This document shows, piece by piece, positions 1-37,110 of a DNA stretch of 37,110 nucleotides. The DNA lies in assembly GCA_030605835.1 (NCBI GenBank), contig JAUWHO010000007.1, positions 1-37,110 on the forward strand. The letters are read 5' to 3'. Position numbers and translations under genes: made by a program. Origin of the DNA: Candidatus Zixiibacteriota bacterium (GTDB taxonomy: Bacteria > Zixibacteria > MSB-5A5 > DG-27). Each line of letters starts with the position of its first letter. The first letter of the stretch is position 1. Below the pieces are notes generated by a model that searched no databases, was not told the origin of the DNA, and saw only the letters and a list, made by a program, of their open reading frames with translations.

Positions 1-1356
1 AACATCCTGATTGAAGTAGAACCGCCCCATGTCGCAGATGGTGTTGTCGGGGTCCAGAGGGGAGTTGGGGTCTCCGGCATCGATACAGGGAGAGCGCCAC
101 CTGAGATTGTAATCTTCACTGTATCGCCCGACGAATACAGGATCTAAGAAGATGTTGTAGTACACGTCACAGGAATCTCCGTTGGCGTTGGTCTGGGTGA
201 GTTCCCCGAAGCCGGTTGGGATATTCCCCGAAATAGGGCCGGGGTCATTATTAAAGAAATCCGTATAATCAACCGTGAGTGTGCCCTGATTATAGATGCC
301 GTAACCGTCATGATTATTGGAGATGATGCTGTTCGTGATGACGGCTGTGTTGCTGCCTAGAATATATATACCACTGCCTAAACCACCCCAGGTCTCGTTT
401 TCATCAATGGTACAGTGGTCAACGGTGAGATTACCGTTTGTAATCGCTATGCCTCCCCCATGATCCATAGCAAAATTATCGTAAATTGAGCAATAAGAGA
501 GGGCGGCGTGGGCGTTGTAGAGGGAAATGCCGCCGCCGCCCTGCCTAGACGGCGTATTATCGTAAGCAACGTTGCCATTGATTGTGCAGTTGGTTAAGGT
601 CGCCGAGTCGTAGGTGCAGGAGATGCCGCCCCCCCGGCCACTTAGCGCAGTATTATCACTGATAATACAGTTAATGAGGGTCAGCGTGCCAGGACCGGAA
701 CGAACTCCACCTCCTCTTTCATTGGTTGTATTATCGCTGATGATACAGTCAATAATTGTCAGTTCTACATCAGACTTTAACCTGATTCCACCGAGGCCCG
801 AATTATGGCTGATGATGCAGTCGGAAATGGTTCCGTCGACCGGGCTTTGCCAATAGATTCCAGATTGGTTATTCATGAGATTACAATGCGAGATTTCGGG
901 ACCGCTAAGAAATATTGTATAAATAGCATAGGAGCTCCCCGAAGTAATCGTACAGTGGGATATCACTGGACTTGAGTTGAAACAATACACGGACAAATCA
1001 GCGTTGCTGATAGTACAGTAAACCAGGTGACTGCTGTCTGGCGCAATGTAAAAGGTGATGCCATCCCAACCTGTGCTGGTATCCGCTGGGAAGAAGTGGA
1101 TGGAATCTACCTCCGTGCCGGATGATTCCAGGTAACCGTTCACGGTCAGGGCATAGTACCCCTGGAAGATGACTTCCACCCCCTCGTGGATATACAAGGT
1201 GGAACCAACGGGTATATTGATATTGCCGTTGATGTTGTAGGGATTTCCCGAGGAGTACCAGTGACCATAAACCGGGCCGCCGGGTATCTCGGTGCCAAAG
1301 GCACTCACCGGAAAGAACAGAACCGCCCCCAACAGGATTGCAACTAGGGTTCTCAT
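1..1356 (-). CDS. Secreted right-handed beta-helix repeat protein (3' end cut by window)
   Basis: Reading the minus strand from the ATG at 1356 gives an open frame of 452 codons that runs off the left edge, so the C-terminus is missing. It starts MRTLVAILLGAVLFFPVSAF, a clear Sec signal peptide, and GGAGG lies 5 bases before the ATG. The rest is a ladder of short imperfect repeats such as 'LTLINCIISDN', 'ATLTNCTINGN' and 'LTVDHCTIDEN' (pattern x-I/L-x-x-C-x-I-x-x-N). These are typical of right-handed parallel beta-helix (Beta_helix/NosD-like) surface proteins. The last visible part ('SPCIDAGDPNSP', 'CDMGRFYFNQ') is the segment that often follows the helix and precedes a C-terminal sorting or FlgD-like domain. 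Role inferred: exported surface or extracellular protein, perhaps polysaccharide-binding. The substrate is unknown. Confidence 0.88.
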   Translation of the reverse strand, partial: MRTLVAILLGAVLFFPVSAFGTEIPGGPVYGHWYSSGNPYNINGNINIPVGSTLYIHEGVEVIFQGYYALTVNGYLESSGTEVDSIHFFPADTSTGWDGITFYIAPDSSHLVYCTISNADLSVYCFNSSPVISHCTITSGSSYAIYTIFLSGPEISHCNLMNNQSGIYWQSPVDGTISDCIISHNSGLGGIRLKSDVELTIIDCIISDNTTNERGGGVRSGPGTLTLINCIISDNTALSGRGGGISCTYDSATLTNCTINGNVAYDNTPSRQGGGGISLYNAHAALSYCSIYDNFAMDHGGGIAITNGNLTVDHCTIDENETWGGLGSGIYILGSNTAVITNSIISNNHDGYGIYNQGTLTVDYTDFFNNDPGPISGNIPTGFGELTQTNANGDSCDVYYNIFLDPVFVGRYSEDYNLRWRSPCIDAGDPNSPLDPDNTICDMGRFYFNQDV

Positions 1357-1435
1357 TGAAACCTCCGGACTGGTTAGCTTTTATTGCTGAGAAAGATACT
1401 CTCTTCCAGTAGAGCTCTTTTCAGATTGCAGTGTT

Positions 1436-1464
1436 AATATACGAAATTTCACCATTTTGGTCAA
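1436..1464 (-). promoter_or_regulatory. Sigma-70-type promoter for the beta-helix gene
   Basis: On the minus strand TTGACC (1464-1459) and TATATT (1441-1436) are separated by exactly 17 bases; each matches the consensus at 5 of 6 positions. The predicted start of transcription near 1428 gives a leader of about 70 bases before the ATG at 1356. Confidence 0.65.
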
Positions 1465-1497
1465 GGACAATCTTGTTCCAAACCATTGAGCGGCAGT

Positions 1498-1524
1498 AAA
1501 AAAGGGAGGGGACAAACCCCTCCC
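1498..1524 (-). terminator. Rho-independent terminator
   Basis: A perfect 8-bp stem GGGAGGGG/CCCCTCCC (1504-1511 with 1517-1524) and a 5-base loop are followed on the minus strand by six T (1503-1498). It lies just downstream of the stop codon of the sorting-tail remnant at 1550 and would end transcription coming from that side. Confidence 0.75.
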
Positions 1525-1549
1525 TGTGGCTCAAATCAGACGTGAGGGC

Positions 1550-1609
1550 CTACTTCACCAGCATCATCCTCCTCGTCTCCTGTTGGTATTGGACGCCCTC
1601 ATCCGATAC
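1550..1609 (-). pseudogene. Remnant of a C-terminal sorting tail (copy 1)
   Basis: The minus strand reads VSDEGVQYQQETRRMMLVK followed by TAG at 1552-1550. The ending TRRMMLVK resembles the last strand of FlgD-like/type IX-type C-terminal domains of secreted proteins ('...A-G-x-Y-x-x-T-R-[RK]-M-x-L-x-K'). The frame is open for only about eight more codons upstream before a stop, so the body of the gene is gone. A strong terminator follows immediately, as expected for the true 3' end of a former gene. The family assignment rests on this short motif only. Confidence 0.5.
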
Positions 1610-1620
1610 CCAAAAGAAAG

Positions 1621-1763
1621 GGCGGTGATGAATTCACCGCCGTACCCTTTGTGGAACCCGCCTCCGGGGCAGGAATGCCCCGGCTATGCCGGGGTGTTTA
1701 TTCCATTTGAATAGGCTGGGCTTTTCCGCCGAAGCGGATCAGCCCCTGGCTGACAAGCCCAGC
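1621..1763. repeat. Cluster of three hairpins between the two sorting tails
   Basis: Three inverted repeats lie in this stretch: GGCGGTGA/TCACCGCC (1621-1628 with 1634-1641), CCCCGGC/GCCGGGG (1678-1684 with 1688-1694) and GCTGGGCTT/AAGCCCAGC (1715-1723 with 1755-1763). The last one encloses smaller stems. None has a clear T-tract on either strand. They may be intergenic RNA structures or debris from deletion of genes. Confidence 0.45.
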
Positions 1764-1771
1764 AAGACGAG

Positions 1772-1858
1772 TCACTTCACCAGCATCATCCTCCGGGTCT
1801 CGGTGTAATCCCCGGCGGTCCGAGTGTTGCGCGAAGGGCAGCAGGGAATTGAGACCTC
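1772..1858 (-). pseudogene. Remnant of a C-terminal sorting tail (copy 2)
   Basis: The minus strand reads EVSIPCCPSRNT then RTAGDYTETRRMMLVK and stops with TGA at 1774-1772. The ending is the same RRMMLVK tail as copy 1 and fits the C-terminal strand of the FlgD-like/T9SS sorting-domain class even better (AGDYTETRRMMLVK). No plausible start or body is present, so it is read as the surviving 3' end of a deleted or recombined secreted-protein gene. Confidence 0.5.
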
Positions 1859-2179
1859 CCTTTCGGAAGCCACGTTACCATCACTGATTTTTTAAAAGCA
1901 GGCGTTGTGGCACAATCACGATGGAAACCAACGGGGAGAGTTTAGCCGTCGAGTATGCCCAGATGAAAGAAACCCATAGATTCAGCTCTCAACATTCCGA
2001 TATAATTTACAGCCTTGGGGATTCATTAATCTGGAGCTTTATGTTGCCGATTTTATAACCACTAGCTCCCAGAATTTCCGAGGCGGTCTAAAGGTGAAAA
2101 GCTCTCAGGGAGATCCAACTCTCCCACGAGGTTTTGTCGTTCTGAGCTACTTAGGCTTTTTGATGATGGTGGCGCAAAC
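1859..2179. other. Intergenic region with no recognised gene
   Basis: No coding frame with protein-like content is seen on either strand. A perfect TATAAT (about 2002-2007, within 'gatataattt') could be a -10 element for the pilus operon on the plus strand, but no acceptable -35 hexamer lies 16-18 bases upstream, so no promoter is called. No repeat or hairpin of note. Confidence 0.4.
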
Positions 2180-3988
2180 ATGCAGGATGTAGAGAATGGC
2201 GACGTAGAGCATCACCACCACCCTGAAACCATGGCTGCAAAATTAGGACAACTCTTGGTCTCCGACGGGGTCATCACCGAGAGCCAACTTGAAGAGGCTC
2301 TCAAACTCCAGCGGGAGAGAGACAAGAAGCTGAAGCTGGGGCAAATCTTGGTGAAAATCGGGGCAGTCCCGGACGAGGACACCATCTATGAGTATCTCGG
2401 AAAACAGCTAGACATCGCCTACGTCAAGCCCTCCGACATTCAGTTAAATCCCGAAATTGTCAAATTGATTCCTGCTGACATTGCCCGCCGGTACACCGTT
2501 ATCCCGATATTTCATATTGGGGTGGTGCTGACAGTTGCGGTCGCGGAGCCCTTCGATTTCGTGGCCGTGGATGAGATCGCATATCATACGAAGTTGGAAG
2601 TAAGGCGAGTACTCGCTACCCGCGCTGAAATCGAAACCGCCATAGATAAGTACTATTCCATAGCTGACACCGTGAACATAAGCACCGATAGGATTGAATC
2701 AGAAGCGGCGGGGCCCGGAACCGATCAGGTTTTACAGGTGGTCGACGACATCAGGATCGCCAGCGACCAGCCGGTTGTCGATTTGGTAAACTCTTTTGTT
2801 GTGAAGGCGGTTAAGGATAGAGCTTCGGATATACATTTTGAAGCTACTGAGCGCGATTGCACGATCCGATATCGAGTTGACGGCTTGATGAGGGAGATGG
2901 CAACCCTCAGCGCCGGAGTGCACCAACCTGTTGTCGCCCGTATCAAGGTGATGTCAAATATGGACGTTTCTGAAAAACGACTACCGCAGGACGGCCGCTT
3001 CCGGATGAACATAAATGACAAGCTCATCGATTTCAGAGTGGCTACACTCCCGACGATATTCGGGGAGAAAGTTGCGATAAGGATTCTGGACAAGAGCAAT
3101 TTGCTGGTGGATCTCTCACAAATGGGATTCTCACCAGCCAATTACGAGAAATGGCTTGAAATCATAAATCGCCCCGAAGGCCTGGTTCTTATTACCGGAC
3201 CGACCGGCAGCGGCAAGACCACCACATTATATGCGGTACTAATGGAGCTAAACTCTCCGGAAAAGAGCATCGTCACCGTTGAAGATCCGGTGGAGTATCA
3301 CCTCGCAGGGACAACTCAGGTTCAGATCAATGAAAGGGCCGGTCTGGTTTTCGCTAACGCGCTGCGTTCCATCGTCAGACAGAATCCGGATATCGTAATG
3401 GTCGGAGAGATACGTGATCACGCCACAGCAGAGATATCGATAAGGGCGTCGTTGACAGGACACCTGGTGCTCTCTACACTCCATACCTCCGACGCCCCGG
3501 TTGCGGCCGGAAGACTAATCGATATGGGGATCGAGCCCTATTTAGTTTCAAGTTCGGTGACCGCGGTGTTGGCCCAACGGTTGCTGAGAGTCTTATGCCA
3601 TAACTGCAAGGAAGAGGTTCGCCTGGATACGCCTTTAACCAGGGAGTTCCAGGAACGCAACCGTCTGCTGGAACTGACCTTCTTTCGGGGTAGTGGTTGT
3701 CCAAGATGCGATGAAAGCGGCTTCATTGGGCGCACCGCTATCCACGAGCTGATGGTTGTGAGCTCTGAATTAAAGGACCTGATCAGTGCAAAGGCCTCCC
3801 ATATCGACTTGCGCCGCGCCGCCTTAAGGACCGGGATGATCTCGCTTCTCGACGACGGGCTCATGAAAGCTTCCAAGGGAATTACCACGATAGAGGAGGT
3901 TCTGCGCGTCTGTCACAGTGAAGACAGTAAAATCAGTCAAAAGGATGCTCCTTCGGTGATAAAGGATGTCTCCTCGATTCAAGTATAA
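2180..3988 (+). CDS. pilB: Type IV pilus / type II secretion assembly ATPase (PilB/GspE)
   Basis: A 602-residue secretion ATPase that hydrolyses ATP at the cytoplasmic base of the pilus machine to drive prepilin polymerisation. The N-terminal MshEN/GspE-N domain starts at KLGQLLV and spans about residues 20-160. The ATPase domain has Walker A GPTGSGKTTTLY (about 340-351), the Asp box (VTVEDPVEYH), Walker B (PDIVMVGEIRD) and the His box (TGHLVLSTLHT). The C-terminal tetracysteine zinc site (CHNC...CPRC, followed by GFIGRTAIHEL) is intact, which favours an extension ATPase (PilB/GspE) over PilT. The start is uncertain: the ATG at 2180 has no good ribosome site, and an ATG at 2231 just before AAKLGQLL is a plausible alternative. 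It overlaps pilC by 23 bases, so the two genes are probably translationally coupled. Confidence 0.95.
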   Translation: MQDVENGDVEHHHHPETMAAKLGQLLVSDGVITESQLEEALKLQRERDKKLKLGQILVKIGAVPDEDTIYEYLGKQLDIAYVKPSDIQLNPEIVKLIPADIARRYTVIPIFHIGVVLTVAVAEPFDFVAVDEIAYHTKLEVRRVLATRAEIETAIDKYYSIADTVNISTDRIESEAAGPGTDQVLQVVDDIRIASDQPVVDLVNSFVVKAVKDRASDIHFEATERDCTIRYRVDGLMREMATLSAGVHQPVVARIKVMSNMDVSEKRLPQDGRFRMNINDKLIDFRVATLPTIFGEKVAIRILDKSNLLVDLSQMGFSPANYEKWLEIINRPEGLVLITGPTGSGKTTTLYAVLMELNSPEKSIVTVEDPVEYHLAGTTQVQINERAGLVFANALRSIVRQNPDIVMVGEIRDHATAEISIRASLTGHLVLSTLHTSDAPVAAGRLIDMGIEPYLVSSSVTAVLAQRLLRVLCHNCKEEVRLDTPLTREFQERNRLLELTFFRGSGCPRCDESGFIGRTAIHELMVVSSELKDLISAKASHIDLRRAALRTGMISLLDDGLMKASKGITTIEEVLRVCHSEDSKISQKDAPSVIKDVSSIQV

Positions 3989-5183
3989 AGCCGCTTCAGC
4001 CAATGGAAGCTTTCAGAAAGGGTTCCTGGAGGCGGGAGATGCCCAATCGGCAAAGAGGAGCCTCGACCAGAAGGGTTTAATCCCCATCAGCGTTAAGCCG
4101 GACCCCAGCCGTGAGCATTCCTTCAAGAAATTCTTCAAACCATCAGTAGATGCCGCCCTGCTTTCATCTTTCACGAGAAAATTAGGGAGCTTGTACAGAG
4201 CTGGTATCCCCATCATTAAGGCCTTAGATATCATCCAGAGTGAGCAGCATAATGCCGGGTTCAAGCAGGCCTTAGTCAGAATGGGAGAATCCATTGAGGG
4301 GGGTATGAGTATTTCGGAGGCTATGGAACAGTTCCCGGAATACTTCTCAGCGCTCTTTACGAATGCAATTAAGGCCGCGGAGGCCTCCGGGCAGCTGGAG
4401 GACATACTGCACCGACTCAGCGACTATCTGGAAATGGAAATCAGGACCACGCAAATGGTAAAGACGGCCATCCGTTATCCGACCTACGTCGTAATTTCCA
4501 TTGTGCTGGCGACGGTGGTTGTGGTAACCATGGTTGTACCCAAATTCGCGGCTTTCTACGGCTCCTTTAAAGCTGAGTTACCGTTAGCTACCAGGATTGT
4601 AATTAACGTCAGCGATTTTGTCAGTTCTTACTGGTATATTCTTATCTTCGGCGTGGCCACAGCTGTAGTTTTATTGTACAGATTTCGACAAACCACTTCT
4701 GGACGGAAGCTTCTGGATCGGATTAAACTCGAAGTTCCGATCTTGGGAGAGATCTTTCTGCAACTGGCAATGTCCAGATTTTGCTTCATACTGGGTACAT
4801 TGCTGAGCTCCGGGCTGCCATTGGTGCAGTCTTTAACCTTGGCCGGGCCCGCCATCGGTAATTCCTTAATCTCTAAAGCGCTATCGTCGGCCGCCGATAA
4901 TCTCTTAGGAGGCGGTGGCTTAGTATCGCCCCTGAAAAAGTGCAAGTATTTTAAGCCGATGGTCATTCAGATGCTAAGCATCGGCATGGAGTCTGGACAG
5001 CTGGATTACCATTTGTTCCAGGTGGCCCGTTATTGTGATGAGGCTGTGGAGTATCAAGCTAAGAAACTGACCACCCGGCTGGAGCCTGTATTGACAGTCT
5101 TGGTCAGCGGGCTTGTTCTGATTCTGGCATTGGCGGTGTTTTTGCCGATGTGGAATCTGATGAGCGTGGTCAAGAATCAATAG
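3966..5183 (+). CDS. pilC: Type IV pilus / type II secretion inner-membrane platform protein (PilC/GspF)
   Basis: A 405-residue polytopic inner-membrane protein that couples the PilB ATPase to pilin assembly. It has the two T2SSF domains of the family. The first cytoplasmic domain has the typical LLSSFTRKLGSLYRAGIPIIKALDII and 'FPEYFSALFTNAIKAAEASGQLEDIL'-type segments, then a hydrophobic hairpin (VVISIVLATVVVVTMVVPKF). The second repeat has MSRFCFILGTLLSSGLPLVQSL and ends in a membrane helix (VLVSGLVLILALAVFLPMW). Length is normal for the family. It sits between pilB and the prepilin genes. A sigma-54-like motif lies inside its last 60 bases. Confidence 0.95.
   Translation: MSPRFKYKAASANGSFQKGFLEAGDAQSAKRSLDQKGLIPISVKPDPSREHSFKKFFKPSVDAALLSSFTRKLGSLYRAGIPIIKALDIIQSEQHNAGFKQALVRMGESIEGGMSISEAMEQFPEYFSALFTNAIKAAEASGQLEDILHRLSDYLEMEIRTTQMVKTAIRYPTYVVISIVLATVVVVTMVVPKFAAFYGSFKAELPLATRIVINVSDFVSSYWYILIFGVATAVVLLYRFRQTTSGRKLLDRIKLEVPILGEIFLQLAMSRFCFILGTLLSSGLPLVQSLTLAGPAIGNSLISKALSSAADNLLGGGGLVSPLKKCKYFKPMVIQMLSIGMESGQLDYHLFQVARYCDEAVEYQAKKLTTRLEPVLTVLVSGLVLILALAVFLPMWNLMSVVKNQ
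5130..5147 (+). promoter_or_regulatory. Candidate sigma-54 promoter before the prepilin genes
   Basis: TTGGCGGTGTTTTTGCCG carries GG (5132-5133) and GC (5144-5145) separated by exactly 10 bases, with TGGC and TTGC in the right places. The predicted start near 5157 is about 50 bases before the GTG of the first prepilin. Pilin genes are often sigma-54 dependent (PilR in Pseudomonas and Myxococcus), and an NtrC-type activator is encoded at 16162. The motif lies inside the pilC coding sequence, so a chance match is possible. Confidence 0.4.
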
Positions 5184-5208
5184 AACCAATAACGAAAAGG
5201 AGGTTACG

Positions 5209-5625
5209 GTGCGCTGTTCAAATCAAAAAGGGTTCACCCTAATTGAGCTGATCATCATCATCGTGGTGTTGGGAATATTGGCTTCGGTGGCCATTCCCAG
5301 GTACAGAAGCATAGTCGCCGAATCCAGAGAGGCTTCCTGTAAGGGTATGCTGGGGGGGTTCCGTTCGGGAATCAGCATCTTTTACGGCAATGCCGCCGCT
5401 ACCACCGGTACCGCTACTTGGCCTGCGATTGACAGCGTGAGGACCATCGGGGTGGTTATGGAGCAAGACATTCCAGACAACCCCTATCAACCCGACGCCC
5501 CGGATTCGATTGTAACGGGAGTGACTAAAGGCACCATCGTGGGTACGCGCGGCGGCTGGGCTTACCTGGCCTCCACCGGTGAGATATGGGCCAATACTGA
5601 TGGCTCCGGCGAAAACAACTGGTAG
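5209..5625 (+). CDS. Type IV prepilin / type II pseudopilin
   Basis: A 138-residue prepilin with a short basic leader MRCSNQKG cut before FTLIELIIIIVVLGILASVAIPRY. This is the canonical prepilin-peptidase site (G|F with Glu at +5) and the N-terminal hydrophobic helix. The GTG start at 5209 is supported by AAAGGAGG a few bases upstream. After processing about 130 residues remain, with an N-methylphenylalanine-type helix and a small C-terminal domain ending GWAYLASTGEIWANTDGSGENNW, a pattern seen in bacterial PilA/PilE-like pilins. As the first and simplest prepilin, next to a strong ribosome site, it is a good candidate for the major subunit, but that is inference. Confidence 0.9.
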   Translation: MRCSNQKGFTLIELIIIIVVLGILASVAIPRYRSIVAESREASCKGMLGGFRSGISIFYGNAAATTGTATWPAIDSVRTIGVVMEQDIPDNPYQPDAPDSIVTGVTKGTIVGTRGGWAYLASTGEIWANTDGSGENNW

Positions 5626-5629
5626 TGCT

Positions 5630-6079
5630 ATGTACAGGGACACTGAGCCGGTTCTGCTCCTCCGAAGCAGTTCCGGTTTTACCCTGATTGAATTGATTAT
5701 CATACTGGTGGTGCTGGGTGTTCTTGCCAGCGTCGCCATCCCACGCATAGGGGCAATGATAGGAACCTCCAAGGCCAATACCACCAAGGATGAAATGCGG
5801 AGGCTCAAGATTGCTCTGGTCGGCTCCGCGGGCGATGATATCCGGGGGTATGAAAACGACGTCGGCTCACTGCCCCCCGACCTCACCGGCTTAGTAGCCA
5901 AACCCGGCGGCGTCTCCGACTGGGATAGGTTTACCCAGACCGGTTGGAACGGTCCCTATATCAGCGCCGATGATGATAAATACCTCCAGGACGCCTGGAG
6001 AACAAATTACATCTATAGTCAGGGGTCTCGTACCATCAAGAGTGTCGGGTCGGGTGACACCTTGACCGTAAGCTTCTAA
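5630..6079 (+). CDS. GspG-like (pseudo)pilin
   Basis: A prepilin of 149 residues from the ATG at 5630: leader MYRDTEPVLLLRSSSG, then FTLIELIIILVVLGVLASVAIPRIG. The start at 5630, four bases after the previous stop, is preferred over the in-frame ATG at 5579. The latter lies inside the preceding gene and would give an unusually long leader. The C-terminal part has the GspG-type pattern W-N-G-P-Y...D-A-W-x-x-x-Y-x-Y (WNGPYISADDDKYLQDAWRT, then NYIYSQGS), where the major type II pseudopilin binds calcium. The stop codon overlaps the next start (TAATG), indicating one transcript and coupled translation. Confidence 0.9.
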   Translation: MYRDTEPVLLLRSSSGFTLIELIIILVVLGVLASVAIPRIGAMIGTSKANTTKDEMRRLKIALVGSAGDDIRGYENDVGSLPPDLTGLVAKPGGVSDWDRFTQTGWNGPYISADDDKYLQDAWRTNYIYSQGSRTIKSVGSGDTLTVSF

Positions 6080-6819
6080 TGCCCATTCTGGTAAGAGAGA
6101 AAGGCTTTACCTTGATCGAGGTTGTCCTGGTAATCGCAATTCTGGGCATACTCTCAACGGTTGCGATAAGAGGTCTGACGATCACTGTCAACAAGGGCCG
6201 CTTCGATGCCACCACCGCGGAGATGGAGAAGCTGGCTCGGGCGATTGCTGGAGATGAGAGGTTGGTCTCGGGTGGTTTCAGGACTGACTTCGGCTACGTC
6301 GGCGATGTTGGGGCGTTGCCGCCAAACATCAATGCTCTGGTGACCAACCCGGGCAGCTATTCAACCTGGGAAGGTCCGTATTTCCAGGTGGATTTCACCG
6401 AGAACCCCGAGGATTATAAGCGCGACGCCTGGAATGAATTGTACACGTACAGCGGCGGGGTCACCATTGTTTCCAATGGTGGAGGCAGCGCCATGACCAA
6501 ACAGTTCGCCAATTCTGCAAGCGATTTGACCTCAAATACAATCAACGGAATTGTGCGTGATTCCGAATTATCGCCCCCGGGTGATAGCGCCTCGAACGTT
6601 ACCGTTACTATTGAATATCCCGACGGCGCCGGCGCAATGACGAGCTCCTCTACCTCGCCGAATGCATCCGGCGAATTCTCATTTTCAAATTCGATTCCGA
6701 TCGGGATTCACTTTTTGCAAGCGGTCACCACCGGCGCAGATACCCTCTCGAAACACATTGCGATCTATGCCGGCAGAACCACATATACCGAATTGCGATT
6801 CCCACGAGACTTGTGGTGA
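6079..6819 (+). CDS. Prepilin with GspG-like core and C-terminal beta-sandwich-like extension
   Basis: A 246-residue prepilin. The leader MPILVREKG is followed by FTLIEVVLVIAILGILSTVAI. Residues of about 30-145 form a pilin core with W-E-G-P-Y and YKRDAWNELYTYSGG, the same motif as in the previous gene. From about 155 to the end is an extra domain (NTINGIVRDSELSPPGDSA... FPRDLW) that looks like a carboxypeptidase-regulatory/Ig-like fold with the 'SGEFSFSNSIPIGIH' signature. It is a paralogue of the first 245 residues of the next gene and ends with the same R-[FS]-x-R-x-LW motif. Probably a minor pilin or tip component; ligand unknown. Confidence 0.85.
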   Translation: MPILVREKGFTLIEVVLVIAILGILSTVAIRGLTITVNKGRFDATTAEMEKLARAIAGDERLVSGGFRTDFGYVGDVGALPPNINALVTNPGSYSTWEGPYFQVDFTENPEDYKRDAWNELYTYSGGVTIVSNGGGSAMTKQFANSASDLTSNTINGIVRDSELSPPGDSASNVTVTIEYPDGAGAMTSSSTSPNASGEFSFSNSIPIGIHFLQAVTTGADTLSKHIAIYAGRTTYTELRFPRDLW

Positions 6820-6836
6820 TTAACTTGGGATTCGAT

Positions 6837-8492
6837 ATGGGGTACTATCATCAAGAAGGATTCACTCTTATAGAAGTAGTGATGATAATTGTGATCATTG
6901 CCATAATGAGCACGGTGGCGATAAGGTCCATGCAGCCGATAACGGAACGAACCAGGGAAGAGGGCACCATTAGAGAGATGGACCTTTTAGCCGAAGCCAT
7001 ATGTGGTGACAAAGACCTCGTGGTCGAGGGGATCCGCGCCGATTATGGATATGTAGGTGATGTGGGCTCATTACCCCCAGATCTCGACGCCCTGGTCACC
7101 AATCCCGGCGGGTATTCCACCTGGAAGGGCCCCTATATCCGCAGTGCTTTCAACGAGAGTCCCGAGGATTATAAGCGCGATGCCTGGAACCAGTTATACT
7201 CATATACCGGCGGCGTCAAAATCATCTCCACCGGAGGGGGAGACACCCTGACCAAGCAGTTCGCCCAGAATGCCTCCGGTCTGACCTCCAATACGGTGTG
7301 GGGAAACATCTATGATGGACTGGGTGGGCCCCCAGGAGATAGCGCCTTCTTTGTTGCCATCACTGTATTCTATCCCGATGGCAATGGGGGATCAACCTCG
7401 GTCTCGACAAGTCCCTCCTCTGCAGGAAGATTCACATTTGCGAATTCTATTCCTGTAGGAAACCATCTAATCAGGGCTGTTTACAGTGCCGCAGATGAGA
7501 CCACCGCGGCCTATGTTTCGTTGCCACCAGCTAGTGCCTGTTACCGCGAACTACGCTTCAGCCGTGCCCTCTGGCCTGGAGGTGGTGGAGAGGACGACAG
7601 TCTGTGCCTGTGGCTGACAACACATGATGACGTTTCAACGAGCGGGGTTCCGGAGCTGCCCTCGTGGACTGCGGGGGAGATTCTCAACTTCGGACGACCG
7701 AGCCTCGCCTTCGAGCCTGGTAAGACTCAGGGCACATTCTCGTCCGTTTTCAACCTCGACAACATGGTCCAGGACGGGGACGCGCAAGTCGATGCCATTC
7801 ACTTCGTCCGCACCAATATGACGGTCGGGAGCGCTAACCGTGTGAACTTATACGTGGGTGACGTCTTGCTGTCCACCATGGCCAACGAGACCCTGTCGAG
7901 TACCAACACGCTCTCGGTCAACGATGAGGATGTCTTCGTATTCAGGCCAGATATCGAGGGGGACTATAGCTCAGCGACATTCATCTTTCTCCTCGATGGA
8001 CATCAAATTATAACTACCGATATCCAGGGGGTATCGCTAGTGGAAGCAGACACAGAGGTGGGCGGTACCACCCTCCTGGCTGGTACTTTCCTGTTGACGC
8101 AGACTTTATCTGACAAGGATGACATCTTTCACTACACTGCTGATGATGTGGGCCTAAACACCACAACTGGCACCTTGTCGATTTTGATCGATGGAAGCGA
8201 CATCAGTATCGGTGGTGGCATTAACGGGCTCGACCTTGTAGAATCCACCACCGCCCTCGGCGGCACCACCCTGCAGGCCGGTTGCATCCTGATCTCCCAA
8301 TCCGCCGACGACGCCTGTGTCGGTGACAACTGCATCCGAACAATGCAACAGGACATTTCATACTTGATCGTCACCCAGGCGGGGTCAGACACCGTGGCTG
8401 ACGCCGAGCTATTTCTCGATGGCAGCGACCTGAATCTTGATACAACTGAGGAAGATATAAGCGGGCTCAGCTTGTCTCAGGAGGAGATCTGA
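6837..8492 (+). CDS. Large prepilin with C-terminal extension containing internal repeats
   Basis: The protein has 551 residues from the ATG at 6837 (leader MGYYHQEG, then FTLIEVVMIIVIIAIMSTVAI). An upstream in-frame GTG at 6813 would make 559. The first ~245 residues parallel the previous gene: the pilin core with W-K-G-P-Y and YKRDAWNQLYSYTGG, then the same regulatory-like domain ending LRFSRALW. Where the paralogue stops, this one continues through PGGGGEDD into ~300 further residues. These include at least two related blocks (LLDGHQIITTDIQGVSLVEA...GGTTLLAGTFLLTQ and LIDGSDISIGGGINGLDLVE...GGTTLQAGCILISQ). Similar 'x-DGSDI/DVGL' blocks occur in secreted proteins of uncultured bacteria. 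An oversized prepilin of this kind may display an adhesive domain at the pilus tip (inference). Confidence 0.85.
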   Translation: MGYYHQEGFTLIEVVMIIVIIAIMSTVAIRSMQPITERTREEGTIREMDLLAEAICGDKDLVVEGIRADYGYVGDVGSLPPDLDALVTNPGGYSTWKGPYIRSAFNESPEDYKRDAWNQLYSYTGGVKIISTGGGDTLTKQFAQNASGLTSNTVWGNIYDGLGGPPGDSAFFVAITVFYPDGNGGSTSVSTSPSSAGRFTFANSIPVGNHLIRAVYSAADETTAAYVSLPPASACYRELRFSRALWPGGGGEDDSLCLWLTTHDDVSTSGVPELPSWTAGEILNFGRPSLAFEPGKTQGTFSSVFNLDNMVQDGDAQVDAIHFVRTNMTVGSANRVNLYVGDVLLSTMANETLSSTNTLSVNDEDVFVFRPDIEGDYSSATFIFLLDGHQIITTDIQGVSLVEADTEVGGTTLLAGTFLLTQTLSDKDDIFHYTADDVGLNTTTGTLSILIDGSDISIGGGINGLDLVESTTALGGTTLQAGCILISQSADDACVGDNCIRTMQQDISYLIVTQAGSDTVADAELFLDGSDLNLDTTEEDISGLSLSQEEI

Positions 8493-8493
8493 A

Positions 8494-8658
8494 TTGACCA
8501 TTCAGATTGACAGAGGCGCCCAAGAGGCCACCACGGGAGATAAGAGCAAGACAATGGACACCAGCATAGATCAGAGCACCACCCTTTCCGCGCCGGAGAA
8601 CATTAACGAGAAAGAGCCGGCTGATATTCTTATTATGGACCGGGAGCAGCACCCCTAA
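8494..8658 (+). CDS. Possible small acidic protein of unknown function
   Basis: A 54-codon frame starts with TTG at 8494, 9-10 bases after AGGAGG at the end of the previous gene, and ends TAA at 8658. The product begins LTIQIDRGAQEATTGDK, has no signal peptide or membrane helix, is acidic and looks disordered. It overlaps in another frame the remnant at 8621-8740. It may be a real small gene, or an accidental frame opened when a prepilin gene was deleted here. No family recognised. Confidence 0.3.
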   Translation: MTIQIDRGAQEATTGDKSKTMDTSIDQSTTLSAPENINEKEPADILIMDREQHP

Positions 8659-8740
8659 CGATACCACCGCGATCTATGTCTCGGTGACGCCGGGGAGCGA
8701 TGCTTACTGCGAAGTGCATTTCCCCGGGAGCATCTGGTAA
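8621..8740 (+). pseudogene. 3' remnant of another prepilin paralogue
   Basis: This frame reads NDTTAIYVSVTPGSDAYCEV then HFPGSIW and a TAA at 8740. It matches, position by position, the end of the regulatory-like domain of the large prepilin (DETTAAYVSLPPASACYREL, then RFSRALW) and more loosely that of the 246-residue prepilin. There is no prepilin leader or pilin core upstream in frame, so only the last ~40 codons of a third paralogue survive. It marks a deletion or recombination point directly after the large prepilin. Confidence 0.6.
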
Positions 8741-8770
8741 GGGGTGGGTTAAGAGAGCCGATAATTCCCT

Positions 8771-10390
8771 ATGACGGACCTCGATCGCCCATCAGGTGAG
8801 GGAATGAGAACAACCGATACCGCTGTGGTGATAGATACCCCCTTGGATTCGATCCAGAGCCAAGGCCCGCAAGAGCCCGATACCCTGTTTACCTTTCACG
8901 AGCCCAAAGAGGTCTCGCCTCTTGCGAAAAAGATATTATGCCTCGATTTAACCGGCGATTGCTTCAAATTCAGTATTTTCCACAAATCCGGTAACTCAGT
9001 CAGATGGCTGATGGCAGGGAGGATCCCGGACGTGGAAGTCGACCCCGCCTCAGTCGAAGAAACGGTATCCAGGGGGATAGAGAAATTATCATTGGATATT
9101 AGCCCAAAGAGTGCGAAGGTATTGGTGATTATTCCGGGTTCGGATTTTTTTCTGCGCCGGATTGAAGTCCCCACTTTGAAAGGAAATGATTTCCTGGAGG
9201 CGGTCAAATGGGAGTGCTCAAAGCAGGTGCCGTATTCAATAGAGGTGGCCTACGTTAACATCCAAAACGTCGAGAGAGTTGAAAACAGGCTCGTGGTCCA
9301 CACCGGAATTATCGTAAAGGAACACGTAGATGCTTTTGCTTTTTTGGGCGAGAGGCTTTTGGGAGTGGTCCCTTCTCCACTATGTTTATATGGCAGTATG
9401 AGGGATCTGACAACTCCCCGGGATATCACCAATATCCTTATCAGCTGGGGTGAATCGGAAGGGGTGATAGCTTTTGCCCATAGTGGACAGTTTGAATTTT
9501 GCAAGTGCTTCGGTATCGAGGGCCTGGTGAAGAATAAACGGCTGCTTGATCCTGCAGAGGTTTTGGATCGGGCGGAACGTAACCTGCGCAACAGTCTTGA
9601 TTTCTATAATGCTCATTTTCGTGGTCGACAACTTGGGGAAATCAAGGTGCACGGCCCCGGAAGTGAGGCATTACTTGAGGAGCTGTCAAAGGCGGTGGGC
9701 GCCGGGGTTGGCCGCCAAAATCCATACGCCGATCTAATTCCTGATCCAGAAGTGTCATCGAGCTTGTGGGAGGATTGTGAGAACGATTATATCCTCTGCT
9801 CCGGAGCGGTAAAGCTCAAACCCGAAAGCTATTTTTTGCCCGTTTCCGTAAAGCAACTCTTAACCTTTAAGAAGATAAAATCGATATCCAGGGCATTATC
9901 CTTCTCGGCGCTAATAGCCTTGCTGCTCCTCGCCGGAGCTTTATGGGTTGAGCATGCCTATCGGGCCCGGATGATTAACTTAATTGGACAGGAAATCACA
10001 GAGATGGAGAGTTCACCGGGAGCCGTTAACGCCCTTTCGCTGAAGGAAGAATTGGATGCCAAATTGAGCCTAAAGCTGAAAATGCGGCCATCCCAACCGT
10101 GGGCGGCAAACGTGCTGAAAGGTGTCAGCATTTCGGTTCCGCCCGAGATTTCGTTCAAAAACATGGATTTGAAAAAGAAACCGTTCAGTGTTGACAGCGC
10201 GGATATACGAATAGAGGGGTTTTATTATGGCAATATAGAGGGCACCGAGGTGTGTTTAGCAGAACTGGTCGAAAACCTCAGGAATTATATCGGATTCGAG
10301 CAGGAAAGGCTGAACCGGATGTCTGAAAGACTCGAAGGAGATAACAAGCACTCGAATTTTGCACTAACTGGCCAGATTGGGTTGGATTGA
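8771..10390 (+). CDS. pilM: PilM-like actin-fold protein fused to a PilN/GspL-like membrane segment
   Basis: A 539-residue protein. After a disordered head of about 50 residues comes a PilM/GspL actin-like ATPase fold: KILCLDLTGDCFKFSIF (phosphate-1-like), VLVIIPGSDFFLRRIEVP and the 'ECSKQVPYSIEVAYV' segment typical of PilM. Near residues 373-398 there is one transmembrane helix (ISRALSFSALIALLLLAGAL), followed by a periplasmic ~140-residue domain with SLKEELDAKLSLKLKMRPSQ and 'VPPEISFKNMDL', a pattern of PilN/GspL periplasmic domains. PilM and PilN are usually separate genes; here they are one protein, as in type II GspL. The start is uncertain: the ATG at 8771 or at 8804 (after GGTGAGGGA). 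It overlaps pilO by one base. Confidence 0.85.
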   Translation: MTDLDRPSGEGMRTTDTAVVIDTPLDSIQSQGPQEPDTLFTFHEPKEVSPLAKKILCLDLTGDCFKFSIFHKSGNSVRWLMAGRIPDVEVDPASVEETVSRGIEKLSLDISPKSAKVLVIIPGSDFFLRRIEVPTLKGNDFLEAVKWECSKQVPYSIEVAYVNIQNVERVENRLVVHTGIIVKEHVDAFAFLGERLLGVVPSPLCLYGSMRDLTTPRDITNILISWGESEGVIAFAHSGQFEFCKCFGIEGLVKNKRLLDPAEVLDRAERNLRNSLDFYNAHFRGRQLGEIKVHGPGSEALLEELSKAVGAGVGRQNPYADLIPDPEVSSSLWEDCENDYILCSGAVKLKPESYFLPVSVKQLLTFKKIKSISRALSFSALIALLLLAGALWVEHAYRARMINLIGQEITEMESSPGAVNALSLKEELDAKLSLKLKMRPSQPWAANVLKGVSISVPPEISFKNMDLKKKPFSVDSADIRIEGFYYGNIEGTEVCLAELVENLRNYIGFEQERLNRMSERLEGDNKHSNFALTGQIGLD

Positions 10391-10932
10391 TGGACCGCAG
10401 ATTACTTCTCAAGGCAGTTTGGTTGCCGGGCCTTCTATTATCAATGATACTGGGCATATTATTCTTCAGAAATCATCATCTTGACCAGCTTGACGCGACA
10501 ATTGCTTCAGATAGCATGAGATTAGATAGCAGGCGGGCGTTGTTGGCCTCTATTGGAGAGTTGCGGAAAGAACTAACGGCTGTTTCCCGGAGTATGGAGA
10601 GGGATTACAAACACCTATTTGAGTTAGCCAAAGCCGAATCTATGGTTGAAATAATCAACAATATGGCCGCCTATTATGGGATTGAAATGATAGATTTCAA
10701 ATTCCAAATACCGGAGTATGTTGAAAAGAGACTCCAAGCTGACAAAACTATCCCCTATCTGATTCAGTTCGAGGCGAAATTTAAGGGGGATTATGTCCCC
10801 GTCGGCAAATTTATCGAATCATTGGAGAAGAGGATATTTCTTGACGAAATTAATAGTATCAGGTTAGTGGCGAATGAGGCTGGCGGGAATGAAGTTATAA
10901 GCGATATTAGAGGAGTGGTCAGATTCATCTAA
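10390..10932 (+). CDS. pilO: Pilus assembly protein PilO-like
   Basis: The ATG at 10390 overlaps the previous stop (TGATG), which makes it a better start than the upstream TTG at 10387. The product of 180 residues has a short cytoplasmic N-terminus, one membrane helix (VWLPGLLLSMILGILFF, about residues 10-27), a coiled region (SRRALLASIGELRKELTAV) and a small periplasmic ferredoxin-like domain (YLIQFEAKFKGDYVPVGKFI...RIFLDEINSIRL). This is the standard PilO/GspM layout. It aligns the PilM/N platform with the secretin through PilP. Position between the pilM-like gene and pilP fits. Confidence 0.85.
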   Translation: MDRRLLLKAVWLPGLLLSMILGILFFRNHHLDQLDATIASDSMRLDSRRALLASIGELRKELTAVSRSMERDYKHLFELAKAESMVEIINNMAAYYGIEMIDFKFQIPEYVEKRLQADKTIPYLIQFEAKFKGDYVPVGKFIESLEKRIFLDEINSIRLVANEAGGNEVISDIRGVVRFI

Positions 10933-10978
10933 AAATCAAGGCAGGAGGTATTTGACCGGGGTGAACTGAGAAAACACA

Positions 10979-11386
10979 TTGAGAAAATACATTGTGTACA
11001 CATTGTTCATATTTTCGGCCGCTTACGGAATCCATTTCCATTTTCTGAGTGGCGATAATGAGCCCCAGACTGTTGCCGGGGAGACCTCCCAGGTTCAGAA
11101 GAGTGAAGTCAATCTCACCCAGGCGGAGGTCAAAAAGGTCAACCGCAAAGATTATAGATGGGGAGGTAATCCCTTCAAATCCTTTAAGGCCTCTAAAAGG
11201 GCTAGCCTTGGACTCACAGGTATTTCATTTAACGATAATGGTCTCAGCTATGCAGTTGTCAACAACCGGGTGGTACAAACTGGTGATGAGATCGCTGGTT
11301 GGATTGTCACCTCGATAAGACCCGGCTATGTCTTGCTTACTAAGAAAGGTGTTGTTGAAAAACTGGCACTGGGAGGTGAGTTTTGA
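10979..11386 (+). CDS. pilP: PilP-like pilus assembly protein
   Basis: A 135-residue protein with an N-terminal hydrophobic segment (KYIVYTLFIFSAAYGIHFHF), a Lys/Gln-rich linker and a small C-terminal beta domain (GLTGISFNDNGLSYAVVNNR, VVQTGDEIAGWIVTSIRPGY, VLLTKKG). This matches the PilP/GspC homology-region fold, which contacts the secretin. No lipobox cysteine is visible, so it is probably anchored by its N-terminal helix like GspC. The only available start is the TTG at 10979, because an in-frame TGA lies 12 bases before it. The AGGAGG at 10943 is too far away to serve it. The stop overlaps the start of pilQ. Confidence 0.75.
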   Translation: MRKYIVYTLFIFSAAYGIHFHFLSGDNEPQTVAGETSQVQKSEVNLTQAEVKKVNRKDYRWGGNPFKSFKASKRASLGLTGISFNDNGLSYAVVNNRVVQTGDEIAGWIVTSIRPGYVLLTKKGVVEKLALGGEF

Positions 11387-12999
11387 ATAGGATATTCTTA
11401 GCATTTTTGTCTCTCTTCATGTTGGCATCTGAGGCCTTGGGGGGGGATTATCAGATTGAAGAGGTAAAGATCACCCATTTTTATGATTCCAACATTACTC
11501 GTGTTACCCTGACCGGCCCAGGTCCGTTGGAATATTCGAACTTCGAAATGGTTGATCCTTCCAGACTGGTTTTTGATATTCCCAATGCCGCCACGCCCGA
11601 TAGGCCGCTCGTTTTGCAGTACTGGCCCCCGGTAAGACGGATTGGTTTCGAGCACCTGATTGACCCCCAGCGGGGAATTAGGATGATCATCGAATACGAA
11701 CCAGGAGCCTCGTATAAAATTATAGGAGTAAGTAACGGTATTGAGATATCATTTATCAACCCTCCCAAGCCCGATAGCCTCCCTCAGAAATCTGTGACAC
11801 AACCCCCTTGGTTAAAGGAAAAAATCAATCTGGTCTTAGAAAATGGAGAGATCTCAACCGCCTTAAATTTGCTCTCTCGCAAGGCCGGCTTTAATCTGGT
11901 AGTTTCAGATTTGAGCGAAAAGCCGCTGTGGGTGAATCTCAGCAATGTCACGGTGGAAGAGGCTTTGGAGGCCATTTTGATGGCCACCGGAAATGCTTAT
12001 TATACTTTCGGAGATATAGTTGTGGTGATGCGGCAAGAGCTGGAAGAATCGCGGCGTGAGTTCGAAACCCGGGTTTATGAGTTGAAATATGCCGATGCCT
12101 CTAAGCTCGCGGAGAGTTTGCAGGGACTGCTTTCACCAAATGCAAGGATTAAAATCCTCAATCCGCTCTCGACTGAGCCGGTGCGTTACATGCTGGTCTC
12201 AGACCGTCGGGAAAATCATCAACTTGTTGAAGATATAATTTCCAACGTCGATGTACCACCCAAACAGATCGCCATCTCGGTAAAGTTTATTGAAACCAAT
12301 ATTTCAGGTGAGGAGAAACTCGGCATTGATTGGAATAAAATGGTGGAGACCAAATTAACCGGAGCGATTCCCCCAACCGGAGGAACTGAGGCCCCGGCAT
12401 TTGGGAATCTATCGGCCTATTCATCGTGGCCGCCCGGTAAGAATTCATTCACCGTGGGCACACTCACCCTCTCAGAGGCAACCGCGGTATTGAATTACCT
12501 CCAGAGAGAGGGTAAAAGCAGGCTCTTGTCCGACCCCACGGTCACAACCTCTGACGGAAAGGAAGCGAGAATCAGCGTCTCCACCAGCATTCCTATTCAG
12601 ACCATTAACCGCTTCTCCGAAGGCGCCGTTATTCAGGACATAGTCACCTATGAATATCGGGAGGTAGGTATTTCATTGAATGTAACCCCAAGAGTGAACA
12701 AGGAAGGTCAAATCACATTGGTGTGCAAGCCAACCGTCGAGGAGATAACCGGTTGGGTCGGCCCGGAAAACAACCAGCAACCGATAACAACAAAAAGGTC
12801 GGTGGAGACCGAGGTGGTAGTGGCCGATGGTGCAACTCTGGTTATCGGCGGGCTGTATAAGGAAGCCAAGATTGAAAATGTATCTAAAGTCTGGCTACTG
12901 GGAAGCATTCCCATATTGGGACATCTGTTTAGACACAAGACGACCACCGACAGCAAAACTGACCTGATGATTTTCATTACCCCGCAGATTATTGACTGA
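11383..12999 (+). CDS. pilQ: Type IV pilus / type II secretin (PilQ/GspD)
   Basis: A 538-residue outer-membrane secretin with a signal peptide MNRIFLAFLSLFMLASEALG. The order of domains is an AMIN-like domain (about 25-115, 'VTLTGPGPLEYSNFEMVDP'), an STN/secretin N0 domain (about 138-195, 'ISTALNLLSRKAGFNLVVSD'), an N1 domain (about 205-280) and the secretin core (from about 295; 'EKLGIDWNKM', VGISLNVTPRVN, TEVVVADGATLVIGGLYKEA, VWLLGSIPILGHLFRH and KTDLMIFITPQIID). The VPILGxLF-type and 'LMIFITPxII' motifs define the family. The TTG start at 11383 overlaps the pilP stop, with GGGAGGTGA upstream. It ends the pilus operon. Confidence 0.95.
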   Translation: MNRIFLAFLSLFMLASEALGGDYQIEEVKITHFYDSNITRVTLTGPGPLEYSNFEMVDPSRLVFDIPNAATPDRPLVLQYWPPVRRIGFEHLIDPQRGIRMIIEYEPGASYKIIGVSNGIEISFINPPKPDSLPQKSVTQPPWLKEKINLVLENGEISTALNLLSRKAGFNLVVSDLSEKPLWVNLSNVTVEEALEAILMATGNAYYTFGDIVVVMRQELEESRREFETRVYELKYADASKLAESLQGLLSPNARIKILNPLSTEPVRYMLVSDRRENHQLVEDIISNVDVPPKQIAISVKFIETNISGEEKLGIDWNKMVETKLTGAIPPTGGTEAPAFGNLSAYSSWPPGKNSFTVGTLTLSEATAVLNYLQREGKSRLLSDPTVTTSDGKEARISVSTSIPIQTINRFSEGAVIQDIVTYEYREVGISLNVTPRVNKEGQITLVCKPTVEEITGWVGPENNQQPITTKRSVETEVVVADGATLVIGGLYKEAKIENVSKVWLLGSIPILGHLFRHKTTTDSKTDLMIFITPQIID

Positions 13000-13072
13000 T
13001 AACTCCTGAAGCTGCAAGCAGTAGTAACCGGTTTAACTTCGTGATCCAACCTTGTCTTTTCTCCGGTGAAGC

Positions 13073-13635
13073 TATTTGTCTGGGTGCAAAAGAGAGTGTA
13101 TCCGGGAGGAAGTGTTTGCTGAGATGCTGGGGGGATGAGTCAAAGCCGTCCACGTAGATGAAGGCCTTCGTGACTGGCTGAGCAACCTCATGGAACACCA
13201 CCTGAGACAAAGGCATAAGACCGTAGACGCCGAAAAGGGAAGACTTAAAGCTCGTGCGTCTCGGATACGCAGTCTGATGAACAAAGCCTATGTGGATAAG
13301 CTTGAAGGGAAAATCCCCGAGGATTACTCGGCTATAAAGTCCCGGGAATGGAGAAAGGAGCTTTCCCGGGTGAACTGAAAGGTAGAGCAGCTGGAAGCCG
13401 ATATCCCTGAGAACTACGAATTGGGCGCAAAGCTATCGAACTCGCGAATCGTGCTTATTCTCTTTACGTTAGGCAGAATCCTGCAGAACAACGCAGGTTA
13501 CTGAACACGTTACTTTCGAACTGCACCATCTACAACGGAACTCTTTGCCCCACATATAGAAAGCCCTTCGATATACCGGCAAAAGGGTTGTCAATGACCG
13601 GAAAACTGGGATTCAGAAGGCGCCATTTTGGCTAA
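13073..13635 (+). pseudogene. Decayed large serine recombinase (C-terminal part)
   Basis: Translation of this stretch gives CIREEVFAEMLG, then (after an in-frame TGA at 13136) VKAVHVDEGLRDWLSNLM, MNKAYVDKLEGKIPEDYSA and SREWRKELSRVN, then a second TGA at 13376. A lost base near 13432 shifts the frame, after which ELANRAYSLYVRQNPAEQRR, LLNTLLSNCTIYNGTL and TYRKPFDI follow. This matches the zinc-ribbon/coiled-coil C-terminus of site-specific serine recombinases found in phages and integrative elements. The catalytic N-terminal resolvase domain is absent. Two stops and one frameshift show it is dead. Confidence 0.85.
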
Positions 13636-13680
13636 CTTCTTGCCAATCAGGAGATTAAGCCTAATCTCTTGGGAAGTCCA
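13636..13680. other. Short spacer after the recombinase remnant
   Basis: Forty-five bases with an imperfect inverted repeat (GGAGATTAAGCC.TAATCTC) and nothing else recognisable. Confidence 0.3.
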
Positions 13681-13740
13681 AAGTTAAGTTCAGTCAAGTA
13701 CAATTGAGTACAGTCAAGTTGAGTCGAGCTCAGTGAAGTC
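13681..13740. repeat. Pentanucleotide tandem repeat
   Basis: Sixty bases made of twelve phased 5-mers of the form nAGTn (aagtt, aagtt, cagtc, aagta, caatt, gagta, cagtc, aagtt, gagtc, gagct, cagtg, aagtc). Ten of twelve keep AGT at the centre. CAGTCAAGT recurs exactly 20 bases apart (13691, 13711). It lies in a decayed non-coding region beside the recombinase remnant. Confidence 0.7.
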
Positions 13741-13984
13741 CACGGTTAGAAAATGGTTAGAAAGAATCCCCAGCTCCAAGAATGAAAGCTTCTTGTGGAT
13801 AAGTCCAGCTTCAGTGGTCATCTTGGCTTCTCACTTTTTGATTGGTTCTTTTCTTGAAGGTAAATGGCCAATTCCCTCATCCAATTGTCAACTCAAGTCC
13901 GTCCTGGCCCAGTTGCATAACTTAGATAGGCCTCTTGATCCAGCTTCCCACCGGAGGTGGGTCGCCTCCGGCGACAATTCTGAC
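13741..13984. other. Non-coding, decayed region
   Basis: Frames of 60-90 codons exist but have no recognisable domain, poor ribosome sites and compositions unlike the neighbours. A short palindrome (CCACCGGAGGTGG, about 13949-13961) is present. Read as debris between the mobile-element remnant and the two-component genes. Confidence 0.4.
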
Positions 13985-14107
13985 TCAATTAGCTCCTTCA
14001 ACAAAACTTGAGACTGTTGCCGAATCTCGTACTAGAAAATTCTGCTTGACAAGCTGGGAACAACCGGCGATAGCCTCTGTCGCAAAAAACTTCAATCGCT
14101 TGGGCAT
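13985..14107 (-). other. Small minus-strand ORF with a good ribosome site, unknown
   Basis: The ATG at 14107 is preceded on the minus strand by GAAAGGAGGTG about 8 bases away, one of the best ribosome sites in this region. It opens a 40-residue frame (MPKRLKFFATEAIAG... FVEGAN) ending at TGA 13987-13985, and the frame continues as protein-like sequence for about 20 codons beyond. It may be the 5' remnant of a gene cut by a nonsense mutation. No family is recognised. Confidence 0.3.
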
Positions 14108-14195
14108 AGAATACACCTCCTTTCGAATCTCCGGTGCCCTCTCTTTTGCCAGAAAATTACACAATATATGATACCCTACCCATTCCTAAATGGCC

Positions 14196-14224
14196 TTGAC
14201 ATTGGTCTGTTACCCAAATAATAT
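14196..14224 (+). promoter_or_regulatory. Sigma-70 promoter upstream of the two-component genes
   Basis: A perfect TTGACA (14196-14201), a spacer of 17 bases and TAATAT (14219-14224, 5 of 6) on the plus strand. The predicted start near 14231 gives a leader of about 170 bases before the kinase gene at 14403. It would drive the kinase and the overlapping response regulator. Confidence 0.7.
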
Positions 14225-14248
14225 ATGTAGGGCGTATGTAACAGAGTA

Positions 14249-14297
14249 GAGTTCCCTCAGGATGCTCGATAATTAGAAGATGAGGGATCGCTTAACT
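14249..14297 (+). other. Inverted repeat in the kinase leader
   Basis: GAGTTCCCTCA (14249-14259) pairs with TGAGGG (14281-14286) and AACTC (14293-14297), giving an 11-bp helix broken by a 7-base bulge, within the predicted leader RNA. It has no T-tract. It could be a regulatory or stabilising structure; function unknown. Confidence 0.35.
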
Positions 14298-14402
14298 CTG
14301 GCCAATCGACATGCTTACAGACTATTAATGTCAGACACAAAGCGAGACGATTGAAATATGGGCTTGAGATGATAACGAAGCGACAAGCAACCTGTTTCCA
14401 AG

Positions 14403-16169
14403 ATGACAACGAATAAAAATAGGCCAGAAGAGGCTCACGATTGTGCCACTGATGTCAGGTTGCCCGAGGAATTTCAGCTTCTATCACAACGAATATTGCA
14501 CTATGCCAACCGAGGCGAGCCGAGAATTGATTTTTTGCGCGGCATCTGCAAGCTGTTATTGGAGTTTTCTGGTTGCGCTACTGTCGAGCTCTGGTTAAAG
14601 GAAGGCGATAAGTATTACCGCTGCCTCTCAGAGCTGAAACCGGAGTTTTCCTTCGAGCGCGAGAGCATTCCATCCAAGGAAGACGAGGATGGAAAGACGA
14701 TTCCCATTCCGCAAAGTGATTCAAATCTCGAAAGGCTGCAGGCTGATATTATGCGCGGACGGCCTGAGCGAACGCTCCCCAATTTCACCAAGAGGGGAAG
14801 CTTCTGGGTAGGTGACGCTAACAAGTCCTTATCCCTGAAAGCGCAAGCTGGTGAAAAAAGCCAACCTCTCAGCCTTTCCACCGATGGCGATTACAGATCC
14901 CTGGCCCTTCTTCCGCTTGCTGTCGGTGATGACAATATCGGCCTTTTACAACTTATGTATAGACAGCGTGATTACTTCACAGAAATGGAAGTTGAATTAT
15001 ACGAAGGCGTTGCTCAAACCCTTGGAGTTGCGCTGGCGAACCAACAGGCCCAGGCGGCCTTGCGGGAAAGGGTGAAGGAGCTCACCTGCCTGTATAGTAT
15101 AGCTCAAGTGGTTGAACGGCAGGGCCTATCACCAGAAGGGATTTTGCAGGGCATCGTAGAGCTTCTTCCCCCCGCCTGGCAATACCCTGAGATTGCTGCC
15201 GGCAGGATCATTTTGGATGGGCATGCTTACTCAACTTCTGGTTTTCGCCAGGATGGGCAAAAGCAGATGGCGGATATCGTTGTGAAAGGTGAGCGGCGGG
15301 GTGTTGTTGAAGTGGTCTACGCTGAGAAGAAACCAGAACTCGATGAGGGACCGTTCCTCAGAGAAGAGAGAAATCTGATTGATGCCATAGCCAAACAAGT
15401 GGCACTTATCGTTGAGCGAAGAAAGGCCGAGGAGGACCGATCAAAGCTTCAGGAACAGCTCCGGCACGCAGACCGGTTGGCCACCATCGGACAGCTCGCA
15501 GCCGGCGTTGCCCATGAACTGAATGAACCGCTCGGTAATGTCCTCGGATTCGCTCAGCTCGCAAAGAAAGATCCAGAATTGCCCAAACAGGTGAGTAAGG
15601 ATATTGAAACGATAATCACGGCCTCATTGCATGCCCGGGAAGTAATCAAAAAACTCATGATATTTGCCCGTCAGATCCCGACAAGGAAGGCACAAATCAA
15701 TCTCAACGACATTATCGAAGAGGGGCTGTATTTTCTTGGATCTCGGTGCGCAAAGGCGGGAATCCAATTGACACGCGTGCTCACGCCAGACCTGCCGGAA
15801 ATAACTGCCGATCGAGCCCAACTGCATCAAGTCCTCGTGAATCTGATCGTCAATTCTATTCAAGCCATGCCCGAGGGAGGAAAACTAACCATACAGACAT
15901 TTGCCCAGGGTGATCATGTTTCGCTGGTAGTGGAAGACACCGGCATTGGCATGAGCGAGGAGGTCTTAAAGAAGATTTTCATTCCTTTCTTCACGACCAA
16001 GGATATTGATGAGGGCACCGGATTGGGCCTGTCGGTGGTGCATGGGATTGTTACCTCGCATGGGGGGTCTATCGATGTTCAAAGCACCGTTGGTAGCGGG
16101 ACTCGATTTGCAATTCACCTGCCCCTGAGGATGCCGGAGGACGAAGAGGAGAGCGTTCAAAATGACTGA
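14403..16169 (+). CDS. Soluble GAF-domain sensor histidine kinase
   Basis: A 588-residue kinase with no membrane helix. Residues of about 25-220 form a GAF-like sensor (RIDFLRGICKLLLEFSGCAT...), 225-345 a second degenerate GAF-type region, followed by a short coiled coil. The HisKA domain has TIGQLAAGVAHELNEPLGNV with the phospho-accepting His at 371. The HATPase_c domain (about 460-580) has NLIVNSIQAMPEGG (N box), VEDTGIGM (G1) and GTGLGLSVVHGI (G2). The HELNEPL motif is typical of NtrB/AtoS-type kinases that partner sigma-54 activators. It overlaps the next gene by 8 bases. The signal sensed is cytoplasmic and not identifiable. Confidence 0.92.
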   Translation: MTTNKNRPEEAHDCATDVRLPEEFQLLSQRILHYANRGEPRIDFLRGICKLLLEFSGCATVELWLKEGDKYYRCLSELKPEFSFERESIPSKEDEDGKTIPIPQSDSNLERLQADIMRGRPERTLPNFTKRGSFWVGDANKSLSLKAQAGEKSQPLSLSTDGDYRSLALLPLAVGDDNIGLLQLMYRQRDYFTEMEVELYEGVAQTLGVALANQQAQAALRERVKELTCLYSIAQVVERQGLSPEGILQGIVELLPPAWQYPEIAAGRIILDGHAYSTSGFRQDGQKQMADIVVKGERRGVVEVVYAEKKPELDEGPFLREERNLIDAIAKQVALIVERRKAEEDRSKLQEQLRHADRLATIGQLAAGVAHELNEPLGNVLGFAQLAKKDPELPKQVSKDIETIITASLHAREVIKKLMIFARQIPTRKAQINLNDIIEEGLYFLGSRCAKAGIQLTRVLTPDLPEITADRAQLHQVLVNLIVNSIQAMPEGGKLTIQTFAQGDHVSLVVEDTGIGMSEEVLKKIFIPFFTTKDIDEGTGLGLSVVHGIVTSHGGSIDVQSTVGSGTRFAIHLPLRMPEDEEESVQND

Positions 16170-17502
16170 AACTAAGGACAAAGAATGCATCCTGGTCGTT
16201 GACGATGCCCCGGATACCCTCGAAATGCTCCAGAGAAACCTCACTTCTGCTGGATATCAGATCTACACCGCCTTAGGAGTAGCTGAAGCAATAAAAATAC
16301 TGGAATCGACAACCGTGGACTTGGTTATAACGGACCTCAAGATGCCGCGAGTGAGCGGATTCGATCTAATCAGGCATGTCAGGGAAAACCTCAAGGATAC
16401 CGAGGTTATGATGATCACCGGTTACCCCTCTGTCGAGGGGGCGGTTAAGGCAGTCAAGGCTGGTGCCGAGGATTATTTGGCGAAGCCTTTTACCGACGAG
16501 GAGCTTTTTGCAGCCGTCAGACGGGCACTGGATAAGCTGAATATGCGAAGGGCCGGAGAGGCCCAAGAGATCACGGTAGCTTCACCCCCCCCAGGTTTAA
16601 TAAGTGAGTCTGAGGCGATGAAAAAAGTTTTCGATGCTATAACGAAGGCGGCCTCGACCAATGCCACGGTCCTGATCTCTGGAGAGAGCGGCACTGGCAA
16701 GGAACTTGTAGCCAGAGCCATTCATTACAGTAGCCCCCGCGCCTCGGCTCCATTTGTGCCTATCAATTGCGGCGGCATCCCAGAGGGACTCTTTGAAAGC
16801 GAGCTTTTCGGGCACGTTAAAGGCGCATTCACGGGGGCCATTGAATCCCGTGCGGGGTTCTTTCAAACCGCCGACGGTGGCACCATCTTTCTCGACGAAA
16901 TCAGCGAAACCAGTCCTTCCATGCAGGTTAAGCTTCTCCGAGTATTGCAGGATAAAGAGGTCTGCATGGTCGGGGCAACTCGAACGAGAAAGGTAGACGT
17001 TAGAATCTTGACCGCGACAAACAAGGAGCTGAATAGTCTTGTGAAGAAGGGAACCTTCAGGGAAGATCTATTCTTCCGTCTTACGGTAATTAACATTCAT
17101 ATCCCCCCATTGCGCGAAAGAGGCGACGATATCTTGCTCTTGACTAATCACTTCATGGCCAAGTTTGCCGAGGAGTCAGGCAAATCGAAGCTCCGGTTCT
17201 CAGATAATGCCCTGCGGGCGCTGAAGAATTATTCCTGGCCTGGCAATGTGAGGGAACTGGAGAATCTGACTCAGCGTCTTATGGTCATGGTGGATGGGGA
17301 TTATATCGATGTTCCCGATCTGCCCTCGCATATGCGTTTTACGGCGTTCAAGGAAACCGGTCTGGATCGCTCGCTGGCCGAAGTGGAGGCCGAACATATT
17401 CGTAATGTCCTGGCCAACGTAGGCGGTAACAAGACAGAAGCCGCCAAAATATTGGGTATTGACCGAAAGACCCTGCGCGAAAAGCTAAAAGACCAAGCAT
17501 AG
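16162..17502 (+). CDS. NtrC-family sigma-54-dependent response regulator
   Basis: A 446-residue activator. The receiver domain (1-120) has the acidic pair DD14-15, the phospho-acceptor D58 in VITDLKMP and K108 in LAKPF. The AAA+ domain (about 145-375) has Walker A GESGTGKE (174-181), ESELFGHVKGAFTGA with an intact GAFTGA loop (221-226), which is required to contact sigma-54, and a Walker B region (GGTIFLDEI). The Fis-type HTH is at the C-terminus (NKTEAAKILGIDRKTLREKL). It overlaps the kinase gene, so the two are a pair. A consensus sigma-54 promoter and two tandem candidate binding motifs lie 30-230 bases downstream of it, so the adjacent metabolic genes are a likely target. The pilin promoter motif at 5130 is another possible target. 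Confidence 0.95.
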   Translation: MTETKDKECILVVDDAPDTLEMLQRNLTSAGYQIYTALGVAEAIKILESTTVDLVITDLKMPRVSGFDLIRHVRENLKDTEVMMITGYPSVEGAVKAVKAGAEDYLAKPFTDEELFAAVRRALDKLNMRRAGEAQEITVASPPPGLISESEAMKKVFDAITKAASTNATVLISGESGTGKELVARAIHYSSPRASAPFVPINCGGIPEGLFESELFGHVKGAFTGAIESRAGFFQTADGGTIFLDEISETSPSMQVKLLRVLQDKEVCMVGATRTRKVDVRILTATNKELNSLVKKGTFREDLFFRLTVINIHIPPLRERGDDILLLTNHFMAKFAEESGKSKLRFSDNALRALKNYSWPGNVRELENLTQRLMVMVDGDYIDVPDLPSHMRFTAFKETGLDRSLAEVEAEHIRNVLANVGGNKTEAAKILGIDRKTLREKLKDQA

Positions 17503-17531
17503 CCCGCCCAGCAAGACCTTGCGAGCGGGTA

Positions 17532-17564
17532 AAATCTCCCCGGTGGTTCAAATCTCCCCGGAGG
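17532..17564 (+). promoter_or_regulatory. Tandem 15-bp motif, candidate enhancer (UAS) for the NtrC-type activator
   Basis: AAATCTCCCCGGTGG (17532-17546) and AAATCTCCCCGGAGG (17550-17564) match at 14 of 15 bases and start 18 bases apart. They lie about 165-195 bases upstream of the predicted sigma-54 transcription start near 17727. That is the usual distance for enhancer sites of NtrC-type activators. The binding protein is inferred from position only. Confidence 0.5.
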
Positions 17565-17699
17565 CTATCTTACTTCAAGCCTCATCTGACAATTCGAGTG
17601 CCTCTCCCTAACACTAATCTGTCTCTATAACTCATTGGCTCCATTTCAATTAGTGGCGGATGGGAGCCTGCAATAGCTGGCCTGTGCGAATTGCGAACA

Positions 17700-17717
17700 T
17701 TGGCACACAAGTTGCGA
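17700..17717 (+). promoter_or_regulatory. Sigma-54 promoter
   Basis: TTGGCACACAAGTTGCGA has GG at 17702-17703 and GC at 17714-17715, separated by exactly 10 bases. TGGCAC and TTGC fit the -24/-12 consensus (TGGCACN5TTGC[A/T]) almost perfectly. It faces the Cys-module gene at 17779, about 200 bases after the end of the NtrC-type regulator gene. The predicted start of transcription is near 17727. Confidence 0.75.
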
Positions 17718-17778
17718 TAATGGGGATGTGGGCATGACCCTGAGAACAGAAGAGATAAAAAATGAAGAGGTGTTTACA

Positions 17779-18114
17779 ATGGCTATCGAAGAAATAACAA
17801 GAACGAGAGATGAGGTGAGAGTCGCTCCGAAGAAAAAGGAATATCGGGGTCTCTGCACCACCTGCAAGAACGCTCCTACCTGCACCTACCCCAGGGATCC
17901 GGATCGAGCGGTGCTGCAGTGCGAGGAGTTTGAAGGGTACGAACCCATCCAGAGGTGGGCTACGGGTGGAGATATCTCGCCGAGGCAAGTCTCCGCTGCC
18001 AAGCAGGAAGACTCCGGGAAGTACAAGGGACTCTGCGTGAATTGTGAGAACCGCCAACATTGCACTTTCCCGAAGCCTGAGAGCGGTGTCCTGCACTGTG
18101 AGGAATACGAGTAG
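17779..18114 (+). CDS. Small protein with two copies of a novel Cys module
   Basis: The protein has 111 residues from the ATG at 17779, which has GAAGAGGTG upstream. An in-frame GTG at 17728 would lie on the predicted sigma-54 transcription start and is rejected. After a charged N-terminus come two modules: YRGLCTTCKNAPTC with CTYPRDPDR and QCEEF, then YKGLCVNCENRQHC with CTFPKPESG and HCEEY at the C-terminus. Spacing is C-x2-C-x5-C-x12-C in the first and x11 in the second. Four conserved Cys per module suggest a small zinc or iron-sulfur site. No named family is recognised. It is the first gene after the sigma-54 promoter and may act as a metal-binding or electron-carrying accessory of the enzymes encoded downstream; that is inference. 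Confidence 0.8.
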   Translation: MAIEEITRTRDEVRVAPKKKEYRGLCTTCKNAPTCTYPRDPDRAVLQCEEFEGYEPIQRWATGGDISPRQVSAAKQEDSGKYKGLCVNCENRQHCTFPKPESGVLHCEEYE

Positions 18115-18245
18115 GATGACAGCGGCAGGTTCTTCCCCTCTGCTGTAGAGACTATGTTGTCGAATCAAGCTGCTCATAAAGAACAAGAGATGCGTCCAAG
18201 AACTCACGATGATCATGAGCCGATACGCAATCTCTTTAGGGGATA

Positions 18246-19568
18246 ATGATGAGAGAGGATGTGGCAGTTAAAGAGCAGGTGGCAAGGCCGCGGGAGAAAC
18301 TGGCCCCGCCCCAGAAGAAGAGTCTTTACGATAACGTCGTCAGGCAGTTCAGCAAAGCCGCGGACTTGATGCAGCTGGACCCGGACATCCGCAAGATTCT
18401 CGGGAGAACGACCAACGAGATCGTAGTCGCCTTCCCGGTGAAAATGGACGATGGCCGGATCGAGATGTTCACCGGCTACCGGGTACAGCACAACAACGTC
18501 CTGGGTCCCTTCAAGGGGGGGCTTCGTTACCATCCCTTAGTGGAGATCGATGAGGTCCGGGCGCTGGCGACCTGGATGACCTGGAAGTCGGCGATAACCA
18601 ATATCCCTTTTGGTGGCGCCAAGGGAGGCATCCAGTTAGATCCCTGCTCGTGTAGCTCAAGAGAGCTGGAGCATATCACTCGTCGCTTCACCTTCGCTCT
18701 GGGTAACAATATCGGGCCGGAGTATGACATTCCAGCACCGGACGTGAATACCAACTCACAGATCATGGCGTGGATAGTGGACACCTATCTGTCGACAATA
18801 CCGCCGCACGAGCGCCAGGCTTCGGTCCACGTGGTTACTGGCAAGCCGGTGGAATTGGGTGGTAGCCTGGGTCGGGACAAAGCCACCGGCCAGGGAGTGG
18901 TCTTCACAATAGAACAGTGGGCAAAGGATAAGGGCTTCGATTTGAAGGGTGCCACTTACACTGTCCAGGGGTTCGGAAATGTTGGCTCCTGGGTCGCACG
19001 GCTTTTGAAGCCGCATGGCTCCAAGCTGATCGCGGTCGAAGATGTTACCGGAGCGATTTCCAACTCAAAGGGTATCGATCCCGAGGAACTCACCAGCTAT
19101 GTGCAGGAGCATGGCAGGGTCTCCGGTTACCCCAAAGGCAGCCCCATAGATCACGAGACCTTCCTGCGCACCAAGGCTGACATCTTTATCCCCGCGGCCC
19201 TGGAGAACCAGATCACCGGTTCCACTGCTCCGCTTCTGAATGTCAAGCTCGTCGCCGAAGGAGCCAATGGCCCCACCAATCCCGATGGTGAGGAGGTCTT
19301 ACAGCAAAGGGGTATCGAGGTCATTCCCGATATTCTCTGCAACTCCGGTGGGGTGATCGTGAGCTACTTCGAGTGGCTCCAGAACAAGCGCAGCGAGTTC
19401 TGGGACCTTGAGGAGGTCGATGCTAAACTTCACAAGAAGATCATCGACGGCTATCAAAGGGTGCGCGATACTGCAAGAAGTTTCAACACTGACTGGCGCA
19501 CCGCCGCTTACATTGTCGCTCTGTCCCGTCTGGAAACAGTATACAAGGAGCGGGGAATATTCCCTTAG
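18246..19568 (+). CDS. gdhA: Glutamate dehydrogenase, hexameric NAD(P)-type
   Basis: A 440-residue enzyme that interconverts glutamate with 2-oxoglutarate and ammonia in the cytoplasm. It has the substrate site GGLRYHP, the TWKSA lysine, the catalytic lysine in PFGGAKGGI, the catalytic Asp in PAPDVNTNSQIMAW and the dinucleotide fold GFGNVGSWVARLL. The C-terminal CNSGGVIVSYFEW motif is intact. Length fits the 50-kDa class. The residue pair at the end of the second beta strand (AVEDVTGAI) does not decide between NAD and NADP. Two ATG codons stand together at 18246 and 18249; either may be used (AGGGGAT upstream). It lies between the two Cys-module genes, so it is likely in the same sigma-54-controlled unit. 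Confidence 0.95.
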   Translation: MMREDVAVKEQVARPREKLAPPQKKSLYDNVVRQFSKAADLMQLDPDIRKILGRTTNEIVVAFPVKMDDGRIEMFTGYRVQHNNVLGPFKGGLRYHPLVEIDEVRALATWMTWKSAITNIPFGGAKGGIQLDPCSCSSRELEHITRRFTFALGNNIGPEYDIPAPDVNTNSQIMAWIVDTYLSTIPPHERQASVHVVTGKPVELGGSLGRDKATGQGVVFTIEQWAKDKGFDLKGATYTVQGFGNVGSWVARLLKPHGSKLIAVEDVTGAISNSKGIDPEELTSYVQEHGRVSGYPKGSPIDHETFLRTKADIFIPAALENQITGSTAPLLNVKLVAEGANGPTNPDGEEVLQQRGIEVIPDILCNSGGVIVSYFEWLQNKRSEFWDLEEVDAKLHKKIIDGYQRVRDTARSFNTDWRTAAYIVALSRLETVYKERGIFP

Positions 19569-19748
19569 TGGATTATGGTCACATCTCCTTTGAAGTTGGT
19601 TTGGTTGCTGAGGCAACAGCTCGCCTGTGAGCTCATTTCCGGGATAAATAGCGGCGAACCTGGTGATTGCAGAATAGGCTTAAGGGTGTATTGATACATA
19701 GAACGCGCCAAGCAAAAGGCAAGGCATCAAAAGGCCAATAAGGAGGAA

Positions 19749-20102
19749 ATGTCAATGTCGGTTACAACAGAAAAAGAAAAGAAACTGAGAAAAGCAGCTC
19801 CGCCGAGCGCAGTAGTATACCGGGGCCTTTGCAGCACCTGCGATATGGCTTCAACTTGCACTTTTCCAAGGGATCCTGAGAGACCAATTATGCACTGCGA
19901 TGAGCTTGATAGCTACCAAGCGGATACTGTGACTCCTGAGGAGCTACTCAGAGCCGAGCCGGCCAGCCCGAAGGCTGTATCCGAGGCCGAACAGAAAGAG
20001 CTCGGTAAATACAAGGGATTATGTGTTAATTGCGAGAACCGCGAAACCTGCACTTTCCCTAAACCCGAGGGTGGTGTCTGGCACTGCGATGAGTACTGTT
20101 AG
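19749..20102 (+). CDS. Second two-copy Cys-module protein (paralogue of 17779-18114)
   Basis: A 117-residue protein with the ATG at 19749 after AAGGAGGA. Module 1 reads YRGLCSTCDMASTC with CTFPRDPER and HCDEL; module 2 reads YKGLCVNCENRETC with CTFPKPEGG and HCDEYC. The first module has C-x2-C-x5-C-x12-C and the 'PRDP(D/E)R' insert, the second has x11 and 'KPEGGV', exactly as in the paralogue. So an ancestral two-module protein was duplicated to either side of gdhA. The last 113 bases, with 15 bases past the stop, are nearly identical to the end of the NuoE-like gene. No signal peptide. Function unknown; metal or Fe-S binding inferred from the cysteines. Confidence 0.8.
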   Translation: MSMSVTTEKEKKLRKAAPPSAVVYRGLCSTCDMASTCTFPRDPERPIMHCDELDSYQADTVTPEELLRAEPASPKAVSEAEQKELGKYKGLCVNCENRETCTFPKPEGGVWHCDEYC

Positions 20103-20116
20103 GATCTCTGGCATTT
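20004..20116 (+). repeat. Direct repeat copy 1 (Cys module plus trailer)
   Basis: From GGTAAATACAAGGG to TAGGATCTCTGGCATT, this segment recurs nearly base for base at 20991-21103, 987 bases downstream. It covers the last Cys module of this gene, the stop codon and 14 bases of trailer. Shared trailer DNA shows that the copying included non-coding sequence. Confidence 0.8.
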
Positions 20117-20156
20117 GTCTATTATAATCGTACTGTGACTACACGGAGGGAGAGAA

Positions 20157-21089
20157 ATGGATGAATCAGCCATTGGGGAAATCTGTGATAAGCATGTAGG
20201 AGATCGGGGAGGGCTTATCTCGATCCTCGAAGACATTCAAGCCAAATACGGCTATCTTCCTGCCGAGGCCTTGCGAACATTGGCAGAAAAAACGGGACAT
20301 TCATTGGTTGACATATATGGTGTGGCGACATTTTACAAGTCGTTTAGCTTCAAGCGGAGAGGAGAACACCTCATATCGGTTTGCCTGGGAACCGCTTGCC
20401 ACGTCCGCCTGGCGCCGATCATCCTCGAAGAATTCGAGCGGCAACTGGGAATCAAAGCAGGTGAGACCACCCCTGATAAGAAGTTTTCCCTTGAAACTGT
20501 TAATTGCCTAGGCGCTTGTGCGCTGGGACCTATCGTGGTAGTGGATGGTCACTATTTTTCAAACGTTAACACCAGAAGGGTCAGTTCAATACTGAAGAAG
20601 ACTCGCGCTGGTCTTGATAAGATTGAGATCAAGGGAGACCAGCGGATATTTCCGATAGAAGTCAGTTGCTCTCGTTGTAATCGCAGTCTGATGAATCCAG
20701 GCCACCTGATTGATGGCTACCCCTCCGTACGAGTTACGGTATCATTCAATCAAAAGCATGGCTGGCTTGCTTTATCCAGCCTGTATGGTAGTCACAACGT
20801 TTCCTCTGAATATGAGATTCCCGACGATATAGTAGTCAATTTTTTCTGCCCTCACTGTCACGCTGAGCTTATTGGCGCCTCAAAATGTGCAGAGTGTGGC
20901 GCCCCAATGGTACCTATGATAGTTCGCGGAGGTGGGGTAGTCCAGATCTGCTCTCGCTACGGTTGCAAAGGACATATGCTGGATTTGATCGGTAAATACA
21001 AGGGGTTATGTCTTAATTGCGCGAACCGCGAAACCTGCACTTTCCCTATACCCGAGGGCGGTGTCTGGCAGTGCGATGAGTACTGTTAG
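20157..21089 (+). CDS. NuoE/HoxE-like [2Fe-2S] subunit with C-terminal zinc ribbons and a Cys module
   Basis: A 310-residue fusion. Residues 1-150 are a NuoE/HndA-type thioredoxin-like [2Fe-2S] domain with C76-x4-C81 (CLGTACHVR) and C117-x3-C121 (NCLGACALGP). Residues 165-275 hold Cys pairs C171/C174, C231/C234, C244/C247 and C265/C270, resembling zinc ribbons. Residues 281-310 are a Cys module (C285, C288, C294, C306) plus a terminal Cys. In complex I and bifurcating hydrogenases NuoE passes electrons to the NuoF flavin subunit, encoded next here. The 5' end has GGAGGGAGA before the ATG. The C-terminal module was acquired by the duplication described at 20874-21225. The original protein probably ended ...HMLDFIGVSI. 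Confidence 0.88.
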   Translation: MDESAIGEICDKHVGDRGGLISILEDIQAKYGYLPAEALRTLAEKTGHSLVDIYGVATFYKSFSFKRRGEHLISVCLGTACHVRLAPIILEEFERQLGIKAGETTPDKKFSLETVNCLGACALGPIVVVDGHYFSNVNTRRVSSILKKTRAGLDKIEIKGDQRIFPIEVSCSRCNRSLMNPGHLIDGYPSVRVTVSFNQKHGWLALSSLYGSHNVSSEYEIPDDIVVNFFCPHCHAELIGASKCAECGAPMVPMIVRGGGVVQICSRYGCKGHMLDLIGKYKGLCLNCANRETCTFPIPEGGVWQCDEYC

Positions 21090-21103
21090 GATCTCTGGCA
21101 TTC
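20991..21103 (+). repeat. Direct repeat copy 2 (Cys module plus trailer)
   Basis: Second copy of the segment at 20004-20116, with only a few base changes. It includes the same stop codon and TAGGATCTCTGGCATT trailer. It sits exactly between the two copies of the 119-bp zinc-ribbon repeat (20874-20992 and 21107-21225). Confidence 0.8.
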
Positions 21104-21106
21104 CTC

Positions 21107-21238
21107 GGCACCTCAAAATGTGCAGCGTGCGGCGCCCCAATGGTACCTACGATAGTTCGCAGAGGCGGCATAGTCCAGATCTACTCTCGGCACGGCTGCA
21201 TAGGACATATGCTGGATTTCATCGGGGTTAGTATTTGA
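21107..21238 (+). pseudogene. Orphaned original 3' end of the NuoE-like gene
   Basis: Bases 21107-21225 repeat 20874-20992 at a constant offset of 233 with scattered changes. The frame reads SKCAACGAPMVPTIVRRGG, IVQIYSRHGCIG and HMLDFIGVSI, then TGA at 21238. It lies after the stop codon of the NuoE-like gene in a different frame and has no start. One zinc-ribbon Cys has become Tyr (QICSRYGC to QIYSRHGC), as expected after loss of selection. It is interpreted as the former C-terminus, displaced by insertion of the Cys module. Confidence 0.75.
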
Positions 21239-21292
21239 GAAGATTTGACGGTGTAAAAAAAACAAAAAGCCCTGAGCAAGTAGGAAACAGAT

Positions 21293-24200
21293 ATGATAAG
21301 AGTTAAGTCGATAAATGAATTTAGGCAACTAAGGGAGCACTTGGTAGCAAATCTTGATCCAACAATCCCTACCATTGTCATATGTGCTGGAACAGCATGC
21401 CAGGCGAGTGGATCAAACGATATTATGCGGGTAGCCAAGAAATATATCCTACAGAAACATCTCGTCGATGAGATTAAAATCAGGATCACGGGATGCCATG
21501 GGTTCTGCGAAATGGGCCCGTTTATTCTCTCCGAACCGCAGAACGCCTTCTACCATAAGGTGACGATTGATGATGTTCCCCGCATTATAGATGCTGTTCT
21601 CGCCGGCGATTATGTTGAGGAACTATTATATACAGACCCCAATACGGGTGAGAAATACTACAGACAGGATGATATTCCGTTTTTCAAAAATCAACAGCGC
21701 ACCATATTCAGCAAGAATCAGCTAATCGACCCAATTCGTATCTATGACCATATTATCAACGGAGGCTACAAAGCCGTCGAAAAAACACTTTCCCAAATGA
21801 CCCCGACGCAAGTTGTGGCGGAGGTGAAGTCATCCGGGCTTCGGGGTCGCGGCGGTGCCGGCTTTCCCACCGGATTAAAATGGGAGCTGTTGGCCAAGCA
21901 GTCGAGTGACAACGGGAAATATATTGTATGCAATGGAGACGAAGGCGACCCCGGCGCTTATATGGATAGAAGTCTCCTCGAAGGCAATCCCCACAGTATC
22001 ATCGAAGGAATGACCATAGGTGCTTATGGCACCGGCGCAACCGAAGGCGTAATTTACGTGCGTAACGAATATCCTCTGGCAATCAAGCATCTGATTATAG
22101 CCATCCGCCAGGCTCACGAACTCGGCGTTCTGGGTAACGACATCCTGGGAACGGGCTTCTCTTTCGATATTGACCTGGTCAGGGGAGCCGGAGCATTTGT
22201 ATGCGGAGAGGAAACAGCCCTGATGAGGTCCATCGAGGGAGAAGTGAGCGAACCGCGTCAACGGCCCCCCTATCCCGTGGAGAAAGGTATAGATGGTAGG
22301 CCCACGGTCATCAATAACGTTGAAACCTGGGCTAATATCCCGTTCATCATCAACCTCGGCGCCTCTGAATATGCGAAGATAGGAACTGAGGGGAACTCCG
22401 GCACCAAGATCTTTAGCCTCGTAGGGAAGATCAAGAACACCGGCTTAGTCGAGGTGCCCATGGGCATAACTATTAAGAAGATTATTAATGACATCGGCGG
22501 CGGTCCGGTGGGGAAGGCCAGAATCAAGGCGGTGCAAACCGGGGGCCCCTCCGGCGGCTGTATCCCCGCCAGAATGTTTGATCTACCCATCGATTACGAC
22601 AGCCTCGCCGAGGCCGGATCGATTATGGGCTCTGGCGGCATGATCGTCATGGACGAGAACACCTGCATGGTTGATGTCGCCAGGTATTTCATGAAATTCC
22701 TGAAAGATGAATCATGTGGCAAGTGCTTTACCTGCCGGAAGGGTACCCAGCGCATGTATGAGATTCTCGATGATGTCTCACGCGGGAAAGGAACATTGGA
22801 GCAACTTGATCTTCTTGAGGAATTGGCATTGGTGGTGAAGGATACCACCATGTGCGGCTTAGGACAATCCGCCCCGAATCCGGTTTTGAGTACCCTCCGC
22901 TACTTCCGCGAGGAGTACGAACGGCACCTCATCCAAAAAAGGTGCGATGCTTTTGTCTGTAAGGAACTGGTGGGAGCGCCATGTCAGTCAGCTTGCCCGG
23001 TGGGCACCGAAGCCTGGCGGTATGTGGCGCACATTGCCCGGGGTGAATACCAGGAGGCCTACCGCACCATAAGGGAGGCCAACCCCTTCCCTTCAGTTTG
23101 CGCCAGGGTTTGCAACCATCCTTGTGAAGATAAGTGCCGGGCGGGAACCAGTGGCGGCCAGGCGATAGCCATTCGGGCTCTGAAGCGCTTCGTAACCGAT
23201 CACGTCGACCCCTCAGTCTATGAACCCGAAAGGATCAGAAAAGCGGACGATGATTCGCCCAGGGTAGCTATTATCGGTTCAGGGCCCGCTGGTCTGAGCG
23301 CTGCTCATTATCTGTCCCTCTATGGTTACAAGGTAACAGTCTTCGAGGCTGAAGATGAGCCTGGTGGGATGTTGGTCAGCGCTATCCCTGGTTATCGCTT
23401 GCCGAGGGAGGTGGTGGGCAAGGAAATCGATTCGCTCATAGACGAAGATATCACCCTGAAGTGCAATACTGCTTTTGGCCGTGATGTGACAATAGATAGT
23501 CTCTCTGACGACGGCTACAAGGCAATTTTTGTAGCCATGGGGGCTCACAGAAGCCGCCGGCTTGAAATCGAAGGTGAAGACTCAAGCGGCGTTTATCCCT
23601 CCATGCAATTCTTGAAAGCGTTCAACCTCCGAGGAGAAAATTTGGCTTCAAGAGGTGTGGTAGTCGTAGGCGGCGGGAACTCAGCCATAGATGCCGCCAG
23701 GGTAGCGCTTCGCCAGAAAGCGGTGGAAAGCGTGACTGTAATATATCGCCGCACCCGCAATGAAATGCCCGCTTATGAGGAAGAGATTGAGGCCGCAATC
23801 GAGGAAGGAATAGAGATTCAAACCCTGGTCTCTCCCGTGAGAATTCTCTCCCAGAATGGTCGCATAACAGCTGTGGAATGCATTAAAAATGAACTCGGGG
23901 AGATCGACTCCAGCGGGCGAAGAAGGCCTGTGCCGGTGTCCGGTACAGAGCATACCATACCTGCTGACACCCTGATAGTCGCCGTTGGTGAACAACCGGA
24001 CACAGGTGGCATATCCTCAATGGGCCTTGAAATCAGCAAATGGGGTACATTGTATGCCGATCCTGACACCCTCTCTACGAACCTGCCGGGAGTGTTTGCG
24101 GGCGGGGATGTGGTGAGTGGCTCCAACACCGTCATTGATGCCATCGCCGCCGGGAAAAAAGTCGCTTCGGTGATAGATCGTTACCTGCATGGCGAAAAGC

Positions 24201-24466
24201 TTAAGCAACCATACGAGGCCTGTCTGCCCCGAATCTATATAGAGCCAACTGCAATCAGTGTTGAAGAGGCAGACCAGGCCGAAAGAGCAAGACCGCCGTC
24301 TCTTCCGGTGGAATCGCGGAGACACAGTTTTTCCGAGGTGGATCTGTCGCTCTCTTCTGAGGAAGCGGCTCAGGAGGCTAAAAGGTGTCTAAGGTGCGAT
24401 TTAGAATTCACCCAGCCAAAAGAAGAAAAGATTGAAGAACCGGCAACGGGAGTCAAGACGACATGA
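21293..24466 (+). CDS. NuoF-type NADH-binding flavoprotein fused to a GltD-type NAD(P)H oxidoreductase
   Basis: A 1057-residue fusion. Residues 25-120 are a thioredoxin-like [2Fe-2S] domain (C31, C36, C68, C72). Residues about 145-540 are NuoF/HndC with NADH/FMN motifs GRGGAGFPTGLKW, NGDEGDPGAYMDR and GAGAFVCGEETAL and the [4Fe-4S] ligands C475, C478, C481 and C521. From about 550 begins a GltD/NfnB-type module: a Fe-S domain (PCQSACPVG, CARVCNHPCEDKC), an FAD site GSGPAG (662-667), an NAD(P) site GGGNSAIDAAR (793-803), AGGDVVSGSNTVIDAIAAGK and the tail CLRCD. Such a protein has two flavin sites and two nucleotide sites, so it could exchange electrons between NADH, NADPH and ferredoxin or the glutamate-synthase-like subunit. 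Its stop overlaps the next start (ATGA). Confidence 0.92.
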   Translation: MIRVKSINEFRQLREHLVANLDPTIPTIVICAGTACQASGSNDIMRVAKKYILQKHLVDEIKIRITGCHGFCEMGPFILSEPQNAFYHKVTIDDVPRIIDAVLAGDYVEELLYTDPNTGEKYYRQDDIPFFKNQQRTIFSKNQLIDPIRIYDHIINGGYKAVEKTLSQMTPTQVVAEVKSSGLRGRGGAGFPTGLKWELLAKQSSDNGKYIVCNGDEGDPGAYMDRSLLEGNPHSIIEGMTIGAYGTGATEGVIYVRNEYPLAIKHLIIAIRQAHELGVLGNDILGTGFSFDIDLVRGAGAFVCGEETALMRSIEGEVSEPRQRPPYPVEKGIDGRPTVINNVETWANIPFIINLGASEYAKIGTEGNSGTKIFSLVGKIKNTGLVEVPMGITIKKIINDIGGGPVGKARIKAVQTGGPSGGCIPARMFDLPIDYDSLAEAGSIMGSGGMIVMDENTCMVDVARYFMKFLKDESCGKCFTCRKGTQRMYEILDDVSRGKGTLEQLDLLEELALVVKDTTMCGLGQSAPNPVLSTLRYFREEYERHLIQKRCDAFVCKELVGAPCQSACPVGTEAWRYVAHIARGEYQEAYRTIREANPFPSVCARVCNHPCEDKCRAGTSGGQAIAIRALKRFVTDHVDPSVYEPERIRKADDDSPRVAIIGSGPAGLSAAHYLSLYGYKVTVFEAEDEPGGMLVSAIPGYRLPREVVGKEIDSLIDEDITLKCNTAFGRDVTIDSLSDDGYKAIFVAMGAHRSRRLEIEGEDSSGVYPSMQFLKAFNLRGENLASRGVVVVGGGNSAIDAARVALRQKAVESVTVIYRRTRNEMPAYEEEIEAAIEEGIEIQTLVSPVRILSQNGRITAVECIKNELGEIDSSGRRRPVPVSGTEHTIPADTLIVAVGEQPDTGGISSMGLEISKWGTLYADPDTLSTNLPGVFAGGDVVSGSNTVIDAIAAGKKVASVIDRYLHGEKLKQPYEACLPRIYIEPTAISVEEADQAERARPPSLPVESRRHSFSEVDLSLSSEEAAQEAKRCLRCDLEFTQPKEEKIEEPATGVKTT

Positions 24467-25140
24467 TCACATTGACCATAAACGGCCTGGATCTTTCTGT
24501 TGAGAAAGGTACCACGCTGCTTGAAGCGGCAAGATTCTTTGGATTTCCGATACCGACTTTATGTCACATGGACGGACTTTCTCCCTACGGTGCCTGCCGA
24601 CTCTGCGTGGTGGAAATAGGCGAGGGATCAAAAGCAAAGCTGGTTTCATCCTGCACCTACCCAGCCGAGGAAGGGCTGAAGGTGAGAACCGCATCTTCAC
24701 GGGTTGTCAAGGCGCGCAAGATGATATTGGAGCTTCTGCTGGCCTCCTGCCCGCAATCAAAAATTATCCAGGATTTAGCTTCAGCACACAACGTAGGCCA
24801 GCAACGTTTCAGACAGGAACACGAAGACTGTATCCTGTGCGGGCTATGTGTAAGGATGTGCAAGGAGCAAATGATGGCAAAGGCTATCGGCTTCCGCGGG
24901 CGAGGAGAAAAACGTAGTATCGGGACGCCGTTTGACATTAAATCGGATGTTTGTCGATTATGTGGTGGGTGCATTTATGTCTGTCCGGCGTGCCAGCTAA
25001 GATGTACCTATAACGAACCGGAAAAGGCGATCTGTGGCGCTTGTGCCAATCTAAGCCCGCCCTGTATTGAGAAGGAAGAATTTGACGACATGATGTGCTC
25101 CATGGAGCCTTGTGTCGCATGTGAATTAGATAAAGATTGA
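24463..25140 (+). CDS. HoxU/NuoG-N-like ferredoxin subunit with extra cysteines
   Basis: A 225-residue iron-sulfur protein. The N-terminal [2Fe-2S] ferredoxin fold has ligands C34, C45, C48 and C64 (PYGACRLCVVE). A region like the NuoG histidine-Cys domain ('MILELLLASCP') follows, then two [4Fe-4S] motifs: C123-x2-C126-x2-C129-x3-C133 and C164-x2-C167-x2-C170-x3-C174. A Cys-rich tail (C177, C181, C191, C194, C201, C212, C217, C220) goes beyond what HoxU or NuoG usually have. It lacks the catalytic domain of NuoG or the H cluster of [FeFe]-hydrogenase, so it is an electron wire between NuoF and another partner, probably the glutamate-synthase-like subunit encoded next. Confidence 0.88.
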   Translation: MITLTINGLDLSVEKGTTLLEAARFFGFPIPTLCHMDGLSPYGACRLCVVEIGEGSKAKLVSSCTYPAEEGLKVRTASSRVVKARKMILELLLASCPQSKIIQDLASAHNVGQQRFRQEHEDCILCGLCVRMCKEQMMAKAIGFRGRGEKRSIGTPFDIKSDVCRLCGGCIYVCPACQLRCTYNEPEKAICGACANLSPPCIEKEEFDDMMCSMEPCVACELDKD

Positions 25141-25163
25141 TGAAATAAGTGGAGGAGGACACA

Positions 25164-26753
25164 GTGTCGATAACGCTCTCGAGAATAAACGCTTCCGCAG
25201 CGACCTTAACGAAAAACAGAACCGAAGACTCGGTGACACCGATATCGGGCATGTGCGTCACCTGTGTGGATGGATGCATCGGCATGTGCGAGATAGGCAA
25301 ATCGGCCTACCGGGGTCATGAGGTGATTTATCCGCAGCCGTTCGGGATAATTACCACAGCTGCCGAAAAAAGATATCCCGTCGATTACTCCCATTTCAAT
25401 ATAATGGGGACTGCCGTTGGCGCCCACGGTATTGAGGCCGACAGTAACAAAGCCATCTTTCCGGCAGTTAACCTCGAAGTTGCCTTTGGCCACGATAAAG
25501 GGATAAAGTTTCGCTGCCCATGGATCATACCCGGTATTGGCTCGACGGACATCGCCAAGAACAACTGGGAAGGACTGGCCATAGGTTCTGCAATGGCGGG
25601 AACCGGCCTGACGATCGGCGAAAATGTTGTCGGCATGGATCCGGAATCGGAAATAAAGAACGGTCGGGTGGTCGATACCGTTGACCTTAAGCGGCGCGTC
25701 AAACTCTACAAAGACCACCAGCACGATGGCTATGGAGCCATCATCGTTCAGGCCAATGTCGAGGACACTCGCTTAGGAGTTCAGGAGTATGCTATCGAAA
25801 AACTTGGCGTTGAGTGTGTTGAATTGAAGTGGGGTCAGGGCGCCAAGGATATCGGTGGTGAAGTTAAAGTAAAAAACCTCAAAAAAGCCCAGATGCTATA
25901 TAAGCGGGGCTATATTGTCCTGCCGAACCCAACCGATCCAGCCGTAATTAAGGATTTTGAACGCGGGGCATTTAAAGAATTCGAGCGCCATTCGCGGGTG
26001 GGCATGGTCTCAGAAGAGTCATTCGCAAAAAGGGTCGAGGAACTGCGTAAAGCGGGCGCCAGGTATATCTTCCTTAAAACCGGAGCTTATCGTCCTGCGG
26101 ATCTGGCGCGAGCGGTCAGGTTCACATCCAAATACAAGCTCGACCTCCTAACGGTCGATGGTGCCGGCGGCGGAACCGGGATGAGTCCTTGGCGAATGAT
26201 GAATGAATGGGGGGTGCCGCCAGTAGAGTTGCACTCGCTCTTATACAAATATGCCAAACGCCTGGCTGATAGAGGCGAACATGTTCCCGCACTGGCATTG
26301 GCCGGAGGTTTTACATTTGAGGACCAAATATTCAAAGGGCTTGCTCTGGGCGCTCCATATGTGAAGCTCATAGGTATGGCCCGGAGTCCGATTGCGGCCG
26401 CAATGGTAGGCAAAACCATCGGGCGCACTATCGATGAGAATCAGATTCCTGTCTATGTGGAACGATTCGGAAATACGAAAGACGAAATTTTTGTGACCGC
26501 TAACTCACTGCGCCGGGAATTAGGCGATGACGAATTCGAAAAAATACCAACCGGAGCGCTTGGACTTTATACCTATTACGAACGTTTGGCCCAGGGATTA
26601 CGCCAGCTCATGTGCGGTAGTCGAAAGTTTGCGCTCAATCACATATCGCGGGATGACATCGCGGCCCTTACCCACCAGGCCGCTGACATCAGTGGTATTC
26701 AATATATAACCGACGCTGACAAAGAGGAAGTGGAGAAAATCCTCAAACAATAA
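25164..26753 (+). CDS. FMN-binding glutamate-synthase-like subunit
   Basis: A 529-residue protein from the GTG at 25164, five bases after GGAGGAGG; the upstream GTG at 25149 sits before this ribosome site. It is the FMN-barrel domain of the glutamate synthase superfamily: GAGGGTGMSPWRMMNEWG, LALAGGFTFEDQIFKGLALG and APYVKLIGMARSP are the expected loops. The N-terminal CVTCVDGCIGMCEIGKSAYR adds four cysteines (C31, C34, C38, C42). The classic C-x5-C-H-x3-C-P [3Fe-4S] motif of GltB is not seen, and there is no glutaminase domain or C-terminal GXGXG domain. So it resembles the stand-alone archaeal/anaerobe class. The substrate may be 2-oxoglutarate plus ammonia, or something else. Confidence 0.85.
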   Translation: MSITLSRINASAATLTKNRTEDSVTPISGMCVTCVDGCIGMCEIGKSAYRGHEVIYPQPFGIITTAAEKRYPVDYSHFNIMGTAVGAHGIEADSNKAIFPAVNLEVAFGHDKGIKFRCPWIIPGIGSTDIAKNNWEGLAIGSAMAGTGLTIGENVVGMDPESEIKNGRVVDTVDLKRRVKLYKDHQHDGYGAIIVQANVEDTRLGVQEYAIEKLGVECVELKWGQGAKDIGGEVKVKNLKKAQMLYKRGYIVLPNPTDPAVIKDFERGAFKEFERHSRVGMVSEESFAKRVEELRKAGARYIFLKTGAYRPADLARAVRFTSKYKLDLLTVDGAGGGTGMSPWRMMNEWGVPPVELHSLLYKYAKRLADRGEHVPALALAGGFTFEDQIFKGLALGAPYVKLIGMARSPIAAAMVGKTIGRTIDENQIPVYVERFGNTKDEIFVTANSLRRELGDDEFEKIPTGALGLYTYYERLAQGLRQLMCGSRKFALNHISRDDIAALTHQAADISGIQYITDADKEEVEKILKQ

Positions 26754-26824
26754 ATAGTGACTGAGGCCTCGAGTAGACCATACGAGCTCTTTCAACGCAT
26801 TTTCGATAATTCGCTCCAGCGAAG

Positions 26825-28051
26825 TTATGAGGGCTTGAGGGTCAATATGACTTCTTCGCGCATTCGACCCTGCAACTGCTTCCCTGATCTGTGAGAGCTA
26901 GGAGGCGGAAGGTACCGTCGATTATCCGGTAGGTTTCGTCGGCTAGATGATTTCAGAACGAGACCATGGAAACCCGCCAGAATTCTAATCGCGGCAGAAT
27001 TTCGGACGAAAACACCCCGGATTGTAGAGTCACCTACCACGAGCACAACTCTCCCGCAAGGTTTGACGACTCGTTTGATTTCCCGTAGGACTTGATCCAT
27101 ATCTGCCACATATCTAGCCAACATTCTCTGTACACGCAAGGGTAGCTCCTCCATCTCACCCATTTCGCTCAGAAGTCTAGACGTATATCCATCGTCAATA
27201 CATGCGCCTGACGAGACCTCAGAGCCGATATTGTTGGACCTTATCTCCCGTATGTCGCGTAGTCTATACCCCATCCAAACAAGGGATAACCTATGACCCC
27301 GTAAATAATCGATAGCGTTCAAGTATGGAGGTGAGGTTAATACAAGGTCAACACTACTGTCTTCCAGCGGGAGGTTCCGGGCGTCTACCTGCTGAACTTC
27401 TGCCGAGGGCAGGCCGTGGCGAACCCCAGTGAACGAAGAAGCCTTGATGACCTTTTCTACCGAATACAGGAACTCGTCAAGAGAACGAATGGGTGCCTGC
27501 CGATAGACGCGATGAGGACGGCTGTGTGAGATGTCCATGCCCAGACTTACTCCGACCTTTTTCGTAATGACCAGACGTGAAAGAGCGCACCACAACAACA
27601 ACTGTGTTTCTGTATCTCTTACTCGTGAGATCGTCTGAGTGAGAGCTGCTAGCTGTTTTCTATTCAAAGGGTCAAACCAAAACCGAATGAACGCTCGTGT
27701 CTCCTCATCGGCTCTCGATGGATATGCCTCTCCCAGAGAGAGCTCTCGCAGTCGTCGTCGCGCTCTTTCCTTAACCTCTCTCGCCTTCCTTCTCAGTTCC
27801 AAAGGATCGATGTCAGAGGACCATGCCCGCGCTATCAAGACAGCAAGAGGATCTGTATCAAAGCCAATAGCTTCATGACCCTGTATCCTCGCCGCCACTA
27901 GCGTCGTGCCGGAACCCACCATGGGGTCGAGTACTCGCATCTTCTGTCCATGCATAGCAAGGACCTCCCAGACAATAGATGGTGCCATTCGAGCCGGGAA
28001 AGGATGTACGGGTCTTATCGTAGAACTTTGCCTAGTGAGGTCAGCAGCCAT
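26825..28051 (-). CDS. DNA methyltransferase (m4C/m6A-type)
   Basis: A 408-residue methyltransferase. The SAM-binding motif I is DPMVGSGTTL (about 42-51), preceded by HPFPARMAPSIVWEVL, which is common in stand-alone N6/N4 DNA methylases. The catalytic motif IV is TSPPY (about 239-243), typical of amino-methyltransferases that act on cytosine N4 or adenine N6. The ~190 residues between them probably hold the target-recognition region. Its start overlaps the stop of the ATPase gene by one base (TAATG on the minus strand), so the two are coupled. Predicted role: protects host DNA from the partner nuclease. Target sequence unknown. Confidence 0.9.
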   Translation of the reverse strand: MAADLTRQSSTIRPVHPFPARMAPSIVWEVLAMHGQKMRVLDPMVGSGTTLVAARIQGHEAIGFDTDPLAVLIARAWSSDIDPLELRRKAREVKERARRRLRELSLGEAYPSRADEETRAFIRFWFDPLNRKQLAALTQTISRVRDTETQLLLWCALSRLVITKKVGVSLGMDISHSRPHRVYRQAPIRSLDEFLYSVEKVIKASSFTGVRHGLPSAEVQQVDARNLPLEDSSVDLVLTSPPYLNAIDYLRGHRLSLVWMGYRLRDIREIRSNNIGSEVSSGACIDDGYTSRLLSEMGEMEELPLRVQRMLARYVADMDQVLREIKRVVKPCGRVVLVVGDSTIRGVFVRNSAAIRILAGFHGLVLKSSSRRNLPDNRRYLPPPSSHRSGKQLQGRMREEVILTLKPS

Positions 28052-30570
28052 TAGTTGCCAGATTGATCCGTTTGCTCAAGCAATTTGGAGTATATGGATC
28101 GCTGGCGCAACGCCTCAGGTAACTTGCCAGTATTCGCGCGGACTTGCTCAAGGATCCTCTCTGGGCGCACCTCTAAGCTCACTACATCGCGGCCAATGTA
28201 CACCAGCCCTCCAGAGAAGCGTCTAACACTCTGCATCCACTCTTCAATCTCCATCTCGCGAATACGCTTGAACTTCTTATCCTTCAGTCTTAATCTCTCC
28301 GCAACAGCAGCGAATTTCACAGGGTCTGGAGAGCTCTTTTGCATCTCAAAGATGGTGTCAAGAATCTCCGGCAGCGGACCTTCTGGTATGTCTTCGTCTA
28401 GAATACTATTAATCCACTTCCGAGTTTCCAAGGGGCCTCTACATTTCTCGAACATCTGTTTGAGCCGTGTGAATCCCAGAGGTCGTATTGACCCCGTTAA
28501 GACCAGAAGTGCGAAATCGTTAATGGTAGCGAGAGTAATAGCTTGCTGCTTCGCCTCCGTCACGACGGCCGAGTTCTCATCCTCCATCCCCTGAAAACCA
28601 GGTGCAACCACCAAAGCAAAAGCGGCATTGTACTTGGCTTTATGTCGTGCAATCGTCGCTGCACCCACAGTGCCAGCAGAGATTCGACCTTCTCCGGAGC
28701 TCTTCGCATCATACGTGATAAGGTAGCCTGGACCCTCCAACGAATCGCCTTCTTTGAATCCGAGAGGAGCCCAAGCCAAACCATCTGGTTTACCTTTCCC
28801 GCCTAAACGCGTGACTTCAAACCCTACGCTTCTCAGCCCCTGATAGACAGCATCCTCAAGACCCTTCCAATCACTCTTGCTATCCTTGAGAAGTTCTGAC
28901 ACCAGCACAGCAGACAATTGGGTCCTGTAAACCAGTTCCCGAAGAAGTCTGTCCCTACGTCTGATGATTCGTCCGATTAGGTCAAGAGAAAGGTCTTCCT
29001 CTACGAGAAACGCTTCTGTCAGTATCTCAGAAACCGCCAGAAGCTCGAAGGGTTCGTGATTCTTGTAATGCTCTTCATAATTGGCGAAGTATGGGTGCAG
29101 TATGTTTATCAGTATTGCTTGATCCTCAGGATCGAATACCGCCATGAACTGCTCTATTCCAAGACATTCGAGTCGAACTTCCTTGAAGAAATCCTCAGAC
29201 TCCATTTCCTGCTCAAGCCTCTCCACTAGTACCTGCCTTTGAACTTCGTCCAAATCGGGCGGAACACGGGTGAGCAGGAGACTACGTATAGAGCCATCTA
29301 GCACCTTCTTAATCGCTCTAACTAACGGTTGCCTGGAGAGACTAAGAGGTGCCCTGCTGACACGGTGAGAAACTGATTCCTCAGCTATCTTCTTGCCCAA
29401 CCACTGTTCATAGTAGGCCCGAGCCTCATTGAACTTCTCCTTTAGATATGTCCGGAAATTGATAACACCGGCCGCACTTTCCAGAACTGACTCGCGCGTT
29501 GAGCGGAGATAATCATCCAGCCCATCTGCATGGATTACCATTCGAAATCGAGAAAAGGCACCATGAGACAAGGGTTCTAGTCCAAAATAGGCATCGCTAG
29601 TATTCACCAGCCGCCCACGGATCATTACAAAGAAACCTTCACTTCTGGCCCACTTTTCGGCCTTTCCCCCTGTCAAACTCGCCTGATAGATCTGAACCTT
29701 ACCGTGAGTTTCCCCAAGCTCAGGGACGATTACTCTGGGGGCTTTCCTTTGCGGACCACGGATGTCGTAGCCCAATACCGTCGCCACCTTGTCGTCCTTC
29801 CCGATTATCCATTCTTTGAGCACTGGGATACTTGTCCGAGAGGGTCTGAGTTCTTCACCATTGTAAAAGAGCTTGAATCTGGGATTCAGAGGTAAGGCCG
29901 TGGCGAGAACCCACTTCAGCCTTCCAGGGGTCAGGCCTCTTGCGAGGTCTGTGAGGTTCCCGAGTACAGCAACAGTCCATGAAGGGGACGCATGCTTCCC
30001 AAACAGGTTTATCGCTCTGGAGCCAGGATCATCAGAATTTAGGGCCTCTGAAAGTAATCCCTTAGCCTGGTCTGCTGTGAGCTCGCGTAAATCCAAATAG
30101 AACTGTGATTCGTCTGCCTTCCTTTCAATCTCTTCGAAGTCCATTGTAACCGCGCGGTACTTCCTTCCGACCTTGGAAACATGTGTCAACTCCTTCCCTA
30201 GGACATAGGTCGCAAGCTTGCCGATTCCAAACTTACCAATTGGAGGTCTCTCCTCGGATTCTCGGTCGGGGTCTCTCTTCGTTGTGCTTCCGACCAACCA
30301 CAGCTCATTCATGCCGTTTACATCCATGCCTTCTCCGTCATCGATAACCCATATCCTAGCGTCGGGCGCGCTTATCTCATCAGGATCAGGTATGATGATA
30401 CATACGTGTGTGGCAAAGGCGTCATAGGAATTTGCGACCAGCTCCTCGATGGCCTTGAACGGACTGGAATAAAGACCCCTCGAAAAATGTTCTATGATAT
30501 GATAGCTAAGCCTTACTGGGACCTGTGAGATCTTCCTGCCGGCCGCAGCAATAGCATGAGTCTTTACCAT
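28051..30570 (-). CDS. GHKL (MORC/MutL-like) ATPase with C-terminal PD-(D/E)XK-type nuclease domain
   Basis: A protein of 839 residues from the ATG at 30570 (the TTG two codons earlier is less likely). The N-terminal GHKL ATPase has KAIEELVANSYDA (N box), WVIDDGEGM (G1) and GKFGIGKLATYVLG (G2). It is followed by a transducer-like region and a long helical middle. The C-terminal part has 'GKGKPDGLAWAP', then YLITYDAKSSGEGRIS, a likely PD...DxK nuclease core. MutL/MORC-like ATPases linked to restriction-modification operons are known from genome surveys (Iyer, Abhiman and Aravind 2008). Together with the methyltransferase this forms a likely phage-defence unit. The exact subtype is not recognised. 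Confidence 0.85.
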   Translation of the reverse strand: MVKTHAIAAAGRKISQVPVRLSYHIIEHFSRGLYSSPFKAIEELVANSYDAFATHVCIIIPDPDEISAPDARIWVIDDGEGMDVNGMNELWLVGSTTKRDPDRESEERPPIGKFGIGKLATYVLGKELTHVSKVGRKYRAVTMDFEEIERKADESQFYLDLRELTADQAKGLLSEALNSDDPGSRAINLFGKHASPSWTVAVLGNLTDLARGLTPGRLKWVLATALPLNPRFKLFYNGEELRPSRTSIPVLKEWIIGKDDKVATVLGYDIRGPQRKAPRVIVPELGETHGKVQIYQASLTGGKAEKWARSEGFFVMIRGRLVNTSDAYFGLEPLSHGAFSRFRMVIHADGLDDYLRSTRESVLESAAGVINFRTYLKEKFNEARAYYEQWLGKKIAEESVSHRVSRAPLSLSRQPLVRAIKKVLDGSIRSLLLTRVPPDLDEVQRQVLVERLEQEMESEDFFKEVRLECLGIEQFMAVFDPEDQAILINILHPYFANYEEHYKNHEPFELLAVSEILTEAFLVEEDLSLDLIGRIIRRRDRLLRELVYRTQLSAVLVSELLKDSKSDWKGLEDAVYQGLRSVGFEVTRLGGKGKPDGLAWAPLGFKEGDSLEGPGYLITYDAKSSGEGRISAGTVGAATIARHKAKYNAAFALVVAPGFQGMEDENSAVVTEAKQQAITLATINDFALLVLTGSIRPLGFTRLKQMFEKCRGPLETRKWINSILDEDIPEGPLPEILDTIFEMQKSSPDPVKFAAVAERLRLKDKKFKRIREMEIEEWMQSVRRFSGGLVYIGRDVVSLEVRPERILEQVRANTGKLPEALRQRSIYSKLLEQTDQSGN

Positions 30571-30692
30571 TGTCAAAGGACCTTCGATATAAGACTACTT
30601 CTGTTCCTGGCATCTGACCTTCTGTGTACCACCTCTAAAAAAGGCTCTAGACACTCCGAAATGCAAGGGAAATGTGTCCCTACCCTCCGTAG

Positions 30693-30721
30693 ATTATATT
30701 CCAAATTGTCCTCTGGCGCAA
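30693..30721 (-). promoter_or_regulatory. Sigma-70 promoter of the ATPase-methyltransferase operon
   Basis: On the minus strand TTGCGC (30721-30716, three of six) and a perfect TATAAT (30698-30693) are 17 bases apart. The start near 30685 would give a leader of about 115 bases to the ATG at 30570. Confidence 0.5.
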
Positions 30722-30924
30722 ATTCCTATTGCACCGAAATTGTGTTTTTTTTCTGAGGTCCCGACCGCAACCACTCGGTCCGGCCCTGTTCTTGGAGTAA
30801 GCAGATCGCACTTAGCTTGCGTCTCTATGAGCGTCTCCTGCGAAGATGAATCAAGAGGCACGGTTAGCTTCAGTTCTTTCAGAAGCTTACGTTGGATTAA
30901 GGTTTGTCCTTCGTCATGAGAAGC
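30694..30924 (-). pseudogene. Unidentified protein-coding remnant
   Basis: A minus-strand frame of 76 codons, between TGA at 30927 and TAA at 30694, with a protein-like composition (HDEGQTLIQRKLLKELKLTV ... ETQAKCDLL... GPDRVVAVGTSEKKHNFGAI). It has no ATG and no ribosome site. It ends exactly where the promoter of the ATPase gene lies. It may be the 3' end of a gene lost when the defence operon moved in. No family recognised. Confidence 0.3.
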
Positions 30925-30959
30925 TCAGTCTGACGGAACCGTTGACCTGAGTGCTAGTC

Positions 30960-30989
30960 GGGTGCGAGACTTTTTCTCGCACCCCTTTT
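30960..30989 (+). terminator. Rho-independent terminator
   Basis: A 9-bp perfect stem GGGTGCGAG/CTCGCACCC (30960-30968 with 30976-30984), a loop of 7 bases and then CTTTT on the plus strand. No plus-strand gene ends directly before it, so it serves either read-through from further upstream or an unrecognised transcript. Confidence 0.65.
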
Positions 30990-31094
30990 CTCTTCTCGGA
31001 CGAACAGAATTGGACAGATCAGGCAGGCCTCATGGTGAGGAATGCGCACTCAACACCTCTGTGTAATGTGTTGAAATACAAGGAGTTGTAGAGA

Positions 31095-31165
31095 CTGGGA
31101 GACAGGGATTCGAACCCCGATTCCACGGTCCAGAGCCGCGTGCCCTACCATTGGACTATCTCCCA
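31095..31165 (-). tRNA. tRNA-Gln (anticodon CUG)
   Basis: The minus strand folds as a full cloverleaf of 71 bases. The acceptor is TGGGAGA/TCTCCCA with discriminator G, the D arm is GTCC...GGGC with AATGGTA, and the anticodon stem is CGCGG/CCGTG with loop CTCTGGA. The T arm is CGGGG-TTCGAAT-CCCTG. Anticodon CTG reads CAG codons (Gln). The CCA end is not encoded. A good promoter lies about 60 bases upstream. Confidence 0.95.
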
Positions 31166-31227
31166 GTGCAACTGAATCATGGGACAGTCCGACCAGTTGC
31201 TGAGTCGCCTGTCGATAACCAAAGTCG

Positions 31228-31255
31228 AATATACGAGATGAAGGCAGTTTGTCAA
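31228..31255 (-). promoter_or_regulatory. Sigma-70 promoter of tRNA-Gln
   Basis: On the minus strand a perfect TTGACA (31255-31250), 16-base spacer and TATATT (31233-31228, 5 of 6). Transcription would start near 31220, about 55 bases before the tRNA. Confidence 0.75.
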
Positions 31256-31321
31256 GTCGAATTGTGGGAGTCTGAGTATCACGATAGAGTAGATCCCCTT
31301 CGGACGTCATTACGAATTTGC

Positions 31322-31350
31322 TTGACAACAACATCGGCGACCGTTATTAG
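31322..31350 (+). promoter_or_regulatory. Possible sigma-70 promoter for the hybrid kinase
   Basis: A perfect TTGACA (31322-31327), 17-base spacer and TATTAG (31345-31350, weak -10). It would give a leader of about 330 bases to the kinase at 31688. Confidence 0.45.
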
Positions 31351-31687
31351 TATGGCAGCTGTTTGATGGCTCTGTCCGGCTCTAAGCTGACCTTCTGTAG
31401 ATCTGTTTCGTTGTTCCCACAGGCCTGCGAAGCCAGTTGAGCTTGGAGGGGAGAAGTGGCTCTTCTGCAATCACTGGCTGCAGCAGGAAACCTGCCCGGG
31501 ATGGAGAAGGTTTCTCTACCTGATTTTTTTTCTTTTACAGTCAGAACTCAACCGGGAGCGATTCACTTTTCTTCTGAGCGGAAGACTTATGTAAGCCACA
31601 GACAATATCTCGGCGGACAAAGGTTTAGTGCTTCCTGACGCGGTTTAATCAGGACCGCCGTACCCGAAGGACAGGTCAGGACGAAAG
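31351..31687 (+). other. Long leader with mutually exclusive hairpins and a T-tract
   Basis: No gene is seen. At 31483-31530, GCAGG-AAA-CCTGC (31483-31495), GAAACCT/AGGTTTC (31487-31493 with 31508-31514) and GAGAA/TTCTC (31504-31508 with 31512-31516) compete for the same bases. Six bases later comes a run of eight T (31523-31530). This resembles a weak attenuator, but no known riboswitch consensus is recognised. Confidence 0.3.
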
Positions 31688-34600
31688 ATGCAGGATGATT
31701 CTGCCAGGGAGGAGAGGAGCACTCCTTCAGAGGGGAGCACAAGGGGAGAGGTTGGTGCTGACCCGCCCTCTGCACCGCAGGCGGAGGAGCCTCAGGTAGA
31801 GAAGAGGAGAGTCGGCGGAAGAGAGGCCAAAAGAGGGACACGCCAGAACTTCATCCGCAAGTTACTCGGGGACAGGTTTCGAACCCGACAACCAGAAAGA
31901 GGTTACGTCAAAGATTCCTCGGTTGAGCCAAAACAGCCGGGAGAAGAAAACCTCAGCCGATCCAAGACAAGACTCACCTTAAGGAAAAAAAGAGCCTCCT
32001 CTCTCAAGAGTCAACCGGATATACTCTATCCACTTCTCGAAACACGATCAACACGGTCACAAGCGACATCGTCTCTGGAAACCTTCCTAGATAGACTGGC
32101 TGCCGGTCTGAAACTCCCTTACTACGCCGTCTATCTTTTGGCCGAGCGGGAACTGGTGCTCACCTGCCAGAGATGTTTTTCGTCTCAGTTTGTGCAGGAA
32201 CTGTCACGCATCGGGGTCGAGGGGGGTTGGCTGTCGAAGCTGACGAAGTTGAAAGAGCCTCTTACTCTGGACCGGGATTTCGAAAGTCAAATCCTCCCCT
32301 CGGAAGAGACCTGGAGACGTTTTGGAGTCCGTGACTGGAGATGGATAGCCCTGCGAGGCGATGATAAAGAGAGCAAGGGACTTCTCCTTCTGGCCTCCAA
32401 AGAGAAGGGTGGCCTGATCTTCGAAGAGAGTGCCCCCATCTGGGTGATCGCGGACAGGGTAGCCAGCGCCATCGAAACAGACAAGCTCTCGGGCGACCTC
32501 CAAGCGCTCCTGAGAAAGTACCTGCAGCTCTACGAGAATGCTTCGGAGTCATACCTGGATATCTCTCCACGGGGGACGATAGCCGGCTGCAATCAGGCCG
32601 CCGTCAGGCTACTGGGTTACCCCAGGGAGGAACTCACCGGGATACCTTTCTCCCAGCTGGTGGTCGCTGACGACCTTCCGGCCTGGGAGGGCCAACTTCG
32701 AGAGGCATGCGAGAGGGGGAGAGCGGGGAGTCAGGAAATCCGACTCCTGGGAAGGAATGCCGATAAGGCTTACCACGTGGAGGTCAATCTCCTTTTCGTC
32801 GACGAGGAGAAGGGCAAGCCAGGCAGCCTTCGATTTGCCCTGCGCGATATCAGCCAGCAGAAGCTGTTGGAAAGAACCCTAAAAAGGCAGAAACAGCGAT
32901 TCGAAATCACACTTCAGCACTTGAGGGTTGGCGTTGCCGTCATAGACCGCAATTATCGCACCACCTATTCCAACCGGGTGTACCAGGAACTCTTTGGGAA
33001 GATAGACGGCCAGATCTGTTTTGAGGCCCTGCACCGACGTCAGACTCCCTGTTCGGGATGCCGGGTGCCAGAGGTGTTGGCAGGTGAAGAGTTCGCCAGG
33101 ACCGAGAGACTGGTCAAGGATGCTGCCGGGAGCGACCTCTGGGCCGAGCTGATCACCACTCCCCTCAAGAATGAGGCCGGGGAGGTCACCGGGGTCTTGA
33201 AGATTGTTCTCCCGGTAACCGAACGAAAGATGCTGGAGCAGAAGTTAGAGGATTCTGCCAGACTAGGTCACACCCTGTTAGAAAACACCCGAGACCTCTG
33301 CTGGGCAATCGAATTTGAAGACCCGGACAACATAGAGACCGGCAAGTTCATCTCATTGAATCACGAATTCGCTGGCTTCACCCCGAAAAGCTTATTAGGG
33401 CAGGAACTGAGGACTGTCAAAGAACGCTTCACAAGCGAAAGCTGGGGGGAACTGAAAAAAGCTGCCAAACAGGTCCTGAAGCAGGCTGATAAGGTCAGGG
33501 GAGCAGAGCTGGCCTTAGTCAATCCCAAGACCGGCGGCATCGTGCAGAGGTGGCTGACTGACTTTTTCCCTTTAGAGAGAGATGAGCGCATCGTGGGGAT
33601 ACAGGCTCTCTCCAGGGATATCACCGAGAAGAGGGTTTTAGAATTGGAGCTGGCTCGCGCTCAGAAGATGAAATCTATCGGCATCCTGGCAGGCGGCATC
33701 GCCCACGATTTCAACAACATCTTAGGTGGTATTTTGGGATACGCCTCCATGATCAAATCCCAGACCGATAAAGACTCACCCTTCTATAAGGAGCTGGAGG
33801 TGATCGAGGCCTCGGCTTTGAGGGCCGCGGATTTGACCTCTCGCCTTTTGGCCTTCGGACGTGAGGGGGTCTTAGAACAGAAACCCCTCTGTCTCAACTC
33901 CATTGTGGAAGAGGTGTTACATCTCCTCTCCAGAACCATGGGCAGAGGTATCACCCTAGAGAAGAGGCTTAGAGAATCCCTCCCACCGGTGGAAGGGGAT
34001 GCCACTCAACTCCAACAGGTGGTATTGAACATCTGCATAAATGCCAGCGAGGCCATGCCGAATGGGGGGACTTTGACCATCACTACCCGAGGTCTCCCTC
34101 CAGAACGGATTCCTAAAGGAGAGGGGCTCCCCTCCCGCCCCGAAGGGTGTGTCCTCTTGAGCATCAAGGATACCGGTCTGGGAATGCCCCCGGAGATCCG
34201 GGAGAGACTCTTCGAGCCCTTCTTCACCACCAAGAAAGAAGGCGGGGGAACCGGTCTAGGTCTGGCCTTAGTCTATTCCATTGTCAAGCAACACCAAGGC
34301 TCCATAAAGGTTCTAAGCGAACCCGATCGGGGAACGGAGTTCAAAATCTATTTGCCCGGCTGCTCCGGGACTGAAGCTCCAAGCTCAAGTCCGGAATGCC
34401 AGCTCAAAGGGGGAAGTGAAACCATCCTCATGGTCGACGACGACGAGGTAATAAGGGACCTAACCGCCGAGATCTTGGAGAAGAGAGGTTACACCGTTCT
34501 CAAGGCAGCCGACGGCGAAGAGGCACTGGAGATTCTCAAGACGCGAAAGGGTGGGATCGACCTGGTGATATTAGATATGATAATGCCGGGGTTGGAAGGG

Positions 34601-34804
34601 GGGCCGACCTTCGAGCGCTTGCGCCAGCTCGAGCCGGAAATGAAGATACTCCTCACCTCCGGATACAATGAACTGTCATGTCCTCCCGGCTCCCTGGAGA
34701 AGCCGGGGACGGCCTTCATTCAGAAGCCCTATCGGGTTGAGGAGCTTCTCACCAAAGTCAGGGAGGTCCTCGAAGCCTCCGCGGTGCTCTCCTCCCCTAG
34801 TTAG
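31688..34804 (+). CDS. Hybrid sensor histidine kinase (GAF-PAS-PAS-PAS-HK-REC)
   Basis: A 1038-residue soluble hybrid kinase. Residues 1-115 are charged and disordered. Next come a GAF-like region (about 117-270), three PAS domains (about 275-390, 400-515, 520-640), HisKA with [20 protein letters not shown] (phospho-His near 671) and HATPase_c with [21 protein letters not shown] and [15 protein letters not shown]-terminal receiver (about 910-1027) has LMVDDDE and the phospho-Asp in VILDMIMPG. The second PAS contains a Cys set ([15 protein letters not shown]), a pattern seen in some PAS domains and possibly metal or Fe-S binding. No output partner lies nearby. The ATG at 31688 has only a weak ribosome site (GGACGAAAG). 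Confidence 0.92.
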
Positions 34805-34879
34805 AGAACTTAGAGAACACTTCTCGACCGTTGGCAATTCTCAGGGTGACTACGAAGATCCCCATCGGGATCGGCATCG

Positions 34880-35089
34880 TCATTCTTTCACCAGAAGGAC
34901 GTTGACGGCCTTGACGAAGACCCGGACCTCGTCCCCCTCCTTCAGGCCCAATTCCTCCAGCGATTCTAAGGTCATCACCGAGGACATCTGCGACTCTAAG
35001 GGAATGGTAAACTTCACCTGAGCCATCACCTGCCCTCTTCTGATCCCGGTTATCTTACCGGTCAGCTGATTTCTTGCTCCAACCTTCAT
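34880..35089 (-). CDS. Molbindin-like TOBE (Mop) domain protein
   Basis: A 69-residue single-domain protein. ARNQLTGKITGIRRGQVMAQ, SSVMTLESLEELGL and KEGDEVRVFVKAVNVLL follow the Mop/TOBE pattern of small molybdate-binding proteins and of the ModC/ModE C-termini. Two ATG codons are in frame (35095 and 35089). AAGGAG touches the first one directly but is six bases from the second, so the start at 35089 is chosen. It probably stores or buffers molybdate/tungstate in the cytoplasm. No modABC transporter genes are visible in the window. Confidence 0.8.
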   Translation of the reverse strand: MKVGARNQLTGKITGIRRGQVMAQVKFTIPLESQMSSVMTLESLEELGLKEGDEVRVFVKAVNVLLVKE

Positions 35090-35220
35090 CTTCATCTCCT
35101 TGGTTTAAGCTTTGCCGAGTTTAAATCCAGAAGCTCCCCCCCCAAGGGGAACAACACCTTGAGCCGGATGCGATGCGGGATTGGAGGCGGACGAACGTCA
35201 CCAGGAGGCTTATCGTTGTC

Positions 35221-36315
35221 TTAAGAGCCAATCCTCGAGCGCGGTTTGCTGGCTTCCGCCTCTAAGGCTTCTTCTTGTCGCCTGGAGCAGAGAGGCTCGA
35301 TTATCGGGTATAGATCACCGGAAAGTACCTCCTCCAAGCTGTGGAGAGTCAGACCGATGCGGTGGTCGGTGACTCGATTTTGAGGGAAATTGTAGGTGCG
35401 GATCTTCTCAGAGCGGTCTCCGCTTTTCACCATCGATTTCCTGGTGGAGGCGATCTGTTCTTCCTGCTTTTTTTGCGCCTGATCCAGGAGTCGGGCTCGG
35501 AGCACCTTTAAAGCCTTATTCTTGTTTTTGTGCTGCGATTTCTCATCCTGACAGGTGACCACCAATGCGGTGGGGAGATGGGTTATTCTGACTGCAGAGT
35601 CGGTGGTGTTGACCGATTGCCCTCCGGGACCGGAAGAGCGAAAAACATCGATCTTCAGATCCTCGGGGCTTATCTTCACTTCCACCTCTTCTGCCTCCGG
35701 GAGGACCACCACTGAGGCCGCGGAGGTGTGAATCCTGCCGGAGGCTTCGGTGAGCGGCACCCGCTGAACCCGGTGCACCCCGGACTCGAACTTGAGCTTG
35801 CTGTAAGCTCCCTTCCCCTCCACCAGAAAGATTATCTCCTTGAATCCCCCCACCCCGGTGACATTGGAGTTCATGACGTCAACCTTCCAGCCCTCTTTCT
35901 CGGCGAACTTGCTGTACATCCGGAATAGATTGGCGGCGAATAGGGCCGCCTCCTCTCCGCCGGTGCCGGCACGAATCTCAAGGATCGCGCTTTTGTCATC
36001 TCCCGGCTCTTTGGGGGCCAAAAGCTTGTGGAGCTTCGTCTCTACCTCTTTCCTTTCGACCTCTAACTCCTCCAGTTCGCCGACAGCTAACTGCACCAAG
36101 TCGGAGTCATCAGACTCCTGCCTGATCCTCTGGTCTTCCTCGATATTCTTCTGCAACTGCCGGTGTTTCTTCAGCAGCTCCACGATCTCAGTAAGCTCAG
36201 CATGTTCTTTCGCCAGATCCTTATATCTTTTCCGGTCGCCGAAGACTCCTGGATCCGCCAGAATCTCCGTCAGCTCCCGATATCTTTTCTCCATTCTTTC
36301 TAATAGCTCTTTCAT
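35221..36315 (-). CDS. prfA: Peptide chain release factor 1
   Basis: A 364-residue class I release factor that ends translation at UAG/UAA. The domain 2 tripeptide is PLT (in [15 protein letters not shown]), the PxT type of RF1 rather than the SPF type of RF2. The catalytic GGQ is in [20 protein letters not shown]. The N-terminus [18 protein letters not shown] is typical. An open frame extends 43 codons upstream to 36444, but these residues are not family-like and overlap the next gene, so the ATG at 36315 is the start. It sits 38 bases after the DUF1385 gene, a pairing seen in many bacteria. The usual neighbour prmC is not present downstream. Confidence 0.97.
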
Positions 36316-36353
36316 ATTGCTAGACCCCGCCTCAGCGAAGTTTAGACCGTCGA

Positions 36354-37110
36354 TCAGCCAACCGCATCTGGAGTTCTGTCGACAGTCAGCTCCGAGGGCT
36401 GTTCCTCCAGCCCTCCCCGGCCGATGGCCTCCCTCAAAGCACACAGGGCCACCTCCAACTGCCCATCATCCGGTTCCCGGGTGGTTATCTCCTGCAGCCA
36501 GAGCCCGGGAGCAATCAGTATCTTCGACAGCCGACGATTTCTCGTCTTCGAGGAGAGCTTCAGAAGCTCATAGGAGCTGCCACCGACCAGAGGCAACAAA
36601 GATAGGTGCAAACCGAATCTCACCAGGAGAGCTGGAGGATGACCGAAGAGAAGCGCGAAAACCGTATCCGAAATCGAATAAGTGATGATGGCCAAAAGCG
36701 CCACAATCAGAAGGAAACTGTTGCCACACCGGGGGTGCTTGGTGCTCTTGCCTCGGGCGGCCTCCACGGTGAGCTCCTCGCCGGCCTCTAAGGCGAAGAT
36801 GCTTTTATGCTCGGCGCCGTGATATTCGAATATCTTCCTCATCTCCTTGAAGAGCGAAATTGCGTAGATGTAACCCAAGAAGATCGTCGCCCGAATGAAC
36901 CCCGCCACCAGGTTGAAGAAGAGAGAGGCGCGGCTGAGTCCCGAAAGCTCCGCCAAGAGGATCGGCAAAAAGAAAAAAAGCACCAGCGCTAGGCCAAAAG
37001 CTAAAATGGTGGTGAGCACCATGGCAACTCCAAAGGAACCGGAGGGAGTTTTCGTTTCCCCTTTCTCAAGTTGCTCGGCGGAATCCAGGTCCCGGGCGGC
37101 AATTTCTGCC
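36354..37110 (-). CDS. DUF1385 (YqhQ-like) membrane protein, 5' end outside the window
   Basis: The minus-strand frame enters the window already open ([19 protein letters not shown] ... [20 protein letters not shown]), so the N-terminal ~50-70 residues are missing; an internal ATG lies at 37022. The DUF1385 core is clear: [38 protein letters not shown] and several membrane helices ([32 protein letters not shown]). Its function is unproven; homologues are metal-dependent-hydrolase-like membrane proteins encoded beside prfA. It stops with TGA at 36356-36354. Confidence 0.93.

Follow-up and report, generated by a model that had tools for sequence, protein, structure and literature searches.

A GHKL ATPase-nuclease gene and its neighboring DNA methyltransferase gene in a Zixibacteria genome form a predicted restriction-modification pair

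What might a bacterium use a protein for that joins a GHKL ATPase to a nuclease and is encoded directly beside a DNA methyltransferase? The question is raised by two minus-strand genes in the window (i.e., the whole stretch of 37,110 nucleotides that was analyzed). Gene A (28051..30570) encodes a GHKL ATPase / PD-(D/E)XK nuclease of 839 aa, a predicted restriction endonuclease, and was delineated from its ORF, a HATPase_c_3 match, an alignment, and structural models. Gene M (26825..28051) encodes a TSPPY (N4-cytosine or N6-adenine) DNA methyltransferase of 408 aa, delineated from its ORF, Pfam N6_N4_Mtase, PADLOC MTase_II, and an alignment. According to the ORF listing, A begins with an ATG at 30570 and ends with the stop codon 28053-28051, and a TTG six bases upstream offers an alternative start that would yield 841 aa. 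The stop of A and the start of M, which runs from 28051 to 26825, have one base in common; the 839-residue ORF overlapping a TSPPY methyltransferase by one base, as claimed in a sequence-only reading of this DNA, is thus borne out by the coordinates.

The ATPase domain of A spans residues ~11-165 (30076..30540, minus strand), as judged from Pfam HATPase_c_3 (residues 35-163, E = 6e-18), invariant residues, and Foldseek matches to MORC2, MORC3, and TRAP1. The N box, DDGEGM, and GKFGIGK motifs named in the sequence-only reading are all present, in agreement with HATPase_c_3, as E43-x3-N47, D77DGEGM82, and 112-GKFGIGK-118. An S5-like transducer region follows at residues ~166-360 (29491..30075, minus strand), recognized by hhalign to an HgiDII-type profile and by Foldseek matches to MORC2 and MORC3. 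Within it, the stretch GFFVMIRGRLV (residues 312-322) fits 10 of the 11 positions of the MORC signature GhXhhpXXRhl; the exception is its polar position, where a hydrophobic residue (Ile/Val 317) stands. In the full-length model of A (pLDDT 79, pTM 0.49), the ATPase half matched DNA-bound MORC2, MORC3, and TRAP1. Given the near-signature and the structural matches, A looks MORC-like. The domains are weakly packed in that model, as its pTM indicates, and coupling between ATPase and nuclease is therefore not visible there.

Single-sequence searches of A returned no match C-terminal to the ATPase. The second catalytic domain, an Mrr/FokI-like PD-(D/E)XK nuclease core at residues ~560-665 (28576..28893, minus strand) with E572, D596, and D621-x-K623, emerged from motifs, models, and family-wide comparison. 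The PD...DAK core suspected earlier was located at P595-D596-G ... D621-A-K623. A model of residues 553-839 (pLDDT 92, pTM 0.87) predicts a PD-(D/E)XK fold, with E572 in the first core helix, D596 directly before a strand, and D621-x-K623 ending the next strand; its matches in the PDB by Foldseek include FokI (E = 2e-4) and HindIII (6e-4), followed by the nicking enzyme BspD6I and Hjc with lower scores. Among 25 family members searched with Pfam, Mrr_cat matched the nuclease in 10, Hjc in 2, and FokI_cleav_dom in 1, none of these matches being strongly significant singly (best 3e-5). In addition, hhalign aligned the A nuclease with an Mrr_cat restriction endonuclease of a Priestia plasmid at 98% (30% identity), and a PDB sequence search with the A nuclease profile gave chance matches only. 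The alignment of 26 A proteins shows no variation at E43, N47, D77, G79, the GKFGIGK loop, D596, or K623; E572 is retained in at least 90%, and either Glu or Asp occupies position 621. With both active sites conserved to this degree, the motifs in A are not there by chance.

Two parts of A are less conserved: a helical linker at residues ~361-552 (28915..29490, minus strand) and a C-terminal helical region at residues ~666-830 (28081..28575, minus strand), both delineated from the model and from per-domain identity, which is the lowest in A for these two (mean of 43%). M carries the motifs DPMVGSGTT and TSPPY, matches Pfam N6_N4_Mtase (E = 1.5e-10), and is covered over its full length by PADLOC MTase_II (1e-34); three of its stretches show the lowest identity (32-38%) in the per-domain comparison. 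Judging from sequence variation, these low-identity parts of A and M are likely the places of target recognition, and the C-terminal helical region of A is a candidate for the part that reads DNA.

How widely the family occurs was assessed by scanning 84,980 species genomes with a two-row alignment of the window A and a broken copy from the same phylum (L002, its two stops read as X). Outside the window, at least 32 loci (L015-L046) carry full-length or near-full-length A homologues with 26-53% identity. Among the matches listed, these span about 12 phyla (Planctomycetota, Myxococcota, Acidobacteriota, Nitrospirota, Chloroflexota, Pseudomonadota, Omnitrophota, Actinomycetota, Verrucomicrobiota, Bacteroidota, Zixibacteria, and a Micrarchaeota bin), most of the homologues being from metagenome-assembled genomes in which binning errors are possible. 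The loci are not all independent, given that L026 is a near copy of L039. The search of viral contigs with A gave one weak match, to the ATPase part only, and none of 27 plasmid records covered 80% of A. No model in Pfam, NCBIfam, or PADLOC spans the A family end to end. A Salarchaeum plasmid (L013 412-7550) encodes an 881-aa GHKL protein that is related to A over the N-terminal 225 residues and lies within a few genes of a DNA methyltransferase; Pfam finds nothing in its C-terminal part.

Within the phylum of the window, full-length A was found in 2 of 132 genomes, and M relatives scoring above 200 bits in 2 of 129, exactly the two with full-length A; the A/M pair is accessory in this phylum. 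This patchiness bears on the idea that A is a housekeeping repair nuclease of the MutL kind, steered by methylation. The GHKL domain of A does weakly resemble MutL models, but the nuclease is Mrr/FokI-like, and the pair includes neither MutS nor any other repair gene, and we give this explanation hardly any credence.

The presence of M at the 32 A loci was assessed by a search with M combined with the ORF listing. Among the matches listed, a DNA methyltransferase adjoins A in 29 of the 32 loci: in 24 the partner is orthologous to M (at least 38% identity), in three it is a distant TSPPY methylase (L018, L038, and L046), and in two it is a C5-methylase, PF00145 (L040 and L044), i.e., TSPPY in 27 and C5 in 2 of the paired loci. 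At L044 (5496-9950), a distant homologue in Fibrella, a Vsr mismatch endonuclease accompanies the C5-methylase beside the GHKL nuclease. The placement of M also varies: it can be downstream of A, upstream of it (L026, L038, L039, and L046), or convergent (L016), so the link between the two is more than inherited gene order. Moreover, the class of the partner switches while A persists, and the conserved element is therefore "a DNA methylase," as self-protection would predict. In the A and M trees built from 20 shared loci, the better supported groups are concordant and the phyla are scattered in both, with some deep branches open and the long rows L018 and L038 unplaced.

The three listed loci lacking an adjacent methylase differ in kind. 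In L032, the contig ends within A, and M is present on another contig of the same genome; in L036, A is broken and there is no M. Only L037 (6001-8559) has an intact A with no methylase next to it, the sole true orphan among the matches listed, and its genome encodes several TSPPY methylases elsewhere, the closest 35% identical to M (L129). Decay is seen at other loci as well: A is broken and M intact in L034 and L035, and both are broken in L002 and L029, which are the same locus, an identity that points to Zixibacteria as the phylum of the window. In that Zixibacteria locus (L002 378-4650), two in-frame stops interrupt A, a frameshift disrupts M, and a phage-type tyrosine integrase (PF00589) lies directly upstream. 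At L041 (1548-3022), A ends after ~240 residues and is joined straight to the C-terminal portion of M, which looks like a deletion of the A/M junction.

Collectively, the conserved pairing with a methylase, the intact active sites, and the nuclease fold support a restriction-modification role for A and M, which we regard as a well-supported prediction from domain content, active sites, and pairing. The "restriction-modification-like" label given earlier thus holds up, on the nuclease model and on the pairing in 29 of 32 listed loci. A different role is illustrated by VcSduA, a GHKL-SduA_C protein of the paraMORC3 type (Shedu type I-D) that defends alone against phage and loses this defense with E27A in the ATPase or K557A in the nuclease (PMC12137116). 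By analogy, A might recognize some structure of the phage, for example DNA ends, with M as a side component or regulator instead of a means of self-protection. In VcSduA, as in A, a PD-(D/E)XK nuclease with E-D-(D/E)xK residues comes after the GHKL ATPase, and the orphan L037 fits such a role. However, SduA_C (DUF4263) matches none of the 26 A members in Pfam, and hhalign to five SduA_C domains gives a probability of 3%, and on these grounds we rejected the A nuclease as a Shedu/SduA_C domain. Furthermore, of the paraMORC3 proteins, which have a C-terminal nuclease, a subset is described by Iyer et al. 2008 as standing alone, whereas A is nearly always found beside a methylase whose class is exchanged. 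A Shedu-like role is accordingly very improbable.

The A/M pair in the window lies close to a tRNA-Gln(ctg) gene (31093-31166, minus strand, ~520 bp upstream of A), and the sequence-only reading had taken this as a common site of island insertion. The tRNA is there, but the insertion is unsupported: within the window there is no second copy of the tRNA-Gln 3' end and no GC shift. No useful empty site was found either; a same-genus genome, 52% complete, yielded no left-neighbor gene. We therefore rejected a tRNA-Gln island for want of a tRNA-end repeat, a GC shift, and a useful empty site. On the left, the pair is flanked by an operon (21293-26753) encoding a 1057-aa NuoF-GltD-like fusion, a NuoG-like ferredoxin protein, and a GltB-like glutamate synthase subunit. 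This operon is conserved in the class and present in five class relatives and G129; in the stretches examined, the A/M pair is not beside it and no tRNA was found.

Links between MutL/MORC-type ATPases and restriction-modification had been noted in the sequence-only reading as previously described, and they are: GHKL ATPases in restriction systems, including prokaryotic MORC operons, were reported by Iyer et al. 2008. Those operons, like A/M, place a MORC-like GHKL-S5 module near DNA methylases, and A resembles them in its S5 near-signature and in having MORC2 and MORC3 at the head of its PDB matches; in contrast to them, the A/M pair has no SFII helicase gene and the nuclease of A is fused to the ATPase. 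FokI/Mrr-type nucleases have the fold and catalytic residues of the A nuclease in common with it, but in A this domain is borne on a GHKL ATPase and not on a recognition domain or winged helix. MzaB of the MZA system has a MutL-like GHKL domain, and 22 of 26 A members match the NCBIfam MzaB model, yet only the ATPase region is similar and the other MZA genes are absent from the pair. Unlike Type I, Type III, and McrBC systems, A has no SF2 helicase or AAA GTPase motor, the sole ATPase found being GHKL.

A close likeness is to HgiDII/BbrUII (NF050001), in which a GHKL + S5-like N-terminal half (hhalign to A residues 10-394, 99.5%) belongs to a one-protein nuclease adjoining a DNA methylase, with genes that overlap or converge. 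A itself scores 81 bits against NF050001, over residues 21-155 only, versus a cut-off of 550; a Halobaculum protein in L097, used as a control, scores 801. The C-terminal profiles cannot be aligned (hhalign 0.1%), and the partner in those systems is a C5-methylase (M.HgiDII methylates GTCGAC; PMC5867850), whereas the window partner is TSPPY and only the distant homologues L040 and L044 have C5. Membership of A in the HgiDII family was therefore rejected on its C-terminal half, methylase class, and sub-cut-off score. The domain order, which the sequence-only reading did not recognize, thus has precedents in HgiDII/BbrUII and paraMORC3/VcSduA, from which A/M differs in its nuclease and usual methylase. 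We conclude that A/M is a well-supported variant of known GHKL restriction systems, having only the ATPase half in common with HgiDII/BbrUII, paraMORC3, and VcSduA.

These comparisons also raise the question of whether ATP is needed for cutting. A and M could be an ordinary Type II pair, the GHKL half serving only for dimerization or folding of the enzyme and cutting being ATP-free. Indeed, HgiDII/BbrUII, with the same ATPase half and a C5-methylase, are classed as Type II, and PADLOC labels both A and M as Type II. Among the papers searched, none states whether HgiDII-type enzymes need ATP, and a large review of Type II enzymes mentions neither GHKL nor ATPase (PMC4081073). What makes an ATP-free pair unlikely is that all of the GHKL site, N-box Glu/Asn and glycine loop included, has stayed unchanged in 26 diverged homologues, an argument that binding of ATP matters and that its turnover probably does too.

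To cut both strands, FokI-type nuclease domains must come together in twos, and GHKL ATPases dimerize upon ATP binding, so that ATP-gated pairing would be a natural license for cutting. The explanation that we consider probable is a two-gene restriction-modification system with ATP-gated dimeric cutting by A and self-protection by M. M would methylate a target sequence in host DNA, and A would cut DNA that does not carry this mark. A would dimerize via its GHKL/S5 half, which, like that of MORC, MutL, and gyrase, would shut around DNA upon ATP binding; closure would join two FokI/Mrr-like nuclease domains so that both strands are cut, and ATP hydrolysis would reopen the clamp. The dependence of VcSduA defense on both its ATPase and its nuclease residue speaks for this explanation. 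Restriction of DNA by the pair, methylation-sensitive cutting, and ATP gating of the nuclease are the three steps that we infer. More tentatively, and at somewhat less than even chances, the family may represent a distinct nucleotide-gated class of restriction with no motor along DNA, in which an ATP-closed MORC-like clamp joins two FokI-like nucleases and a methylase of interchangeable class gives self-recognition.

MORC-type ATPases act in DNA silencing in animals and plants. Their origin has been suggested to lie in bacterial restriction systems (Iyer 2008), where the role of the ATPase has hardly been tested so far. The A family adds a branch to these systems, of which defense libraries currently label only the ATPase part. 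With ATPase, nuclease, and methylase held in two genes and kept in about a dozen phyla, the A/M pair makes the role of such an ATPase directly testable.
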